From Bradyrhizobium sp. ISRA430 (GTDB lineage: Bacteria > Pseudomonadota > Alphaproteobacteria > Rhizobiales > Xanthobacteraceae), in the NCBI RefSeq assembly GCF_029909975.1, contig NZ_CP094516.1, positions 5,518,001-5,582,000 on the forward strand: DNA of 64,000 nt, read 5' to 3'. A program made the position numbers and the translations under genes. Below are positions 1 to 64,000 of this stretch, piece after piece (position 1 is the first letter of the stretch; every line of letters begins with the position of its first letter). The notes under the pieces are model-generated. The model saw only the letters and a list, made by a program, of their open reading frames with translations, was not told where the DNA came from and ran no database searches.

Positions 1-2
1 TG

Positions 3-881
3 ATCATGAAGAGCGCGGATCTCGCCCTCTACTCGGCCAAGAGTGGCGGGCGCGGTGCATACCGTTTCTTCGAGCCGGAGCTCGACCAGCTCATGCATGC
101 CCGGCGCAACCTCGAGCGCGATATGCGGGCCGCGCTTGCCGGCCGCGAATTCGAGCTCCATTACCAGCCCTACGTCAATGCCGTGACCGGTGAGACCAGC
201 GGCTTCGAGGCCTTGCTACGCTGGCATCACCCGCAGCGAGGTCTGGTCATGCCTTCCGACTTCATCCCGCTTGCAGAGGAAACCGGCCTCATCGTGCCAC
301 TCGGAGAATGGGTCCTGAGGACCGCATGTGGCGAAGCCGCCAAATGGCCGGCCCATCTCAAGATCGCGATCAACCTGTCTCCCGCTCAATTCAGAAGCAA
401 GGAGCTCGTTCCGGTCGTTCTCGGCGCGCTGGCGAACTCAGGGCTGGCGCCGCACAGGCTCGAGCTCGAGGTCACCGAGACGGTGATCATGCACGACAGC
501 GAAGCTGTATTCGCAGCGCTCGGCCAACTGCGCGAACTGGGCGTCCGAATCGCCCTGGACGACTTCGGCACCGGCTATTCATCGCTAAGCTTTCTGCAGA
601 AATTTCCGTTCGACAAGGTCAAGATCGACCGCAGTTTCGTCAACGAACTGTGCAGCACGAGGCAAGAGGCGAGCCATCTCGCGAAAGCGGTGGTTCGTTT
701 CGCGGTCAGCCTCGGCAAGACGACAACCGCTGAAGGCGTCGAAACCCAGGAGCAGCTCGACATCCTGCGTGAAGAGGGGTGCGCCGAAACGCAAGGCTAC
801 TATTTCAGCCGGCCGATGCCCGCATCGAGGATCGCGAAAATGCTGCGGCGAAGAACCAAGGCGGCCGTCTGCGCTGCCTGA
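3..881 (+). CDS. C-terminal part of a GGDEF-EAL cyclic-di-GMP phosphodiesterase (5' end outside window)
   Basis: The frame is open to the left edge, so the start lies outside the window. The first ~30 residues (ADLALYSAKSGGRGAYRFF) match the end of a GGDEF domain. A full EAL domain follows: the EALLRW signature near residue 68, DDFGTGYSSL near 188, the KIDRSFV strand and the EGVET glutamate near 243. All the usual metal and catalytic residues are visible, so an active c-di-GMP phosphodiesterase is likely. Whether the cyclase half is active, and which sensor domains precede it, cannot be seen. It is followed by ~250 bases without a gene, then the porin operon on the same strand. Confidence 0.93.
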   Translation: MMKSADLALYSAKSGGRGAYRFFEPELDQLMHARRNLERDMRAALAGREFELHYQPYVNAVTGETSGFEALLRWHHPQRGLVMPSDFIPLAEETGLIVPLGEWVLRTACGEAAKWPAHLKIAINLSPAQFRSKELVPVVLGALANSGLAPHRLELEVTETVIMHDSEAVFAALGQLRELGVRIALDDFGTGYSSLSFLQKFPFDKVKIDRSFVNELCSTRQEASHLAKAVVRFAVSLGKTTTAEGVETQEQLDILREEGCAETQGYYFSRPMPASRIAKMLRRRTKAAVCAA

Positions 882-1116
882 GCAATCAGGCCATCACCGC
901 AGCGGGGGATCGCCGCTGGCGCGCTTCTTGGCGAGGTGGGCCGGCATTCTGGCTAGATGCGATTCCGCGCAGTGATGGCGATGGCGCAGCTTGAGGCCTT
1001 GGGCAGCCAATCCGCCATGCATGAGGGCGTCTCCTAGTCCCAATCGTCTGCTTCTGTAGGGATTCCAGTCATATCAACTGCTCACGCTCCGGCTCGGGGC
1101 GAGTTCTTTTTATTTA

Positions 1117-1148
1117 TTCTAATTCTAAGCTGGAGTGATTCTAGTCAC
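1117..1148. promoter_or_regulatory. CRP-like site and TTCTAA direct repeat upstream of porin operon
   Basis: An AT-rich patch in otherwise GC-rich DNA carries two abutting TTCTAA hexamers (1117-1128). It is followed by GTGATTCTAGTCAC (1135-1148), which fits the CRP-type pattern GTGA-N6-TCAC. The site ends 79 bases before the preferred porin start. TTCTAA resembles one half of the Irr/ICE iron box of rhizobia, but no inverted TTAGAA partner is present, so that link is weak. Confidence 0.4.
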
Positions 1149-1227
1149 GAACTTCCCTCTTCTGCTTCCCAAGAATGCCATTGCCTGTTTTTCCTGCGGC
1201 AGGATGTCGCAATTCTTGGGGGCACAC

Positions 1228-2868
1228 ATGTCACTGCACGTTTCCGCTGACCCGTTTGCATTTCGATTCGAACGCCGATGCCCCAGCCGATCAGCTCTGC
1301 TGGCGGCGACCGCGATATCGTTCTTGAGTTCTAGTGGAGCTCTTGCAGCGGATGGTGACGCGAACGCCGCGTTGCTGAAGAAGCTCGAGAAGATGGAGCA
1401 GCGCATCCAGCAGCTCGAATCCGAGCTGAAGCAGAAGCAGGATCGCCCGGCCGCTGATGCAGACGCAAAGCGGGCGGCCAAAACGGCATCGCTGACGAGC
1501 GCCAATGCGCCCGCGCCGTCCGCCGAAGCAAAGGACGCGCCAGCCAAGCCTGAGAACCATAAGCCCGAAGCCCAACCGTCCGAGAAATCGGCCAAGTCGA
1601 AGTCGAAAGACTCCATCCCTCTACCCCCACCGCCGTCAGCGTCGGACAAACCGATCCTCGGGCTGTCGGATTCTCCGGTCTCCGGTCTCAGCATCGGGGC
1701 ATATGGTGAGATCAACTTCGGTACCATGCAAAATCCTGCTGCCGGCGGCCAGTGGCAGAAGGGTTTTGACGCGGCCAGGTTCGTCCTCCTGCCCACCTAT
1801 GCGATCACCTCGAACATCATCTTCAATGCGGAAATCGAGTTCGAGCACGCGGGCTCTGGATTTGACAACGACGACAAGCTGCACGGCACTGCCGAGATCG
1901 AGCAGCTCTGGGTCGACTTCAAGATCATCGACCAGTTCAACTGGCGTTCGCCGGGCATTGATCTCGTGCCGATCGGCTACATCAATCAGCATCACGAACC
2001 CACGCAATATTACAGCGTGCTCCGGCCCGCACTCTACAACGGCCTCATTCCGTCGACCTGGAAGGTTCCATCCACCAGCGTCTATGGGACGATCACCGAG
2101 GATCTCAAATATCAGGTCATGGTCAGCACCAGTAACGAGGATTTTGGCGACTCCTTCGACAATCGCACTGAGGCAAAGACTGTCCCGCTTCCCGGGACGG
2201 CGTACATCGCCGGCATCGACGGCGTAACCGCGCTCGCATTCTCCAGGCCCCCGCTCGGCGACTTCCAGCAACTCAACAACGCCACGGCCGTGTCCGGCCG
2301 GCTCGACTTTACGCCGACATTCTGGCCAGGATTCGCCGGAAGCGTCAGCGCCTATTTCTCACCGAACACGACGCCGCGAGGCGCGCATGACGATTTCGGT
2401 AACTTCCTCGGCAGGTCCAGTCTCGCAATGTTTGACGCCGAATTCCGCTATAGGGTGCCCGACACGGGTCTTGAGTTTCGCGGTGAATATGTCCGCGCCG
2501 ATTTCGGGCACCCGGAAAACCTGCGCGCCAACAACGACTCGGATCCGACCAACAATGTCGGCAAGTCGATGTACGGCTATTCCGGCGAGATTGCCTATCA
2601 TGTCCCGCTAGGCACGATTCTCAACAGCGAGTGGGAGGCTGTGCCGTTCTACCGCTACACCTATCAGAACCTGCAGACCGGCGGCTTCGCGGGAACCGAT
2701 GCCAATCTGCCGACCGGTCAGGGTCAGCGGCAGTATCACACGGCCGGTTTTGCGGTGTTTCCATCGCCGAAGGTCGTGCTCAAGGCAACCTATCAGCATG
2801 TGATCGACAAGAGCGCCACGGGCGCGCTTTCGGATTCGTTCCTCGGCGGCGTCGGCTTCTTCTTTTGA
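1228..2868 (+). CDS. Outer-membrane porin with N-terminal coiled coil
   Basis: A predicted 546-residue trimeric-type porin of the outer membrane. The N-terminus has a signal peptide (SALLAATAISFLSSSGALA, cut near residue 40). A short coiled coil follows (about residues 48-71, LLKKLEKMEQRIQQLESEL), then a Lys/Pro/Ala-rich periplasmic linker to ~150. The rest is alternating beta-strand sequence (GLSIGAYGEINFG onward) and the chain ends in an aromatic run, GVGFFF, as beta-barrel proteins do. The layout resembles DcaP-like and phosphate-selective-type porins; the substrate cannot be told. The ATG at 1228 follows a GGGGG tract. In-frame starts at 1204 and 1135 (GTG) are less likely, since 1135 lies inside the CRP-like palindrome. 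It heads an operon with the FMN-binding protein, ApbE and a cytochrome b-like protein. Confidence 0.85.
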   Translation: MSLHVSADPFAFRFERRCPSRSALLAATAISFLSSSGALAADGDANAALLKKLEKMEQRIQQLESELKQKQDRPAADADAKRAAKTASLTSANAPAPSAEAKDAPAKPENHKPEAQPSEKSAKSKSKDSIPLPPPPSASDKPILGLSDSPVSGLSIGAYGEINFGTMQNPAAGGQWQKGFDAARFVLLPTYAITSNIIFNAEIEFEHAGSGFDNDDKLHGTAEIEQLWVDFKIIDQFNWRSPGIDLVPIGYINQHHEPTQYYSVLRPALYNGLIPSTWKVPSTSVYGTITEDLKYQVMVSTSNEDFGDSFDNRTEAKTVPLPGTAYIAGIDGVTALAFSRPPLGDFQQLNNATAVSGRLDFTPTFWPGFAGSVSAYFSPNTTPRGAHDDFGNFLGRSSLAMFDAEFRYRVPDTGLEFRGEYVRADFGHPENLRANNDSDPTNNVGKSMYGYSGEIAYHVPLGTILNSEWEAVPFYRYTYQNLQTGGFAGTDANLPTGQGQRQYHTAGFAVFPSPKVVLKATYQHVIDKSATGALSDSFLGGVGFFF

Positions 2869-2932
2869 TGCCGACAGGGTCGCCTAGGATATCGCTGCAA
2901 GACCTGATGACACGACCAGGAGCGAGGTGACT

Positions 2933-3403
2933 ATGAATTGGGTTCGATACACCCTGCCGGCGGCAGCGATCTTGTCTGCCGCCTCTCCCGCCTATGCCGT
3001 TCGGTATCTGTCGATCGAGGACGCGCAGAAGGCGGCATTTCCGTCCGCAACGCATTTTTCCGAGGTCCAGGCGGGCCGGGTCTGGAAAGCCGAGGCCGGC
3101 GGCAAGGTTGTCGGCTTCTTCGTGTTCGACCGGGTCGTCGGCAAGCACCTTTTCATCGACTACGCAGTGGCGCTGACCCCGGCGGGTGCCGTCCACAGAG
3201 TCGAGATCCTGGAATATCGGGAATCCTATGGCGGCGAAATCAGGAGCCCGAGCTGGCTCGCACAGTTCGTCGGTAAGACCAGCGGCAGTGCGCTCAAGAT
3301 CAACGGCGATATCAGGAACATCGCCGGCGCGACGCTGTCGTCGACCCATGTTACCGAAGGCGTGAAAAGAATACTGGCGGCTTATGGCAATCGCATCCGA
3401 TAG
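2933..3403 (+). CDS. Periplasmic FMN-binding-domain protein, predicted flavinylation target
   Basis: A 156-residue exported protein with a Sec signal peptide (MNWVRYTLPAAAILSAASPAYA). The body is an FMN_bind domain related to NqrC and RnfG: VVGFFVFDRVVGKH, a hydrophobic strand region, then the flavin attachment motif AGATLSS near the C-terminus. In this family ApbE attaches FMN through a phosphoester to the Thr of (S/A)GAT, here Thr134. The ATG at 2933 is preferred over a GTG at 2927 because AGCGAGG sits 5-6 bases upstream. The gene overlaps apbE by 20 bases, which suggests coupled translation of enzyme and substrate. The expected role is a periplasmic one- or two-electron carrier between the membrane cytochrome and an acceptor. 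Confidence 0.85.
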   Translation: MNWVRYTLPAAAILSAASPAYAVRYLSIEDAQKAAFPSATHFSEVQAGRVWKAEAGGKVVGFFVFDRVVGKHLFIDYAVALTPAGAVHRVEILEYRESYGGEIRSPSWLAQFVGKTSGSALKINGDIRNIAGATLSSTHVTEGVKRILAAYGNRIR

Positions 3404-4295
3404 AATCCGTCGCGCAAGGCCACTGCTCGGCACCTTCGTGGAGATCGAGGTTGCGGGCGCTCGCAGATCCGACCTGGACGGTGCCATCGACGCCGCATTC
3501 GATGCCATTGCGCAAGTGCATAGGCTGATGAGCTTTCATGAGCCGGATAGCGACGTCAGCCGGCTCAACCGCGAAGCCGGCATTCGTCCGCTGAATATAC
3601 ATGCGTGGACGTTCGAAGTGCTCAAGACCGCCGTTGAGCTGCATCGCCGCTCCGGCGGGCTTTTTGATATCACGATCGCACCGGCGCTGCAGACCATGGG
3701 GTTGCTGCCGCTTCTGAAGGGTCAGCCGGTGGCGGCGCCGATTGGGCGCCCCACCGACGCGATTGAGCTGCTTCCGGACCAAGAGGTTCGCTTTCGATCG
3801 ACCGAAGTCACGATTGACCTTGGTGGCATAGCGAAGGGCTTTGCCGTCGACCGCGCCGTTGCCGCGCTGCGCGATTTTGGCATTCCAGCCGGCATGGTGA
3901 ACGCCGGTGGCGACCTTCGGGCCTTTGGCACGGAGTCGCACGCGGTTCACGTCCGCGATCCCCGCGGTCCCGGCCGATCGATCTGCCGCATCGATGTGGC
4001 CGACGAAGCGCTGGCCTCAACGGCGCGCCGCGTCGAGCTGTTCGACAGCAGTGAGCCGGGCTGTTCGGTGGTGATTGATCCCGCAACTCAGAGGCCGGCA
4101 AGCCTGATCGACGGCGTCACGGTTCGCGCGCCCTCCTGCATGGTTGCCGACGGTTTGACCAAGATCGTCATGATCTCCGGGACGGATGCGGGCAAACTGC
4201 TCGAATGTTACCAGGCCGGCGCCTTGTTGATCTCGGCCGACGGCGACGTTCAGATCACCTCCGACTGGCAGCACGCGGTGCACCTTGCGGCTTAG
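3384..4295 (+). CDS. apbE: FAD:protein FMN transferase (ApbE family)
   Basis: This enzyme transfers FMN from FAD to a Thr of the partner protein. Family features visible: RARPLLGTFVEI at the N-terminus, SFHEPDSDVSRLN near 50-62, DLGGIAKGFAVD near 146-156 and the NAGGD loop near 173-177. At 303 residues it is a complete domain. The frame has a stop at 3363, so the ATG at 3384 is the first usable start. The resulting N-terminus is charged and shows no signal peptide or lipobox, unlike most ApbE proteins, which are exported. It overlaps the FMN-binding gene upstream by 20 bases and the cytochrome b-like gene downstream by 11, marking a tight operon. Confidence 0.93.
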   Translation: MAIASDRIRRARPLLGTFVEIEVAGARRSDLDGAIDAAFDAIAQVHRLMSFHEPDSDVSRLNREAGIRPLNIHAWTFEVLKTAVELHRRSGGLFDITIAPALQTMGLLPLLKGQPVAAPIGRPTDAIELLPDQEVRFRSTEVTIDLGGIAKGFAVDRAVAALRDFGIPAGMVNAGGDLRAFGTESHAVHVRDPRGPGRSICRIDVADEALASTARRVELFDSSEPGCSVVIDPATQRPASLIDGVTVRAPSCMVADGLTKIVMISGTDAGKLLECYQAGALLISADGDVQITSDWQHAVHLAA

Positions 4296-4704
4296 AACAT
4301 CGTTTCGCTACTCGCTCTACGCGGCGTTCGCGGCGCTGTTTCTGACCGGCGCCGGTTGGCTCGCGGCCGACTGGCAGAAGGACGTTGCCGGCGACGATAT
4401 CTGGCAGCAGATCGCGGCCAACATGCTGATGGTCCATGGCGGCATCGCGATGCTGGCGCTGTTGCTGCTGGGCGCCCTCGTTCCGGTGCACCTGCGGCGA
4501 TCGTGGCGAGGCGGCAAGAATCTCGTTTCCGGATCGGTCATGGCGGCGTTCAATGCGGTCCTGATCGCGACCGCATTCGGGCTCTATTATCTGGGATCGG
4601 AAGCGGTACGGCCCTGGATGAGCTGGATCCACCTGGGCACCGGATTCTCGTTGGCCCTGATGCTTCCGCTTCATATCTGGCTGGGTCGACGGGAGTCGCG
4701 ATAG
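4285..4704 (+). CDS. Four-helix membrane protein, probable dihaem cytochrome b-like electron conduit
   Basis: A 139-residue integral membrane protein. Hydrophobic segments lie at about 10-27, 46-66, 81-103 and 113-132. Helix 2 carries His51 and His69; helix 4 carries His116 and His130. With the N-terminus in the cytoplasm, His51 and His116 both lie near the periplasmic face and His69 and His130 near the cytoplasmic face. That is the arrangement expected for two b haems stacked across the membrane. It starts at a TTG overlapping the end of apbE. The family resembles small cytochrome b / DUF4405-type proteins; the exact name is uncertain. It probably passes electrons from quinol or a cytoplasmic donor to the flavinylated partner. 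Confidence 0.75.
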   Translation: MRLRTSFRYSLYAAFAALFLTGAGWLAADWQKDVAGDDIWQQIAANMLMVHGGIAMLALLLLGALVPVHLRRSWRGGKNLVSGSVMAAFNAVLIATAFGLYYLGSEAVRPWMSWIHLGTGFSLALMLPLHIWLGRRESR

Positions 4705-4721
4705 CGTCCTGCAGGCTCGTG

Positions 4722-5399
4722 CTATTGCAGCGGCGGATCGCCCGAGGTGCGCTTCTTGGCGAGATCCATCTCGGTCACCGCGATCAGGATTTCGGCGCGG
4801 GTCTTCAGGTCCGGCGCCTCCAACATGGCCTGCTTCTCGGCCGGGCCATAGGGCGACATCATTGCCAGCGCATTGACGAGGGCCTCATTGGGCGCGCTCT
4901 CGACGCCCTCCCAATCGACCTTGAGGTTGTTGGCCTTCAAAAAGTCCGCCAGTGCCGCGAGCAGCGCCTCGCGATTGACGTCATCCTCGCCCTTGCGGGC
5001 GGTGAAGTCGTCGGCGAACGCGAAGAAATCCACCTTGCACTGCCGGTAGGCCGTGAGCACGTCGAGCTCCTCGACCACCTTGAAGCGCGCAATGCCGGTG
5101 AGCTCGAGGATGTAGCGGCCGTCGCCGGATTCGGCGAGCTGGGTGATGCGGCCGACGCAGCCGACACGGAACAGCACCGGCTTGTCGGCATTCTTCGGCG
5201 AATGCGCCACGTCCGGCTGGATCATGCCGATCAGGCGATGGCCGTCGCGCAAGGCGTCGTCGACCATCGCGAGGTAGCGCGGCTCGAAGATGTTGAGCGG
5301 CATCTGGCCGCGCGGCAACAACAGCGCGCCGGGCAGGGGAAACACCGGGATGATCTCCGGAAGGTCCGCGGGCCCGCGATATTCGATATTGATCGGCAT
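4722..5399 (-). CDS. LON peptidase substrate-binding domain protein
   Basis: A 225-residue protein made only of the LON N-terminal (substrate-binding) domain, without the AAA+ or protease parts. It opens with the typical strand pattern IIPVFPLPGALLLPRGQMPLNIFEPRYLAMVDDAL, then the GCVGRI and ELTGIARF segments. The cellular role of these stand-alone proteins in alphaproteobacteria is not established. It lies 30 bases downstream of the thioredoxin-TPR gene on the same strand, so the two are probably co-transcribed, which fits a shared role in protein quality control. Confidence 0.9.
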   Translation of the reverse strand: MPINIEYRGPADLPEIIPVFPLPGALLLPRGQMPLNIFEPRYLAMVDDALRDGHRLIGMIQPDVAHSPKNADKPVLFRVGCVGRITQLAESGDGRYILELTGIARFKVVEELDVLTAYRQCKVDFFAFADDFTARKGEDDVNREALLAALADFLKANNLKVDWEGVESAPNEALVNALAMMSPYGPAEKQAMLEAPDLKTRAEILIAVTEMDLAKKRTSGDPPLQ

Positions 5400-5429
5400 C
5401 TTGCCCGGTCCCCGCTCGCCGGCTGGCGC

Positions 5430-6353
5430 CTATGAAAACAGGATTGTCGATAAGCGCTTTCGTCCCTCGACGGTCGCATCGTCGGTGCTGCCCCAGGCCT
5501 CGAAGAACTGCACGAGCTGCTTGCGGGCGCCGTCATCGTTCCATTTGCGGTCGCGCTTGACGATATCGAGGAGCTGGTCCGTGGCGGCCGCGCGATTGCC
5601 TTGCGCATTGAGGGCCGTCGCAAGGTCGAATCGTGCCTGATGATCGAGCGGGTTTGCGGCGACTTTCTGTTCCAGCTCGGCGATCGGCCCGAGCGACTTG
5701 GCCTGCTCGGCGAGATCGATCGCGGCCTGCACGGCCTTTACCGCGGGCTCGTTGCGCTTGGATTCCGGGACCATGGCGAGCGTCTGCTTGGCCTGCTCCA
5801 TGGCGCCGGACACGGCGTAGCACTTCGCGAGCCCGGCAAGGGCCGCGATGTTCGTCGAATCATGATGCAGCGCCTCGGCATAAATCTGCGCCGCCGCCGC
5901 CGCGTCGCCCTCCGCGAGCACCGCCTCGGCCTCCTTCACGATCTCGTCGACATTGACCTCGCCTGGCGCGGTCACGCCCTTGGTCAGCCGCTCGATGAAG
6001 GCGTTGACCTGGCTCTCCGGCACCGCGCCCATGAAACCGTCGGCCGGCTGGCCGTTGACGAAGGCAATCACGGCAGGGATCGACTGGATGCCCATCTGGC
6101 CCGGGATCGCCGGATGCTGGTCGATGTTCATCTTGACCAGCTTGACCTTGCCCTTGGCTGCACGGACCGCCTTTTCCAGCACGGGGGTGAGCTGGCGGCA
6201 GGGGCCGCACCATTCCGCCCAGAAATCGATCAGCACCGGTTGGCGCTTCGATTCCTCGATGACGTCCTTCACGAAGGTCTGGGTGGTCGTGTCCTTGATC
6301 AGATCGGCGGCCGCCGGGCCCGCTGCTCCGTTACCCTGGTCGATGATCGTCAC
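5430..6353 (-). CDS. cnoX: Thioredoxin-fold chaperone with TPR domain (CnoX/YbbN family)
   Basis: The N-terminal ~120 residues are a thioredoxin domain with an intact WCGPC motif (FWAEWCGPCRQL). The remainder is a TPR-like helical region (ILVGEGDAAAAAQIYAEAL-type repeats and a second pair near the C-terminus). This matches YbbN/CnoX, which binds unfolding proteins and hands them to GroEL or DnaK. E. coli CnoX lacks the CXXC redox pair, whereas here both cysteines are present, so thiol-disulfide activity is likely. The start is GTG with GAGGGGAT just upstream. It is followed closely by the LON-domain gene. Confidence 0.9.
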   Translation of the reverse strand: MTIIDQGNGAAGPAAADLIKDTTTQTFVKDVIEESKRQPVLIDFWAEWCGPCRQLTPVLEKAVRAAKGKVKLVKMNIDQHPAIPGQMGIQSIPAVIAFVNGQPADGFMGAVPESQVNAFIERLTKGVTAPGEVNVDEIVKEAEAVLAEGDAAAAAQIYAEALHHDSTNIAALAGLAKCYAVSGAMEQAKQTLAMVPESKRNEPAVKAVQAAIDLAEQAKSLGPIAELEQKVAANPLDHQARFDLATALNAQGNRAAATDQLLDIVKRDRKWNDDGARKQLVQFFEAWGSTDDATVEGRKRLSTILFS

Positions 6354-6629
6354 GGGATCCCCTCGTCTGATGTCTGGAATGGCGGCTCTTTAGCATGTTG
6401 CCAATGCCGATGCCTTGCTGTCGGCTCCTAAAATTGGGCCGTGACGGCCGAATTTCAATCCACAGGCGTCGATTCGGCGGTTCCTGGCCGTTTCGGGTCG
6501 ATTCGACCGGGATTGGGGGTCTATGTGGGGCTCCAAATGCGAATCTATGCCGCCGGTAGCTGTTGCATTCGGCTCCCGCTTTTGGCATACGACAGCCGTT
6601 GCCGGCGCGTCATGCGACCGACACAGGAT

Positions 6630-6704
<75 letters not shown>

Positions 6705-6781
6705 ATCTTTCCCAGAGCATCCAGCCAAACCGGCACGGATCGTGGTTCGCCAGCGCCGCTGGCGGCTGGTCGGGATTTGCA

Positions 6782-7768
6782 ATGACAATACTGGTCACGG
6801 GCAGCGCAGGCCACCTCGGGGAGGCCATCGTCAGGACGTTGCGGGGGCGCGGTTCTACTGTGCATGGGGTTGATTTGAAGAAATCAGCCTTCACCGATGC
6901 GGTCGGTTCCATTGTCGATCCCGGCTTCGTCCGAAGCCAGATGGACGGCGTCACCGCCGTCATCCACACCGCGACGCTGCACAAGCCGCATGTGGCGACT
7001 CACGCCAAGCAGGATTTCATCGACACCAACGTCACCGGCACGCTCAACCTGCTCGAGGCGGCCGTTGCCGCCGGCGTGCGCAGCTTCGTCTTCACCAGCA
7101 CCACCAGCGCATTCGGCTCGCAGCTCCGGCCGGGGGCGGGAGAGGCTGCGGTGTGGGTCACCGAGCATCTGCCGTCGGTGCCGAAGAACATCTACGGCAC
7201 GACAAAACTGATGGCCGAGAACCTGTGCGAGCTGTTCTTCCGCGAGCATCGTCTTCCGGTCCTCATCTTGAGGACGTCCCGCTTCTTTCCCGAAGACGAT
7301 GACGATCCCGCGCTGCGGGCGGCTTACGCGCAGGAGAACGCGCAGGCCAACGAGCTGCTCTATCGCCGGCTGGATATAGCGGATGCCGTGAGCGCCCATC
7401 TGCTCGCGAGCGAGAAGGCCGCCGCGATCGGCTTCGCGCGCTACATCGTCTCGGCCACGAGCCCGTTCGAGCCGCACCATGTCGCAGCACTGGCCCGTGA
7501 CGCGGCCGGCGTGGTGCGCGCGCTCTATCCCGATTGCGAGCAGCTCTTCGCCGCGCGTGGCTGGCGCCTGTTTCCGGCGATCGACCGCGTCTACGTCAAC
7601 GAGCGCGCGCGCCGTGAACTCGGCTGGCGGCCCGAATTCGATTTTGCCCATGTCCTCAACTGCCTTCGCGATGGCATGGACTTTCGCAGCGCGCTGGCGC
7701 GCGAGGTCGGATCGAAGGGCTATCATGAAACGGTGTTTGCGGATGGACCGTATCCCGTCTTGTCGTAG
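6782..7768 (+). CDS. NAD(P)-dependent epimerase/dehydratase (extended SDR)
   Basis: A 328-residue extended short-chain dehydrogenase. It opens with a Rossmann strand and the glycine motif TGSAGHLG. The family DVNVTGTLNLLEAA-like stretch appears as DTNVTGTLNLLEAA, then catalytic Ser/Thr in TSTTSAFGS and the YGTTK pair that stands for YxxxK. The substrate is probably a nucleotide sugar or similar but cannot be deduced. The frame stays open leftward through the tRNA-Gly, so the ATG at 6782 directly before MTILVTGSAG is the correct start. The ribosome-binding site is weak. It is a single gene between the tRNA and the PQQ dehydrogenase. Confidence 0.88.
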   Translation: MTILVTGSAGHLGEAIVRTLRGRGSTVHGVDLKKSAFTDAVGSIVDPGFVRSQMDGVTAVIHTATLHKPHVATHAKQDFIDTNVTGTLNLLEAAVAAGVRSFVFTSTTSAFGSQLRPGAGEAAVWVTEHLPSVPKNIYGTTKLMAENLCELFFREHRLPVLILRTSRFFPEDDDDPALRAAYAQENAQANELLYRRLDIADAVSAHLLASEKAAAIGFARYIVSATSPFEPHHVAALARDAAGVVRALYPDCEQLFAARGWRLFPAIDRVYVNERARRELGWRPEFDFAHVLNCLRDGMDFRSALAREVGSKGYHETVFADGPYPVLS

Positions 7769-7997
7769 ATCGTCTGTTTGATTCCGCGTTGCAGCGAGGA
7801 CGTTGTCACAGCGTTACTTGTGATTCCGTCTCAATTTTGATCGAGCCCGATTGCAGCGCGCGTGCCGCGCTTCTCAGTGTTCGCAGATGTGCTAACCTTT
7901 TTCGGTCTGATCTCTCGACAGACTCCGAACTTCGCCTACCCGACTAGCAAAACAAAATAATGCGCAGCCTGGACGGCTGCCTTAGGGGAGTGACGCG

Positions 7998-9269
7998 ATG
8001 AAATTCCATCGATCCGTTTTCGCGTTTGCAGCGGTTGCCCTTCTCGCAGGGACGAGCGTTGTCAATGCGCAGCAGCAGCAGGACAAAGGCCGCGCGCTGA
8101 AGAAATACGAGTCAGGCACCAAGGAGTTCTGGACCCATCCGCCGGACGACTGGTTCCTGGGCGATGAGACCGAGGCGCAGAAGGGTCTGGCGCCGCCCTC
8201 GGGGCCGCCGACGGGTGCATCGGACGCCGAGCTCGCGGCGATGATGAAGAAGATCAAGCTGCCGCCGGGCTTCAAGATCGAGGTGTGGGCGTCGGGTGTG
8301 CTCGCCGCGCGGCAGATGGCCTGGGGCGACAAAGGCACGCTGTTCGTCGGCTCGTTCGGTCTCGGCAATGTCTATGCGATCAAGGACAACAATGGGAAGA
8401 AGGAGGTCAAGACCGTCCTCAAGGGGCTGAACATGCCCACGGGTCTGGCCTTCAGGGACGGCGCGCTCTACGTCATCGCCGTCGACAAGCTGATCCGCTA
8501 TGACGATGCTGAAGCCAAGCTCGATAATCTCGGCGAGGGCAAGGTCGTCTATGACGACATGCCGTCCTACGCCGCGCATGGCTGGAAGTACATCGCCGTC
8601 GACAAGGACGGCTGGTTCTACATTCCGTTCGGACCGCCCTTCAATATCGGCATTCCTCCGACCAGTGTCTCGCAGATCCGGCGCGTCGATCCCAAGACCG
8701 GCAACGCCGAAGTCTGGGCGCTCGGCGTTCGCAATTCGGTCGGCGGCGACGTCGATCCGCGCACCGGCAAGTACTGGTTCACCGAGAATGCCCGCGACTG
8801 GGTCAGCGACGATCTGCCGTCAGACAAGCTCAACATGATTAACAAGATCGGCGAGCACTTCGGCTATCCCTACTGCCACCAGGGCGACCTGCCCGATCCA
8901 AAGTTCGCGATGGGCCACAAGTGCTCCGAGTTCACGCCGCCGGTGCTGAATCTCGGCGCCCACGTCGCTCCGCTCGGCATGAAATTCTATACCGGCGATC
9001 AATTCCCCGCCGAGTACAAGAACAACATCCTGATCGCCGAGCACGGCTCCTGGAATCGTCACAAGTACCAGGGCGGCCGCATCATGCGCGTGATCGTCGG
9101 GCCCGACGGCAAGAACGCCAAGCAAGAGGTGTTCGCCTCCGGCTGGATCGAGGGCGACCAGGGCTATCTCGGCCGCCCCGATGACATCATCCTCGCCAAG
9201 GACGGCTCAATCCTCGTCGCCGACGACTGGGCCGGCGCGATCTACCGCATCAGCTACGGCAAGAAGTAG
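7998..9269 (+). CDS. PQQ-dependent glucose/sorbosone-type dehydrogenase, periplasmic
   Basis: A 423-residue exported protein with a clear signal peptide (FAFAAVALLAGTSVVNA). The mature part is a beta-propeller of the soluble glucose/sorbosone dehydrogenase family: FKIEVWASGV, GLAFRDGALYV, a propeller blade with GVRNSVGGDVDPRTGKYWFTENARD, then FPAEYKNNILIAEHGSWNR and LVADDWAGAIYRI at the end. Such enzymes oxidise sugars or sugar aldehydes with PQQ and hand electrons to a cytochrome. The dihaem cytochrome c gene 210 bases downstream is a natural acceptor. AGGGGAG lies before the ATG. A terminator-like hairpin follows the stop. Confidence 0.87.
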   Translation: MKFHRSVFAFAAVALLAGTSVVNAQQQQDKGRALKKYESGTKEFWTHPPDDWFLGDETEAQKGLAPPSGPPTGASDAELAAMMKKIKLPPGFKIEVWASGVLAARQMAWGDKGTLFVGSFGLGNVYAIKDNNGKKEVKTVLKGLNMPTGLAFRDGALYVIAVDKLIRYDDAEAKLDNLGEGKVVYDDMPSYAAHGWKYIAVDKDGWFYIPFGPPFNIGIPPTSVSQIRRVDPKTGNAEVWALGVRNSVGGDVDPRTGKYWFTENARDWVSDDLPSDKLNMINKIGEHFGYPYCHQGDLPDPKFAMGHKCSEFTPPVLNLGAHVAPLGMKFYTGDQFPAEYKNNILIAEHGSWNRHKYQGGRIMRVIVGPDGKNAKQEVFASGWIEGDQGYLGRPDDIILAKDGSILVADDWAGAIYRISYGKK

Positions 9270-9282
9270 CGCGACATGAAAG

Positions 9283-9318
9283 AGAGGCCGCGGCCAGGAG
9301 ATGGCCGCAGCCTCTTTG
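9283..9318 (+). terminator. Hairpin terminator after PQQ dehydrogenase
   Basis: AGAGGC and GCGGCCA arms pair with TGGCCGC and GCCTCT (13 pairs with one mismatch, five-base loop), followed by a short TTT. It begins 14 bases after the stop codon. Confidence 0.7.
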
Positions 9319-9332
9319 CCTTCAACCTCAAT

Positions 9333-9450
9333 GTCGTTCCGGATCGCGCGTCAGCGCGAGTCCAGAACCCATAACCCCGATCGTGGTTATGGATTCCGGG
9401 CTCGCGCCAAGTGGCGCCCCCATTGCGCAATTGCGCAATGTGGAATGACG
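9333..9450. repeat. Dispersed palindromic intergenic repeat
   Basis: It begins GTCGTTCCGG and ends GGAATGACG, with inner arms AACCCATAACC / GGTTATGGATT. It contains the 16-base perfect palindrome TTGCGCAATTGCGCAA (9423-9438). It shares the CCCATAACC / GGTTATGG core and the CCGGGCTCGCGC segment with the copy at 10081-10240. Confidence 0.8.
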
Positions 9451-9478
9451 AGCCTCTCTCACAGTGGAATTTTCAAAC

Positions 9479-10072
9479 ATGCGCCGGCAGTTCATCTCGC
9501 ACGCAATCAGCGCGCTTGCGCTTCTTTCGCTCGGCGTCGATCCGACCCACGCCGCCGATGCGGCCGCCGTCAAGGAAAAAGCCGCAGCCTGCGCCGGCTG
9601 CCATGGCGAGAATGGCATCTCGCAAACCGAGAACATCCCCTCGATCGCCGGCCAGCCCGATCAGTTCCTGCAATGGCAGCTCGTGTTCTTCCGCGCCGGC
9701 TCGCGCAAGAACGAGCAGATGCAGCCGATCGTCGAGGAGCTCAACAACGAGGACATCCGCAATCTGGGGGCCTATTTCGCCGCATTGACGCCGCCGAAGG
9801 GACCGGAGGACAAGGACCCCGATCTGTCGAAGAAGGGCGAACAAGCTGCCGCCGGGCGGCGCTGCGCCTCATGCCACACCGACACTTATGCCGGCACCAA
9901 GGCCGTCGCGCGTCTCGCTGGCCAGCGCGAGGAATATCTCGTGAAGGCGCTGCACGACTACAAGGCGGGCTTGCGTGTCGGCGGCGGCGTTGCCGCAATG
10001 GCCGACATCGCCTATTCGCTGAGCGAGGACGAGATCACCGCGCTCGCGCACTATCTGGCGCACTTGCAGTAA
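9479..10072 (+). CDS. Dihaem cytochrome c (c4-like), periplasmic
   Basis: A 197-residue exported protein with signal peptide MRRQFISHAISALALLSLGVDPTHA. Two c-type haem motifs are visible, CAGCH in the first half and CASCH in the second, each followed by Met and Gly-rich loops (NEQMQPI and GGVAAMADI) that can supply the distal Met. The two-domain layout matches cytochrome c4. The ATG at 9479 is preferred to an upstream GTG at 9464 because GTGGAA at 9464 makes a reasonable ribosome-binding site. It lies downstream of the PQQ dehydrogenase, so it is a plausible electron acceptor, although a hairpin and a repeat separate the genes. Confidence 0.92.
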   Translation: MRRQFISHAISALALLSLGVDPTHAADAAAVKEKAAACAGCHGENGISQTENIPSIAGQPDQFLQWQLVFFRAGSRKNEQMQPIVEELNNEDIRNLGAYFAALTPPKGPEDKDPDLSKKGEQAAAGRRCASCHTDTYAGTKAVARLAGQREEYLVKALHDYKAGLRVGGGVAAMADIAYSLSEDEITALAHYLAHLQ

Positions 10073-10080
10073 ATATCTCT

Positions 10081-10240
10081 CGTCGTCCCGGACAAACGTA
10101 GCGAAGCGGAGCGCAGATCCGGGACCCATAACCACAGGACGTGGTTATGCGAAGGCTCGGGTTGCCAGCTCGCGCCACAACCGTTCCCTGTGGTTGTGGT
10201 TATGGGTCCCGGGCTCGCGCTTCACGCGCCCCGGGACGAC
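10081..10240. repeat. Large imperfect palindromic repeat
   Basis: It opens with GTCGTCCCGG and closes with CCGGGACGAC. The inner arms GGGACCCATAACCACAG and CTGTGGTTGTGGTTATGGGTCCC pair over ~20 bases. It sits between convergent genes, so it can end transcription from both sides. Same family as 9333-9450. Confidence 0.85.
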
Positions 10241-10255
10241 ACCCAAATAGACGCC

Positions 10256-11179
10256 CTACCCCGCCCGCTGCTTCTCATACGCCTTCAGATGAGTATAGGC
10301 GATGCGCAGCTTCGGCACCGGTACCTTGGCGGCATCGCCGCGTGCGATGAGATCGCCGATGACGTGATCGGCCTCGACCGGAAGGCCCGCCTTGATGTCG
10401 CGGAACATGGACGCCGTCATCGGCGAGCCCTCGGTGGTCAGGTTGCCCTTGACGCGCGCGAAGAACGGCCCGCCCGGAGGGTAGCCTGAGGCGGCGGCGA
10501 TCGCGCTGGTTTCATCCAGCATGCCGAGCAGGAAATCCTTGCCGCCGGGGGCGGCGAGGATATTGCCGACGGATGTCCGCATCAGGCTGGTGGAAGCAGC
10601 AAGCGTTGAGAGGAACACCCACTTCTCCCACATGTCCTGCATGATGTTCTGGCTGGCAGTAGCGCCATTGATGCCGCCCTTGAAGGCCTCGTCGATCGCC
10701 TTGACGCGCTCGGACAGCTTACCGTCGCGCTCGCCGTAATTGATCGACTGGATCGGCTGGAGCTGCACGACTTCGCGCTTCTCGTTCAGCGTGGCGGCGA
10801 TGGCGCACAGCCCGCCGAGCACGCGTTCGGCGCCGAATCTCCGGTCGAGCACATCAAGATGTTTCATGCCGTTGAGCATCGGAATGATCGCCGTGTTCGG
10901 GCCGACCCCTGCCGCAAAAGACGTGATGGCGTCATCGAGATCGAACGCCTTGCAGCTCAAGAGCACGACGTCGAACTTGTCCTTGAGCTTGTCGGCCTCG
11001 ACCCGCGGCGGATCCTTCAGCGTCACGTCGCCGTTCGGGCTCTTGATGACGAGGCCGGCGCTCGCAAGCTCGCTGGCGCGGCGCGGCCGGACCAGGAAGG
11101 TGACATCGCGGCCGGCCTGCAACAGCCTGCCACCAAAATAGCCGCCGATGGCGCCGGCGCCGACCACGAGGATACGCAT
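10256..11179 (-). CDS. panE: 2-dehydropantoate 2-reductase family protein
   Basis: A 307-residue ketopantoate reductase-fold protein. It starts with the NADPH motif MRILVVGAGAIGGYFGGRL, then LSCKAFDLDDA, and GGLCAIAA, with the C-terminal helical domain after ~170. PanE makes pantoate for coenzyme A, but many paralogues act on other 2-oxo acids, so the exact substrate is uncertain. An ATG 12 bases upstream (MERP) is also in frame; the inner one is preferred because GGAGCG falls 4-9 bases before it. It is downstream of the HCCA isomerase-like gene on the same strand, separated by an inverted repeat. Confidence 0.85.
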   Translation of the reverse strand: MRILVVGAGAIGGYFGGRLLQAGRDVTFLVRPRRASELASAGLVIKSPNGDVTLKDPPRVEADKLKDKFDVVLLSCKAFDLDDAITSFAAGVGPNTAIIPMLNGMKHLDVLDRRFGAERVLGGLCAIAATLNEKREVVQLQPIQSINYGERDGKLSERVKAIDEAFKGGINGATASQNIMQDMWEKWVFLSTLAASTSLMRTSVGNILAAPGGKDFLLGMLDETSAIAAASGYPPGGPFFARVKGNLTTEGSPMTASMFRDIKAGLPVEADHVIGDLIARGDAAKVPVPKLRIAYTHLKAYEKQRAG

Positions 11180-11211
11180 TGGACGCTCCATTATTATTCT
11201 TGGCGAATAGG

Positions 11212-11256
11212 GAGTAGCGAATAGCGATTGAGATTTCCACTCGCTATTCGCTACCC
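11212..11256. repeat. Inverted repeat between isomerase and reductase genes
   Basis: A 16-base arm GAGTAGCGAATAGCGA pairs with TCGCTATTCGCTACCC with one mismatch around a 13-base loop. GCGAATAG also occurs just upstream. It could attenuate or end transcription between the two minus-strand genes. Confidence 0.7.
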
Positions 11257-11270
11257 ACCATTCGCGCCCT

Positions 11271-11879
11271 TCACTTTCCCGACACCATCTCCTCGACCTC
11301 GCGGAGTTGCTCCTTGCCGAAGAACATCTCGTTGCCGACGAAGAAGGTCGGTGAGCCGAACGCGCCGCGCGCCACCGCCTCCTCGGTGTTCTTGATCAGC
11401 TTGGCCTTCACCTCCGGCTCTTGGGAGCGGGCGAGCAGCTTTTGCGCATCGAGCCCGGATGATGCCAGCGCCTTCATCGCGACCTCGGGATCGTCCATCT
11501 TCTTCGGCTCGCGCCACATATGGTGGAAGGCGGCCTCGACATATTTCTCGAAGACGCCCTCTGCCTGCGCCGCTATCGCCGCGCGCATCAGGTTCAGCGT
11601 GTTGACGGGAAAGTGCGGATTGAAGACGTAGGGCTGGACGTGAAAGCGCTTGATGAATCGCTCGGTCTCGATCGCCTGGAATTCGCGCTTGTTCTTGACG
11701 CCCGCGAGCGTCTCGGCCGGCGATTTGTTGTTGGTTGCCTTGAAGATGCCGCCGAGCAGGATCGGCACGTACTGGAATTTCACGCCAATCCGCTTTTCGA
11801 TCGCCGGGATCGCCTCATGGCTGAGATAGGCGTTGGGACTGCCGAAATCGAACAGGAATTGCGGGGCTGTGCGGGTCAA
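11271..11879 (-). CDS. 2-hydroxychromene-2-carboxylate isomerase family protein (DsbA-like fold)
   Basis: A 202-residue thioredoxin-fold isomerase of the DsbA/kappa-GST group. Visible are FLFDFGSPNAYLS (the Ser that activates glutathione in this family), the central helical insertion and the C-terminal GAFGSPTFFVGNEMFFGKEQL, which is diagnostic. HCCA isomerases act in naphthalene-type aromatic degradation, but no such pathway lies nearby, so the natural substrate is open; glutathione conjugate isomerisation or reduction is possible. It is the first gene of a possible pair with the panE-like gene. Confidence 0.88.
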   Translation of the reverse strand: MTRTAPQFLFDFGSPNAYLSHEAIPAIEKRIGVKFQYVPILLGGIFKATNNKSPAETLAGVKNKREFQAIETERFIKRFHVQPYVFNPHFPVNTLNLMRAAIAAQAEGVFEKYVEAAFHHMWREPKKMDDPEVAMKALASSGLDAQKLLARSQEPEVKAKLIKNTEEAVARGAFGSPTFFVGNEMFFGKEQLREVEEMVSGK

Positions 11880-11973
11880 AATCGTCCTCCCTGACGGCTC
11901 TTTTCGGCATTGTGGCGCAGGGCGCGCCGCAGGTCCACCGTTTAATGATGGTCATAATACTTTGATGATCCGG

Positions 11974-13323
11974 TCAGATCAGACGCCGGATCGCGCGCTT
12001 GCGCCAGACCAGCACGTAATAGCCCATCTGCAAAATGAACATGGCGCAGAACACGATCGGATAGGCGGCCCACACGCCCTGAATGCCGACGGTCCGGCTC
12101 AAGATCACCGCGGATGGCAGTTCGATCGCGACGATGGCGAAGATCGACAGCAGCATCGGCGTCAGGGCGACGCCGGCTGCGCGCATTGCGCCGGAAAATA
12201 CCGTCGCCATGCCGAACGGCACCGAGCTCCACAGCGCGACGTGCAGCAATCCCGTCGCAAGATCGCGCACGGCGCCGTCGGTGATGAAGATACCGAGCAC
12301 CGGGCGCGCCGCCAGATAGCTCACCGCGACCAGGCCGCCTGTCAGAACGAGGTTGAATTTGAGGCCGGTGCGCACGATGCCGTCGAGCCGGGTTCTGTCA
12401 CCGCGGCCGACGGCTTGAGCCCCGAGGATCGAGACCGCGATCGAAATCGACATCGCCGTGAACTGCGTATACCCCATCACCTGATTGACGGCGCCGTAGG
12501 CGGCGGTTGCATTCGACCCGAAGCCGTTGACGAGGCCGAGCAGCACCAGTTCGGCGATCGCCATCACCACCATGCCGATCGCGCTCGGTAGGCCGATGCC
12601 GAGGATCTTGCCGAGCATGGCAGGGTCGATCCGAAGATGGCGCAGAAGCGCATCGTCAGGCGCCAGCGCATGCTTTTTCCGGCGCAGATAGACAGCCAGC
12701 ATAATCAGCGTCAGCGCGTTGGCAATCGCCGACGCCCAGGCGGGGCTGGTGATGCCCGCGGCCGGTAATCCGAATGCGCCGTGGATCAGAATCGGCGTGA
12801 GCGTAAGCCCGATCGCGGTCGACAGCGCCAGCGCCAGCAGCGGCGTGAGCGTGTCGCCGACGCCGCGGATCATGGCCGTCTTCAGCAGGAACACGAAGCC
12901 GAGCGGCATCGTCACCAGCATGATGCGGGCATAGGCGCTGGCCTGGTCGAGGATGTCGGAAGGGGTAGCAAGCGCCGTCATCAATTGCCGGCTGAAGAGC
13001 CCGCCGGCGGCCGCCACCGCGATTGCGAGCAGCAGGCCGACCGCGAGCGTCGTGCCTACGATGATCTTGATCTTGTTGTGCTCGCCCGCGCCGAAAGCCT
13101 GGCCGATCAGCACGGTGGCGCCGGTGCTCAGGCCCATGACGAAGGCGAACAGGAAGAACATCACCGGAAAGAACGCCGCCGCCGCCGCGAGCGCGTCGAC
13201 GCCGATCATCTGGCCGAGATAGACGTTGCTGACGGTCCCGAACAGCGACTGCAGCGCGTTGCTCAGCATCAGCGGCGCGAGGAAGCGGAGGAAAATCGTC
13301 CAGAGCGGTCGGGGAGCGGACAT
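11974..13323 (-). CDS. MATE family multidrug/cation antiporter
   Basis: A 449-residue membrane protein with about twelve hydrophobic segments in two halves. The N-terminus (FLRFLAPLMLSNALQSLFGTVSNVYLGQMIG) and GLSTGATVLIGQAFGAGEHNK are typical of the MATE/NorM family. Such proteins export drugs or organic cations using Na+ or H+. A start 42 bases upstream is in frame; the ATG at 13323 is chosen because GAAGAAAGG precedes it and the protein then begins MSAPRPLWTIFLRF. It stands alone, and the DUF2239 gene lies just upstream on the same strand. Confidence 0.93.
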   Translation of the reverse strand: MSAPRPLWTIFLRFLAPLMLSNALQSLFGTVSNVYLGQMIGVDALAAAAAFFPVMFFLFAFVMGLSTGATVLIGQAFGAGEHNKIKIIVGTTLAVGLLLAIAVAAAGGLFSRQLMTALATPSDILDQASAYARIMLVTMPLGFVFLLKTAMIRGVGDTLTPLLALALSTAIGLTLTPILIHGAFGLPAAGITSPAWASAIANALTLIMLAVYLRRKKHALAPDDALLRHLRIDPAMLGKILGIGLPSAIGMVVMAIAELVLLGLVNGFGSNATAAYGAVNQVMGYTQFTAMSISIAVSILGAQAVGRGDRTRLDGIVRTGLKFNLVLTGGLVAVSYLAARPVLGIFITDGAVRDLATGLLHVALWSSVPFGMATVFSGAMRAAGVALTPMLLSIFAIVAIELPSAVILSRTVGIQGVWAAYPIVFCAMFILQMGYYVLVWRKRAIRRLI

Positions 13324-13411
13324 GGATGGCCTTTCTTCAGGGCGTGCGAAGCCGTTGCCACGCAAGGTGCGTGGCTCGGCCGTCGATGGGTTGAGAGAAG
13401 CGGTGCGCGGT

Positions 13412-14002
13412 TTAAGCGCGATCGCTGTAGGCGAGCTTGACGATGTGGTCGCGGATGTCGGCGGGCCAGTCGGCGATCAGACCGGTGAAGCGTCGCCGGT
13501 CATCCGCAAACAGCGCTCGCGAGGCTTCCTCGAAACGCGCGAAGTTGCCCGCCATCGTCGACATGAAGTGGTAGGCGGCATCGCGCGCCTGCCGCTCGCG
13601 ATCCTTGTCGCCGCTCGCACGCCGCGACTCGTCGACGAGCTTGCGCAGCGCCACCGAAGCGCCGCCGGGCTGAGCGTTGAGCCATTCCCAATGCCGCGGC
13701 AGCAGCGTCACCTCGCGCGCGACCACGCCGAGCTTCGGCCGCCCGCGGCCGCGTGGCTCGCTTGGCGGCGCCTCCTCTGCCGAGGGCGGCGGAGCAAGCT
13801 TCGCCACCCGAGCCAGCACCTCGTGATCCTCGCCGCGCAGGTCGAAATCGATGGTACGCCCGGTCCCGTCGTCAAAGATGACGATCGGCTCGTCCGGCCG
13901 AGGCGGCGCGCGCTTGACGGCGAGCGCGACGTCGCCCGCCGGGCCGGAGGCGAGCCGGCGCTGGCCGATGAAGGCTGTAAAGGTCCCTTGCATTGGAATC
14001 AT
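13412..14002 (-). CDS. DUF2239 family protein with a ribbon-helix-helix-like segment
   Basis: A 196-residue protein of the DUF2239 family. The first ~65 residues (FTAFIGQRRLASG, then IVIFDDGTGRTIDFDLRG) form the conserved N-terminal block. A flexible Pro/Glu stretch leads to RGRGRPK (84-90), an AT-hook-like motif. It is followed by REVTLLPRHWEWLNAQ-PGGASVALRKLVDE (96-125), whose strand-helix-turn-helix pattern looks like a ribbon-helix-helix DNA-binding unit. The C-terminal helices contain FARFEEASRALFADD. The promoter is bracketed by two matching palindromes, so autoregulation is likely. No function is established for the family. The start could also be at 13993. Confidence 0.8.
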   Translation of the reverse strand: MIPMQGTFTAFIGQRRLASGPAGDVALAVKRAPPRPDEPIVIFDDGTGRTIDFDLRGEDHEVLARVAKLAPPPSAEEAPPSEPRGRGRPKLGVVAREVTLLPRHWEWLNAQPGGASVALRKLVDESRRASGDKDRERQARDAAYHFMSTMAGNFARFEEASRALFADDRRRFTGLIADWPADIRDHIVKLAYSDRA

Positions 14003-14026
14003 TGCCAGATTTTTCGATCTCGGCTT

Positions 14027-14067
14027 TTAATACCCGGGTAAATTGCTCGCGTCAATATACCCGGGTG
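14027..14067 (-). promoter_or_regulatory. Promoter of DUF2239 gene with two TACCCGGGT(A/G) operator palindromes
   Basis: On the minus strand, TTGACG (14050-14055) and TATTAA (14027-14032) are separated by exactly 17 bases, a good housekeeping-type promoter. A perfect 10-base palindrome TACCCGGGTA (14031-14040) overlaps the -10 and spacer. A second copy, TACCCGGGTG (14058-14067), sits just upstream of the -35. The two are 27 bases apart centre to centre. Repressor binding at either would block polymerase. The divergent GST-like gene begins at 14150. Confidence 0.75.
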
Positions 14068-14149
14068 AAAACATGGTCCGGATCGCTCGACATTGTGTTC
14101 CCGGACTGGCACGAACTTCCGGCCAAGTGACCAAGCCGGGGACCATGCG

Positions 14150-14815
14150 ATGCTGACCGTTCATCACCTCAACAATTCCCGCTCGCAGCGCGTGCTGTGG
14201 CTGCTCGAAGAGTTGGGCGTGCCCTATGAGATCGTGCGTTATCAGCGCCAGCCCGACCTGCGCGCGCCGAAGGAGCTGCGCGCCATCCATCCGCTCGGCA
14301 AGTCGCCCGTCATCACCGACAACGGCAATACCATCGCCGAGTCCGGAGCGATCATCGAATATCTCATCGGCACCTACGGCAATGGCCGATTGATTCCGCC
14401 GCCGAACACACCGGAGCGGCTGCGCTACACCTATTGGCTGCACTATGCGGAGGGGTCGGCGATGCAGCCGCTGCTCCTGAAGCTGTTGTTCACGCTGATG
14501 CCGAAGCGCGCGCCCGCTCTACTGCGCCCGCTGGTGCGCAAGGTCTCGAACCAGGCACTCACGGCACTGGTCAATCCGCAGCTCAAGCAGCACATGGATT
14601 ATTGGGAGGGCGAGCTGGGAAAAAGCGAGTGGTTCGCCGGCAGCGAGTTCACTGCGGCCGACATCCAGATGAGCTTCCCGCTCGAAGCCGCCCAAGCGCG
14701 CGGCGGGCTGGAGACGGGGCATCCCAAGGCGATGGTGTTCCTCGATCGCATCCATGCGCGGCCCGCGTATCAGCGCGCCCTTGAGAAGGGCGGGCCGTAC
14801 CAGGTGGGACGGTAA
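14150..14815 (+). CDS. Glutathione S-transferase family protein
   Basis: A 221-residue GST with both domains. N-terminal thioredoxin fold: LTVHHLNNSRSQRVLWLLEEL (Ser of NNSRSQ in the catalytic position), then HPLGKSPVITDNG and the glutathione-binding ESGAIIEYL. The C-terminal helical domain contains WFAGSEFTAADIQMSFPLE, the N-capping signature. It conjugates glutathione or works as a peroxidase; the substrate is unknown. The ATG at 14150 is preceded by GGGGA eight bases upstream. It is transcribed away from the DUF2239 gene and may share that control region. Confidence 0.93.
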   Translation: MLTVHHLNNSRSQRVLWLLEELGVPYEIVRYQRQPDLRAPKELRAIHPLGKSPVITDNGNTIAESGAIIEYLIGTYGNGRLIPPPNTPERLRYTYWLHYAEGSAMQPLLLKLLFTLMPKRAPALLRPLVRKVSNQALTALVNPQLKQHMDYWEGELGKSEWFAGSEFTAADIQMSFPLEAAQARGGLETGHPKAMVFLDRIHARPAYQRALEKGGPYQVGR

Positions 14816-14877
14816 GCCTCCACGCCATCGTGAACCCCATTGTGCAATGTGTAATGTCGCGCCGTAATCTCCGGATT

Positions 14878-14917
14878 CTCTGGTGCGAAATTGCCACCAG
14901 AGTTCGCCCTTCGGGCG
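14878..14917. terminator. Two hairpins between convergent genes
   Basis: CTCTGGTG / CACCAGAG form an 8-base stem with a 9-base loop (14878-14902). CGCCC-TTC-GGGCG follows as a tight second hairpin (14905-14917). They lie between the ends of the GST gene and the MFS gene and can serve both. Confidence 0.6.
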
Positions 14918-14924
14918 CCCCGTA

Positions 14925-16220
14925 CTAATCCGCGTGCAGTATTCGCCCGCGCGTTTCCGGCAGCGCGAATGCGGCGGTGAAGAACACCGCATAGGCCACG
15001 ACCGCGAAGATCGCGATCGCGTTGGCGAGCGTCGTCGTCGCCGACAGCGCGCCGACGAGATAGGGAAACAGCGCGCCGATGCCGCGGCCGAAATTGTAGC
15101 AAAAACCCTGGCCCGAGCCGCGCAGCCGCGTCGGATAGAGCTCGGTCAGGAACGCGCCGACCCCGGAGAAATAGCCCGAGGCGAAGAAGCCGAGCGGGAA
15201 ACCGAGCACCCACAGGATCTCGTTGTTGAGCGGCAACTGCGTGTAGAGCAGCACCACAGCGATGGCGCCGAGCGAGAAGATCAGGAACAGGTTGCGCCGT
15301 CCGATGCGATCGGCGAGCCAGGCGCCGACGAGATAGCCGGCGAAGGAGCCGATGATCAGCGCCGACAGATAACCGGTCGAGCCGACAATCGACAAATGCC
15401 GATCCTTGGTCAGGAACTGCGGCACCCAGAATGTGATGGCGTAATAGCCGCCCTGACAGCCCGTCACCATCAGCGACGCCAGGATCGTGGTCTTGAGGAT
15501 CGGGCCGGAGAAGATCTCCCACAGCGCTGGACGGTCGCCGCTGGCCGCCTGCTTTGCACGCGCCTCGGCAGCGATCTCCGGCTCGGTGACGGAGCGGCGG
15601 ATGTAGAACACCAGGAGCGCCGGCAGCGCGCCGATCACGAACATCCAGCGCCAGGCGATGTCGGCCGGCATCAGCGAAAACAGGATCGCCTGCGACAGCA
15701 CCGCGAGACCCCAGCCGACTGCCCAGCCCGACTGCACCGAGCCGACCGCGCGTCCGCGATATTGCGGCCGGATCGCCTCGCCCATCAGCACCGCGCCTGC
15801 CGCCCATTCGCCGCCGAAGCCAAGGCCCAGCACTGCGCGCGCGATCAGGAGCTGATCGAAATTCTGCACGACGGCGCAGACCAGCGAGAAGAACGAGAAC
15901 CAGATGATGGTGATCTGCAGCGTCCTGACCCGGCCGATATGGTCGGAAAGATAGCCGCCGAGCCAGCCGCCGATGGCGGACGCAAGCAGTGTCACGGTGC
16001 CGGCAAGACCCGCCGCGCCGGGGTCGACCTTCCACAGCGCGATGATGGTGCCGATCACCAGCGGATAGATCATGAAGTCCATGCCGTCGAGCGCCCAGCC
16101 CGCGGCGCACGCCCAGAACGTCCGGCGCTCCGGCGGATTCATGTCGCGATAGAAGGCGAGAAGGCTGGTGTCCTCGATCTCGGCGCGTTCGATGCGCTCG
16201 GTCGGATCGGCTGCGGTCAT
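14925..16220 (-). CDS. MFS transporter, aromatic acid/H+ symporter-like
   Basis: A 431-residue major facilitator with twelve hydrophobic segments. The cytoplasmic loop after helix 2 reads GGYLSDHIGRVRTLQ (the MFS motif A), and the fourth helix is rich in Gly (GLGFGGEWAAGAVLMGEAI), as in the AAHS (aromatic acid:H+ symporter) and sialate/shikimate-type branches. The second motif is GAWLADRIGRRNLF. The substrate is probably an aromatic or small organic acid. It is monocistronic, convergent with the GST gene and downstream of the ggt gene on the same strand (a 130-base gap). Confidence 0.88.
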   Translation of the reverse strand: MTAADPTERIERAEIEDTSLLAFYRDMNPPERRTFWACAAGWALDGMDFMIYPLVIGTIIALWKVDPGAAGLAGTVTLLASAIGGWLGGYLSDHIGRVRTLQITIIWFSFFSLVCAVVQNFDQLLIARAVLGLGFGGEWAAGAVLMGEAIRPQYRGRAVGSVQSGWAVGWGLAVLSQAILFSLMPADIAWRWMFVIGALPALLVFYIRRSVTEPEIAAEARAKQAASGDRPALWEIFSGPILKTTILASLMVTGCQGGYYAITFWVPQFLTKDRHLSIVGSTGYLSALIIGSFAGYLVGAWLADRIGRRNLFLIFSLGAIAVVLLYTQLPLNNEILWVLGFPLGFFASGYFSGVGAFLTELYPTRLRGSGQGFCYNFGRGIGALFPYLVGALSATTTLANAIAIFAVVAYAVFFTAAFALPETRGRILHAD

Positions 16221-16352
16221 GTGCGTATCCTAAAGGCCCGTCGTTGGCCGGGCACGCGCCTCGCACGTGCACCAGCGTCGGCAAACTGCCGCGCTTAGGT
16301 GCCGATGTCATCCGGCAAATAGGTCTACTCTGCGCTGCACAAAGCGTAGGGA

Positions 16353-18107
16353 TTACTGTCCCGCTGCCTCCGCACCGCGGGTGCGCGGATCCGGCGCGCC
16401 GAGCGGCCCGTTCGCCGTCACCGCGATGGAATTGGCCGATGTCTGTCCCATCGGCTCGACCACAAGATGTCCCATCGCTTTCAGCTCGGACAGAACGTCA
16501 TCGGGAAAGCCGCGCTCGACGCGCACTTCATCCGGCAACCATTGGTGATGCAGCCGCGGTGCTGCCACGGCGGCGGCGACATCCATCTTGTAGTCGAGGA
16601 CGTTCACGACCACCTCGAGCACCGTCGAGATGATGCGGCTGCCGCCGGGCGAACCCGTGATCAGCACCGGCTTGCCGTCTTTGAGCACGATGGTCGGCGA
16701 CATCGAAGACAGCGGTCGCTTGCCGGGTCCGGGCAGGTTGGCCTCAAAGCCGACGAGGCCATAGGCATTGGACGCGCCGGGTGCGGCGGTAAAATCGTCG
16801 AGCTCGTTGTTGAGGAGAACGCCGGTGCCGTCGGCGACGAGACCAACGCCATAGCTGAAGTTCAGCGTAAAGGTGTTGCTGACGGCATTGCCGTGGGCAT
16901 CGACCACGGAGAAATGCGTGGTGTTGCTGCCTTCGCGCGGCGCGGTGGCGGCCGAGGCGATTTTGCTCGACGGCGTGGCCCGATCGGTCAAGATGCCGCT
17001 GCGCAGCTTGGCGGCGTAGTCCTTTGCGATGAGCGTCTCGATCGGCGCCTTGACGAAAGCGGGATCGCCGAGATAGCGCGCCCGGTCGGCATAGGCGCGC
17101 TTCATCGCTTCGATCAAGAGATGAAGCGAGGCGGGCGAGCCCTGCTTCAGCTCCGCAAGCTGAAAGCCTTCGAGCATGTTGAGCGTCTCGATCAGCACCA
17201 CGCCGCCCGATGAGGGGAGCGGCATCGAGACGATGTTGTAGCCGCGATAGGTGCCGCGCAGGGGCTGGCGGGCGATCGCCTCGTAGGATCTGAGATCGGC
17301 GGGAGTCATGATGCCGCCGGCGTCGGACACGGCCTTGGCGAGCCTCTCTGCCACCGCACCTTCATAGAAGCCGCGCGGTCCTTGCGTTGCCACAGCCGAC
17401 AGCGTGTCGGCAAGATCGGTCTGCACCAGACGATCGCCTTCGCGCAGCGGCGTGCCATCGGGCCTCGAGAAGATCCTGGCCGAGGACGGCCAGCGCGCGA
17501 GCCGTCGGTACCAGCCTGGCAGCGTGTCGGCGATGTCATCGTCGACGACGAATCCATCGCGTGCGAGAGCGATCGCGGGATCGAGGAGTTGCGCCAGCGT
17601 GAACTTGCCCGAGCCGTATTTCTCCAGCGCAAGTGCGAGACCTGCGACCGTGCCGGGCACGCCGATGCCGAGCGCGGAATCGCGCGACTTCGCGGCATCG
17701 GGCTTGCCGTCGGCGCCGAGGAAGATTTGCGGCGTGGTTGCCGCTGGCGCGGTCTCGCGATAATCGATCGCGATGTCCTCGTTCCGTTCGGCCGAATGGA
17801 TCACCATGAAGCCGCCGCCGCCGATATTGCCGGCGCGTGGATAAGTCACCGCCATGGCAAAGCCGGTGGCGACCGCGGCATCGACCGCATTGCCGCCGCG
17901 CCGCAGGATATCCGCGCCGACCTGGGCGGAGAGCTTCTCCTGCGCCACCACCATGCCATGGTCGGCGGCGACGGAATGAACCGTGTCGAGCGCAGGCGGC
18001 GTGTAGTCGCGCCGCGCGTCCTGCGCTATGACGGGGGCGAGACCAACTGCCAGTGCGGCGATGGATACGAGAAACGTCCGCCGCGTCAAAAATAGCGACA
18101 TCATCAA
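16353..18107 (-). CDS. ggt: Gamma-glutamyltransferase, periplasmic
   Basis: A 584-residue Ntn-hydrolase precursor. It has a signal peptide (LTRRTFLVSIAALAVGLAPVIAQ), with an RRTF sequence that could also suit Tat. The large-subunit region has GGNAVDAAVATGFAMAVTYPRAGNIGGGGFMV. The autoprocessing site is GSNTTHFSVVD, where the first Thr of TTH becomes the catalytic N-terminal nucleophile. Further on are PLSSMSPTIVL and GSPGGSRIISTVLEV for substrate binding. The enzyme cleaves glutathione and gamma-glutamyl amides in the periplasm. Three Met codons at the start make the exact initiation unclear by two residues. Confidence 0.96.
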   Translation of the reverse strand: MMMSLFLTRRTFLVSIAALAVGLAPVIAQDARRDYTPPALDTVHSVAADHGMVVAQEKLSAQVGADILRRGGNAVDAAVATGFAMAVTYPRAGNIGGGGFMVIHSAERNEDIAIDYRETAPAATTPQIFLGADGKPDAAKSRDSALGIGVPGTVAGLALALEKYGSGKFTLAQLLDPAIALARDGFVVDDDIADTLPGWYRRLARWPSSARIFSRPDGTPLREGDRLVQTDLADTLSAVATQGPRGFYEGAVAERLAKAVSDAGGIMTPADLRSYEAIARQPLRGTYRGYNIVSMPLPSSGGVVLIETLNMLEGFQLAELKQGSPASLHLLIEAMKRAYADRARYLGDPAFVKAPIETLIAKDYAAKLRSGILTDRATPSSKIASAATAPREGSNTTHFSVVDAHGNAVSNTFTLNFSYGVGLVADGTGVLLNNELDDFTAAPGASNAYGLVGFEANLPGPGKRPLSSMSPTIVLKDGKPVLITGSPGGSRIISTVLEVVVNVLDYKMDVAAAVAAPRLHHQWLPDEVRVERGFPDDVLSELKAMGHLVVEPMGQTSANSIAVTANGPLGAPDPRTRGAEAAGQ

Positions 18108-18200
18108 ACTTCCGCCGTGCCTTGGGCCAATTCACACGCGTCACTGCAATGCTATACGGTTTGCGCTAAGAGAGGCAAAACTGTTCGTGATGGGGACCGG

Positions 18201-19589
18201 ATGATGACGACGATCGCCTCGGACGTGCGCATGGCAGGCGCGGCACGGACCTATCCGTCGCGCGCCGCCGTCGTGAGTTGGATCTTCTTCGATTGGGCCG
18301 CGCAGCCCTATTTCACGCTCATCACGACCTTCGTGTTCGCGCCCTATTTTGCGACCAGCGTCGCGCCGGATCCTGCCACCGGGCAATCGCTGTGGGGCTT
18401 TGCGATGGCCGCCGCGGGCATGGCGATCGCGCTGTTGTCGCCGGTGCTCGGCGCCATCGCGGATGCCTCCGGCCGCAGGAAGCCGTGGATCGCCATGTTC
18501 GGCGCGCTCCTGGTGCTCGCCTCCTCCACGCTGTGGATCGGCAAGCCCGGTAATCACACCGTCATTCCGCCGCTGCTCACCGCAGTCGCGCTCGCCAGCG
18601 TGGGCGCGGAATTTGCCACCGTCTTCAACAATGCGATGATGCCGAGCCTGGTGCCGCCCGAACGCATCGGCCGGCTCTCCGGCACCGGCTGGGCCACCGG
18701 CTATGTCGGCGGCATCGTCAGCCTGATCATCGTGCTCGGCTTCCTCGCCGCCAACCCCGAGACCGGACGCACGCTGCTCGGATTCACGCCGCTGTTCGGG
18801 CTCGATCCCGCCACGCACGAGGGCGATCGCATCACCGGACCGTTGACCGGGCTCTGGTTCATCATCTTCGTCACGCCGATGTTCCTGTTCACGCCGGATT
18901 ATCCGGCCAAACGCCCGGTTCGCGCGGCGCTGCGCGAGGGCCTGTCGGAGCTGAAACAATCGCTCGGCGCGCTGCCGAAACAGAAATCGCTCGCGGCGTT
19001 CCTCCTCGCCAACATGATCTACACCGACGGCCTGGTGTCGCTGTTCGCCTTTGGCGGCATCTATGCGGCCGGTACCTTCGGCTGGCACACGATCCAGATC
19101 GGCACCTTCGGCATCATGCTGGCGATCGCCGGCACTTTCGGCGCATGGCTGGGCGGCAAGCTCGATGATTTCCTCGGACCGAAGCGCGTGATCGCCGGCA
19201 GCCTGCTGATCCTCTTGCTCTCGGTGGCGGCGATCCTTCTGGTCGACAAGGACAGCGTGTTGTTCGTCAAGGTCGCGCCGCCCGAGCCGGGCGCTGCACT
19301 GTTCTCGAGCGCGGCCGAGCGCGCCTATCTAGTGCTGGGCTGCCTGATCGGCGCCGCGGGCGGGCCATTGCAGGCTGCCTCGCGCACGCTGCTCATCCAC
19401 CTCGCGCCGAAGGATCGCATCGCGCAGTATTTTGGTCTGTTCGCGCTGACGGGAAAGGTGACGTCCTTCATCGGCCCGCTGCTGATCGGTGCGATTACGG
19501 CGGCGACTGCAAGCCAGAAGGCCGGCATGGCCGTGTTGGTGGTATTCTTCGTCGCGGGTTTGGCTTTGTTGATGCGGGTGCGGGATTAG
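18201..19589 (+). CDS. MFS transporter of the UMF1/Atg22-like group
   Basis: A 462-residue membrane protein with about twelve hydrophobic segments. The N-terminus WIFFDWAAQPYFTLITTFVFAPYF matches the family opening (FDWANQ...). The first-loop motif is AIADASGRRKPWI, and AGGPLQAASRTLLIHLAPKDRIAQYFGLFALTGK lies near the end. These are hallmarks of bacterial UMF1/Atg22-like exporters, which are thought to export amino acids or other small molecules; the substrate is unknown. The ATG at 18201 follows GGGGACC. The gene is divergent from ggt. Confidence 0.88.
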   Translation: MMTTIASDVRMAGAARTYPSRAAVVSWIFFDWAAQPYFTLITTFVFAPYFATSVAPDPATGQSLWGFAMAAAGMAIALLSPVLGAIADASGRRKPWIAMFGALLVLASSTLWIGKPGNHTVIPPLLTAVALASVGAEFATVFNNAMMPSLVPPERIGRLSGTGWATGYVGGIVSLIIVLGFLAANPETGRTLLGFTPLFGLDPATHEGDRITGPLTGLWFIIFVTPMFLFTPDYPAKRPVRAALREGLSELKQSLGALPKQKSLAAFLLANMIYTDGLVSLFAFGGIYAAGTFGWHTIQIGTFGIMLAIAGTFGAWLGGKLDDFLGPKRVIAGSLLILLLSVAAILLVDKDSVLFVKVAPPEPGAALFSSAAERAYLVLGCLIGAAGGPLQAASRTLLIHLAPKDRIAQYFGLFALTGKVTSFIGPLLIGAITAATASQKAGMAVLVVFFVAGLALLMRVRD

Positions 19590-19593
19590 CTCT

Positions 19594-19678
19594 TAGCCCG
19601 GATGGAGCGAAGCGCAATCCGGGGGCCGTCATTGTGAGGGTTGCGAAACCCGGATTTCGCTGCGCTCCATCCGGGCTA
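19594..19678. repeat. Inverted repeat between convergent genes
   Basis: TAGCCCGGATGGAGCGAAGCGCAATCC and GGATTTCGCTGCGCTCCATCCGGGCTA form arms of ~26 bases with few mismatches. The sequence is of a widespread rhizobial intergenic repeat type and probably ends transcription from both the MFS gene and purH. Confidence 0.85.
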
Positions 19679-19688
19679 CGCAATCGCG

Positions 19689-21287
19689 TTAGTGCCTAAA
19701 GTGCCGCGTCCCCGTGAACACCATCGCGATGCCGTGCTCGTCGGCGGCCTTGATCACCTCGTCGTCGCGCATGGAGCCGCCGGGCTGCACCACGGCGGTG
19801 GCGCCGGCCTCGATGCAGGCGAGCATGCCGTCGGCGAAGGGGAAGAACGCGTCCGAGGCCACCACCGAGCCCTTGGTGAGCGGCTCCGCGAGCTTCAGCT
19901 CGTTCGCGGCATCCTGCGCCTTGCGCGCCGCGATCCGCGCCGAATCCACCCGGCTCATCTGGCCCGCGCCGATGCCGACGGTGGCGAGATCCTTGGCGTA
20001 GATAATGGTGTTGGACTTGACGTGCTTGGCGACGCGGAATGCGAATTTCAGGTCGCGCATCTCGGCGTCGGTCGGCGCACGCTTGGTGACGACCTTGAAG
20101 GTCATGTCATCGACCACGGCGTTGTCGCGGCTCTGCACCAGAAGGCCGCCCGCGACCGTCTTGGCGGTGAGGCCCGGTGCGCGCGGGTCGGGCAGGCTGC
20201 CAGCGAGCAGCAGCCGCAGATTCTTGCGCGCGCCGATGATGGCGATCGCTTCCTCGCTGGCATCGGGCGCGATGATCACCTCGGTGAAGATTTTCGTGAT
20301 CTCGCGCGCGGTGTCGGCATCGAGCGCGCGGTTCATCGCGATGATGCCGCCGAAGGCCGAGGTGGAATCGCAGGCAAGCGCCTTGCGATAAGCGCTGACC
20401 AGATCCGGTCCTTCCGCGACGCCGCAGGGGTTGGCGTGCTTGACGATGACGCAGGCCGCGGTGCGCTTCGCGTCGAACTCGCCGATGCATTCATAGGCCG
20501 CGTCGGTGTCGTTGATGTTGTTGTAGGAAAGCTCCTTGCCCTGCAACTGCCGCGCGGTCGACACGCCTGGCCGCTTGTCGGGCGTCGCATAGAACGCCGC
20601 GGTCTGGTGCGGGTTCTCGCCGTAGCGCAGCGACTGGATAAGCTTGCCGCCGAAGGCGCGGAAATCGGGTGCGTCGATCTCGAGCTGCCGGTTGAACCAG
20701 TTCGAGATCGCGGCGTCATACGCTGCAGTGCGCGCATAGGCCTTTGCAGCAAGCCTCCGACGCAGCGCCAGCGTGGTCGCGCCATTGTTGGCAGCGAGCT
20801 CGTCGAGCACCGCCTGATAGTCCTTGGCTTCGACCACGACCGCGACATCGTCATGATTCTTCGCTGCGGCGCGGATCATTGCGGGGCCACCGATATCGAT
20901 GTTCTCGATGCACTCCTCGAAATCAGCGCCTTTGTCGACGGTGGCCTCGAACGGATAGAGATTGACGACGAGAAGATCGATCGGCGAGATGCCGTGCGCC
21001 TTCATCGCTTCTGCATGTTCCTTGTTGTCGCGGATCGCGAGCAGGCCGCCATGTACCTTCGGATGCAGCGTCTTGACGCGGCCATCCATCATCTCCGGAA
21101 AGCCGGTCAGCTCGGAGACGTCTTTCACTTTCAAGCCGGCGCTCGCAATCGCCTTGGCGGTGCCGCCGGTCGAAACCAGTTCGACGCCGCGGGCGACAAG
21201 CGCCTGGGCGAACTCGATCAGACCGGTTTTGTCGGAAACGGAAAGCAGGGCGCGGGTGATACGACGGCGATGGTCAGCGTCAGTCAT
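19689..21287 (-). CDS. purH: Bifunctional AICAR formyltransferase / IMP cyclohydrolase
   Basis: A 532-residue enzyme that performs the last two steps of IMP synthesis. The N-terminal IMP cyclohydrolase (MGS-like) domain shows [27 protein letters not shown] and [16 protein letters not shown]. The transformylase half shows [19 protein letters not shown] and the AFGGIIAMN strand. Near the C-terminus are [10 protein letters not shown] and [11 protein letters not shown]. Length and motifs are normal. The ATG at 21287 follows GAGGATC. It is downstream of the heparinase-like gene on the same strand, a common order in rhizobia. Confidence 0.97.
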
Positions 21288-21453
21288 GAGCAAGATCCTC
21301 TGTTTAAGGGAGTACCTATGCCCAGGCGCGCGGCAGCTATGTCCCGCGCTTCCCGATGGTGCTCCATCCAAGGTCGCCAGTTGCGCGAGCGCGTGCTCGT
21401 TAGCAGCTTTCGGCGCTCTTCACAACGACCAGATGGGGCTGAGAGATGCGCAT

Positions 21454-23208
21454 CTACAGCGGAAGTTCCGGCTCCCGCCGCGCATTGCGGCGGGCATTGG
21501 TGGCCGCGGGCGAGGCGGTGGAGCGGACAAAGCTCCAGCGGATCGATGGCGCCTGGCGGGCGTCCTGCCGGATCACGATCTGCGCGGTGCGGCGCGGGCC
21601 GTCATTGCCGGCCAGGAACACGCTGTCCTCGAGATCGACCCTGTCGTCGAGCGCCTCGAAAGTCCAGACGTCGCGGTTCGGCAGCACCAGCATGACGCCG
21701 CGGGCGTCCGACAGCCGGCTCGCCTTCACCGCCGGATGCAAATGGAAGCGCAAGGCGTAATCAGCGCCACCGCCCCTGAGGCGTCCGCCGTGTGGTGGCG
21801 ACAGCGTGTCCTCGCCGTCGATCCGCGAGCCGTCATTGGCGACCATCAGCACGCGGCGATGGATCACGCCGAATTTGCCGAGATAGCCATCATGCGAGGT
21901 CGTGAGCAGCGTGCCGTTCTGCACGATCTCGCGATAGCTCTCGACCTCGACGGGTCCGCTGACGACGGGGGCGCCGCGCAGCAGCCGCTTCATCGCCGAC
22001 ATCTCGACGAACTGGCAGGATGAGGTGTCGTGATAGGTCAGCGTCGAATGCGCAGGCGTCCCGCGCGCAAACGGCCGCCAATTGTCGCGGCCGGTGGTCG
22101 GCATGCCGCAATTGGTGACGATGCGGCTGATGCCCGATGACAATTCGAACGACAAACAGCCGGCATGGGCGTCGTGGCTGACATTGGCCGGCGGCGGCGG
22201 GCCGGTGTCGATGATCAGCGTGGTCTGGCCGGCATCGAGACGCTGGAAGCCGGTATGCGGCATGTTCGCCATCGGCGCGCCATGGGTGTCGTCATAGGCG
22301 AGCAGGGTGGCGAGCTGGTCCGAAGGCGTCGCGCTCATGCCGTTGAATAGCGCGAAATTGCCGTCGCCGTGGCGGAAGAAGCGCAGCATCGGCATCATGC
22401 GGTCGATCGCGTTGAGCAGCGCCGGCGGAGGCGCGATGTTGCGCGCGGCAAAGGTCTGCCGCAGCGGCAATAGGTCGATCAGCAGTTCGATCAGCGCGCC
22501 GGGATTGCGGGAGACATGCCCGCCGTCGGGCAGGATCTGCCGCTGCAACTCCTCGGAGAGCTTTCGCGAGGCGCTGCGGATGTGACGCGCCTGGTTGGCA
22601 AGGCAGAGTGCCGTGTAGCATAGCGCGATCAGGACCTGGAGCTTCGGCACCCCGTCCGGAATGTTGACCATGGTGTAGCGGAGAAAACGGATCTCGCGCG
22701 CCAGCGCCCGCAAATAGCGGCGGTAGAACTTGTTGTCGGTGTCGTTGAGCACCAGCGGCGCCTGCGACAGCAGCGAGATCACGCGCCGCGCCAGCACGTC
22801 GGCGCGGCGAGCGACCGGACGTTTGTTGGCCGGGTTGGAGATCCAATCCTCGACCAGCGCGCGCGCATTCGCCCGCGTCAGTGCGGTGTCGGCGGCGCGC
22901 AGGTGGCGCAGCCAGCCGAAGCCGAGCAGGGCGACTTCCCAGTCCTCCGAAGGCGGCTCGAGGTCGAAGATCGAGCGGCCATGGCAGTTAACGATCTTGC
23001 CGGCGAAGACGAAGCGGCCAGCATAGATCTCGGCGGCGCGGGTCGCGTCCGCCGTGCGCAGATCGTGGGGCGCGATGATCAGCCGGTCGGTGCGGCCCGG
23101 CCAGACCCGCGACAAGGCGACCGAGCCACCACTCGCGCGCGCAAGCATGTTCCGCGCGAAGCGGTTCATGACCAGCGTCGAGATACGTCTGCGTTGAGCG
23201 ACCGACAC
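21454..23208 (-). CDS. Heparinase II/III-like protein
   Basis: A 584-residue protein with an alpha-helical N-terminal half (GRFVFAGKIVNCHGRSIFD, then the EIRFLRYTMVNIPDG region and SEELQRQILPDGGHVSRNPG) and a beta-sandwich C-terminal half (heparinase II/III domain, from about 330 on). The LPDGGH-SRNP stretch is typical of the group. There is no signal peptide, so it would act in the cytoplasm, which is unusual for a polysaccharide lyase. The gene is conserved beside purH and rsmB in many alphaproteobacteria, but its substrate is unknown. The start is GTG. Confidence 0.88.
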   Translation of the reverse strand: MSVAQRRRISTLVMNRFARNMLARASGGSVALSRVWPGRTDRLIIAPHDLRTADATRAAEIYAGRFVFAGKIVNCHGRSIFDLEPPSEDWEVALLGFGWLRHLRAADTALTRANARALVEDWISNPANKRPVARRADVLARRVISLLSQAPLVLNDTDNKFYRRYLRALAREIRFLRYTMVNIPDGVPKLQVLIALCYTALCLANQARHIRSASRKLSEELQRQILPDGGHVSRNPGALIELLIDLLPLRQTFAARNIAPPPALLNAIDRMMPMLRFFRHGDGNFALFNGMSATPSDQLATLLAYDDTHGAPMANMPHTGFQRLDAGQTTLIIDTGPPPPANVSHDAHAGCLSFELSSGISRIVTNCGMPTTGRDNWRPFARGTPAHSTLTYHDTSSCQFVEMSAMKRLLRGAPVVSGPVEVESYREIVQNGTLLTTSHDGYLGKFGVIHRRVLMVANDGSRIDGEDTLSPPHGGRLRGGGADYALRFHLHPAVKASRLSDARGVMLVLPNRDVWTFEALDDRVDLEDSVFLAGNDGPRRTAQIVIRQDARQAPSIRWSFVRSTASPAATNARRNARREPELPL

Positions 23209-23325
23209 GCCTTGCCTTGAAGGGGGAGAGGATTCCGACGAATCCTTTTAATCCCAAAATCGGACGCCTTGCACCACCTTGAAAGGGCGCGAATCAGCGT
23301 CGCGATCGCGAAATCCGGTGCAAAA

Positions 23326-24672
23326 TCAGGATTTAACGAGCCGGGCGGCGAAAAATCCGTCAAGCCCGCCGAGCCTCGGGTCGGCGTGCGGCAGGTGGCT
23401 GGGCAGGGTGCGCAGGTCGCCCTCGGGCGTGAGGATCTCGCTGAGGCCGGCGACCTCGGACGCCGCGATCGGCACGCGCCGGAGCGCAGACTCCGAGTCC
23501 AACAGCGTGGCGATGGCGTGCTCGCCCTCTTCGGGTTCCAGCGAACAGGTGCAATAGACCAGCATTCCACCCGGCCTCAGCAGCGAGACCGATTTGCGCA
23601 GCAGCCGTTGCTGGATCGCGGTGAGCGGCGCGATGTCCGTCTCCTGCCGGAGCCACGCCACGTCGGGGTGGCGGCGGATCGTCCCGGTCGAGGTGCAGGG
23701 GGCATCGATCAGGATGCCGTCAAAGCCGTCCGCTGGACCGGCCCATTCCACGGCGTCAGCGACGACAGTTTCGGCCTGAAGCGACAGCCGCGCCAGGTTT
23801 TCACGCAAGCGCGCCACCCGGGCGGGCGAGCGGTCGATCGCCGTGACCTGCGCGCCGGCCTGCACCAGTTGCGCGGTCTTGCCGCCGGGGGCGGCGCAGA
23901 GATCCGCAATGGATTTGCCGGCGATATCGCCGAACAATCGGGCCGGCAGCGCGGCGGCTGCGTCCTGCACCCACCATTGGCCCTCGGCGAAGCCGGGCAG
24001 CATCATTACCGAACCATGCAGCAGCGTGCGCACCGTTCCGGTCGGGAGCACCTCGCCATGCAGGCGGCTCGCCCATTGCGCAGCGTCGGACTTCACGGTC
24101 AGATCGAGCGAGGGCTCGTGGCCAAGCGCAAGCGCCATGTCGCGCGCGGTTGCCTCGCCATAATGCGCACTCCAGCGCGCGAGCAGCCAGGGCGGCAGGT
24201 CGAGCGACTGCGTGGCGACCTCGTCCACCAGCGCCTTGCCCTCGCGCGCACAGCGGCGCAGCACGGCGTTGACGAGTCCGGCATAGCGCGCCGCGCGACG
24301 GTCGGATTGCACCAGCCGCACCGAGAGGTCGACCGCGGCGTGATCGGGAACGTCCATCCAGAGGATCTGCGCGGCGCCGATCAGAAGCGCGCTCTGTGCG
24401 CGGGGTGCGTCGGCCGGAATGCCCTTGTCGAGCAGGCGTGAGAGCACATGGCCGAGCGTGCCGAGCCGGCGCAAGATCGTCGCGACCAGCCGTCGCATCA
24501 GCGCGCGATCGCGATCAGCGAGCGTCTTCAGTCCGGGATGAGCGCCGGCGCCGTCGAGCTGGTCGTCGAGCGTACGGTGCTTGTGCAGCACGCCGTCGAG
24601 GATGTCGGCGGCGATCCGCCGCGCCGCAAGACCGGGGACTTCAGGCGGAGGAGCGAAACGTTGAGATGGCAT
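23326..24672 (-). CDS. rsmB: 16S rRNA m5C methyltransferase RsmB
   Basis: A 448-residue RNA methyltransferase that modifies C967 (E. coli numbering). The N-terminal NusB-like helical domain (PGLAARRIAADILDGVL ... AQILWMDVPDHAAVDLSVRL) is followed by the SAM-binding Rossmann fold (IADLCAAPGGKTAQL). The two catalytic cysteines lie in DAPCTSTGTIRRHPDV and CTCSLEPEEGEH. An ATG at 24747 is in frame; 24672 is preferred because the conserved start is close to PPPEVPGLAARR. It lies upstream of the heparinase-like gene and is divergent from sdhAF4. Confidence 0.94.
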   Translation of the reverse strand: MPSQRFAPPPEVPGLAARRIAADILDGVLHKHRTLDDQLDGAGAHPGLKTLADRDRALMRRLVATILRRLGTLGHVLSRLLDKGIPADAPRAQSALLIGAAQILWMDVPDHAAVDLSVRLVQSDRRAARYAGLVNAVLRRCAREGKALVDEVATQSLDLPPWLLARWSAHYGEATARDMALALGHEPSLDLTVKSDAAQWASRLHGEVLPTGTVRTLLHGSVMMLPGFAEGQWWVQDAAAALPARLFGDIAGKSIADLCAAPGGKTAQLVQAGAQVTAIDRSPARVARLRENLARLSLQAETVVADAVEWAGPADGFDGILIDAPCTSTGTIRRHPDVAWLRQETDIAPLTAIQQRLLRKSVSLLRPGGMLVYCTCSLEPEEGEHAIATLLDSESALRRVPIAASEVAGLSEILTPEGDLRTLPSHLPHADPRLGGLDGFFAARLVKS

Positions 24673-24861
24673 GCGTAGGCAAGGTTCTGAGCGAGCGGCA
24701 GTTCCGCCACGATAGGCGCATGCCTTAAGAAGCCCCATCTCTGGCATGCGAATATGCCAAATGTAAGAATCGTCCCTGGCGATTTCAGCCTTTCGAAGCC
24801 ATTTCAGGAATGCGTTATTGGACGTCGCGTGCGGCGCGATACTGCGCTAGGAAGCCAGACG

Positions 24862-25059
24862 ATGAGTGATCAGCCTTCCGTTCCCGATCGCAAGCCGTTG
24901 CCGCCGGCCGCCCAGCGCGCGCTGGCCGAAGCCGAGGCGCGCCGGCAGGCTGCGGCGGCGGCCGACAAGGCCAGGCCGAAGGAGTTGCAGGGACCGAAAG
25001 GTCCGGAGCCGACTCGCTACGGTGACTGGGAGCGCAAGGGCATCGCCTCGGACTTCTGA
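24862..25059 (+). CDS. DUF1674 / succinate dehydrogenase assembly factor 4 homologue
   Basis: A 65-residue protein ending in the diagnostic GPKGPEPTRYGDWERKGIASDF. The rest is a charged Ala-rich helix. Mitochondrial SDHAF4 binds flavinylated SdhA and protects the flavin during complex II assembly; bacterial DUF1674 proteins are thought to do the same. AGGAAG lies 7-13 bases before the ATG. It is divergent from rsmB and followed by the nuclease-like gene. Confidence 0.92.
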   Translation: MSDQPSVPDRKPLPPAAQRALAEAEARRQAAAAADKARPKELQGPKGPEPTRYGDWERKGIASDF

Positions 25060-25117
25060 GGCTGTGGTTTTTCAGGTTCTCTTGCCGGCTTGGCCGACTC
25101 AGCCATAGCGTGCGCGG

Positions 25118-25711
25118 ATGTCGCGCTTCGACCCAGGCAATTCATATCGGCCGTCATACAGTCATTCACCATTCGGCCGTCGATTCTCCGGACTGCTGCC
25201 ATGGATGTTCGTTGTCGGCGTGGTGATGGTCGTCGTGCTCACGTTTCGGCACGGAACAAACTGGCCGTTGCCGCATGCAGCCGATGAGCGAGCGCAGGAT
25301 GCCGAGATCATCCTGCAGCAGGCGGGCAATCCCGACATGCGCCAGTCCGTCGACGTCATCCGCACCATCGACGGCGACACCTTTCTGGCGCGCGTGCATC
25401 AGCGCGACGGGCGCGCGCTCGTCGCGCGGGTTCGCCTGCGCGGCATCGATGCGCCTGAAATGAAAGCATCCTGCCGGCAAGAGTTGGACAAGGCCGAGGC
25501 CGCCACGGACGCGCTGCGCAGCCTGCTCGGCCAGGGCGGCGTGACGATCTACAATCTTGGTCCTGACAAATACGGGCGCGTGCTCGCCGACGTCGCCACC
25601 AGGCACACCGCCAACGTCTCGGCCGCGCTGCTCGCGGGTGGCTATGCGCGCAGCTACAACGGCGGCCATCGCGACGGCTGGTGCGCGCGCGGCTGGCGCT
25701 GGTGGCAATGA
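25118..25711 (+). CDS. Membrane-anchored thermonuclease-like (SNase) protein
   Basis: A 197-residue protein. The first ~28 residues are polar, then a single transmembrane segment (WMFVVGVVMVVVLTF), and a staphylococcal nuclease-like domain from ~75 on (TIDGDTFLARV, RLRGIDAPE, DKYGRVLADV). The Asp, Arg and Glu residues of the active site have candidates in GDTF and RLRGIDAPE, so activity is possible. It would face the periplasm. The C-terminal CARGWRWW is typical of the rhizobial group. Confidence 0.85.
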   Translation: MSRFDPGNSYRPSYSHSPFGRRFSGLLPWMFVVGVVMVVVLTFRHGTNWPLPHAADERAQDAEIILQQAGNPDMRQSVDVIRTIDGDTFLARVHQRDGRALVARVRLRGIDAPEMKASCRQELDKAEAATDALRSLLGQGGVTIYNLGPDKYGRVLADVATRHTANVSAALLAGGYARSYNGGHRDGWCARGWRWWQ

Positions 25712-25759
25712 AAGCCGCGTCGAAACGCGGCTCTTGCTAGTCTGCTGCGAACTTGGGCG

Positions 25760-26275
25760 TCAGCGCGTCACGACCACCGTCGTGCCGACCGAGACGCGGC
25801 TGTAGAGATCGGTGATGTCGTCATTGAGCATGCGGATGCAGCCATAGGAGACGAAGCCGCCGACCGAGCCCGGCACGTTGGTGCCGTGGATCGCATATTC
25901 ACCGCCGGACAGCGTCATCGCCGCGACGCCCATGGGATTGCGCGGCGAGCCGCCCGGGATCACGTCGGGAAGCTGCGGCTTGTCGCGCTTCACCTCGGCG
26001 GGCGGCGACCAGGCCGGATAGCGGTACTTGCCTTCGATGTGCGTGGTGCCGGCCCACTGCTTGCCGGATTTGCCGACGCCGACCGGATAGCGCATGGCGT
26101 GGCCATCATCGAGGATGAGATAGAGCCGGCGCTCGTTGGTGCGAACCACGATAGTGCCCGGCGAATAGTCGCCTGCGTGCAGCCCCACCATCTCGGGCCG
26201 CGCTTGCGCCGCCGTCGACATCAAGAACCCTGCTCCGATGGTGGCAGCCAGCGCCACCGCAATTCTCATCGACAT
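25760..26275 (-). CDS. L,D-transpeptidase (YkuD domain), exported
   Basis: A 171-residue periplasmic enzyme. Signal peptide: MRIAVALAATIGAGFLMSTAAQA. The catalytic domain shows TIVVRTNERRLYLIL, PVGVGKSGKQWAGTTHI, SPRNPMGVAAMTL, and the active-site segment HGTNVPG ... SYGCIRM with the nucleophilic Cys. The family forms 3-3 peptidoglycan crosslinks or attaches outer-membrane proteins to the wall. The ATG at 26275 follows GGGGAAGC. It converges on the SNase-like gene. Confidence 0.94.
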   Translation of the reverse strand: MSMRIAVALAATIGAGFLMSTAAQARPEMVGLHAGDYSPGTIVVRTNERRLYLILDDGHAMRYPVGVGKSGKQWAGTTHIEGKYRYPAWSPPAEVKRDKPQLPDVIPGGSPRNPMGVAAMTLSGGEYAIHGTNVPGSVGGFVSYGCIRMLNDDITDLYSRVSVGTTVVVTR

Positions 26276-26703
26276 CAATGCTTCCCCTGCCCCGAGCGGG
26301 TCGTCCAAATCTACGCAAACCGGCAATCGCCGCCTCGCCCACATATTCTTAACCGCGCTTGTTAACCGGATGGTTTCCGCGCGCGGCCGCCGCGGGCCAG
26401 TCAGCAGGGGGAACAAAGGAAATGTTCAAAATAAAGTAAATGACTTGGAAACAACACCCGATGGGAAAGATACGGGCGCGCAGGCACACACGCTGACAAA
26501 TGCGTGAGGGTCGCGGGCTACCCGGGGACGAAATGATTTGGAGATGGGAGCAATCTCGTGTCCCGGACGCGGCGCGGCACGCAAGTGACGCGACGCAGAG
26601 CCGGGACCCACGTCGCAAGAATTGACCACGATAAGATGGGCCCCGGCTCTGCAGCGCACCGCCGAAGTGGCGCTGCGCTGTGTCCGGGGCACGAGACGGC
26701 GTC
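26276..26703. other. Intergenic stretch with no gene; repeat in its right part
   Basis: Between the L,D-transpeptidase start and the acs stop. The left half presumably contains the transpeptidase promoter and an A-rich patch around 26416-26450. No convincing coding frame or RNA gene was seen. A dispersed palindromic repeat fills 26555-26695. Confidence 0.5.
26555..26695. repeat. Palindromic intergenic repeat downstream of acs
   Basis: It opens CTCGTGTCCCGGAC and ends GTCCGGGGCACGAG, with inner CAGAGCCGGGACCC / GGGCCCCGGCTCTG arms. It follows the acs stop and can act as its terminator. Confidence 0.8.
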
Positions 26704-28650
<1,947 letters not shown>

Positions 28651-29045
28651 GCTTTCCTCCACCATGCGGCTCGCCGAACACAAGCAACGGCAAGCCGACT
28701 TGATCGTTGCGCCGATTATGCGTCGGGCTAACCGCGCCCGACAAGGAGCACAAGCTGGACCTTCGACGGGCGGGGGGCCATGCGGCCGATCACGCAGGGT
28801 CGTTCTGACTGTCGCAGGACCGAAACAGGTGGCGTCGGCGTCTTTACCCAAATTGCAGACCCGGCCCCGCGCAAGGGACCTATGTTCCCTGCGGCGGTAT
28901 CCAAAAACCGTCGGTCACTGATTCGGGACTCGCAATGTGGTTCGGAACACCCTAAATGGCCTCCCCGGGCCCAAAGCGGCCCCTCGGAACAAACATCAGA
29001 ATAACAGCATTGATCGATAACAGGCAGGGCTAAAGGCGTAAGGCT
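28651..29045. other. Intergenic region between acs and topoisomerase IB genes
   Basis: A stretch of ~395 bases that must hold the divergent promoters. A small hairpin AGGGA-N7-TCCCT lies near 28874-28890. No coding frame with a ribosome-binding site, tRNA or clear operator was recognised. Confidence 0.5.
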
Positions 29046-30215
29046 ATGATGGATCAGCGGAATTTCGGGGGCACGCGACCCGCTTCAGCCGATCCCGCCG
29101 CCGTTGCGCTGGCCAAAGCGCTGGGACAATGGCCGAAACCGCCCGCCCTGGGGCGTCCCAGCCCGAAAAAAACGTTCGATACGGCTCCCGCGAGGTCGGT
29201 GGAGGCACTGGCCAAGGAACTGGGTCTGCGGCTCGGCGACCAGAACGAACTTACGATCCGGCGCATCAAGCGCGGTAAGGGCTACTTCTTCGTCCGCCCC
29301 AATGGCGCGCATATCCGCGACGCCCGCACCATCCGCCGGTTGCACGCCATGGCGGTGCCGCCGGCCTACCGCGAGGTGCGCTACTCGGCCGATCCGAACT
29401 CGCACCTCCAGGCGGTGGGACGCGATGCCGCGGGCCGGCTGCAATACCGCTATCACGCCGACTGGGAAAAGGTCCGCGAGCACCGCAAGGCGCATCGCCT
29501 CGAAAAACTCGTTGGCGCACTGCCAAAGATCCGGCGCAAGGTGTCGATGTTCCTGTCGGGCGATGAGCCGACGCGCGAATTTGCGCTTTCGGCGGTGATC
29601 GAGCTGATCGCCCGCACCGCGATCCGTCCGGGCAATGAATCATATGCCCGCCTCAACGGCACGCGCGGCGCCACCACGCTGCTCAAGTCCAACGTCACGC
29701 TGGAAGACGACTGCTTCGTGCTGACCTTCAGGGCGAAGGGCGGCAAGGCGGTGCGGAAGGAATGCGACGCGGCCAAGCTCGTACGCGCCATCGGCATCCT
29801 GCGGAGCGTCCCGGGCAAGCGCATGTTCCAGTATCGCGATGCTTCCGGCATCGTGCGTGCGGTCAATACGACGCAGGTGAACGCGTTCCTGCGCGAGATC
29901 GCCGGCATCAAGATCTCACTGAAGGACTTTCGCACGCTGATGGCGTCGGCGGTGGTCGTGGAATCGCTGTCGCGGATCACGCCGGCGACAAGCCAGCGCG
30001 GCCGCAAGAAGCAGGTGCTGGAAGCGATCCGTGCAGCGGCCGACAAGCTCTCCAACACGCCCGCGATCTGCCGCAGGAGCTACGTCCACGACACCATCGT
30101 CACCGCGTTCGAGGACGGCATCCTCGAGCGCTTCGCCGCGACCATGAAGGGCCAGCGCTCGCAGGCCAGGCGCGAGCAGCTCCTGGCGCAGGTGGTGGCG
30201 ACCGCAGCGGTCTGA
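29046..30215 (+). CDS. DNA topoisomerase IB (poxvirus type)
   Basis: A 389-residue type IB topoisomerase, which relaxes supercoils by a 3'-phosphotyrosine intermediate. The N-terminal part has RRIKRGKGYFFVRPNGAHIRDA and PPAYREVRYSADPNSHLQAVGRDAAGRLQYRYH. The catalytic domain has AIRPGNESYARLNGTRGATTLLKSNV, FRAKGGKAVRKE, KDFRTLMASAVVVE, and near the end CRRSYVHDTIV, where Tyr is the nucleophile. Relatives are widespread in soil bacteria and may aid stress survival. Two adjacent ATGs leave the start uncertain by one or two residues. Confidence 0.95.
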   Translation: MMDQRNFGGTRPASADPAAVALAKALGQWPKPPALGRPSPKKTFDTAPARSVEALAKELGLRLGDQNELTIRRIKRGKGYFFVRPNGAHIRDARTIRRLHAMAVPPAYREVRYSADPNSHLQAVGRDAAGRLQYRYHADWEKVREHRKAHRLEKLVGALPKIRRKVSMFLSGDEPTREFALSAVIELIARTAIRPGNESYARLNGTRGATTLLKSNVTLEDDCFVLTFRAKGGKAVRKECDAAKLVRAIGILRSVPGKRMFQYRDASGIVRAVNTTQVNAFLREIAGIKISLKDFRTLMASAVVVESLSRITPATSQRGRKKQVLEAIRAAADKLSNTPAICRRSYVHDTIVTAFEDGILERFAATMKGQRSQARREQLLAQVVATAAV

Positions 30216-30235
30216 CCACCCAAACCTCGTCATCG

Positions 30236-30691
30236 CTACGCCTTGTCTGACGGACCCTTGTCGGGCCCCGGATCTCGGCCCGCGGCCGCGATCGTGAGCC
30301 GGCCAAGATAGTGGGTCCAACCCTTGTCGTGGGCAGCCACCTGCTCCGCGGTCGGCAGGCCGCTATGGGTCATGCGCAGCAGCGTGCCACCATCGCGCTC
30401 GATCAGGTCGATCTCGATCAGGCTCGAGCCGGGCGGCACTTCCTGGCCGCCTTCCCACCCGAACGTGTAAGCGAGCCGATGCACCGGGACGACCTCGCGG
30501 AAGGCGCCACGGGCAACGCCGCCGCGCGCGCCGATACCCCTAAGCAGGTAGACCCCGCCGGGATGCGGCTCCATTGTGGCGTTGGACCCCATCCAGCTCA
30601 GGATTTTGTCGGGGTCGGTCAGGTAAGCGAAAACGGTGGCACGCGGGGCCGCGATCTGGGTCTCGCGTCGCAGTATGAACGGCTCGGTCAT
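30236..30691 (-). CDS. SRPBCC / AHSA1-domain protein
   Basis: A 151-residue START-like fold protein. It shows ETQIAAPRATVFAYLTDPDKILSWMG at the start, GVYLLRGI, FREVVPVHRLAYTFGWEGG, SLIEIDLIERDGGTLLRMTHSGLP, and the final helix with HDKGWTHYLGRL. This is the AHSA1 (activator of Hsp90 ATPase-like) group, usually a small lipid or ligand-binding protein; the partner is unknown. AGGGAAGA precedes the ATG. It converges on the topoisomerase gene and is divergent from the adenylate cyclase. Confidence 0.9.
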   Translation of the reverse strand: MTEPFILRRETQIAAPRATVFAYLTDPDKILSWMGSNATMEPHPGGVYLLRGIGARGGVARGAFREVVPVHRLAYTFGWEGGQEVPPGSSLIEIDLIERDGGTLLRMTHSGLPTAEQVAAHDKGWTHYLGRLTIAAAGRDPGPDKGPSDKA

Positions 30692-30756
30692 CGGCGATCT
30701 TCCCTGGGCTGACACTCGCACATGGCGGCGCCGACGCGGCCCGTCAAGGATTGCCC

Positions 30757-31875
30757 GTGACAAAGATGGCCTGCCTTCGCCATCATTGGCCCATGCAACT
30801 CGCCCCCACGCTCGCCTGGCTTGTCGACGCCGCCTCAGATAGCCCCGGAGCCGACCGCCTGCTCGCTGAACTCGGCGCACATCTGGTCGCCGACGGCGTG
30901 CCCCTTGCGGCCGGAGCCTTGACGCTTGCGGTGCCGCACCCGCTGATCGCGCGTCGCACCTGGTTGTGGCGCGCGGAGAGCGGCGAGGTCATCGAGGCGC
31001 TCGGCTTCGCGCCGGCTGGATGGGCGCCCGACCCGCCGGATGACGCCGGTCGCCGCTTGCTTGCGGACATAGCCTCGGGCCCCCTGCATGAGGATACGGT
31101 GGGGCAGGCGCAGAATGCGCCGCTGCTCGCCTGGGCCGGCGCGCGCCCGTTTACGTCTCGAGAAACCGATACACTGCGCCAGGCTGCTCGCTTCGCCGCG
31201 GCGCCGCTTGCGGCGCTGGCCGCACGTGCGACGCTGGCGGTATCGCTCGAAGCCTATCTGGGCCGTCGCAGCGCGGCGCGGGTGTTGTCAGCGCCGCTGC
31301 GTCGCGACGTCGGCGAGACCATTCAGGCGGCGTTGCTCTATGCGGACTTACGCGATTTCACCGCGCTCTCGGAAACCTCCCCTCCTGATGTCGTCATCGC
31401 GGCGCTCGATGCCTGGTTCGATCGCATCGCCGGCGCGGTTCATGCCTTCGGCGGCGAGGTGCTGAAATTCATTGGCGACGGCATGCTTGCGATATTTCCG
31501 GTAGCCGGCGAGGCGCGCCGCGGCGCATGCGATGCGGCCCTGAAGGCGGCGTCCGCCACGCGCGCCGGGATGGCACATCTTAATGAGGAGCGGCGCGCCC
31601 AGGGCCTGCCGCCGCTGTCGTTCGGCCTGGCCTTGCATCTTGGCGAGATGCTGTGGGGCAATATCGGCGCCGCCAATCGTCTCGATTTCACTGCGATCGG
31701 GCCGGCGGTCAATCTCGTGAGCCGGTTAGAAGGACTGTGCAAGCCGCTTCGCGAGACCGTGCTCGTATCCGGCGCGCTCGCTGCGGAGACTGACCTTCCG
31801 CTCGTCCCGCTCGGGATGCATCCGCTTCGCGGGATCGTCTCGCCCTGCACGGTGTACGCTCTGCCGGAAACGTGA
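30757..31875 (+). CDS. Class III adenylate cyclase with unassigned N-terminal domain
   Basis: A ~372-residue soluble protein. The first ~190 residues are Ala/Leu-rich and show no recognised domain; the region may sense a ligand. The cyclase domain has metal Asp in YADLRDFTALSE, then GGEVLKFIGDGMLAIF with the substrate Lys and second metal Asp, and NRLDFTAIGPAVNLVSRLEGL with purine-binding Asp and the transition-state Asn/Arg. The Lys/Asp pair indicates ATP rather than GTP. GTG at 30757 is preferred because AAGGA lies six bases upstream; ATGs at 30766 and 30793 are also possible. Confidence 0.88.
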   Translation: MTKMACLRHHWPMQLAPTLAWLVDAASDSPGADRLLAELGAHLVADGVPLAAGALTLAVPHPLIARRTWLWRAESGEVIEALGFAPAGWAPDPPDDAGRRLLADIASGPLHEDTVGQAQNAPLLAWAGARPFTSRETDTLRQAARFAAAPLAALAARATLAVSLEAYLGRRSAARVLSAPLRRDVGETIQAALLYADLRDFTALSETSPPDVVIAALDAWFDRIAGAVHAFGGEVLKFIGDGMLAIFPVAGEARRGACDAALKAASATRAGMAHLNEERRAQGLPPLSFGLALHLGEMLWGNIGAANRLDFTAIGPAVNLVSRLEGLCKPLRETVLVSGALAAETDLPLVPLGMHPLRGIVSPCTVYALPET

Positions 31876-31910
31876 CCGTCACTGTCTTTCGAGGGTCGCG
31901 GACGTGATGC

Positions 31911-32324
31911 CTACACCCCGCCCATCTTGCAGACGAGCTTCCACTCTTCCGTCGTCACCGGCTGCACCGACAGGCGCGAATATTTCACCAGCGCCATGTC
32001 GGCGAGCTTCTTCTCGGCCTTGATCGCGGCCATCGTCACCGGGGTCTGCAAAGGCTTCTCGGCCTTGATGTCGACGCAAACGAACTTGCCGGTCTTGTCG
32101 GTCGGATCGGGATAGGCTTCCTTGATAACTTCCGCGATGCCGACGATCTCCTTGCCTTCGTTGGAATGATAGAAGAACGCCTTGTCGCCCTTCTTCATGT
32201 TCACGAGATTCTGGCGCGCGGTGAAATTGCGCACACCGGTCCAGGCTTCGCCCTTGGCGCCTTTAGCCACCTGCTGGTCCCAGGACCACACCGACGGTTC
32301 GGATTTCACCAGCCAGTATGCCAT
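31911..32324 (-). CDS. EVE domain protein
   Basis: A 137-residue single-domain protein. It begins AYWLVKSEPSVWSWDQQV and has WTGVRNFTARQNLVNMKKGDKAFFYHSN, EIVGIAEV, and FVCVDIKAE, all typical of EVE (PUA-like) domains that bind modified bases in DNA or RNA. The in-vivo role in proteobacteria is unclear. AGAGGA lies six bases before the ATG at 32324. Another ATG at 32330 would give a four-base overlap with gpsA. It sits at the end of the tsaD-gpsA operon. Confidence 0.92.
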   Translation of the reverse strand: MAYWLVKSEPSVWSWDQQVAKGAKGEAWTGVRNFTARQNLVNMKKGDKAFFYHSNEGKEIVGIAEVIKEAYPDPTDKTGKFVCVDIKAEKPLQTPVTMAAIKAEKKLADMALVKYSRLSVQPVTTEEWKLVCKMGGV

Positions 32325-32326
32325 GT

Positions 32327-33307
32327 TCATTCCTCTGCCTTGAAGGGGCGCGTCAGAAGTCCCGAGATCGCGGCGTCGATCGTGCTCCTGCCGCTCAGGA
32401 TCGCCGCGACCGCTTCTGATACCGGCATCTCGATGTTTTGCGAAGATGCGATTTCGATCAGCACCGGTGCGGTGAACTCGCCCTCGGCGAGCTTGCCGGC
32501 GGGCGGCTGCTCGCCGCGTCCGAGCGCCAGGCCAAGCGCGAAGTTGCGCGACTGCAAGCTCGAACAGGTCAGGATCAGATCGCCCAGACCGGAAAGACCC
32601 GTGAGTGTCTCGCTCCGCGCGCCGAGCGCGCGGCCGAAGCGGGCGAGTTCGGCGAAGCCGCGGGTCGTCAGCGCGGCCTGGGCCGAGGCGCCGAGTTTGC
32701 GGCCGACCGCGATGCCGACTGCGATCGCCAGCACGTTCTTGGCTGCGCCACCGATCTCGACGCCGCGGACATCGGTCGAGTGATAGGGACGGAATGTCGG
32801 CGAGCCCAGCGCCTGCACCAGGCTGCTTGCCAGTGCCTCGTCCTTCGCTGCCAGCGTTACCGCCGTCGGCAGGCCGCGCGCGACGTCGTCGGCAAAGCTC
32901 GGCCCCGACAGGATCGCCGGCTGCGCGAACGGCGCGGCCTCCGCGATCACATCGGTCATGAATTTGTGCGTTCCGTGCTCGATGCCCTTGGCGCAAGCGA
33001 CGACCGGCGTCGGCTTTGTCAGATACGAGGCCAGCATGTTGACGGCGCCACGAAGATGCTGCGCCGGGGTTGCGATCAGCAGCATGTCGGCGCGCGCCGC
33101 CAGGGCTACCTCGCTCGTCACGACGAGCTCCGCGGCAAGCCGTACGCCGGGCAGCCGTGGGTTTTCGCGGGTCGACGCAATCCGCGCCGCATGCTCGGCA
33201 TTGCGCGCGCAGAGCGTCACGGCGCGTCCGGCTCGTGCCGCTACGGTCGCAAGCGCCGTGCCCCAGGCGCCTGCGCCGATCACCGCAACGGATTGGAACG
33301 CGGTCAT
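32327..33307 (-). CDS. gpsA: Glycerol-3-phosphate dehydrogenase [NAD(P)+]
   Basis: A 326-residue enzyme reducing dihydroxyacetone phosphate to sn-glycerol 3-phosphate for phospholipids. The NAD motif is [21 protein letters not shown] and [19 protein letters not shown] follow. The catalytic Lys is in [17 protein letters not shown], and [12 protein letters not shown] is typical. It starts two bases after the tsaD stop and is followed at once by the EVE gene, so the three form an operon. Confidence 0.97.
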
Positions 33308-33309
33308 GA

Positions 33310-34383
33310 CTAGAATCCAGCGCGGGTGTTGGTGAAGCCGGCTGGTGCCGTGGCATTGGCGTCGAGCAGCCAGCGCGCGCGGGGCTGTGCTTCCATCGTG
33401 TCGGTCATGCCGAGTGCGAGGCGTTCGGCGCCCGCCCAGGCGATCATCGCGCCATTGTCGGTGCAGAGCGAAGGCGGCGGCATGATCAGTCGCGTGTTCG
33501 CGTGCCTGGCGACGTCATGCAGAGCGCCACGGATCGCCTGGTTGGCGGCGACGCCGCCGGCGGCCACCAGCGCGCACGGCGCGCCGAACTGCTCGCGGAA
33601 GAGTTTTAAGCCGACACTCAAGCGGTCGGCCGTCGACTCCAATACAGCGGCCTGGAAGCTCGCGCAGAGATCGCTGATGTCCTGCGGTGTGAGCGGTGTG
33701 ATCCGGCTTGCCTCGTTGCGCACGGCCGTTTTCAGTCCCGACAGCGAGAAATTCGCGTCCGCGCGGCCCTGCATCGGCCGCGGAAGAGCGAAACGCGCCG
33801 CATCGCCGTTTGCCGCTGCACGTTCGACCTGCGGCCCGCCCGGATAGGGCAGGCCCAACATTTTCGCGACCTTGTCGAAGGCTTCGCCGATCGCGTCGTC
33901 GACGGTGGTGCCGAGCCGCACATACCGGCCGACGCCGATCACCGCAACGATCTGGGTGTGGCCACCGGAGGCAAGAAACAGGCAGTAGGGAAATTCGATG
34001 CCGTCGGTCAGGCGTGGCGTCAGCGCATGCGCTTCGAGATGATTGACCGCGACCAGCGGCGTGTCGTGCACCATCGCAATCGCCTTCGCGGTGGTGAGCC
34101 CGACGATGACGCCGCCAATCAGCCCCGGGCCCGCGGCCGCCGCGACACCGTTGAGCTGCGCGAAACCGATGCCGGCCTCGCCCATGGCGCGGTCGATGAT
34201 CCCGTCGAGCAGATCGACGTGGGCGCGCGCGGCGATCTCCGGCACGACGCCGCCGAAACGGGCATGCTCCTCGACCTGCGACCGCACGATGTTGGACAGG
34301 ATCTTGCCGCGGCCGTCGGGCGCGCGCTCGATCACCGCTGCGGCGGTCTCGTCGCAGGTGGTTTCGATGCCCAGTACCAACAT
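33310..34383 (-). CDS. tsaD: tRNA N6-threonylcarbamoyladenosine transferase catalytic subunit
   Basis: A 357-residue TsaD/Gcp/Kae1 protein that makes t6A37 in tRNAs reading ANN codons. Motifs: [30 protein letters not shown] with the two metal His residues, [30 protein letters not shown], and [14 protein letters not shown] with [14 protein letters not shown]. The start at 34383 (MLVLGIETT) is the conserved one; a TTG 18 bases upstream is possible. It is the first gene of tsaD-gpsA-EVE. The divergent hemD begins 146 bases away. Confidence 0.97.
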
Positions 34384-34529
34384 TGGCGAATCGTTATCCA
34401 ATTTGCGCCCTTGCGCTCATCCGTAAAGCAGAGTTCTGGTACGTCCGGTAGCATTCCGGGGTCGCCCAGCGCAATCGCCGTGCGCGAGCCGTCCTCTTGA
34501 AAGCTTGAGGCGCCGGGGAACACAGAGCC

Positions 34530-35276
34530 ATGTCCATTCTTGTCACGCGGCCGCATCCTGACAATGAGGCGACTGCGGAAAGTCTGCGCGCGCGAGGTCA
34601 TGTGGTGCTGCTTGCACCGGCGCTCAAGTTCGAGCCGGTCCCTTTCCGTGATGAAAGCGATGCTGATTACAGCGCCATCATCATCACCTCTGCCAACGCG
34701 ATCCGCGCCGTGGCGCCGCTGCTAAGGGATCTCGATCTGCTGAAGCTGCCATTGTTTGCGGTCGGCGAGCACACCGCTGCCGCGGCGCGCGACGCCGGCT
34801 TCACTGACGTGATCGTTGCCGGCGGCGATGCCGCGGCCTTGCGCGACAAGGTGATGCAGGGCGCGCGCGACAAGGTGTTGAAGAAGAAAAGCACCCTGCT
34901 CTATCTGGCCGGCGCGGACACCTCGCGCGATCTCGGCGGCGAGCTTGGTGCGGAGGGGTTCAACGTGGTCACGCAGACCACCTATCGCATGGCCCCGGTC
35001 AGGCATCTGCCGCGCGAGGTCTGCGAGGGCTTTGCCGCCCACGGCATTAGAGCGGTGCTGCACTACTCCCGGCGCAGCGCCCGCGCCTTCCTGGACGCGG
35101 CCCGCGACGAAGGCGTCGAAATCTCGGCGCTTTCGATCCCGCAATGCTGCCTCTCCGAGACGGTTGCGGCCGTGTTGCGCGAGGCCGGTGCGTCGCAGGT
35201 CCTGGTGGCCGCCAGGCCGGACGAAAATGCCTTAATTGAGACCTTGGAGCGTGCTTTGCGCACCCGTTTGGCGTAA
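34530..35276 (+). CDS. hemD: Uroporphyrinogen-III synthase
   Basis: A 248-residue HemD: SILVTRPHPDNEATAESLRARGH at the start, IITSANAIRAV, FAVGEHTAAAARDAGF, LYLAGADTSRDLGGELG, and VLHYSRRSARAFLDAARDEG, spread over two alpha/beta domains as in the family. It closes the tetrapyrrole ring to uroporphyrinogen III. The order hemD, Mic60-like, hemY on one strand fits the alphaproteobacterial arrangement. hemC, often adjacent upstream, is not in the gap before it. Confidence 0.92.
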   Translation: MSILVTRPHPDNEATAESLRARGHVVLLAPALKFEPVPFRDESDADYSAIIITSANAIRAVAPLLRDLDLLKLPLFAVGEHTAAAARDAGFTDVIVAGGDAAALRDKVMQGARDKVLKKKSTLLYLAGADTSRDLGGELGAEGFNVVTQTTYRMAPVRHLPREVCEGFAAHGIRAVLHYSRRSARAFLDAARDEGVEISALSIPQCCLSETVAAVLREAGASQVLVAARPDENALIETLERALRTRLA

Positions 35277-35337
35277 GAGGACGGGCCGAATCCGACGAAA
35301 TCGGTCCGAAGGCAGGCAAGTTTGAGGAACCGTCACG

Positions 35338-36561
35338 ATGGCCGACGACAAGGCTGAAGACGCAGGATTGGCCCCCGAATCCGGCCGAGCCAAGCGCACC
35401 CCGCCCACCATCGACCTCGAGGCGACCGAAATCTCCACCCAGCCGCAACAGCCGGCGGGCGACCCGGAGGCTCAGCCGACGCCCGAGCAGGCGCAGACGG
35501 AAGAAGCCCAGCCCGAGGAGACCAAGTCGCAGCCCCAGCCCGAGCGAGCCGAGGCGCAAGCCGCCGCCGCGGCGCCGGCGGTTTCGCCGCCAATTTCACC
35601 CTGGATCATCGCGCCGTTCTCCGGCGCGGTGGCGGCGGCGATCGTGATCGCGGTCGGCTGGATGCTGGGCTGGCCCGCCGTGCAGGCGCCGCCGGCCGCT
35701 CCCCAAGTCACCAGCGCGACGGTCGATGCACTGAGCGGGCGCGTCGCAGCCGTCGAGACCAAGGTCGGCAGGTCCGCCGCCGACCCGGCAATGGCGGCGC
35801 GCATCGACGCGCTGGAAAAATCCGCGGGCAGCCTGCGCAGCGATATCGCCAATCTGCGCGCGCAATCCGACAACACCGCGAGCGCGCTGAATGATGTGAA
35901 ATCCGCGCCGCGTGATGCCGCCGCGCCTGCCGATCTTGCCGCCATCAACGAACGCATCGCGCAGCTCGAGCGCAGCATCAGGAACGAGCGCGCCGAGCTT
36001 GCGCAGCAGGGCGAGAAGATTGCCGACGCGAAGCCGGCCGACGACAAGCCGCTGCGCCACGTCGTGGCGGCCGCGCTGCTCGACGTCGCCGTTCGCCACG
36101 GCGATCCCTACGAGGCCCAGCTCGCCGCATCGCGCTCGCTCGCGGCCGATCCTGATGTGCTGAAGCCGCTCGATATGTTCGCAGCGTCAGGCATTCCGAC
36201 GCCGGTCGCGCTCAGCCGCGAGCTCCTGAATATCGTGCCAAAGCTGTCGCCGCCGGCGGAAGCGCCGACCAGCGGCACCGGCATTGTCGAACGGCTCCAG
36301 GCGGGCGCGTCGAAACTCGTCCGCATCGAGCGCACCGATGGCGTCGGCAACGACCGCGGCGCGATCGTGGCGCGGGTAACGGCCGCGGCGCTGCGCAACG
36401 ATTTCGTGGAGGCGCGCCGCGAGCTGAAGATGCTGGCCGAGGCCGATCGGGCTCCGGCGCAGGCCTGGCTCGCCAAGTCCGATGCCCGCGATGCCGCGCT
36501 CGCAGCGTCCCGCAAATTCGCCGACGATGCCATGGCAGATCTCGCCAAGCCTGCTCAATAA
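35338..36561 (+). CDS. Mitofilin/Mic60-like inner-membrane protein (COG4223)
   Basis: A 407-residue protein. The first ~85 residues are acidic and rich in Pro, Gln and Glu; one transmembrane helix spans about 89-112. The periplasmic part starts with heptad-rich coiled coil (VDALSGRVAAVETKV, IDALEKSAGSLRSDIANLRAQ, AAINERIAQLERSIRNERAEL). The C-terminal ~150 residues hold a mitofilin-like domain (LRHVVAAALLDVAVRHGDPYEAQLAA). Alphaproteobacterial Mic60 bends the inner membrane and contacts outer-membrane proteins. The position between hemD and hemY is characteristic. Confidence 0.88.
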   Translation: MADDKAEDAGLAPESGRAKRTPPTIDLEATEISTQPQQPAGDPEAQPTPEQAQTEEAQPEETKSQPQPERAEAQAAAAAPAVSPPISPWIIAPFSGAVAAAIVIAVGWMLGWPAVQAPPAAPQVTSATVDALSGRVAAVETKVGRSAADPAMAARIDALEKSAGSLRSDIANLRAQSDNTASALNDVKSAPRDAAAPADLAAINERIAQLERSIRNERAELAQQGEKIADAKPADDKPLRHVVAAALLDVAVRHGDPYEAQLAASRSLAADPDVLKPLDMFAASGIPTPVALSRELLNIVPKLSPPAEAPTSGTGIVERLQAGASKLVRIERTDGVGNDRGAIVARVTAAALRNDFVEARRELKMLAEADRAPAQAWLAKSDARDAALAASRKFADDAMADLAKPAQ

Positions 36562-36596
36562 GGTTCGCGCAACACCTTGCGCGTAATAGGATTGCC

Positions 36597-38354
36597 ATGC
36601 TTCGCATCGCCCTCTTTCTCGTTCTGATCGCGTTGGCGGCGGCCGGCGCGGCCTGGGTCGCCGACCAGCCCGGCGATTTCGTCCTGACCTGGGGCGGTTT
36701 CCGCGTCTCAACGACGTTTCCCAGATTCGTGTTTTTGCTTGGAGTCTTTGCAGCGGCGGTCGTGCTCGTCTGGAGCATCCTGACGACGATCTGGCGCACG
36801 CCGGGGCGCCTGCGCCGTCGGCGTCACGAGAAGCGCCACGCGCGCGGCCGCCATGCCATTACCCACGGGCTGCTGGCGATCGGTCACGGTGACGCGGCGC
36901 TCGCCCGCCGCCACGCCGAGGCGGCGCGGCGGCATGCGCCGGACGATCCGCTCGCGCTTCTGCTGCACGCGCAGTCGGCCCAGCTCGAAGGCAATCGCGA
37001 CGAGGCGCAGCGTGTGTTTCGTGCCATGGCCGAGCGCGACGATACGCGGCTGCTGGGCCTGCGCGGCCTCTTCATCGAAGCGCAGCGCGCCGACGATGCG
37101 GTCGGTGCGGTGATGATCGCGGAGGAAGCGATCAAGCTCTCGCCGTCCTCGACCTGGGCCTCGCATGCGGTGCTCGGCTTCCGCTGCGCGCGCGGCGACT
37201 GGAGCGGCGCGCTCGCGATCCTTGATTCCAACCTGTCCGCCGGACTGATCGACAAAGCCGCTTATCGCAGGCAGCGCGGCGTGCTGCTCACGGCACGTGC
37301 GCTGGAATTGGAGACCATGGACCGCGACGTCGCGCGCGAGAGCGTGATGGAGGCGGTCAAGCTCGCACCGACGCTGGTGCCGGCCGCGGTGCTCGCCGCC
37401 AAGTTCGAGAGCGAGGCGCATCAGGTGCGCCGCGCCATGAAGCTGGTGGAGGCGGCCTGGCTCGCCAATCCGCATCCCGATCTCGCCGACGCCTATGCGC
37501 ATGTGAAGCTTGGCGATTCTGCGCGGCAACGCTTGCAGCGCGTCGAGACGCTCGCCGCCAAGACGCCTGCCGACAAGCCCGACCATATCGAGGGCCAGCT
37601 CGCGATCGCGCGCGCCGCGATCGACGCAGCCGAGTTCGCACGTGCGCGCGAGGCGCTCGCGCCTTACCTCAACGATCCGACCCAGCGCGTTGCGCTGTTG
37701 ATGGCCGAGATCGAACGCTCCGAGCACGGTGACAGCGGCCGCGCCCGCGTCTGGACCTTACGCGCGGTGCGCGCCCGCCACGATCCGGCCTGGTCCGCGG
37801 ACGGCTATGTCAGCGACCGCTGGCGGCCGGTCTCCCCGGTCACCGGTCGCCTCGACGCCTTCCAGTGGCAGACGCCGGTCGCCAGCCTGCCCTCCGACAA
37901 GGGTACGACGATCGAGTCCTCGGCCTTCGAGGAGGCCATGCTGGCGGCCCCGCCGCCGAAGCGGGTGACCGCTCCAAGCGAAAGCCTGATGGAACCGGCT
38001 CCGTCGTCGGCACCCGCCCCGGCCCCGGCCGCGCAGGACAATTCACCGCCCGAGTCAGCGCCCGAGGCCAAGACCTCTGAAAAGATACCTGAGGTGGCGC
38101 CCGAGCCCGAGCCGGTCAAGCCGCCGCCCGAGTCAGCCGAATCATCGCCGACGACGGCGACGCCATTGTTCCGGGCCCGGCCCGATCTCGGCAAGCCCGG
38201 CCCAATGCCGATTCCCGCTGTGATCCCGATCGTCCGTGCCCCCGATGACCCCGGAATCGACGACGAGGGTCCCAGCGACGAATTTACGGAACAAATCGGC
38301 ACGCCCAAGGCCCAGGCCGGCGGCTGGCGCGGATTCTGGTCCCGCTGGGCATGA
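36597..38354 (+). CDS. hemY: HemY-like inner-membrane TPR protein
   Basis: A 585-residue protein. Two N-terminal transmembrane helices (ALFLVLIALAAAGAAWVA and FVFLLGVFAAAVVLVWSIL) flank the conserved FVLTWGGFRVSTT of HemY_N. TPR helices follow (HGLLAIGHGDAALARRHAEAARRH and more) to ~430. The last ~120 residues are low-complexity, rich in Pro, Ala, Glu and Ser, and end GGWRGFWSRWA. This is the E. coli HemY type, not the protoporphyrinogen oxidase of Bacillus. Its role is probably to organise late haem synthesis at the membrane. Confidence 0.9.
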   Translation: MLRIALFLVLIALAAAGAAWVADQPGDFVLTWGGFRVSTTFPRFVFLLGVFAAAVVLVWSILTTIWRTPGRLRRRRHEKRHARGRHAITHGLLAIGHGDAALARRHAEAARRHAPDDPLALLLHAQSAQLEGNRDEAQRVFRAMAERDDTRLLGLRGLFIEAQRADDAVGAVMIAEEAIKLSPSSTWASHAVLGFRCARGDWSGALAILDSNLSAGLIDKAAYRRQRGVLLTARALELETMDRDVARESVMEAVKLAPTLVPAAVLAAKFESEAHQVRRAMKLVEAAWLANPHPDLADAYAHVKLGDSARQRLQRVETLAAKTPADKPDHIEGQLAIARAAIDAAEFARAREALAPYLNDPTQRVALLMAEIERSEHGDSGRARVWTLRAVRARHDPAWSADGYVSDRWRPVSPVTGRLDAFQWQTPVASLPSDKGTTIESSAFEEAMLAAPPPKRVTAPSESLMEPAPSSAPAPAPAAQDNSPPESAPEAKTSEKIPEVAPEPEPVKPPPESAESSPTTATPLFRARPDLGKPGPMPIPAVIPIVRAPDDPGIDDEGPSDEFTEQIGTPKAQAGGWRGFWSRWA

Positions 38355-38454
38355 GTCGCATTTCGGTCCCGGCTTGTCCTTGCCAATTCCGGCCATGCCC
38401 GATATCAGGAGCGCGCGTATCGGGGTCGGCATTGCTTCGACCTCGTCAGGGTCC

Positions 38455-38530
38455 GCCGCAATAGCTCAGTTGGTAGAGCACGTCATTCGTAATGACGGGG
38501 TCGGGGGTTCGAGTCCCTCTTGCGGCACCA
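38455..38530 (+). tRNA. tRNA-Thr (anticodon CGT)
   Basis: The acceptor stem GCCGCAA / TTGCGGC is fully paired. The D-arm is TAGCTCAGTTGGTAGAGCA; the anticodon stem CGTCA/TGACG holds TTCGTAA with anticodon CGT at 38488-38490, reading ACG. The T-arm is GGGGGTTCGAGTCCCTC, and CCA is encoded. Confidence 0.97.
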
Positions 38531-38621
38531 GCGCTTTTTCCGAGCAATTTTCACGTGATCACGGCGGTTCTGCTGCAGCGAACGCGTGCGGGCCCGCTTC
38601 TTGAGCGCGGTTAAGTCTCGG

Positions 38622-38637
38622 TGTGACCATCGTCACA
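38622..38637. promoter_or_regulatory. Consensus CRP-type site
   Basis: TGTGACCATCGTCACA matches TGTGA-N6-TCACA at every fixed base, with arms TGTGAC / GTCACA. It ends 56 bases before the start of the small secreted protein gene at 38694. Confidence 0.6.
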
Positions 38638-38693
38638 TAACTTCGCGACGGTCTCTCCTAGTGTCGCCCCACGCAAACACGGGGAGACGTCAC

Positions 38694-39044
38694 ATGCGCA
38701 AGATCATTCTGGTTACCGCCATGGTTCTGGTCTCGGCGTCGGCTCAGGCCGCCGGCTCGCGCAGCTTGACCCTGGCTTCGGCCGAGACTTCTGTGGCCGC
38801 GACCGCAAGCCCTGCAACGGCACCGCAAGAGACCCCGAAATACGTGGATCGGCCCGCCGCCGTCTCCACTACGCCTGCCGCCGCGTCGACGGCGACCGCG
38901 CCTGCAACGACATGCGCTTCCGGTAACGACGCCGCCAAGCCCGCACCGACAACTACCGCGAAGGCTGCCAGGCCCAGGCGCAGCCGCGTCTGGAGCGAGG
39001 GCCGCATCATCAGCGAGTTGCACCGCTACGGCATCTATTGGTAA
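38694..39044 (+). CDS. Small secreted Ala/Thr-rich protein of unknown function
   Basis: A 116-residue protein with a clear signal peptide (MRKIILVTAMVLVSASAQA). The mature part is low-complexity, rich in Ala, Thr and Pro, with a single Cys, and then a conserved-looking basic and aromatic end, RRSRVWSEGRIISELHRYGIYW. I do not recognise a named family; similar C-terminal tails are known to me from hypothetical Bradyrhizobium proteins. GGGGAGA lies upstream of the ATG. A consensus CRP-like site lies upstream, and the gene converges on the deacetylase with a strong hairpin between. Confidence 0.8.
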   Translation: MRKIILVTAMVLVSASAQAAGSRSLTLASAETSVAATASPATAPQETPKYVDRPAAVSTTPAAASTATAPATTCASGNDAAKPAPTTTAKAARPRRSRVWSEGRIISELHRYGIYW

Positions 39045-39071
39045 GCGGTCGCTCGCCTTCCAAAAACGCAA

Positions 39072-39094
39072 ATGGCCGGGGCGAACCCGGCCAT
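39072..39094. terminator. Hairpin terminator between convergent genes
   Basis: ATGGCCGGG-GCGAA-CCCGGCCAT is a 9-base perfect stem. On the minus strand it is followed by TTGCGTTTTTG, so it suits the deacetylase gene best and may serve both. Confidence 0.8.
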
Positions 39095-39124
39095 GCGCAG
39101 TCAGGAGACGGATTGATCGGGTGC

Positions 39125-40180
39125 CTACTGCGAGACCGTCTGCACCACGCTCGAGATCGGACGCGCGCTGGACGTCGGCACCTTCAAATCCTTCAATAGC
39201 GCTTCGTCATATTCCGGCAGCGTCTGGAAGCTCGTCTTGGCCTTCATCTGCACGACCTTGTAGCCGCCGGCCTTCAGGCGCGCGAGCAGCGTCGGCAGCG
39301 CTTCGGCGGTGTGCTTCTGGAAGTCGTGCATCAGGATGATGCCCTTGCCGAGCTTGTCGAGCTTGGTCATCACGTTGCTGACGATCTTGTCCGGCGTGCT
39401 CTCCTTCCGGAAATCGAAGGAGTCGAGGTCGGTCGAGAACATCGCGACGTTGCGGGTGCCGAAATAGCTCACGATCGCCGGATTGTGCTGAAGCTGCGGG
39501 AAGCGGAAGAACGGCGCCGGGTTGGTGCCGAGCGCGAACCTCACTGCGCTAAAGCCCTTCTCGACCTCGTCCTTGGCCTGCTGTTCCGTCATCTTCTTGC
39601 TGTTGAGATTGACGTGCGACCAGGTGTGCGTGCCGACCGTGTGGCCCTGCGCCAGCACCTGGCGCAGGATCTCCGGATGATAGGTGGCGTGCTTGCCGAC
39701 GGCGAAGAACAGGCCTTTGGTGCATTCGTCGGCGAGCGCCTTCAGCACGGCCGGCGTGTTGTTCGGCCAGGGACCGTCGTCGAAGGTCAGCACGACCTCC
39801 TTGTCGGTCAGGAAATCGAACTGCTTGAAGTGCTCGAAGCCGAAGCCGGGTCCGCCGGTGGTGTCGATCTCGACCACGCGGGCGACGCCAAGCGCGTTCG
39901 GATTGGTGCAGGTCGATTTCTGCTGAACCGGCATGGCCGGCGCAGGAGCGGGCGCTTGGGCAACGGCAAGTGTCGCCGGCTTGCCGGAGAGCGCCGCGGT
40001 GACCTCGACGTCGTCCTTGGCGGCCAGTTTCGCCGGTGCCGGCAACGGATCGGCAGCACGGGCGGCAATTGTCTTGGGCGCGGCCGGTTCGGCGCGCGAG
40101 GAATAAAAGAACCAACCTCCGGCGGCGATCACGACCGCCGCAACTACACTGGCCAGCATCAGGCCCAACGCATTACGCAT
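39125..40180 (-). CDS. Polysaccharide deacetylase family protein, membrane-anchored or secreted
   Basis: A 351-residue protein with an N-terminal hydrophobic segment (LMLASVVAAVVIAAGGWFF), a Pro/Ala-rich linker, and a NodB homology domain. Motif 1 is LTFDDGPWPNNTP (catalytic Asp and metal Asp) and motif 2 is HTWSHVNL (metal His residues); FFRFPQ and the DSFDF and LMHDF motifs follow. This is a complete metal-dependent de-N-acetylase set; the target could be peptidoglycan or exopolysaccharide. The ATG at 40180 follows GGAAAGAG; longer in-frame starts exist. Two CRP-like sites lie in the divergent region upstream. Confidence 0.9.
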   Translation of the reverse strand: MRNALGLMLASVVAAVVIAAGGWFFYSSRAEPAAPKTIAARAADPLPAPAKLAAKDDVEVTAALSGKPATLAVAQAPAPAPAMPVQQKSTCTNPNALGVARVVEIDTTGGPGFGFEHFKQFDFLTDKEVVLTFDDGPWPNNTPAVLKALADECTKGLFFAVGKHATYHPEILRQVLAQGHTVGTHTWSHVNLNSKKMTEQQAKDEVEKGFSAVRFALGTNPAPFFRFPQLQHNPAIVSYFGTRNVAMFSTDLDSFDFRKESTPDKIVSNVMTKLDKLGKGIILMHDFQKHTAEALPTLLARLKAGGYKVVQMKAKTSFQTLPEYDEALLKDLKVPTSSARPISSVVQTVSQ

Positions 40181-40310
40181 CGCTACTCTTTCCAATTTCG
40201 CAACCAAACCAGCGGTTTCCTCCCCGCGCCGAGCCATTAATGCGAAGGAACAGTTAACGTGACACCAACGCGACGGCGGTTGCGGAGGAATTTCAGGTAG
40301 CTGCGCCAAA

Positions 40311-40354
40311 GTGACCGATGTCACTGTTAGAGGGGCTCTCGTGACCGTCATCAC
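40311..40354. promoter_or_regulatory. Pair of CRP-like sites 30 bp apart
   Basis: GTGACCGATGTCAC (40311-40324) and GTGACCGTCATCAC (40341-40354) both fit GTGA-N6-TCAC and begin exactly 30 bases apart, about three helical turns. The first extends to AGTGAC / GTCACT arms. They lie between the divergent deacetylase and the Cys-repeat gene at 40433. Confidence 0.6.
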
Positions 40355-40432
40355 AGTGGAAACGACTTTGCTGGAGCATCATGGCTCCCGTTAACACCGC
40401 GCCGTCGATGGCGCCGCCAATGGGAGCCGCAA

Positions 40433-40723
40433 ATGACCGCGTCCTTCTCCTCCAAGATCCGCGACGCCAGTCTGACGCTGGGCTTCGCCGCCTTCGTCGC
40501 GATCCTGTCCTCGGCCACCAGCTTCGCCTATACCGCCGAGGCGCGGCAGATGTGCACCGGCGACGCTTTCCGCCTGTGCTCGTCCGAAATCCCCAACATC
40601 CCGAAGATCACCGCGTGCATGATCAAGTACCGCGCCGATCTCAGCCCCGGCTGCCGCGCCGTGATGGACCTCGCCAAGGGCGCCTCGCGCAAGGTCGCCA
40701 ACGCCCAGAACAACGTGCAGTAA
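40433..40723 (+). CDS. Small secreted cysteine-rich-repeat protein
   Basis: A 96-residue protein with a signal peptide ending near SATSFAYTAEA. The mature part has four Cys in the pattern C-x7-C-x12-C-x11-C (CTGDAFRLC ... ACMIKYRADLSPGC). This matches the cysteine-rich repeat seen in many rhizobial hypothetical proteins and distantly in Golgi GLG1. The function is unknown; two disulfides are likely. GGGAG lies before the ATG. It is downstream of the two CRP-like sites, and a paralogue follows 180 bases on. Confidence 0.85.
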   Translation: MTASFSSKIRDASLTLGFAAFVAILSSATSFAYTAEARQMCTGDAFRLCSSEIPNIPKITACMIKYRADLSPGCRAVMDLAKGASRKVANAQNNVQ

Positions 40724-40904
40724 GCGAAGCATGACCTGCGCAACGATCAGGCGGTCATCGCGCGTGGACCTCCCTTGCGAAGTGTCCCGGTGCAAGCCGT
40801 GGACCGCTCGTTGCCGCCTGCGGCCGATCAACAAAGCCGTTGCAGCGGTGGAACCGTCGCTTTAGCTTCGCCCGCCTATCGTCCGGGTATGGGGCAATTG
40901 CGAG

Positions 40905-41120
40905 ATGACCAGATTTCTTATCATTATTCCATTGGCCCTGATCGCATCGAGCGTATCGGCGCAGCAGCAGCCGGGACACGATGCTTGCGCGCGCGATGTC
41001 TCGCGTCACTGCCGCGCCGTGATGAACAATGGCGATTCAGCCGTGCTCGCCTGCCTGAAACAGAACCGCACGCGCCTCAGCAAGGCCTGTGACAAGGTGC
41101 TGACCGACCACGGGCAGTAG
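40905..41120 (+). CDS. Small secreted cysteine-rich-repeat protein (paralogue)
   Basis: A 71-residue protein with signal peptide MTRFLIIIPLALIASSVSA. The mature part has Cys spaced C-x7-C-x13-C-x11-C (CARDVSRHC ... ACLKQNRTRLSKAC), the same plan as the protein at 40433, and ends DKVLTDHGQ. The function is unknown. The ribosome-binding site is weak. No CRP-like site was seen directly upstream, so it may be co-transcribed with 40433 or have its own promoter. Confidence 0.85.
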   Translation: MTRFLIIIPLALIASSVSAQQQPGHDACARDVSRHCRAVMNNGDSAVLACLKQNRTRLSKACDKVLTDHGQ

Positions 41121-41126
41121 TTGTTT

Positions 41127-41256
41127 CCTGTGATTCCGGGGCATCGCGCGCCGATGAGCCCGGAATCCATCGAGCCGCATATGCCTGGAGAGATGGATTC
41201 TCAGATGCGCAATTGCGCGTCATAGCTCGCGCCTGACGGCGCGCCCGGAATGACAG
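41127..41256. repeat. Palindromic intergenic repeat
   Basis: It begins CTGTGATTCCGGG and ends CCCGGAATGACAG. It contains CGGAATCCATC / GATGGATTCTC arms and the palindrome GCGCAATTGCGC (41207-41218), which is also seen near 9430 and 58001. Confidence 0.8.
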
Positions 41257-41261
41257 TGGAG

Positions 41262-42950
41262 CTACGTGCTGCTCCCCGCCGCGGTCGCGACCACCGGCAG
41301 CACCTCGGCACTCGCGCGGTCCGGCGTCTCTTCCTTCCAGCGCACCGAGCCGAACGGGCGCTCCAGCATGCGGCGGATCCGCACCGGCTCAGGGCCGATA
41401 TGGAAATCGATTGCGCGCTGGTGCAGCGCGCGTTCGGACTGGGTCGATCGGTTGCGCTGGCGCAGATAGTCGAGCCAGGTCGGGCAGTGATAGCGCTCGG
41501 TCCACAATTCGGGATCGGCGATGTCGCGCGCGATCGACCAGCCATAGGCGCCGTTGCGTTGGCGACTGAGCTGCACGTCCTGCATCACGTTGTGGAAGGC
41601 GCGCGCGTTCTCCTGCGTGACGCGGTATTCGATCTCGACCACCAGCGGCCCGCTGCGCCCCGTGAGCGACAGCTTCACTTCCGGATCGGCCAGCACCTCG
41701 GCGTCCTCGTTGCGCGCGCCGACGCGCGGCATGGCCAGCCATAGTCCCAAGAGCGGCGAGATCAGCATCAGGCCGGCGGCCACCAGAAGCGCGATCTCGA
41801 CGCCAGCATAGTCGGTGAGGTGCCCCCAGCCCCAGGCGCCAATCGCAATGCCACCCGAGATCGAGGCCTGGAACGCCGCGAGCGATCGTCCTGCGACCCA
41901 GCGCGGCGCCGAGAGCTGCACACCGATATTGAACAGCGCGACGGCGGCCATCCACACGGCTCCCGCGAGCACCAGCGCGGCCGCGGTCAGCACCGGTTCG
42001 GTGCTCGCGGCAAGCGCCGCCATCGCGAACGCCATCGAAATGGTGCAGGCGCGGATCGCCGCCTCGCCGCTCATGCGCTTGCGCAGTTCATGGATGTTGA
42101 GCGCCCCGACGACCGCGCCCATGCCGAAGGCGCCCAGCATGATGCCGTAGGTCTGGGCGCCGCCATGCAGGAGGTCGCGCGCGACCAGCGGCATCAGCGC
42201 CATCACCGCGCCGCCGATCAGGCCCATCACCAGGGTACGCAACAGCACGATCTTGATTGGCGGCGAATTGGTGATGTAGCGGAAGCCGGAGACCATGGCC
42301 CGGTTGAGCTTTTCTCGCGGCAGGCGCGAGGGTTCGGTGGTGCGCCGCCAGAGCAGCAGCACCACCAGCAGGGGCAAATAGAGGATGGCATTGCAGGCAA
42401 AGGCGGCGACCGCGCCGGCCGCGGCGACGATGACGCCGCCGATCGCGGGACCGAAGCTGCGCGCGATGTTGTAGCTGATGCCATTCAGCGCGACGGCTGA
42501 TGGCAGCGCGTCGGGCGGCACCTGCTCGCTGACGGAGGATTGCCAGGCTGGACCGAACAGCGCATTGCCGCTTCCGACGATGAAGCAGAAGGCGAGCAAC
42601 CATTCCGGGGTGATGAGCTTGAGCCCGGCCAGCACCGTGAGCGCGGTCGCACCGATCAGCGCGATTGACAGCGACACCAGGGTGACGATGCGGCGGTCGT
42701 ACATGTCGGCGATGGCGCCGGCCGGCATCGAGATCAGCATGATCGGCAGCATCAGCGCGGTCTGCACCAGCGCCACCTTGTCGGCCGAGGCCGCCATCTG
42801 GGTCATGGCCCAGGCGGCGCCGACGCCCTGGATCAGAAGGCCGAGATTGGAGAGCAGGCTGGCGAGCCAGATGCGCCGGAATACGGTGTACCGCAGCGGT
42901 GCGGTGATGCCGTCGGCGGCAATTCTCTGACGTTTCGGCTGCTCGGTCAT
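41262..42950 (-). CDS. MFS_3 family exporter with C-terminal ABM-like domain
   Basis: A 562-residue protein. The first ~410 residues form a major facilitator of the enterobactin-exporter-like group (FRRIWLASLLSNLGLLIQGVGAAWAMTQ, GAIADMYDRRIV, NALFGPAWQSSVSEQVP, SYNIARSFGPAIGG). The last ~150 residues are soluble: EIEYRVTQENARAFHNVMQDVQLSRQRNGAYGW, then WTERYHCPTWLDYLRQRNR. This looks like a ferredoxin-like ABM (antibiotic biosynthesis monooxygenase-type) fold. The fusion is common in the family. GGAAGGGGAT precedes the ATG at 42950. The substrate is unknown. Confidence 0.9.
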   Translation of the reverse strand: MTEQPKRQRIAADGITAPLRYTVFRRIWLASLLSNLGLLIQGVGAAWAMTQMAASADKVALVQTALMLPIMLISMPAGAIADMYDRRIVTLVSLSIALIGATALTVLAGLKLITPEWLLAFCFIVGSGNALFGPAWQSSVSEQVPPDALPSAVALNGISYNIARSFGPAIGGVIVAAAGAVAAFACNAILYLPLLVVLLLWRRTTEPSRLPREKLNRAMVSGFRYITNSPPIKIVLLRTLVMGLIGGAVMALMPLVARDLLHGGAQTYGIMLGAFGMGAVVGALNIHELRKRMSGEAAIRACTISMAFAMAALAASTEPVLTAAALVLAGAVWMAAVALFNIGVQLSAPRWVAGRSLAAFQASISGGIAIGAWGWGHLTDYAGVEIALLVAAGLMLISPLLGLWLAMPRVGARNEDAEVLADPEVKLSLTGRSGPLVVEIEYRVTQENARAFHNVMQDVQLSRQRNGAYGWSIARDIADPELWTERYHCPTWLDYLRQRNRSTQSERALHQRAIDFHIGPEPVRIRRMLERPFGSVRWKEETPDRASAEVLPVVATAAGSST

Positions 42951-43088
42951 ATCCCCTTCCATTTGAGCTGGCAGAAGTGGCCTCAGCGATTCCAGTCGGG
43001 TTCAGTGATGCCCGCGAAAGTCCTTCGCTGTCCAGTGTTTAGACGTCTATAAGCGGTGCAAAGGCTGAGTTCGCCGGGGAGGAACACG

Positions 43089-43280
43089 ATGAAGCTATCG
43101 CGACGGACTATCGTGCAGGGCCTCGGCACCCTGCCCTTCGCGGCTGCGACCGTCCGGATCGATGCCGCGAACTCGCTGCGTCCATCACTGAGCTGAAGCG
43201 CCGCACGGGTGCGGCTCGCGTGGCGCTGGTCGGCAGCTCGCGCGGCGGCTATGCCACCCGCAACGTCATCGGAGCCGGCC
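43089..43280 (+). pseudogene. Decayed alpha/beta hydrolase gene
   Basis: A good ribosome-binding site (GGGGAGGA) leads into MKLSRRTIVQGLGTLPFAAATV, a Tat-like leader, but the frame stops after 35 residues at 43194. In another frame the sequence goes on as SITELKRRTGAARVALVGSSRGGYATRNVI. There GSSRGG is the nucleophile elbow (GxSxG) of an alpha/beta hydrolase. Most of the core is missing. The 527 bases between the MFS gene and the P450 gene hold nothing else that I can identify; a minus-strand frame at 43266-43454 lacks support. Confidence 0.6.
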
Positions 43281-43477
43281 GACGTCAAGCCGGGCGTGCC
43301 GACGGATTCGGCAGCAACCCTGCGCCTTCCGGTCGTAGAGGTCGGGCGTAACGTCGTGGCCCAGTTTGGCGAAGAACGAATAGTGGCACGGGCCCGGCCT
43401 GCTGCCGAGAACAGGATTGCGATTGCCGAGCTGACTTACTAGCTGTTTATCCACGCGATATATGCGGGGAGAGAGCC

Positions 43478-44845
43478 ATGAACATCGCCAGCGTGCGTCG
43501 GCCCATCGTCCCTCCAGCCCCGCCGCGTGCGCCGGACGACATGTCGTTCCTTGGCAAGCTCGCGGTGATCCGGCGAAACATGATCGCGACCTGGGCGCAG
43601 CGTGCCTACGAGGAAGAGATCATCCCGGGTCGCTTTTTCTTCCGCAACAGCTTCATCCTGAACCGGCCGGACGTGATCCGGCATGTCCTGGTCAGCAACT
43701 ACGAGAACTACACGCGCACGCCGGCGGGCATCCGCATGCTGCGTCCCGTGCTCGGTGATGGTCTTCTGATCGCGGAAGGTCATTCCTGGACGTTTCAGCG
43801 CCGCACGCTGGCGCCTGCGTTTACGCCTCGCGCCACCGCCAACCTCGTCCCGCATATGACTGCGGTGCTCGACGAGACCATCGCGAAGCTGGATGGGTGC
43901 GTGGGCGAAACCGTCGATCTGCGCGAGGTCATGCAGCGCATGACGCTCGAGATCGCCGGCCGCACGATGTTCTCGTTCGGCATGGACCGCCATGGTCCGA
44001 CCTTGCGCAGCTTCATCATGGAATACGCCGAGCGTCTGGGACGGGCGTACTTCCTCGACATGGTGCTGCCCGTGTCCTGGCCGAGCCCGATGGATTTTGC
44101 CCGCGCCCGCTTCCGCAAGCGCTGGACCGAATTCGTTGCGATGCTGATCGCCGAACGGCGTGCGGCGGGGAAGAAGGACGGCGCGCCGCCGCGCGATCTG
44201 TTCGATCTCATGGACGAGGCGCGCGATCCCGAGACCGGCAAGGGCTTTTCCGACGCGCAGCTTGTCGATGAGGTCGCGACCATGATCCTGGCGGGTCACG
44301 AGACCACCGCGACCGCGCTGTTCTGGGCGCTCTATCTGCTCGCGCTCGATCCGGAGACGCAGGAGGACGTCGCCTCGGAAACCCGCGGCGAGCATCTCGA
44401 CAGCATCGCCGACATCGACCGTCAGAAATTCACCCGCGCCGTGATCGAGGAGACCATGCGGCTCTATCCGCCGGCTTTCCTGATCGCGCGGGCGGCGCGG
44501 GACAAGGACGACGCGGCCGGCGTTGCGATCGGCAAGGGCGATATCATCATGATCGCACCGTGGCTGTTGCACCGGCACGAGAAGCTGTGGGATCAGCCGA
44601 ACGCATTCGTCCCGAAGCGCTTCATGTCGACCGAGGCGCCCGATCGCTTCGCTTACTTGCCGTTTGGCGCGGGACCGCGCGTCTGCGTCGGCGCGCCCTT
44701 CGCCCAGGCGGAAGCCGTGCTGGCGCTGGCGAGGCTCATCGGCGCGTTCCGCGTCGAGCTCGTCGACGCCAATCCCGTCATTCCGCTCGGCGTCGTCACG
44801 ACGCAGCCGGACCATTCACCCATGTTTCGCATCACGCGTCGGTGA
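43478..44845 (+). CDS. Cytochrome P450
   Basis: A 455-residue P450 monooxygenase. The I-helix oxygen-activation motif is AGHETTATALFWALYLL. The K-helix ExxR is EETMRL, then the meander region with PKRFM, and the haem-binding loop FGAGPRVCVGAPFAQ with the ligand Cys at 403. No membrane anchor is present. It belongs to the long-chain/CYP4- or CYP102-like branch by its shape. The substrate and redox partner are unknown; no ferredoxin gene is adjacent. GGGGAGAGAGCC lies before the ATG. The cyclase gene follows after 50 bases. Confidence 0.95.
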   Translation: MNIASVRRPIVPPAPPRAPDDMSFLGKLAVIRRNMIATWAQRAYEEEIIPGRFFFRNSFILNRPDVIRHVLVSNYENYTRTPAGIRMLRPVLGDGLLIAEGHSWTFQRRTLAPAFTPRATANLVPHMTAVLDETIAKLDGCVGETVDLREVMQRMTLEIAGRTMFSFGMDRHGPTLRSFIMEYAERLGRAYFLDMVLPVSWPSPMDFARARFRKRWTEFVAMLIAERRAAGKKDGAPPRDLFDLMDEARDPETGKGFSDAQLVDEVATMILAGHETTATALFWALYLLALDPETQEDVASETRGEHLDSIADIDRQKFTRAVIEETMRLYPPAFLIARAARDKDDAAGVAIGKGDIIMIAPWLLHRHEKLWDQPNAFVPKRFMSTEAPDRFAYLPFGAGPRVCVGAPFAQAEAVLALARLIGAFRVELVDANPVIPLGVVTTQPDHSPMFRITRR

Positions 44846-44895
44846 CAGGCGTTCGCCTGGCAGATGGCGTGATGCACCCTAGATAGAGCCCCGCC

Positions 44896-46305
44896 ATGAG
44901 CGACATACAGGCCCAGTTATCCGTTCTGAAGCAGACCGCCGATCCCGCAGTCGTCGAGGCCATAGCGCGGCTGATCGCCGATGGTCATGATCGCGACCTC
45001 AACCGCATCAATGCGCTGGATTTTGCCGATCGTACCGGGCTCGATCAGGAGAAGGTCATTTCCGGATTCCTGCACGCCTCGCGGCTCGGCCTGTTCGACA
45101 TGAGCTGGAACGTGCTGTGCCCCGGCTGCGGAGGAGTTTTGGGTGCGCATGCAACGCTGAAATCACTGAAGCACGACGACTACAACTGTGCGCTCTGTGC
45201 CGCCGGCTACGAAGCGTCCGTCGATGAGATGGTCGAGGTGGCTTTTACCGTCAGTCCCCGGGTCCGCCGCATCGGTGCTCACGATCCCGACACGTTGCCG
45301 ATCTGGGAATATGTCCGGCAGATGTTTTGGAGTTCCGGAGTCGACATCAACGATGAATCTTTTTCGCGCCTGATCAACGACGTAACGCTCGAAGCACTCG
45401 AATTGCCGGCTGGCGAAAAGGCGATCCTCTCGCTGAACTTGCCCAGCCAGTTCATCATCGTCTTCGAGCCGGTCACCCATTCTGCCCACTTCCTGGACGT
45501 TCAGGGTGACCCGACGAGCGAACGTCAGCAGCTTTCGATCATATTCAACAAACTGGAGGCGCCCACGGGGACCACTGTGATGCGCCCCGGGCCGTTGCGC
45601 CTCACACTCGAGAATCAATCGGACAACCGGGTGTTGCCCTCGGTCTGGATTGCCGCCGACGCGTTGCATGAGATGATCGGCAAGCGCAAGCCGATCCTGA
45701 CCGCCAAGCGGATGCTGTCCAATCAGACGTTCCGCGACGTCTTCAAGGCGGACAATCTCAATGTCGACCAGCGCTTGAAGATCACGTCGCTGACCTTCCT
45801 GTTCACCGACCTGAAGGGGTCGACGGCGCTGTACGAGCGGGTCGGCGATCTCAGTGCCTTTGACCTCGTGCGAGCGCACTTTCGTGCGCTGCTGGAGATC
45901 ATTGCCGCCGAGAAGGGGGCAGTCGTGAAGACGATCGGCGATGCCGTCATGGCAACCTTCATCCGACCCGAGCACGCGATCACGGCGGGTCTGCGCATGC
46001 GTGCAGCCATGGATGAATTGAACAAACAACGCGGCGCCAACGATCTCGTTCTCAAGATCGGCATCCATGAGGGGCCGTGCCTTGCAGTGATGTTGAATGA
46101 GCGACAGGACTATTTCGGCCAGACCGTCAACATCGCCGCGCGCGTGCAGAGCCTGTCGACCGCGCAGGAGATCCACATCACCGGGCCGGTGCTGGATGCG
46201 CCGGCGGTTGCGGAAATCCTGGAGCAGCGCGCGATCAGGCCGATCCAGAAGCAGGCCGCGCTGCGCGGCATTGCCGACAAGATGGTGGTGTACGAGATAC
46301 CGTGA
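44896..46305 (+). CDS. Adenylate cyclase with DUF5939 N-terminal domain and zinc ribbon
   Basis: A 469-residue cytoplasmic protein. A helix-rich head is followed by a likely zinc ribbon with Cys75, Cys78, Cys98 and Cys101 (CPGC ... CALC), then a beta-rich DUF5939 region to ~270. The class III cyclase domain shows FLFTDLKGSTALYE (metal Asp), VVKTIGDAVMATF (Lys and metal Asp), and RQDYFGQTVNIAARV (Asp, Asn, Arg). The Lys and Asp indicate ATP as substrate. The DUF5939 region also resembles a START/MarR-type sensory module, but its ligand is unknown. It may be co-transcribed with the P450. Confidence 0.92.
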   Translation: MSDIQAQLSVLKQTADPAVVEAIARLIADGHDRDLNRINALDFADRTGLDQEKVISGFLHASRLGLFDMSWNVLCPGCGGVLGAHATLKSLKHDDYNCALCAAGYEASVDEMVEVAFTVSPRVRRIGAHDPDTLPIWEYVRQMFWSSGVDINDESFSRLINDVTLEALELPAGEKAILSLNLPSQFIIVFEPVTHSAHFLDVQGDPTSERQQLSIIFNKLEAPTGTTVMRPGPLRLTLENQSDNRVLPSVWIAADALHEMIGKRKPILTAKRMLSNQTFRDVFKADNLNVDQRLKITSLTFLFTDLKGSTALYERVGDLSAFDLVRAHFRALLEIIAAEKGAVVKTIGDAVMATFIRPEHAITAGLRMRAAMDELNKQRGANDLVLKIGIHEGPCLAVMLNERQDYFGQTVNIAARVQSLSTAQEIHITGPVLDAPAVAEILEQRAIRPIQKQAALRGIADKMVVYEIP

Positions 46306-46353
46306 TGATGGCTGTTGTGAATGCCGCGATCTCGATCATGACGGGCGCGGCAT

Positions 46354-46406
46354 CACGTCACCCCAACACGTCACCCCAACGTCGTCCTGGCTTTCGCCAG
46401 GACGAC
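46354..46406. repeat. Tandem 13-mer and strong hairpin after the cyclase gene
   Basis: CACGTCACCCCAA occurs twice in a row (46354-46379). It is followed by GTCGTCCTGG-CTTTCG-CCAGGACGAC, a 10-base perfect stem with a six-base loop (46381-46406). The hairpin is a plausible terminator for the cyclase gene. Confidence 0.8.
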
Positions 46407-46568
46407 ATCAGAGGAATCGGCTAGCCTCGCGTGCTGAAATGACAGCATTCAGATTGCAGAAACGTAATGCACGCGCGGAACTGACACACGTTGCGCCGAT
46501 CGAGTTTCCCGCTCATATAATACTTGCAGAAGCCGCTTCCCGCGGCTTCGTCGATTTCGGTAGGACTC

Positions 46569-47057
46569 ATGCTGGACGGCTTGCGCCAATTCATCGCTGA
46601 GATTGTTGCCCCTCATGCCCAGGACCGCGCCTTCGGCGACGGCGATTACCGGCTGGCGGCAACCGCGCTGCTGATCCACGTGATCTCGCTGGACGGTCAG
46701 CCGAGCGAGACCGAGCGGCGCAAGCTGCACGGCCTGATCGAAAGCCATTTCGGCCTGGATCGCGGCACCGCGGACCGCCTGATTGCGGACGCGACCCAGG
46801 TCGAAGGCGAGGCCGTCGACCTCTACCATTTCACCAGCGTCATCATGCGTTCGGTCGACGAAGAGGGACGCAAGCGCATCGTTCAGATGATGTGGGAGCT
46901 GGTCTACGCGGACGGCCAGGTGACCGAGTTCGAGGACAACGTCGTCTGGCGTGCATCCGACCTGCTCGGCATTTCTCAGCGCGACCGCATCGATCTGAAG
47001 CATGCCGTCGCCAACCGCCCCAGTGGTCAGGTCAAGCAGGGGGCCATCGGCGGCTGA
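46569..47057 (+). CDS. TerB-like (COG4103) protein
   Basis: A 162-residue all-helical protein: YRLAATALLIHVISLDGQPSETERRKLHGLIESHFGLD, then DEEGRKRIVQMMWELVYADGQVTEFEDNVVWRASDLLGI. The paired EF-hand-like acidic segments (DGQPSETE and DGQVTEFE) are typical of TerB folds, which bind metals. The function in this family is unknown; an envelope-stress or tellurite role is only by family name. TAGGA lies before the ATG. It is a single gene. Confidence 0.85.
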   Translation: MLDGLRQFIAEIVAPHAQDRAFGDGDYRLAATALLIHVISLDGQPSETERRKLHGLIESHFGLDRGTADRLIADATQVEGEAVDLYHFTSVIMRSVDEEGRKRIVQMMWELVYADGQVTEFEDNVVWRASDLLGISQRDRIDLKHAVANRPSGQVKQGAIGG

Positions 47058-47284
47058 GCCGGTTCGTCCCGCCGCTCGTCCGGGTGGTGATCATGACATG
47101 ACGAAACTTTAATGTATCGGCGGTCGCCGCGGCCGACGAAAACCCATGGAAATCAGCGGGCTTTCCACTTTGCCCATCTTTCGCGCAACGCGCCATGCGG
47201 TGAGGCCGCTTGCATCGCGCACGCGGCCTATGCTCTCGTTTCGGCGTTGTCTTAGGATTTTCCTGCCTTCAAGAGCTTTCGATC

Positions 47285-48064
47285 GTGACCGACCGCGTGA
47301 CGCTGATTACCGGTGCTTCGGCCGGCATAGGTACGGAGCTGGCGCGCGTGTTCGCCGCGAACGGACATCGCCTGGTGCTGACGGCACGCAGAGCCGATCG
47401 TCTGGAGGTGCTCGCGAACGAGCTCGCGGCCAAGGGTGGCAAGAAGCCGATCATTGTCGCCTGCGATCTGGAAGCGGCCGATGCAGGCGAGAAGATCGCG
47501 GCCGCCCTCGCGGTCGAAGATGTCGAAGTTGATCACCTCGTCAACAATGCCGGCTTCGGCGTGTTCGGCGATGCGATCGAGCGCGATCGCGCCGAACAGC
47601 TCGGCATCATCGACGTGAACATCCGTGCGCTGACGGATCTTTCGCTGCGCTTCGCCGACCAGCTCGTCAGAAACAAGGGCGGAATTCTCAATGTCGGCTC
47701 GGTCGCGGGCTTCCTGCCCGGCCCGGGCATGGCCGTGTACTACGCGTCCAAGGCCTATGTGATCTCCTTCACCGAAGCCTTGCGCTGCGAGCTCGGCAAG
47801 CGCGGCGTTCGTGTCACCGTGCTTTGCCCGGGTCCGGTGCCGACGGAGTTTCAGGCCCGCGCCGGCTTCGCTCCCGGCTTCGATTCCGCGATCCTCAACG
47901 TCTCCGCCGCCGATGTCGCGCTCGCCGCCTATCGCGGCCTGATGGCGAATAAGCGGGCGGTCCTGCCCGGTCTGGGCATCAAGATCGTGCCGTTCCTGCT
48001 GCGATTGTTCCCGCGCGGCTTCATCCTGGCCGCGGTCGGCCGGTTTCAGAGGCGCAAGCGCTAA
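47285..48064 (+). CDS. Short-chain dehydrogenase/reductase
   Basis: A 259-residue classical SDR: TLITGASAGIGTELARVFA (NAD(P) motif TGxxxGIG), NNAGFGVFG, Ser in NVGSVAGFLPG, and YYASKAYV with the catalytic Tyr and Lys. CPGPVPTEF follows. Arg residues after strand 2 (LTARRADRL) suggest NADPH. The substrate is unknown. The start is GTG at 47285, giving MTDRVTLITGAS; AAGAGC lies nearby upstream. Confidence 0.92.
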   Translation: MTDRVTLITGASAGIGTELARVFAANGHRLVLTARRADRLEVLANELAAKGGKKPIIVACDLEAADAGEKIAAALAVEDVEVDHLVNNAGFGVFGDAIERDRAEQLGIIDVNIRALTDLSLRFADQLVRNKGGILNVGSVAGFLPGPGMAVYYASKAYVISFTEALRCELGKRGVRVTVLCPGPVPTEFQARAGFAPGFDSAILNVSAADVALAAYRGLMANKRAVLPGLGIKIVPFLLRLFPRGFILAAVGRFQRRKR

Positions 48065-48188
48065 GTCCGAACACGCGGTCCGTATTGGCCCGGAGCTTGC
48101 TTCATGAACCGCGTGTGCGCGAACTCACACGAAATTAACGATCGCTTAGTTATGCTGGCGGTCTGAATCGCTAGCACCCGCAGAGGCA

Positions 48189-48992
48189 ATGTCGTTCCGG
48201 ACGGACAGGCTTGGTGGCGCAGAGGTGGTGTCCTTCCGCAACAGAAGGGCGTCCGGCGCGGCCGCCTCCGATCGCGAGAGCCGGTTGCCAGTTCTGATCG
48301 TCCTGCACCAGGAGTCCTCGACCCCCGGCCGAGTCGGTAACGCGTTGCGCGCGCTTGGTCATCGCCTCGACATCCGCCGGCCTCGCTTTGGCGATCCCCT
48401 GCCCGCAACGCTCGACGCCCACGCCGGCGCGGTATTTTTCGGCGGGCCGATGAGCGCCAATGATTCCGACGACTACATTCGCCGCGAGATCGACTGGATC
48501 GAAATTCCATTGCGCGAACAGCGGCCGTTCCTCGGCATCTGCCTCGGCGCACAGATGCTCGCGATGCAGCTCGGCGCCCCCGTCGCGCCGCATCCAGACG
48601 CGCTGACGCAGATCGGTTACTATCCGATCCGCCCGACCGCAGCGGGACAGGCGCTCTGTCCGGACTGGCCGGCGCAGGTCTATCACTGGCATCGCGAGGG
48701 TTTTGAGCTGCCCGTTGGCGGCGAGCTGCTCGCCGAGGGTGACGATTTTCCGGTGCAGGCGTTCCGCACCGGCAATGCCTTCGGCGTCCAGTTTCATCCC
48801 GACGTGACCTACGCGATGATGCATTGCTGGACGACGCGCGGCTATGACGGTCTGAGCGCGCCGGGTGCGCGGCAGCGGCATCATCATTTCGCTGATCGCG
48901 CAGTCTACGACGTCGCGGAGCGCGCCTGGCTCGATCATTTCATCTCGGGCTGGCTGGCGCGCCGGCCGCTGCTTGCGCAAGCCGCCGAGTGA
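48189..48992 (+). CDS. Class I glutamine amidotransferase-like protein
   Basis: A 267-residue protein with the class I GATase fold. It has VLIVLHQESSTPGRVG, AVFFGGPMSANDSDDYI, the nucleophile elbow GICLGAQML (Cys), and FGVQFHPDVTYAMM with the catalytic His and a downstream Glu/Asp. Stand-alone members resemble GuaA-type GATase or gamma-glutamyl hydrolases acting on gamma-glutamyl compounds; the true substrate is unknown. The first ~30 residues look unstructured, so a later start is possible but no clear one is present. Confidence 0.88.
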   Translation: MSFRTDRLGGAEVVSFRNRRASGAAASDRESRLPVLIVLHQESSTPGRVGNALRALGHRLDIRRPRFGDPLPATLDAHAGAVFFGGPMSANDSDDYIRREIDWIEIPLREQRPFLGICLGAQMLAMQLGAPVAPHPDALTQIGYYPIRPTAAGQALCPDWPAQVYHWHREGFELPVGGELLAEGDDFPVQAFRTGNAFGVQFHPDVTYAMMHCWTTRGYDGLSAPGARQRHHHFADRAVYDVAERAWLDHFISGWLARRPLLAQAAE

Positions 48993-49092
48993 TCGCGGCC
49001 AGCACCTTCGTCCTTAGCTCATCGCTGGATATGCTAGGCTCGCTCCCAATGAGCGCGTGCAAATGCGTGCCGATAAACAAAGGGAGAGCGCC

Positions 49093-49905
49093 TTGGCCTA
49101 TGAACACATTCTCTATGAGGTGAGCGACAAGGTCGCGACCATCACGCTCAATCGCCCCGATCGCATGAATGCATGGACGCCGATCATGGAGCGCGACGTG
49201 CGTCACGCGATGGAATCGGCGGCCGGCGATGACAATGTTCGCGTCATCGTGCTGACCGGCGCAGGCCGGGCCTTCTGCGCCGGCGCCGATATGGACGCGC
49301 TGAAAGGGCTCGACCCCGATGACGTCAGGCGCGCATCGAACCTGCCGCCGTTCGACATGAACCGCCGCCCGGATTGGCAGACGCGCTATGGCTTCTATCC
49401 CTCGATCGGAAAGCCCATCATCGCCATGCTCAACGGCGCGACCGCCGGCATCGGACTCGTGCACGCGCTCTATTGCGACTTACGCTTTGCCGCCGACAAC
49501 ACCGTGTTCACCACCGCCTTCGCACGGCGCGGACTCATCGCCGAACATGGAATCTCCTGGATGCTGCCGCGCATCGTCGGTCATGCCAATGCGATGGATC
49601 TCTTGCTGTCGGCCCGGCGCGTTGGAAGCGACGAGGCGCTGCGGATCGGGCTGGTCAACCGGCTCTGCCCGCCCGAGAAGCTGCGCGAGGAGACCTATGC
49701 CTACGCCCGCGATCTTGCCGACTTCGTCTCGCCAAGCGCGATGGCCGTGATCAAGCGGCAGCTCTATGAGGTTCCATTCCAGACACTGGCCGAAGCCACC
49801 ATCGAGGCCAACCGGGAGATGCTGATCGCGCTGAACGGCAGCGATTTCCGCGAGGGCGTGGCAAGCTTCATGGAGAAGCGGCCGCCGAGGTTCACGGGGA
49901 GGTAG
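49093..49905 (+). CDS. Enoyl-CoA hydratase/isomerase family protein
   Basis: A 270-residue crotonase-fold protein: VATITLNRPDRMNAW, the oxyanion segment GAGRAFCAGADMDAL, KPIIAMLNGATAGIGLVHALYCDLRFAADN, and RRGLIAEHGISWMLPRIVG. The Glu in AEHG fits one catalytic position. The substrate is not defined. TTG at 49093 is chosen as the start because AGGGAGA ends five bases before it and the protein then begins AYEHILYEV, as homologues do. Confidence 0.92.
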   Translation: MAYEHILYEVSDKVATITLNRPDRMNAWTPIMERDVRHAMESAAGDDNVRVIVLTGAGRAFCAGADMDALKGLDPDDVRRASNLPPFDMNRRPDWQTRYGFYPSIGKPIIAMLNGATAGIGLVHALYCDLRFAADNTVFTTAFARRGLIAEHGISWMLPRIVGHANAMDLLLSARRVGSDEALRIGLVNRLCPPEKLREETYAYARDLADFVSPSAMAVIKRQLYEVPFQTLAEATIEANREMLIALNGSDFREGVASFMEKRPPRFTGR

Positions 49906-49926
49906 GGGCTGAATTCGAATTACTGA

Positions 49927-50024
49927 GTCCGGCTTTGCCCTTTGGGCTACGCCGGACACCACGCTCCGCCCTTCGGGCCCTGGCGTGGCTGTGCCACGCG
50001 TAGCCCGAAGGGCGGAGCGTGGTG
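49927..50024. repeat. Nested inverted repeats ending inside tRNA-Ala
   Basis: GTCCGGC / GCCGGAC form an outer-left hairpin (49927-49957). A 22-base perfect inverted repeat then runs from 49957-49978 (CACCACGCTCCGCCCTTCGG, then GC) to 50003-50024, with a small GCGTGGC-TGT-GCCACGC hairpin in its loop. The right arm overlaps the 3' end of tRNA-Ala by five bases. Confidence 0.9.
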
Positions 50025-50095
50025 GAGCCAGGCGGGATCGAACCGCCGACCTCATCATTGCGAACGATGCGCTCTCCCAGCTGAGCTATGGCCCC
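50020..50095 (-). tRNA. tRNA-Ala (anticodon CGC)
   Basis: The acceptor stem GGGGCCA / TGGCTCC pairs with one G-T. Canonical D- and T-arms are visible (TAGCTCAGCTGGGAGAGC; GGCGGTTCGATCCCGCC). The anticodon stem CATCG/TGATG holds TTCGCAA, giving CGC, which reads GCG. CCA is encoded. The remaining ~370-base gap around it (49906-50276) has no protein gene. Confidence 0.96.
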
Positions 50096-50276
50096 ATCGC
50101 TGGCCGCTCTGGTGAACGCGGCCGACAACCGGGCGCCATTTAAGTCCCCGCCAAGGTCAAGTCAAGGACGCGCGATTTAGCCCCTGCGGGCGCCGGGACT
50201 TCCCTTGTTTGGGTCGGGGGGAACCGGTATTTAGCAAAAGGCGTCAATCCCCACCGGAACCAGAGTTTTCACAGCC

Positions 50277-50567
50277 ATGCGTGCCGTTCTCGACATCGTC
50301 ATCATCGTGCTCGACCTCTACGTCTGGCTGCTGATCGCCGCCGCGATCCTGTCCTGGCTGATCGCCTTCAACGTCGTGAACACCCGCAATCAATTCGTCT
50401 CAGCCGTGGCGGAGTTCCTTTACCGCATTACCGAACCGGTGCTGGCGCCGATTCGCAACTTCATGCCCAACCTCGGCGGCATCGACATCTCGCCGATCAT
50501 CTTGATTCTGATCATCATGTTCATAGAACGGGTGATCACGTACTACATCTACCCCAACGTACTCTAA
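50277..50567 (+). CDS. YggT family membrane protein
   Basis: A 96-residue protein with two hydrophobic stretches (IVIIVLDLYVWLLIAAAILSWLIAF and ISPIILILIIMFIERVITYYI) and the conserved RITEPVLAPIRNFMPNLGGIDISPI between them. YggT is linked to cell shape or osmotic stress in other bacteria, and is often beside a DUF167 gene, as here. It likely forms an operon with the DUF167 gene and folD. Confidence 0.93.
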   Translation: MRAVLDIVIIVLDLYVWLLIAAAILSWLIAFNVVNTRNQFVSAVAEFLYRITEPVLAPIRNFMPNLGGIDISPIILILIIMFIERVITYYIYPNVL

Positions 50568-50585
50568 CGCGGCGCAGGCGGAGCC

Positions 50586-50927
50586 TTGGTAGCGGGCGAG
50601 CCCTGGCGCACCTCCGCCTCGGGCATCAGCATCGCCTTGCGGGTGACGCCGCGCGGCGGCCGCGACGATATCGACGGGATCGAGCAGCTCTCCGACGGCC
50701 GCAGCGTGCTCAAGGTGCGCGTGCGTGCCGTCGCCGATGGCGGCGAGGCCAATCGGGCGGTATTGGCGCTGCTGGCGAAATCGCTTCGCGTGCCCAAGGC
50801 CAGCGTGAAGCTGCTGTCCGGGCCGACGTCGCGCTTGAAGCAGATCGGGGTCGATGGCGATCCGGTGCAGCTTGGCGATACGCTGCGCCAGCTCGCCTCG
50901 GCTAAATCCAGGCAATCAGGGAACTGA
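50586..50927 (+). CDS. DUF167 (YggU) family protein
   Basis: A 113-residue small alpha/beta protein: [70 protein letters not shown], both hallmarks of YggU/DUF167. The function is unknown. It starts at TTG (50586) with GGCGGAG just upstream. Its stop lies one base before the folD start. Confidence 0.9.
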
Positions 50928-50928
50928 C

Positions 50929-51813
50929 ATGACCGCCAAGATCATCGATGGAAAAGTCATTGCCGCGGAGCTTCGCGGCCGCGTCGCCGACGAGGTTGCC
51001 CGCGTCAAGCGCGAGCACAATCTGGTGCCGGGACTTGCGGTGGTCCTGGTCGGCAATGACCCCGCCAGCGAAGTCTATGTCCGCTCCAAGCACACCCAGA
51101 CGCAAGCCGCCGGTATGGCCTCGTTCGAGCACAAGCTGCCGGCCGATGTCTCGCAGGCCGATCTGCTGGCGCTCGTCGCCAAACTCAATCGCGACCCCGC
51201 CGTGCACGGCATTCTGGTGCAGCTACCGCTGCCGAAGGGCCTCAACACCGAGGCCGTCATCAATGCCATCGACCCCGCCAAGGACGTCGATGGACTGCAT
51301 CCGAACAATGCCGGCCGGCTTGCCGGCGGCTTCGAGGCGCTGTCGCCCTGCACGCCGCTCGGCTGCATCATCCTGACCAAGAGCGTGCACGCTTCGCTCG
51401 AGGGCCTGAACGCCATCGTCATCGGCCGTTCCAACCTGGTCGGCCGTCCGCTGGTGCAGTTGCTGCTGAATCAGAACGCCACGGTGACGATCGCGCATTC
51501 GCGCTCGCGCGACCTGCCCGGGCTCGTGAAACGCGCAGATCTCGTCTATGCCGCGGTGGGCCGCCCCGAAATGGTGCGCGGGGACTGGCTGAAGCCGGGT
51601 GCGACCGTGATCGACGTCGGCATCAACCGCCTCCCGAAGGATGACGGCAAGACCCGCCTCGTCGGTGATGTTGCCTATCAGGAAGCGCTCGCGGTTGCCG
51701 GCGCGATCACACCGGTGCCGGGCGGCGTCGGCCAGATGACGGTCGCCTGCCTTCTGGTGAACACGTTGCGCGCGGCCTGTGCGATCGCAGGCCTGCCGAA
51801 GCCGGCGGTTTGA
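50929..51813 (+). CDS. folD: Bifunctional methylenetetrahydrofolate dehydrogenase / cyclohydrolase
   Basis: A 294-residue FolD interconverting 5,10-methylene-THF and 10-formyl-THF. Motifs: [16 protein letters not shown] with the catalytic Lys, [44 protein letters not shown] (NADP site), and [15 protein letters not shown]. Length is as usual. The ATG at 50929 has GGGAA upstream. It is co-transcribed with DUF167 and probably yggT. Confidence 0.97.
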
Positions 51814-51817
51814 AGCT

Positions 51818-51908
51818 GTCATTCCGGGGCGGTGCGAAGCACCGAACCCGGAATCCAAAAGTTACTGCACGAGATCCCGGGTTCGCACTTCGTGCGCCCC
51901 GGAATGAC
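51818..51908. repeat. Inverted repeat between folD and ppa
   Basis: Perfect 14-base outer arms GTCATTCCGGGGCG (51818-51831) and CGCCCCGGAATGAC (51895-51908), with inner GAACCCGGAATCC / GATCCCGGGTTC pairing. It sits between convergent genes and can act as terminator for both. Confidence 0.85.
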
Positions 51909-51917
51909 GGCTGGGCG

Positions 51918-52451
51918 TCACTTCTTCTTTTTTGCCCGATCCATGCCTTCGAGGATCAGCTTGTGGGCCTCATCCGGGCCACCCCAGCGCAGGATCTTCA
52001 CCCACTTGCCCTTCTCGAGGTCCTTGTAGTGCTCGAAGAAGTGCTGGATCTGTTGCAGCGTGATGTCCGGTAGGTCGCTGTACGACTTCACCTTGTCGTA
52101 GCGTTGCGTCAGTTTTGACGACGGCACCGCCAGAATCTTCTCGTCGCCGCCGGCCTCGTCTTCCATGAACAGCACGCCGACCGGGCGCACGCTCATGACG
52201 GCGCCGGGGATGATGGCGCGGGTGTTGACGATCAGGACGTCGCAGGGGTCGCCGTCGTCGGACAGCGTGTGCGGGATGAAGCCATAGTTACCGGGGTAAC
52301 GCATCGGCGTGTACAGGAAGCGGTCGACGACCAGCGTTCCGGCCTCCTTGTCCATCTCGTATTTGATCGGTTCACCGCCCACGGGCACTTCGATGATGAC
52401 GTTGACTTCGTGTGGGGTGTTGGTCCCGATCGAGACCGCATCGATACGCAT
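51918..52451 (-). CDS. ppa: Inorganic pyrophosphatase (family I)
   Basis: A 177-residue soluble family I enzyme that hydrolyses PPi to phosphate. Motifs: [42 protein letters not shown] with the three metal Asp residues, and [14 protein letters not shown]. The Lys-rich tail (RAKKKK) is common in the group. It is a single gene converging on folD. Confidence 0.97.
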
Positions 52452-52627
52452 TCAAGGCTCCGTTATTGCCGAGGTGAAATCGCGCCCGGCAGCGATTTGG
52501 CACTGTCATACGCGGGCTTGGCCCGCCTATCCATCGAACTTTTGTGAAATTATGAATCCAGCGACTACCGGCTCAAAAGGCAGCGGTATCGACGGAGGGA
52601 AGCGCTGCCGGCTGGCGTTTCAGCAGC

Positions 52628-53137
52628 TCAATTGGTCCACGCGAAGGCAATCTTGTCGAGCGATTTCGGCCCGAAACGCTCCGAGGAACGCGCCACCATG
52701 CGGCCGCCCAGTGCCCGGTAGAACTCGGTTGCCGGATCATTATCCGAGAGCGCCCATACCACCATGCTCTTCAGCCCGCTCTGCATCAGGTCGCGGCGGG
52801 CGGCGGCGAACAGCCGCCGGCCGAAGCCGAGGCCCTGGAATTCCGGACGCAGATAGAGCTCGTAGATCTCGCCGTCGAAATGCAGGCTGCGGGCGCGGTT
52901 GCGCCCGTAATTGGCATAGCCCGCGATCCTGTCGCCGAACACCAGCACGCTGACGCGGCTACCTTTGCGAATCGCGCTGTCCCACCATTGCGGACCACGG
53001 CGGTTGATCAGCTTCTCCAGCTCGGCGCCGGGGATGATGCCCTGATAGGCCGAGCGCCAAGCCTCGTCGTGCGTGCACGCCACCGCAGTAGCGTCTGCAG
53101 CTTTGGCCGGCCGAACCTCGATCAGGGTTGTGCTCAT
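52628..53137 (-). CDS. GNAT family N-acetyltransferase
   Basis: A 169-residue GNAT: EVRPAKAADATAVACTHDEAWRSAYQGIIPG, ELYLRPEFQGLGFGRRLFAAA (the acetyl-CoA loop, here QGLGFG, fitting Q/RxxGxG/A), VVWALSDNDPATEFYRALGGRM. The target is unknown; similar proteins acetylate small amines or protein N-termini. A start 36 bases upstream is in frame; MSTTLIEVRPA is the usual form. Confidence 0.9.
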   Translation of the reverse strand: MSTTLIEVRPAKAADATAVACTHDEAWRSAYQGIIPGAELEKLINRRGPQWWDSAIRKGSRVSVLVFGDRIAGYANYGRNRARSLHFDGEIYELYLRPEFQGLGFGRRLFAAARRDLMQSGLKSMVVWALSDNDPATEFYRALGGRMVARSSERFGPKSLDKIAFAWTN

Positions 53138-53207
53138 GGATGCGATCAAATCAACTCGCCGCGCCGGCGGCAAGACCCATCGTTAATTATCGGTTAACCT
53201 GTGGACT

Positions 53208-53249
53208 TTCTGCATCAGTATTTTGCCCTTCTGCATCAGTATTTTGTCC
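53208..53249. repeat. 21-bp direct repeat, two copies
   Basis: TTCTGCATCAGTATTTTG recurs with period 21 (53208 and 53229), inside the ~290-base gap between the GNAT and hydrolase genes. AT content is higher here (TTAATTATCGGTTAACC just before), so it may lie in a promoter region. Confidence 0.7.
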
Positions 53250-53424
53250 TTGGTGTACCGAAAGAGAACAAAGCAACGCGTCGAACGGCAACGGCTTGTC
53301 ATGCGTCGGTGCAAAACCACCTTGCAGCAGCGAGTGGACGGCTCAGGCAACGCAGAAAGTCCGCCCAGAATGATTCGTTCCTACTAGTCTGGCCACCGCC
53401 ATCCCTCTCGCTTCCAGCGATTCC

Positions 53425-54324
53425 ATGCGATTCTCTTTCGCGCTTGCCCTTTTGCCCGTGCTGGCTGCGCTCATTGCGCCGCCTTTGCGCGCGCAGGTCG
53501 TATTTGGCCCCGTGGGGGAGGAAGGCGAGCCGTTTCGCCGGCAGCAATGGCGCGTGCCGTCGCCGGACAGCGAGATTGCGGCGCATGCGCTGCTGTTTCG
53601 TCCGCATGGAGCCGGTCCCTATCGACTGGCCGTCATCGCCCATGCCTCGACGCAGAACGTGCTGCGTCGTGCGCAAATGCCGCAGCCGGAATACCGCGCG
53701 CTCGTCGCGTTCCTAACTGCGCGCGGCTTTGCCGTGCTGGTGCCGGAACGGCTCGGTCACGGCGCAACCGGCGGTCGCTATGTCGAGGATCAGGGCGGCT
53801 GTGATGAGGCGGATTATGCGCGCGCCGGCCGCGCCACCGCGGACGAGATATCGCTTGGGCTGGAATTCTTGCGAAAGCAGGATTTCGTCCGCAAGGATGG
53901 TGCGGTCGTGCTCGGCCATTCCGCCGGCGGCTGGGGCGCGCTCGCGCTCGCCAATGCCGATCCGAAGACCATTTCCGCGATCATCGTATTTGCGCCGGGA
54001 CGCGGCGGTCATGCCAATGACGCCCCGGACAAGGTTTGCGCACCAAATACGCTGAAGCTTGCGGCGAGTGAATTCGGCAAGGTCGCCCGAGCGTCGGTCA
54101 CCTGGTTCGTGGCGGCCAATGATACGTATTTCTCTCCGGTCTTCGCCAGGCAATTGGCAGATGCGTTTAGCCGCGGCGGTGGCAAAGTGGATTTTCAGGC
54201 GGTGCCCCCGGTCGGCAGTGAAGGCCACTGGATGATCGAGACGGAGGCGGGCGTCAAAGCTGCAGGCAAGGCACTTGAGCGCGCGCTGAACCTGCCAAGG
54301 CCAGTGGCGACCAAGAAGCCATGA
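53425..54324 (+). CDS. Secreted alpha/beta hydrolase (dienelactone hydrolase-like)
   Basis: A 299-residue exported protein. Signal peptide: MRFSFALALLPVLAALIAPPLRA. The hydrolase fold shows LAVIAHAST, the strand FAVLVPERLGHGATGG, and nucleophile elbow VVLGHSAGGWGALALA (GxSxG). An acid is available around VAANDTYF, and the base may be in EGHWM. Six-residue patterns resemble dienelactone hydrolase or esterase groups; the substrate is unknown. It overlaps the DUF2269 gene by four bases. Confidence 0.88.
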   Translation: MRFSFALALLPVLAALIAPPLRAQVVFGPVGEEGEPFRRQQWRVPSPDSEIAAHALLFRPHGAGPYRLAVIAHASTQNVLRRAQMPQPEYRALVAFLTARGFAVLVPERLGHGATGGRYVEDQGGCDEADYARAGRATADEISLGLEFLRKQDFVRKDGAVVLGHSAGGWGALALANADPKTISAIIVFAPGRGGHANDAPDKVCAPNTLKLAASEFGKVARASVTWFVAANDTYFSPVFARQLADAFSRGGGKVDFQAVPPVGSEGHWMIETEAGVKAAGKALERALNLPRPVATKKP

Positions 54325-54788
54325 CACTGTATTTCCTGATCAAATATCTGCATGTGCTCGGCGCCATCGTCATCCTCGGCACCGGCGCCGGCATCGCCTT
54401 CTTCATGCTGATGGCGCATCGCACGCACGACGCGGAATTCATCGCGCGCACCGCCTCGGTGGTGGTGATCGCGGACGCCATCTTCACGTTTTCGGCGGTG
54501 ATCATGCAGCCGGTCAGTGGCGGCCTCCTGATGGTGCTGTCGGCCACGTCGGTCGCGGAGCGCTGGCTGCTTGCCGCGATTGCGCTCTATGTCGTGGCAG
54601 GCCTGTTCTGGGTCCCCGTCGTGATCATGCAGATCGAGATGCGCGATCTCGCGCGCAAGGCATGCGAACAGCACGCCGCGCTTCCACAGCGCTACTTCGT
54701 GCTGTTCCGCCGCTGGTTCGCCTTCGGCTTTCCCGGCTTCGGTGCGACCATGCTGATCCTCTGGCTGATGGTCGCAAAGCCGTTTTGA
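54321..54788 (+). CDS. DUF2269 family membrane protein
   Basis: A 155-residue protein with four hydrophobic segments: YFLIKYLHVLGAIVILGTGAGIAFFML at the N-terminus, then ADAIFTFSAVIMQPVSGGLLMV, LLAAIALYVVAGLFWVPVVIMQIEM, and FGFPGFGATMLILWLMV. KYLHVLGA and GFPGF are typical of DUF2269. The conserved His in the first helix might bind a cofactor, but the function is unknown. Its ATG overlaps the stop of the hydrolase (ATGA). It is followed by the SDR-DoxX gene eight bases on. Confidence 0.9.
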   Translation: MTLYFLIKYLHVLGAIVILGTGAGIAFFMLMAHRTHDAEFIARTASVVVIADAIFTFSAVIMQPVSGGLLMVLSATSVAERWLLAAIALYVVAGLFWVPVVIMQIEMRDLARKACEQHAALPQRYFVLFRRWFAFGFPGFGATMLILWLMVAKPF

Positions 54789-54796
54789 GGGACACG

Positions 54797-56116
54797 ATGA
54801 GTAAGGCCAACATTCTCCTGCTCGGCGCTTCCGGCCTGATCGGCCGCTTCGTCACCGACAATCTCCGCGCGCGCGGCTTTCGCGTGGTCGGTCTCGCACG
54901 AAGCCTGTCGCCGGCGCGGAAGATGAGCCCGCTGGACATCGAGCTGCCGATCCTCGCCCTCGAGGCGGCCGCGCTGACGCGTCTCTTGAAGGAGCATGCG
55001 GTCGATGTCGTCGTGAACTGCCTCGGTGTGCTCCAGGACGGACCCGGCGGCGACACACATGCCGTGCACCGCGATTTCGTCGCGCGCCTGCTGCAGGCGA
55101 TCGGCGACAGTGACCGTGCGATCCGCCTCGTGCACATCTCGATTCCCGGCACGGCAGAGGCCGATCGCACCGCGTTCGCGACAACCAAGCGCGAGGCCGA
55201 GCGGCTGATTTCTGCCTCTAGCGTTGCCCATGCGATCCTGCGGCCCGGCTTTGTGGTTGCACCATCGGCTTATGGCGGCAGCGCGCTGCTGCGCGCACTC
55301 GCCGCCTTTCCCATTGACCTGCCCGACACGGAGATGGCGACGCCGTTCCAGCCTGTTGCGGTCGAGGATATCGCCGCCACCATCGCCTGGCTTGCCGCGC
55401 GCGACATCGGCGATGCATCGGTGAAAGCCGTGAGCTGGGACCTGATGCAACCCGAGCCGGTCACGATGGCCGGCGTCATCAAGCGTTTTCGTCTTGCGTT
55501 CGGCACGGCGGGCTGGCCGCATGTCGCGATGCCCTCGGTCCTGCTCGATCTCGGCGCCAGGCTCGGCGATCTCACGAGCCGGCTCGGTTGGACGCCGCCG
55601 ATGCGGACGACCGCCATCGCCGAGCTGCGCCGCGGCGTCACCGGCGATTCATCGCCGTGGATCGCCGCGACCGGCATTGCGCCGAAGACCCTGACTGACG
55701 TGATCGGGCGGCATCCCGCCACCATCCAGGACAAATGGTTCGCGCGGCTGTTCCTGGCCAAGGCGCTGATCATCGCGAGCCTGGTCGCGTTCTGGATCGT
55801 TTCCGGCTTCATTGCGCTGTTTGTGTCCTATCGCGCTGCCGCCGGAATTTTGATCGCGCACAATTTTCCGCCGGCGCTGGTCGATCCGATCACGATCGGG
55901 ACGAGCCTGATGGATATGAGTATCGGTCTGTTGATCGCCTTCCGGCGCACGTCGGCCCTTGGCCTCGTCGCCGGCCTCGTCGCCTCGCTCGGCTATATGG
56001 TGGGTGCAGCGATCCTCACGCCCGATCTCTGGATCGAACCGCTCGGCGCACTCGTGAAGACGGGCCCGGCCATCGTGCTGATGCTGGTCGCGCTCATGAT
56101 GCTGGACAATCGATAG
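54797..56116 (+). CDS. SDR-type NAD(P)-binding protein fused to DoxX-like membrane domain
   Basis: A 439-residue fusion. The N-terminal ~300 residues are an atypical extended SDR (ILLLGASGLIGRFVTDNLRARGF, CLGVLQDGPGGDTHAVH, VHISIPGTAEADRTAFATTKREAERLI). The C-terminal ~125 residues form four hydrophobic segments of the DoxX-like type (LFLAKALIIASLVAFWIVSGFIALFV, then LMDMSIGLLIAFRR). The usual catalytic Tyr-x-x-x-Lys is replaced by FATTK, so a binding or NmrA-like role is possible. GAGGGA precedes the ATG. The neighbouring DUF2269 gene is a frequent partner. Confidence 0.87.
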   Translation: MSKANILLLGASGLIGRFVTDNLRARGFRVVGLARSLSPARKMSPLDIELPILALEAAALTRLLKEHAVDVVVNCLGVLQDGPGGDTHAVHRDFVARLLQAIGDSDRAIRLVHISIPGTAEADRTAFATTKREAERLISASSVAHAILRPGFVVAPSAYGGSALLRALAAFPIDLPDTEMATPFQPVAVEDIAATIAWLAARDIGDASVKAVSWDLMQPEPVTMAGVIKRFRLAFGTAGWPHVAMPSVLLDLGARLGDLTSRLGWTPPMRTTAIAELRRGVTGDSSPWIAATGIAPKTLTDVIGRHPATIQDKWFARLFLAKALIIASLVAFWIVSGFIALFVSYRAAAGILIAHNFPPALVDPITIGTSLMDMSIGLLIAFRRTSALGLVAGLVASLGYMVGAAILTPDLWIEPLGALVKTGPAIVLMLVALMMLDNR

Positions 56117-56177
56117 CGTTTTCGAGCGAAGTGACGACCGGTTCGCGTGAAGGAAACGCGTCAAGAAAGAGACTCTG

Positions 56178-56585
56178 ATGCCCAAATGGCCCGACGACGA
56201 CGTGATCCTGTTCGACGGCGTCTGCGTCTTCTGCTCGCGCTGGGTGCGCTTCGTCGCGCAGCGCGATACGGCGAAGCGTTTCCGCTTCACGCCTATCCAG
56301 TCGGACTACGGAACCAGGCTCGCGAAGACGTTCGGGATTGATCCCGAGGATCCCGACACCAATGCGGTCGTCCACGACGGCGAGGCGTTCTTAAAGTCGG
56401 ACGCCGCGCTGACCGTGCTGTCGCATTTGCCGGGATGGGGCTGGGTGCGCGCACTATTCGCCGTGCCGAAGCCGCTGCGGGACCCCGTGTACAGCCTCAT
56501 CGCGCGCAACCGCTATCGCATCTTCGGCAAGTACGATGCCTGCTTCGTGCCGGACGCGGACTTGCGGGCGCGGGTGATCGAGTAG
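56178..56585 (+). CDS. DCC family thiol-disulfide oxidoreductase (DUF393)
   Basis: A 135-residue protein. It begins VILFDGVCVFCSRWVRFVAQRD, with the family DGxCxxC motif. RFTPIQSDYG and LKSDAALTVLSHLPGWGWVRAL follow, as in DUF393 proteins. The fold is probably thioredoxin-like with a CxxC-type active site. The substrates are unknown. It ends the four-gene run with the hydrolase, DUF2269 and SDR-DoxX genes. Confidence 0.9.
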   Translation: MPKWPDDDVILFDGVCVFCSRWVRFVAQRDTAKRFRFTPIQSDYGTRLAKTFGIDPEDPDTNAVVHDGEAFLKSDAALTVLSHLPGWGWVRALFAVPKPLRDPVYSLIARNRYRIFGKYDACFVPDADLRARVIE

Positions 56586-56590
56586 CCGGT

Positions 56591-56664
56591 CATTGCGAGC
56601 GCAGCGAAGCAATCCAGACTGTCACCGCGGAAAGATTCTGGATTGCTTCGCTGCGCTCGCAATG
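56591..56664. repeat. 28-bp perfect inverted repeat between convergent genes
   Basis: Arms 56591-56618 and 56637-56664 are perfectly complementary (CATTGCGAGCGCAGCGAAGC and on). The loop is 18 bases. It lies between the DCC gene and the amine-oxidase-like gene and is likely a bidirectional terminator as well as a dispersed repeat. Confidence 0.92.
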
Positions 56665-56674
56665 ACGGAGTCTG

Positions 56675-57925
56675 CTAATACGCCTTCACTATCGCCGCCA
56701 GCACTTCCCTCGCCGCGCGCTCCCCGCTGTCTCGTGCGCCATGCGCTGTCGAGAAGAAATTCGGCGATGTCGCCTCTCCCGCGAAGAACAGCCGGTCATC
56801 GACCGGCGCCGCCAGGACGGCGCGATCTCCCGCATGACCCGGCAGCGCGTGCGAATAGGAGCCGCGGGCGAAGGGATCGAGCGCCCAGCGAGACTCGCAG
56901 AGCGGTCTCAGCTTGCGCCTGATGTCGTTGCCGAGAAAGCCCGCGATCTCGTCGATGCTTTGCGTGGCGAACGCGCCGACACCGGCATCTTCCAGATCGC
57001 GCGCAAACCGGCCGCCGAAAAAGCCGTCGATGCAGGGCTGGCCGAACGGGCGTATGTGGTAGGTGCCCATTGCGGTGCGCATGGTCGCGCCGCGCAAGTT
57101 TCCCTCGATTGGGAAGGCTTCTGCATCCTCCAGCGCCAGCGTCACCTTGTCGTCGATGCCGAGCGGCAAGCCGCGTGCGGCGTCGACCTTGGCTGGCAGC
57201 GCCGGAGAAAAGCGGATCGCCTCCTCGGCAATCAGATTGGTCGGTACGGTGACGATGACTCTCCCGGCATCAAGCGTGCCGAGCGAGGTTTCGAGGCGGA
57301 TGCGCTCGCCGGAATGGTCGATCAGCATGACGTTGCAGTTCAGCGCGACCGGGCAGGGCGCGCCATAGGCCGCGATCAGCGTCCCATATCCGGCGCGCAC
57401 GCGCCAATTGAAATAGGTGTCCTCGTAGGCTTCCATGTCGAGGATCGAGACCTGATCGAGCTCGCACCCGTTCACATAGGTCGAGACCGCATCGATCATC
57501 GGATTCCAGCGATTGCCTGGCTCGAGATAACCGGCGGCAGGCGCATCCTCGCCCTTCTCAGCAACCTCGCAGATTCGTTCGTAGAACTCGTCAATCGCGC
57601 GCACAAAGTCCTTGCGCTCAGCCTCCGGAAACGCATCGCCGAAGGCGCGATCGCCCCAGGGCGGCAGGTCCGTGTTGATCTCGAAATCGAGTTGCCGGGC
57701 GATTGGGACGAAGGAATTCTTGTCCGCCGAATGCAGCCAGCCACAGCCGACGTCAAACGTCACCTCCGGCGATGCCTGCACGGTCCATGCGCGTCCGCCG
57801 ATGCGGCCGCGCGCTTCGAGCACGATCAGCGACAGGCCGGAATCCTTCAGCGCCTGCGCTGCGCCGAGCCCGGCGGCGCCGGCGCCAATGATCGCGACGT
57901 CGACTGAGGAGGGGAGGGAACTCAT
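56675..57925 (-). CDS. FAD-dependent amine oxidase-like flavoprotein
   Basis: A 416-residue protein of the flavin amine oxidase family. The N-terminal Rossmann has VAIIGAGAAGLGAAQAL and LEARGRIGGRAW; then DVGCGWLHSADKN. Near the C-terminus are SRWALDPFARGSYSHALPGHAGDR and LFFAGEATSPNFFSTAHGARDSGERAAREVL, the second FAD motif. The substrate (a polyamine or other amine) is not defined, and there is no signal peptide. It is a single gene converging on the DCC gene. Confidence 0.9.
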   Translation of the reverse strand: MSSLPSSVDVAIIGAGAAGLGAAQALKDSGLSLIVLEARGRIGGRAWTVQASPEVTFDVGCGWLHSADKNSFVPIARQLDFEINTDLPPWGDRAFGDAFPEAERKDFVRAIDEFYERICEVAEKGEDAPAAGYLEPGNRWNPMIDAVSTYVNGCELDQVSILDMEAYEDTYFNWRVRAGYGTLIAAYGAPCPVALNCNVMLIDHSGERIRLETSLGTLDAGRVIVTVPTNLIAEEAIRFSPALPAKVDAARGLPLGIDDKVTLALEDAEAFPIEGNLRGATMRTAMGTYHIRPFGQPCIDGFFGGRFARDLEDAGVGAFATQSIDEIAGFLGNDIRRKLRPLCESRWALDPFARGSYSHALPGHAGDRAVLAAPVDDRLFFAGEATSPNFFSTAHGARDSGERAAREVLAAIVKAY

Positions 57926-57981
57926 GCGCTGGCTCTAGCACGTTCGCCGTGCGCGCTGAAGCCACCACAATGTGAGGCGTC

Positions 57982-58094
57982 ATCACCCGCCTTGTGCGCA
58001 ATTGCGCACTGGGGCGGGTGATCCAGTATTCCAGAGACGGTTGCGAGATGCGGAGAAGCCGCGGCGTACTGGATGCCCCGCTTTCGCGGGGCAT
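57982..58094. repeat. Composite palindromic repeat downstream of typA
   Basis: ATCACCCGCC / GGCGGGTGAT arms (57982-57991, 58013-58022) enclose the 16-base palindrome GTGCGCAATTGCGCAC (57994-58009). At the right end ATGCCCCGC-TTTC-GCGGGGCAT (58073-58094) lies just beyond the typA stop and can serve as its terminator. Confidence 0.85.
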
Positions 58095-58103
58095 GACGGC
58101 GAG

Positions 58104-59930
<1,827 letters not shown>

Positions 59931-60300
59931 GAGTGAGCTTCTTTGCGGTCGAACAATGGGTTAAGCGCGATCTCGCCGGTCGAACCGGGACCTCTTTTCG
60001 AAACAACGCTGCAAGACAAGGAAACGGGCGCTTTCCGCCTAAAAAGGAAGCCCGGCCAGATCGACCGGGCACCCTACGCGTTTGCAGCGCAATATAGGCA
60101 AAAAACGTCAAAAAACAATGCGTTCTTTCGCGGTTGGTTGACTGAATTTTGTCCGGACATTCCCGGGCTTAGGGGGTGGTCGGGGGCTTTACCCGGCGTT
60201 CCGGCTTCAGGCCGGGCCGCGATCCGCCGCCTCGGCGGGATAGACGCCGCGACAGCACTTGGGTTGGCGCCTTGGGTTGGCGCCGGTTAGCGATGCGACG
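59931..60300. other. Intergenic region upstream of typA
   Basis: About 370 bases between the typA start and the phoD stop. GCCCGG / CCGGGC form a weak stem at 60050-60070. CTTGGGTTGGCGC is repeated in tandem at 60258-60283. The right part is very GC-rich, and no gene or RNA was recognised. Confidence 0.55.
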
Positions 60301-61842
60301 TCAGGCGGACGTTGGATCGAGCGTGGTCGACCACAGCGCAACGTCGGCGCGGTCGCGCAAGGTCACCGTCATCTGGCCCGAGCCGCCGTCGATCCTGACG
60401 TGACCGAAGAACTGCATGCCGGCGGATGGCGGCAGATTCTGATTGTCCTTTCCCGGCGCTTTGATGAAGCGCACATCCGGCCCGAACGTGTTGTCGAGCT
60501 GGTTCGGACCGAAGGTGCCGGCGTGCAACGGACCCGACACGAATTCCCAGAACGGCTCGAAATCCTGGAATTGCGCCTTGTTCGGATCGTAGTAGTGCGC
60601 GGCGGCATAGTGCACGTCCGCCGTCAGCCACACCGTGTTCCTGATCGGCGCCATCTTGATGAAGCGCAAGAGGTCGGCGATCTCGAGCTCGCGGCCGCGT
60701 GGCGGCCCGTCGCCTTGCGCGAAGGCTTCGGAGCCGCCCTTCGGCGTGTCTGATACGATCAGGCTGAGCGGCATGTCGGAAGCGATCACCTTCCAGGTTG
60801 CGCGCGAGTTCAAAAGACCGCGCTTGAGCCAGGCGATCTGGTCCGGGCCGAGGAAGTAGCTGGCCGGACCATAGCTCGTTTCGAGATTGGCTCCGTTCGC
60901 GCCGCGATAGCTGCGCTCGTCCAGCACGAACACGTCGAGATGCGGGCCGTAAGCGATCTGGCGATAGACCCGGCACGGCTCAACGATGCTCTCGCGCATC
61001 GGATACATCTCGTGGAAGGCCCGTGCGGCGCGGGCTGCAAGCAGCGAGATGTTGCGCTCCTTGTAGGCGGCCGGCAGCTCCTTCGACATCGACCAGTTGT
61101 TGGTCACCTCGTGATCGTCCCACTGCACGAAGATCGGCACCTCGGCATTGAAGGCGCGGACGTTGTCGTCGGTGAAATTGTATTTGTGCGCGGCGCGGTA
61201 CTCGTCCAGTGTCTCCGCGACCTTGGCCTTCTCGGGGATCGCGACGTTCTTCCAGGTCTTGCCGTCGGCAAGCTTCACCTCGGAGACGATCGGGCCGTCG
61301 GCGTAGATGGTGTCGCCCGAATGCAGGAAGAAATCCGGACGGTGCTTGCGCATGGTCGAGAAGGTGAACATGCCGCCGTCATCGGGATTGATGCCCCAGC
61401 CCTGGCCGGCCACGTCGCCGCCCCAGACAAAGCTGACGTCGCGGCGGTCGGCGGGCGCAGTGCGGAAGCGACCGACGACCGGCTCGCCTTCGATCGCGGT
61501 GTGGGAGAGATCACGGAAGCGGACGCGATAGAAGATGTCCTGGCCCGCGGGAAGGTTTTCCAGAAGCATCTTTGCGGTGAAGTCACTTTCGGGCAGCGCC
61601 GCGATCGGCGGCAGCGCGCGGGAGTCCTTGAAGGATTCCGTCGTCGCCACCTCGACCAGCATCTGCGACGGGCGATCGGCGCGCGCCCAGACCACGCCGC
61701 CATCGACGGTGACGTCGCCGGACTGCACGCCATGAGTGATCGCCGGCCGGTCGGCCGCGCGCGACAGACGAGGCATCGCGATCGCGCCAAGTGCACCGGC
61801 GCTGGTGGACAGAAAACGGCGGCGGGAGAATTTGATTGTCAT
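60301..61842 (-). CDS. phoD: PhoD-type alkaline phosphatase/phosphodiesterase, Tat-exported
   Basis: A 513-residue protein. It opens with a Tat leader (KFSRRRFLSTSAGALGAIAMPRLSRA). The PhoD N-terminal domain (THGVQSGDVTVDGGVVWARADRPSQM) leads to the metallophosphatase domain: FVWGGDVAGQGWG, FFLHSGDTIYADGP, IFVQWDDHEVTNNW and WLTADVHYAAAHYYD. The enzyme hydrolyses phosphomonoesters or diesters using Ca and Fe. No Pho-box was checked in detail. The ATG at 61842 is the only sensible start before the twin-arginine. Confidence 0.95.
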   Translation of the reverse strand: MTIKFSRRRFLSTSAGALGAIAMPRLSRAADRPAITHGVQSGDVTVDGGVVWARADRPSQMLVEVATTESFKDSRALPPIAALPESDFTAKMLLENLPAGQDIFYRVRFRDLSHTAIEGEPVVGRFRTAPADRRDVSFVWGGDVAGQGWGINPDDGGMFTFSTMRKHRPDFFLHSGDTIYADGPIVSEVKLADGKTWKNVAIPEKAKVAETLDEYRAAHKYNFTDDNVRAFNAEVPIFVQWDDHEVTNNWSMSKELPAAYKERNISLLAARAARAFHEMYPMRESIVEPCRVYRQIAYGPHLDVFVLDERSYRGANGANLETSYGPASYFLGPDQIAWLKRGLLNSRATWKVIASDMPLSLIVSDTPKGGSEAFAQGDGPPRGRELEIADLLRFIKMAPIRNTVWLTADVHYAAAHYYDPNKAQFQDFEPFWEFVSGPLHAGTFGPNQLDNTFGPDVRFIKAPGKDNQNLPPSAGMQFFGHVRIDGGSGQMTVTLRDRADVALWSTTLDPTSA

Positions 61843-61941
61843 GGGATGGTCTCGAGATGGCTCGGGACGGCCGCAGAGGCGGCGCATCGACAGGAATTGC
61901 TATATTGGGACAATGTGACGCAGCAATAACGCGCGCAGCGT

Positions 61942-63387
61942 TCATGCGTTGCCGGCGGCCCGGAATTGCGCGCCGGCGCGCTGCAGGCTTTGCGGCAGGC
62001 TGAGCAGCAGCGCCTTGCGATCGGCGACGGCCGTATGGAATTGCTCGAGGGCGATGTTGAATGCCGTGAGCGCGCTTTCCTCGATCGCGCCATGGTCGAA
62101 ACAACGCAGCGTATCGCGCAGGATGTCGTCGGCTTCGACCTGCATCTGGTCGAGCTCTTCGGTGGTCTCGCTCTTCCGCGCGGCGACAATCATGTCGAGC
62201 AGCCGCTCGCGCAGATGGCTGTTGCTGTCGCGCTCGTCCTTCTTCAGATAGCCGGCGAACCAGGCGCCGAGCGAGCCCATGGCGGAGAGTGCCATCAGGC
62301 TCCACCAGATGTAATCGCTGTACTTGTCGAGGAAGGTCTTTTCCTCGCCATCGACGAAAGCGGCGGCGCCTGGATGCACGGGAATCACGGCATCCTTGTC
62401 GGTGTCGGGCGTCTCGATCTTCGCGGCGAGCGGGAATTCCGCCACAAGCTGCTGGCGCACCGCGAAGAGCTGCCGGGTGAAGGCCGCGACGGTGGTCTCC
62501 GACAGGCCTTTGCGTGCCACGACGTGATGGGAAAAGCTGATCGTCTTGACCTCTTCGTCGGGACGGTCAGGCGAGCCGCCATAAGTCCCGGCAGGAATTT
62601 CAGCGGATTCATAGGCCGGGTGGTTCTGCGCGATCGCGTCGGCGGAATCGATGGCAAGGAAGGTCGGCGTGCCCCCCTCCTTGGTCGACGCCGCAATCGC
62701 GTCCGCCGTGACCTTGCTGTTGACCGGTCCGGCCGCGAGATAGACATCCGCCTTCTGGGCCCGGATCGCCTCGGCCGCCTCATTGGCGGGGAACTGCACG
62801 ATCTCGACCTTGGCGGGATCGACGCTGTATTGCTGGAGGATCACCTTGAGCAAGTTGACGTTGGCCTGCGTGCGGCCGACGACGCCGACGCGATGGCCGG
62901 CAAGCTGCGCGATCTTGGTGATCTTGGCGCCCTTCTTCTTGCCCTTGCCCGCTACGGCCCACAGCACCACCACGTTCTTGCGCAGGGTCGCGACGGCTTG
63001 TGCGTTCTTCGGCACGTTGAGATCGCCGCGTACGATGGCGAGATCCACCTTGCCTGCGGCGAGCGCGTCGGCGCTCGCAGTCGCGCCTTCGGTCTGGATC
63101 GGGCGCAGCCGCACATAGCCCTTGCTCTGCGCGAACGCCTGCGTCAGCGTTTGTACGACCTTTAAATCATCGCTGTTGGCGGGACCGACCGCGATCCTCA
63201 GCATCACCGGCCGCATCGCGAAATAGTAGCCGCCCGCAAGTGCGCCAACGATCGCAAGCACCAGAGCCAAGGACACGAGCATCGTCTTCCGCGCCGCGGA
63301 TCGCGGCGAAGATGGCGTGGGCGCTTCGGCAAGCTCGTGACCCCCGGTCATCGATCTCCCAAACAGGCGTTTCAGGCTCAGTTTCAT
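61942..63387 (-). CDS. Membrane-anchored TAXI-family solute-binding protein with cytoplasmic tail
   Basis: A 481-residue protein. After ~33 polar residues comes one membrane helix (VSLALVLAIVGALAGGYYFAM). The solute-binding domain of the TAXI/NMT1 group follows (MLRIAVGPANSDDLKVVQTLTQAF, KVDLAIVRGDLNVP, HRVGVVGRTQANVNLLKVIL, KADVYLAAGPVNS). A second membrane helix lies near 370 (IWWSLMALSAMGSLGAWFAGYL), and the last ~100 residues form a charged, helical cytoplasmic tail. No TRAP permease genes are adjacent, so it may act as a sensor rather than a transporter part. Confidence 0.82.
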   Translation of the reverse strand: MKLSLKRLFGRSMTGGHELAEAPTPSSPRSAARKTMLVSLALVLAIVGALAGGYYFAMRPVMLRIAVGPANSDDLKVVQTLTQAFAQSKGYVRLRPIQTEGATASADALAAGKVDLAIVRGDLNVPKNAQAVATLRKNVVVLWAVAGKGKKKGAKITKIAQLAGHRVGVVGRTQANVNLLKVILQQYSVDPAKVEIVQFPANEAAEAIRAQKADVYLAAGPVNSKVTADAIAASTKEGGTPTFLAIDSADAIAQNHPAYESAEIPAGTYGGSPDRPDEEVKTISFSHHVVARKGLSETTVAAFTRQLFAVRQQLVAEFPLAAKIETPDTDKDAVIPVHPGAAAFVDGEEKTFLDKYSDYIWWSLMALSAMGSLGAWFAGYLKKDERDSNSHLRERLLDMIVAARKSETTEELDQMQVEADDILRDTLRCFDHGAIEESALTAFNIALEQFHTAVADRKALLLSLPQSLQRAGAQFRAAGNA

Positions 63388-63539
63388 CTTGGCCGGCAAT
63401 TCAAGGCGGATAATTGTAGCAAATTTCCCGTCCGGCGCTGGTTACATCTCCGTCATGGTTAGCGGACGGACGAAGTCCCTATGAACCCGGGCGTCACCAC
63501 GGTGTTAGGATAAAGTTCCCCTGAAGGACGGAGGCGATC

Positions 63540-63842
63540 ATGACAGAGCGGCTGTCGGCAGATGTGCGCAAGCAGGCGTTGAGCGGGATACCCGGCTGGG
63601 CCGAGGTCGGGGGCCGCGAGGCGATCCAGAAGACGTTTGTCTTCAAGGATTTCAGCGAGGCCTTCGGCTTTATGACGCGCGCGGCGCTCGTCGCCGAGAA
63701 GATGGATCATCATCCTGAATGGCGCAACGTCTACAAGACGGTCGAGGTCGTGCTGTCGACCCACGACGCCGGCGGCGTCACGGCGCGCGACATTGATCTC
63801 GCCAAGGCGATGAACGCGATCGCCAAGCTTACACCTACCTGA
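63540..63842 (+). CDS. phhB: 4a-hydroxytetrahydrobiopterin dehydratase (pterin-4a-carbinolamine dehydratase)
   Basis: A 100-residue PCD/DCoH protein: [65 protein letters not shown]. The HHPEW catalytic His pair and the THDAGGVT motif are the family signature. It recycles pterin after aromatic hydroxylation, or acts in other pterin roles; no phenylalanine hydroxylase gene is in view. It is divergent from the TAXI gene. Confidence 0.96.
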
Positions 63843-63929
63843 CGTCTTGCAGGGGGCGGTGGCATCCCCATCTTGTGATCAGCACCGGATGCGGCGATCC
63901 GCCGCGCCGGGCTGAACGGGGAGTTTGAC

Positions 63930-64000
63930 CATGTCCGCCGAACAGAGTGTCGGCTTCGAGCCGGCCGATCGGCTCGCGGAAGATCGTGAAGGCGTGCGCC
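63930..64000 (+). CDS. Start of an unidentified protein (3' end outside window)
   Basis: An ATG preceded by GGGGAG opens a frame reading MSAEQSVGFEPADRLAEDR to the window edge. The 23 residues are too few to assign. It follows phhB on the same strand with an 87-base gap. Confidence 0.6.

Follow-up and report, generated by a model that had tools for sequence, protein, structure and literature searches.

What does a four-gene operon do in a Bradyrhizobium genome when it encodes an outer-membrane porin, a predicted flavin carrier, an ApbE-family flavin transferase and a small cytochrome b-like membrane protein? The operon lies on the + strand at positions 1228–4704 of the window, by which we mean the whole 64,000-nucleotide stretch of DNA that was analysed. 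The preliminary description proposed an envelope electron chain of the flavin/b-haem type, which the present analysis supports. The answer that we favour, with somewhat more confidence than doubt, is that the operon is an iron-regulated, flavin-based electron-export module, that is, a quinol-fed periplasmic ferric reductase. Iron is the best-supported theme and the likeliest acceptor, a role that we derive from the Fur boxes and the iron-gene neighbours of relatives.

Operon layout and distribution

The features of the operon and of its upstream region are the following:

1116..1143, + strand: operator-like motif ATTCTAATTCTAA-N5-AG-N2-ATTCTA with direct repeats of TTCTA, conserved upstream
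1228..2868, + strand: predicted outer-membrane porin of the OprO/P type, signal peptide assigned by eye
2933..3403, + strand: RnfG-like FMN_bind protein (PF04205), short signal peptide ending AYA assigned by eye
3332..3334, + strand: codon of Thr134 in NIAGATLSS, predicted FMN attachment site from the conservation of the acceptor Thr
3384..4295, + strand: ApbE-family FAD:protein FMN transferase (PF02424), N-terminus MAIASDRIRRARPLLGT, signature ADGLTK
4285..4704, + strand: predicted four-helix inner-membrane cytochrome b-like protein (DUF4405/b561-like), from the AlphaFold2 model and the His pattern
codons at 4435, 4489, 4630 and 4672, + strand: His51, His69, His116 and His130 of the cytochrome-like ORF

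The ORFs confirm the four-gene set on one strand that had been described, with three genes overlapping, namely the last three. Relatives were divided into strong and weak ones at an FMN_bind E-value of 1e-30, giving 57 strong and 10 weak loci from 72 stretches; L062, L067, L087, L095 and L099 stand outside both sets, their FMN_bind ORF having been lost to an overlapping ORF. The order FMN_bind–ApbE–cytochrome is found in 42 of the 57 strong loci, and the full order with a leading barrel gene in 35 of them, both inside and outside the window's own class. The leading gene of these 35 is of the window's porin type in 13 cases and DUF6662, a presumed barrel, in 22.

The gene order is thus kept beyond the class rather than being confined to close relatives, and the refuting condition of the preliminary description on gene order does not apply. 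A module special to rhizobia is ruled out by members outside the family, outside the class and on plasmids; on the Bradyrhizobium plasmid copy, the porin and the cytochrome are annotated merely as hypothetical proteins. The window's own genome carries a second, divergent copy of the operon, the paralogous L031, and its matches at E 0.001 are two FMN_bind and two ApbE genes, paired in two such operons.

The cytochrome-like protein, the flavin carrier and the porin

The AlphaFold2 model of the cytochrome-like protein has four helices (mean pLDDT 94.8), and the modelled bundle resembles dihaem b cytochromes. The four His residues, with spacings of 18 and 14, are invariant in 54/54 aligned sequences (the window and 53 of the 57 eligible relatives, near-copies being left out), and because of this invariance the protein may be expected to bind two b haems. 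The DUF4405 profile PF14358 does not match the window protein, and at E 0.01 it matches 15 of the 54 aligned cytochromes. A PDB sequence search with the protein returned no real match, and Foldseek alone gave nothing below E 0.001, the best hit being 1kqf.

E. coli superoxide oxidase is a four-helix dihaem b protein, and it provides the analogue for a reading with inward flow, where a periplasmic reductant such as superoxide, Fe(II) or Cu(I) would be oxidised and quinone reduced. We regard this as improbable.

The FMN_bind profile matches the RnfG structure 7zc6 with an E-value of 3e-10. The window protein shares with RnfG and NqrC the FMN_bind domain and a Thr in [S/A]GAT, but it is small and starts with a short signal-like segment, and the operon shows no Rnf or Nqr genes. 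The acceptor Thr is kept in 73/73 strong loci, in the forms SGAT (56), AGAT (7), TGAT (4), GGAT (3) and SGST (1), and, as read by eye, TDAT (L075) and SGGT (L091). Judged likewise by eye, the export signal looks Sec-like in the window and in the relatives other than L051 and L108, and the protein is presumably periplasmic.

The porin begins with a predicted helix at residues 45–71 (a coiled coil by eye), followed by a low-confidence linker and a barrel from about residue 150. Its predicted barrel is similar to the fold of OprP and OprO, but the N-terminal helix and the long linker set it apart, and the identity is 12–13%. Porin_O_P matches 15 of 34 aligned porins (the window and 33 of 36 eligible relatives, near-copies again left out), and a PDB sequence search with the porin gave no real match. 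As a separate observation, the B. diazoefficiens porin bll6888 appears in a microoxia expression table, and from that table no tie to the window porin is established.

An ApbE with no recognisable signal peptide and an altered catalytic site

The window ApbE scores 169.2 bits against PF02424, compared with a curated cut-off of 25.6. An ordinary periplasmic ApbE is not supported for this protein, as its signal peptide is not recognisable and its catalytic His is replaced by Val. By eye and hydropathy, no signal peptide is recognisable in any of the 62 adjacent loci (62/62), where 1–44 residues (median 8) lie ahead of the ApbE motif and the most hydrophobic start is that of L063 (1.68 over 12). 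The start used is the one nearest to the FMN_bind stop, and longer in-frame starts exist in some loci; we consider a hidden signal-bearing start unlikely, with the ApbE start and the FMN_bind stop sharing 4 bases (ATGA-type) in many loci.

Scoring of the catalytic triad covered its Asp and His columns, the latter assigned from the 6nxi alignment together with the motif of the family. A His stands at this column in 9 of 66 ApbE rows, including the exported L110 and L111, and one column further on in 5 of the 66. The Asp is present in 65/66 rows, the remaining one being gapped. The Lys of ADALTK is found in 63/66, and other conserved motifs are kept.

Since both the signal peptide and the usual His are missing, attachment of FMN is uncertain on the sequence evidence. 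One reading is that the ApbE homologue does not function as a flavin transferase in this operon and that the FMN_bind protein holds FMN non-covalently or not at all, as the loss of the His in most members might suggest. We consider this unlikely in view of the retained Asp, Lys and motifs and of the universal acceptor Thr. Moreover, in the Asp-Ser-His triad described in PMC12052999, changing the His of V. cholerae ApbE to Gly decreases activity, which the review does not call lost.

A different and tentative proposal, which we find possible but hold with more doubt than confidence, is that a distinct ApbE branch, signal-less, mostly His-less and carrying ADALTK, flavinylates the carrier in the cytosol, and that the FMN-charged carrier is then exported for iron reduction. 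Two relatives, L051 and L108, have twin-arginine-like motifs on the FMN_bind protein (RRQFIK and RREFGK), as would fit a carrier that leaves the cytosol folded and already loaded with FMN. The cytosolic ApbE of Klebsiella, which acts on fumarate reductase (reviewed in PMC12052999), likewise has no signal peptide, but its target is cytosolic, whereas the partner of the window ApbE has a signal-like start.

Evidence for iron

Four Fur patterns, the first being GATAATGATAATCATTATC, were tried on the same 73 upstream regions, which represent 74 listed loci less one whose upstream stretch was too short; the set took in L026, L027 and L031 and left out L003–L025 and L040–L042. The E. coli Fur box with at most 5 mismatches occurs in 11/73 regions (8 in strong loci) versus 26/2122 other same-locus windows. 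For the other patterns, the 600 control windows are the first ones of the same-locus control set. The second form, AAATGAGAATCATTCTCATT, is present in 17/73 regions (13 strong), and missing from the other 56, versus 1/600 controls; AATGANAATNATTNTC gives 19/73 versus 8/600, and ANAATGANAATCATTNTNT, a weak case, 23/73 versus 75/600. In a shuffle test, no more than 5 of 100 shuffles equalled the real sequence in 17/73 regions, and among 1000 permuted palindromes one beat the Fur pattern (20 loci) and was itself Fur-box-like. Some loci are near-copies (L048/L049, L063/L064, L062/L068 and L090/L092), and the P-values are too small for this reason. The paralogous operon L031 and the Bradyrhizobium MAG L026 are without a Fur box: as good a fit was reached by 88 of 100 shuffles for the former and by 91 of 100 for the latter. 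An iron- and Fur-responsive ApbE/DUF2271 cluster of Caulobacter is tabled in PMC3751524.

Iron genes adjoin only a few modules. L055 has FTR1, cupredoxin, ferritin-like and PF12801 (NapH-like) neighbours, and no ApbE in its stretch; L110 has FTR1 and PepSY; L094 has a divergent fur gene beside the module; and in L026 a cupredoxin gene begins 37 bases past the cytochrome gene. The FTR1 loci (L055, L110 and L111) all belong to a distant FMN_bind group.

Other neighbours allow other acceptors. A gene for a dihaem cytochrome c peroxidase precedes the porin gene in L078, L082, L083, L088, L090 (where it is CCP_MauG), L092 and an Ideonella plasmid, and the chain might accordingly feed a periplasmic oxidoreductase or peroxide defence, with electrons moving from quinol by way of the flavin to acceptors such as dihaem peroxidase-like proteins. 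However, no such gene is nearby in the window or in the other clustered loci, and the second Fur form stands ahead of the peroxidase gene in 5/7 of the peroxidase-led versions themselves, so that we give this possibility little weight.

Copper, another metal or a chelate could also replace iron as the substrate. Genes for multicopper oxidases are next to the module in L026, in L027 and on a Methylocystis heyeri plasmid. Multicopper oxidases can, however, serve as ferroxidases too, the same Methylocystis plasmid has a ferritin-like gene, and the Fur boxes point to iron; we think a non-iron substrate quite improbable.

In Bradyrhizobium itself, the conserved operator reuses the Irr-box half-site TTCTA. 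The operator motif is unique in the window's own genome, even with up to 3 mismatches allowed. Among 25 upstream regions that were compared, 18 contain its core TTCTAATTC, those of the window and of plasmid copy L117 being among them, and TTCTA repeats without the core occur in L010, L011, L013 and L022. The palindromic Irr box TTTAGAANNNTTCTAA, a form checked by eye on own-genome genes reading like bfr and mbfA, fits the window at best with 3 mismatches (3/200 shuffles as good), and a near-perfect box (1 mismatch) is found in L020 only. Because of this imperfect fit, and because the operator repeats are direct rather than palindromic, the case for iron control in Bradyrhizobium is weak, and Irr control of the window operon is unproven. 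DNA folding of the upstream region revealed nothing.

Proposed electron chain

For the favoured ferric reductase, we infer the electron donor, the direction of flow, the porin cargo and the FMN attachment as follows. The four-helix protein, with two b haems, would accept electrons, probably from quinol because the operon encodes no NAD(P)H-binding protein, and pass them to the small periplasmic FMN_bind protein, to which the neighbouring ApbE would attach FMN at Thr134. With no signal peptide recognisable on this ApbE, either the carrier would be flavinylated before export or the ApbE would have to reach it by some other route. The reduced flavin protein would then reduce ferric complexes in the periplasm, and a transporter of the inner membrane, encoded outside the operon, would take up the Fe(II) released. 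As a guess, the OprO/P-like porin may let in the acceptor, be it the ferric complex or a different small molecule.

Comparison with known systems

We found no paper describing the whole module in searches of open-access text. It is important to note that the kind of system is already known, from flavinylation and DUF4405 systems, and that the four-gene set here is a new variant. If the proposal is true, a compact, plasmid-borne, iron-controlled reductase module is added to the known flavin-based electron-export systems. Legume symbionts would then have a candidate reductive route for iron that can be put to the test, and the question arises by what means a signal-less ApbE charges a signal-bearing protein.

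Huang et al. (2024; PMC11334425 / PMC10979944) reported that in Proteobacteria apbE and DUF4405 genes lie together, and heme B was shown there for one DUF4405 protein and for FezC. Four conserved His are common to these cytochromes and the window protein, but the DUF4405 protein has six helices and, in their example, a flavodoxin as its partner, whereas the window protein has four.

The PepSY-like, MsrQ-like and NapH-like systems of Meheust et al. (2021; PMC8238504), several flavinylation-associated systems being linked there to iron assimilation, group apbE with genes for a flavinylated carrier and for a membrane protein that bears haem or FeS, the make-up that we predict for the window operon too. 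The words 'porin' and 'DUF4405' are absent from the main text of that paper. The window operon differs from these systems in its four-helix His membrane part, its leading barrel gene and an ApbE with no recognisable signal peptide.

The operon and its second copy

The operon lies in a genome of 8.56 Mb, a single contig, and the nearest named relatives of the window are Bradyrhizobium (28 loci), the genus to which it is therefore assigned. The preliminary description had placed four genes in line on one strand, overlapping in part, and the open reading frame (ORF) calls bear this out (1228-4704, + strand), the overlaps among the last three ORFs being 20 and 11 bases:

1228-2868, + strand: porin (ORF call)
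2933-3403, + strand: FMN_bind protein (ORF call, Pfam)
3384-4295, + strand: ApbE (ORF call, Pfam)
4285-4704, + strand: cytochrome (ORF call)

The identities of FMN_bind and ApbE are backed by Pfam, and a search of the PDB with the FMN_bind profile hits RnfG. Neither the porin nor the cytochrome of the window reaches any Pfam cut-off; among their relatives, Porin_O_P is matched in 15 of 34 aligned porins, and Ni_hydr_CYTB and DUF4405 in 30 and 15, respectively, of 54 aligned cytochromes. The aligned porins also have invariant Glu/His clusters at residues 202-207 and 256-258 (window 1831-1848 and 1993-2001), which might form a metal or ligand site.

The same genome carries a second, divergent copy of the module, L031, with a DUF6662 gene in front:

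G000:C1:5941000-5953000, at 5304-7995, - strand: second module copy

Its identities to the window operon are 51, 42 and 32%, and its cytochrome matches Ni_hydr_CYTB above the cut-off. At E 0.001 the genome has two ApbE genes and two FMN_bind genes, one pair per operon, which leaves a single obvious target for each ApbE. The FTR1 matches of the genome all fall in one 668-residue open frame (G000:C1:5245470-5246102, L113/L114), distant from the operon.

Distribution and gene order

Searches with the FMN_bind alignment as query found matches in 4/198 genomes of the family, 6/289 of the class, 14/398 of the phylum, 41/250 of one order and 14/321 of another class, counts in which genomes partly recur, cut-offs vary, weak matches are included and the best candidates alone were scored. 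Of the 72 stretches retrieved, 67 retained an FMN_bind ORF and 57 were strong. Conservation of the four-gene order across genomes had been proposed as a check in the preliminary description, and the order barrel-FMN_bind-ApbE-cytochrome is indeed kept in 35 of the 57 strong loci. The gene beside FMN_bind is a porin of the window's type in 13 of these and a DUF6662 protein, presumed to be a barrel, in 22. A named record with the order is that of Solimonas soli. The last three genes keep their order in 42 of the 57, and the other 15 have at least one part missing or a different order.

Eight plasmid records contain an FMN_bind match, five of them typed as conjugative. Five of the eight were inspected: by annotation, the four-gene order is found on plasmids of Bradyrhizobium sp. 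ISRA443, Methylocystis heyeri, Sphingomonas and Ideonella, and the fifth, from Novosphingobium, has no annotation. The patchy spread of the module fits plasmid carriage. Downstream of the module on the M. heyeri plasmid lie genes for a multicopper oxidase and a ferritin-like protein, and a further copper oxidase precedes it.

Links to iron

The regions upstream of 73 modules were scanned for Fur boxes, with 2122 control windows taken from elsewhere in these loci. The E. coli box with at most five mismatches occurs in 11/73 regions versus 26/2122 controls, and all 11 fall among the 43 barrel-first modules. In the shuffle test, 17/73 regions have at most five of 100 shuffles equally good. A longer form of the box occurs in 17/73 regions versus 1/600 (the first 600 control windows). 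Strong loci make up 8 of the 11 with the E. coli box and 13 of the 17 with the longer form. The shuffle scan gave no Fur box upstream of the paralog L031 or of L026, a Bradyrhizobium MAG, in which a cupredoxin lies 37 bases downstream of the cytochrome.

In seven loci (L078, L082, L083, L088, L090, L092 and L120) a dihaem cytochrome c peroxidase gene stands in front of porin-FMN_bind-ApbE, and in five of the seven such operons the longer Fur form lies ahead of the peroxidase gene. One distant version, L094, has a divergent fur gene as neighbour. FTR1 genes adjoin the module in L055, together with cupredoxin, ferritin-like, PF12801 and OprB genes, and in L110, together with PepSY; these belong to a distant FMN_bind group and bear on the window by analogy only.

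A conserved block, TTaTTCTAATTCtAA..T.gAG..aTTCtA, lies ca 85-112 bases upstream of the window porin start. Its core is present in 18/25 regions compared, and the genome holds a single copy of the window's version. In Bradyrhizobium oropedii, part of the block is in tandem repeat upstream of the porin. The Irr box reads TTTAGAANNNTTCTAA, and exact copies in the window's genome precede genes that read, by eye, like bfr and mbfA. The operon block shares the Irr half-site, arranged as direct repeats. Among the relatives, a near-perfect Irr box is found only in L020 (one mismatch, 0/200 shuffles as good), and the best fits in L021-L023 have two mismatches. Judged from these motifs, Irr control of the operon would be a fair guess, no more. 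At ca 5515167, 2.8 kb before the window, there is also an Irr-box-like site with one mismatch, some 400 bases ahead of a gene reading by eye like cytochrome b561.

Possible flavinylation before export

In all 62 loci with ApbE directly after FMN_bind, a set that contains near-copies, only 1-44 residues (median 8) precede the first ApbE motif, and none of the 62 has a clear signal peptide, L063 coming nearest. The window ApbE begins MAIASDRIRRARPLLGT. In the distant, FTR1-linked L110 and L111, by contrast, the ApbEs by eye carry a leader that is twin-arginine-like and keep the usual residues.

The ApbE catalytic triad is given as Asp-Ser-His in the portion of a review (PMC12052999) consulted, which also describes cytosolic ApbEs with cytosolic targets. 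In the alignment of this family, the Asp is present in 65/66 rows and the Lys of ADALTK in 63/66; the His stands at the aligned column in only 9/66, with five rows having it one column on, so that the local alignment is uncertain. The predicted acceptor Thr of FMN_bind is present in 73/73 strong loci; the motif of the Sphingomonas plasmid protein is SGGT.

By eye, the FMN_bind proteins look signal-bearing (twin-arginine-like in L051 and L108). Since ApbE has no clear signal, either FMN would be attached before export or ApbE would reach the periplasm in an unknown way. That a signal-less ApbE branch flavinylates FMN_bind in the cytosol, for export as an FMN-charged protein serving iron reduction, is a tentative proposal, which we consider less likely than not. 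Meheust et al. retained clusters in which at least one target gene had a signal, according to the part of PMC8238504 seen, and clusters like the window's could thus lie in their data.

Proposed mechanism and relation to known systems

On balance we lean towards the operon being an iron-regulated, flavin-based electron-export module. Our confidence in this, and in flavinylation before export, is slightly lowered by L031 and L026 having no Fur box and by the window's porin type being present in no more than 13 of the 35 complete modules. In the most likely route, quinol would donate electrons to two predicted b haems of the cytochrome, from which they would pass to the FMN of the FMN_bind protein and finally to a periplasmic ferric complex. 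The donor, direction and acceptor are all inferred, and rival readings would have another acceptor, another electron direction or another ApbE activity.

The proposed export module is of a known kind: carriers linked to ApbE occur with haem-bearing membrane proteins in known systems, and the parts of PMC11334425 and PMC10979944 consulted describe DUF4405 cytochromes encoded next to apbE in Proteobacteria. Our searches of the open-access literature found no paper on the four-gene set. As far as these searches go, what is new is the conserved barrel-containing set with a four-helix 18/14 cytochrome, together with the signal-less, mostly His-less ApbE and the link to Fur boxes.
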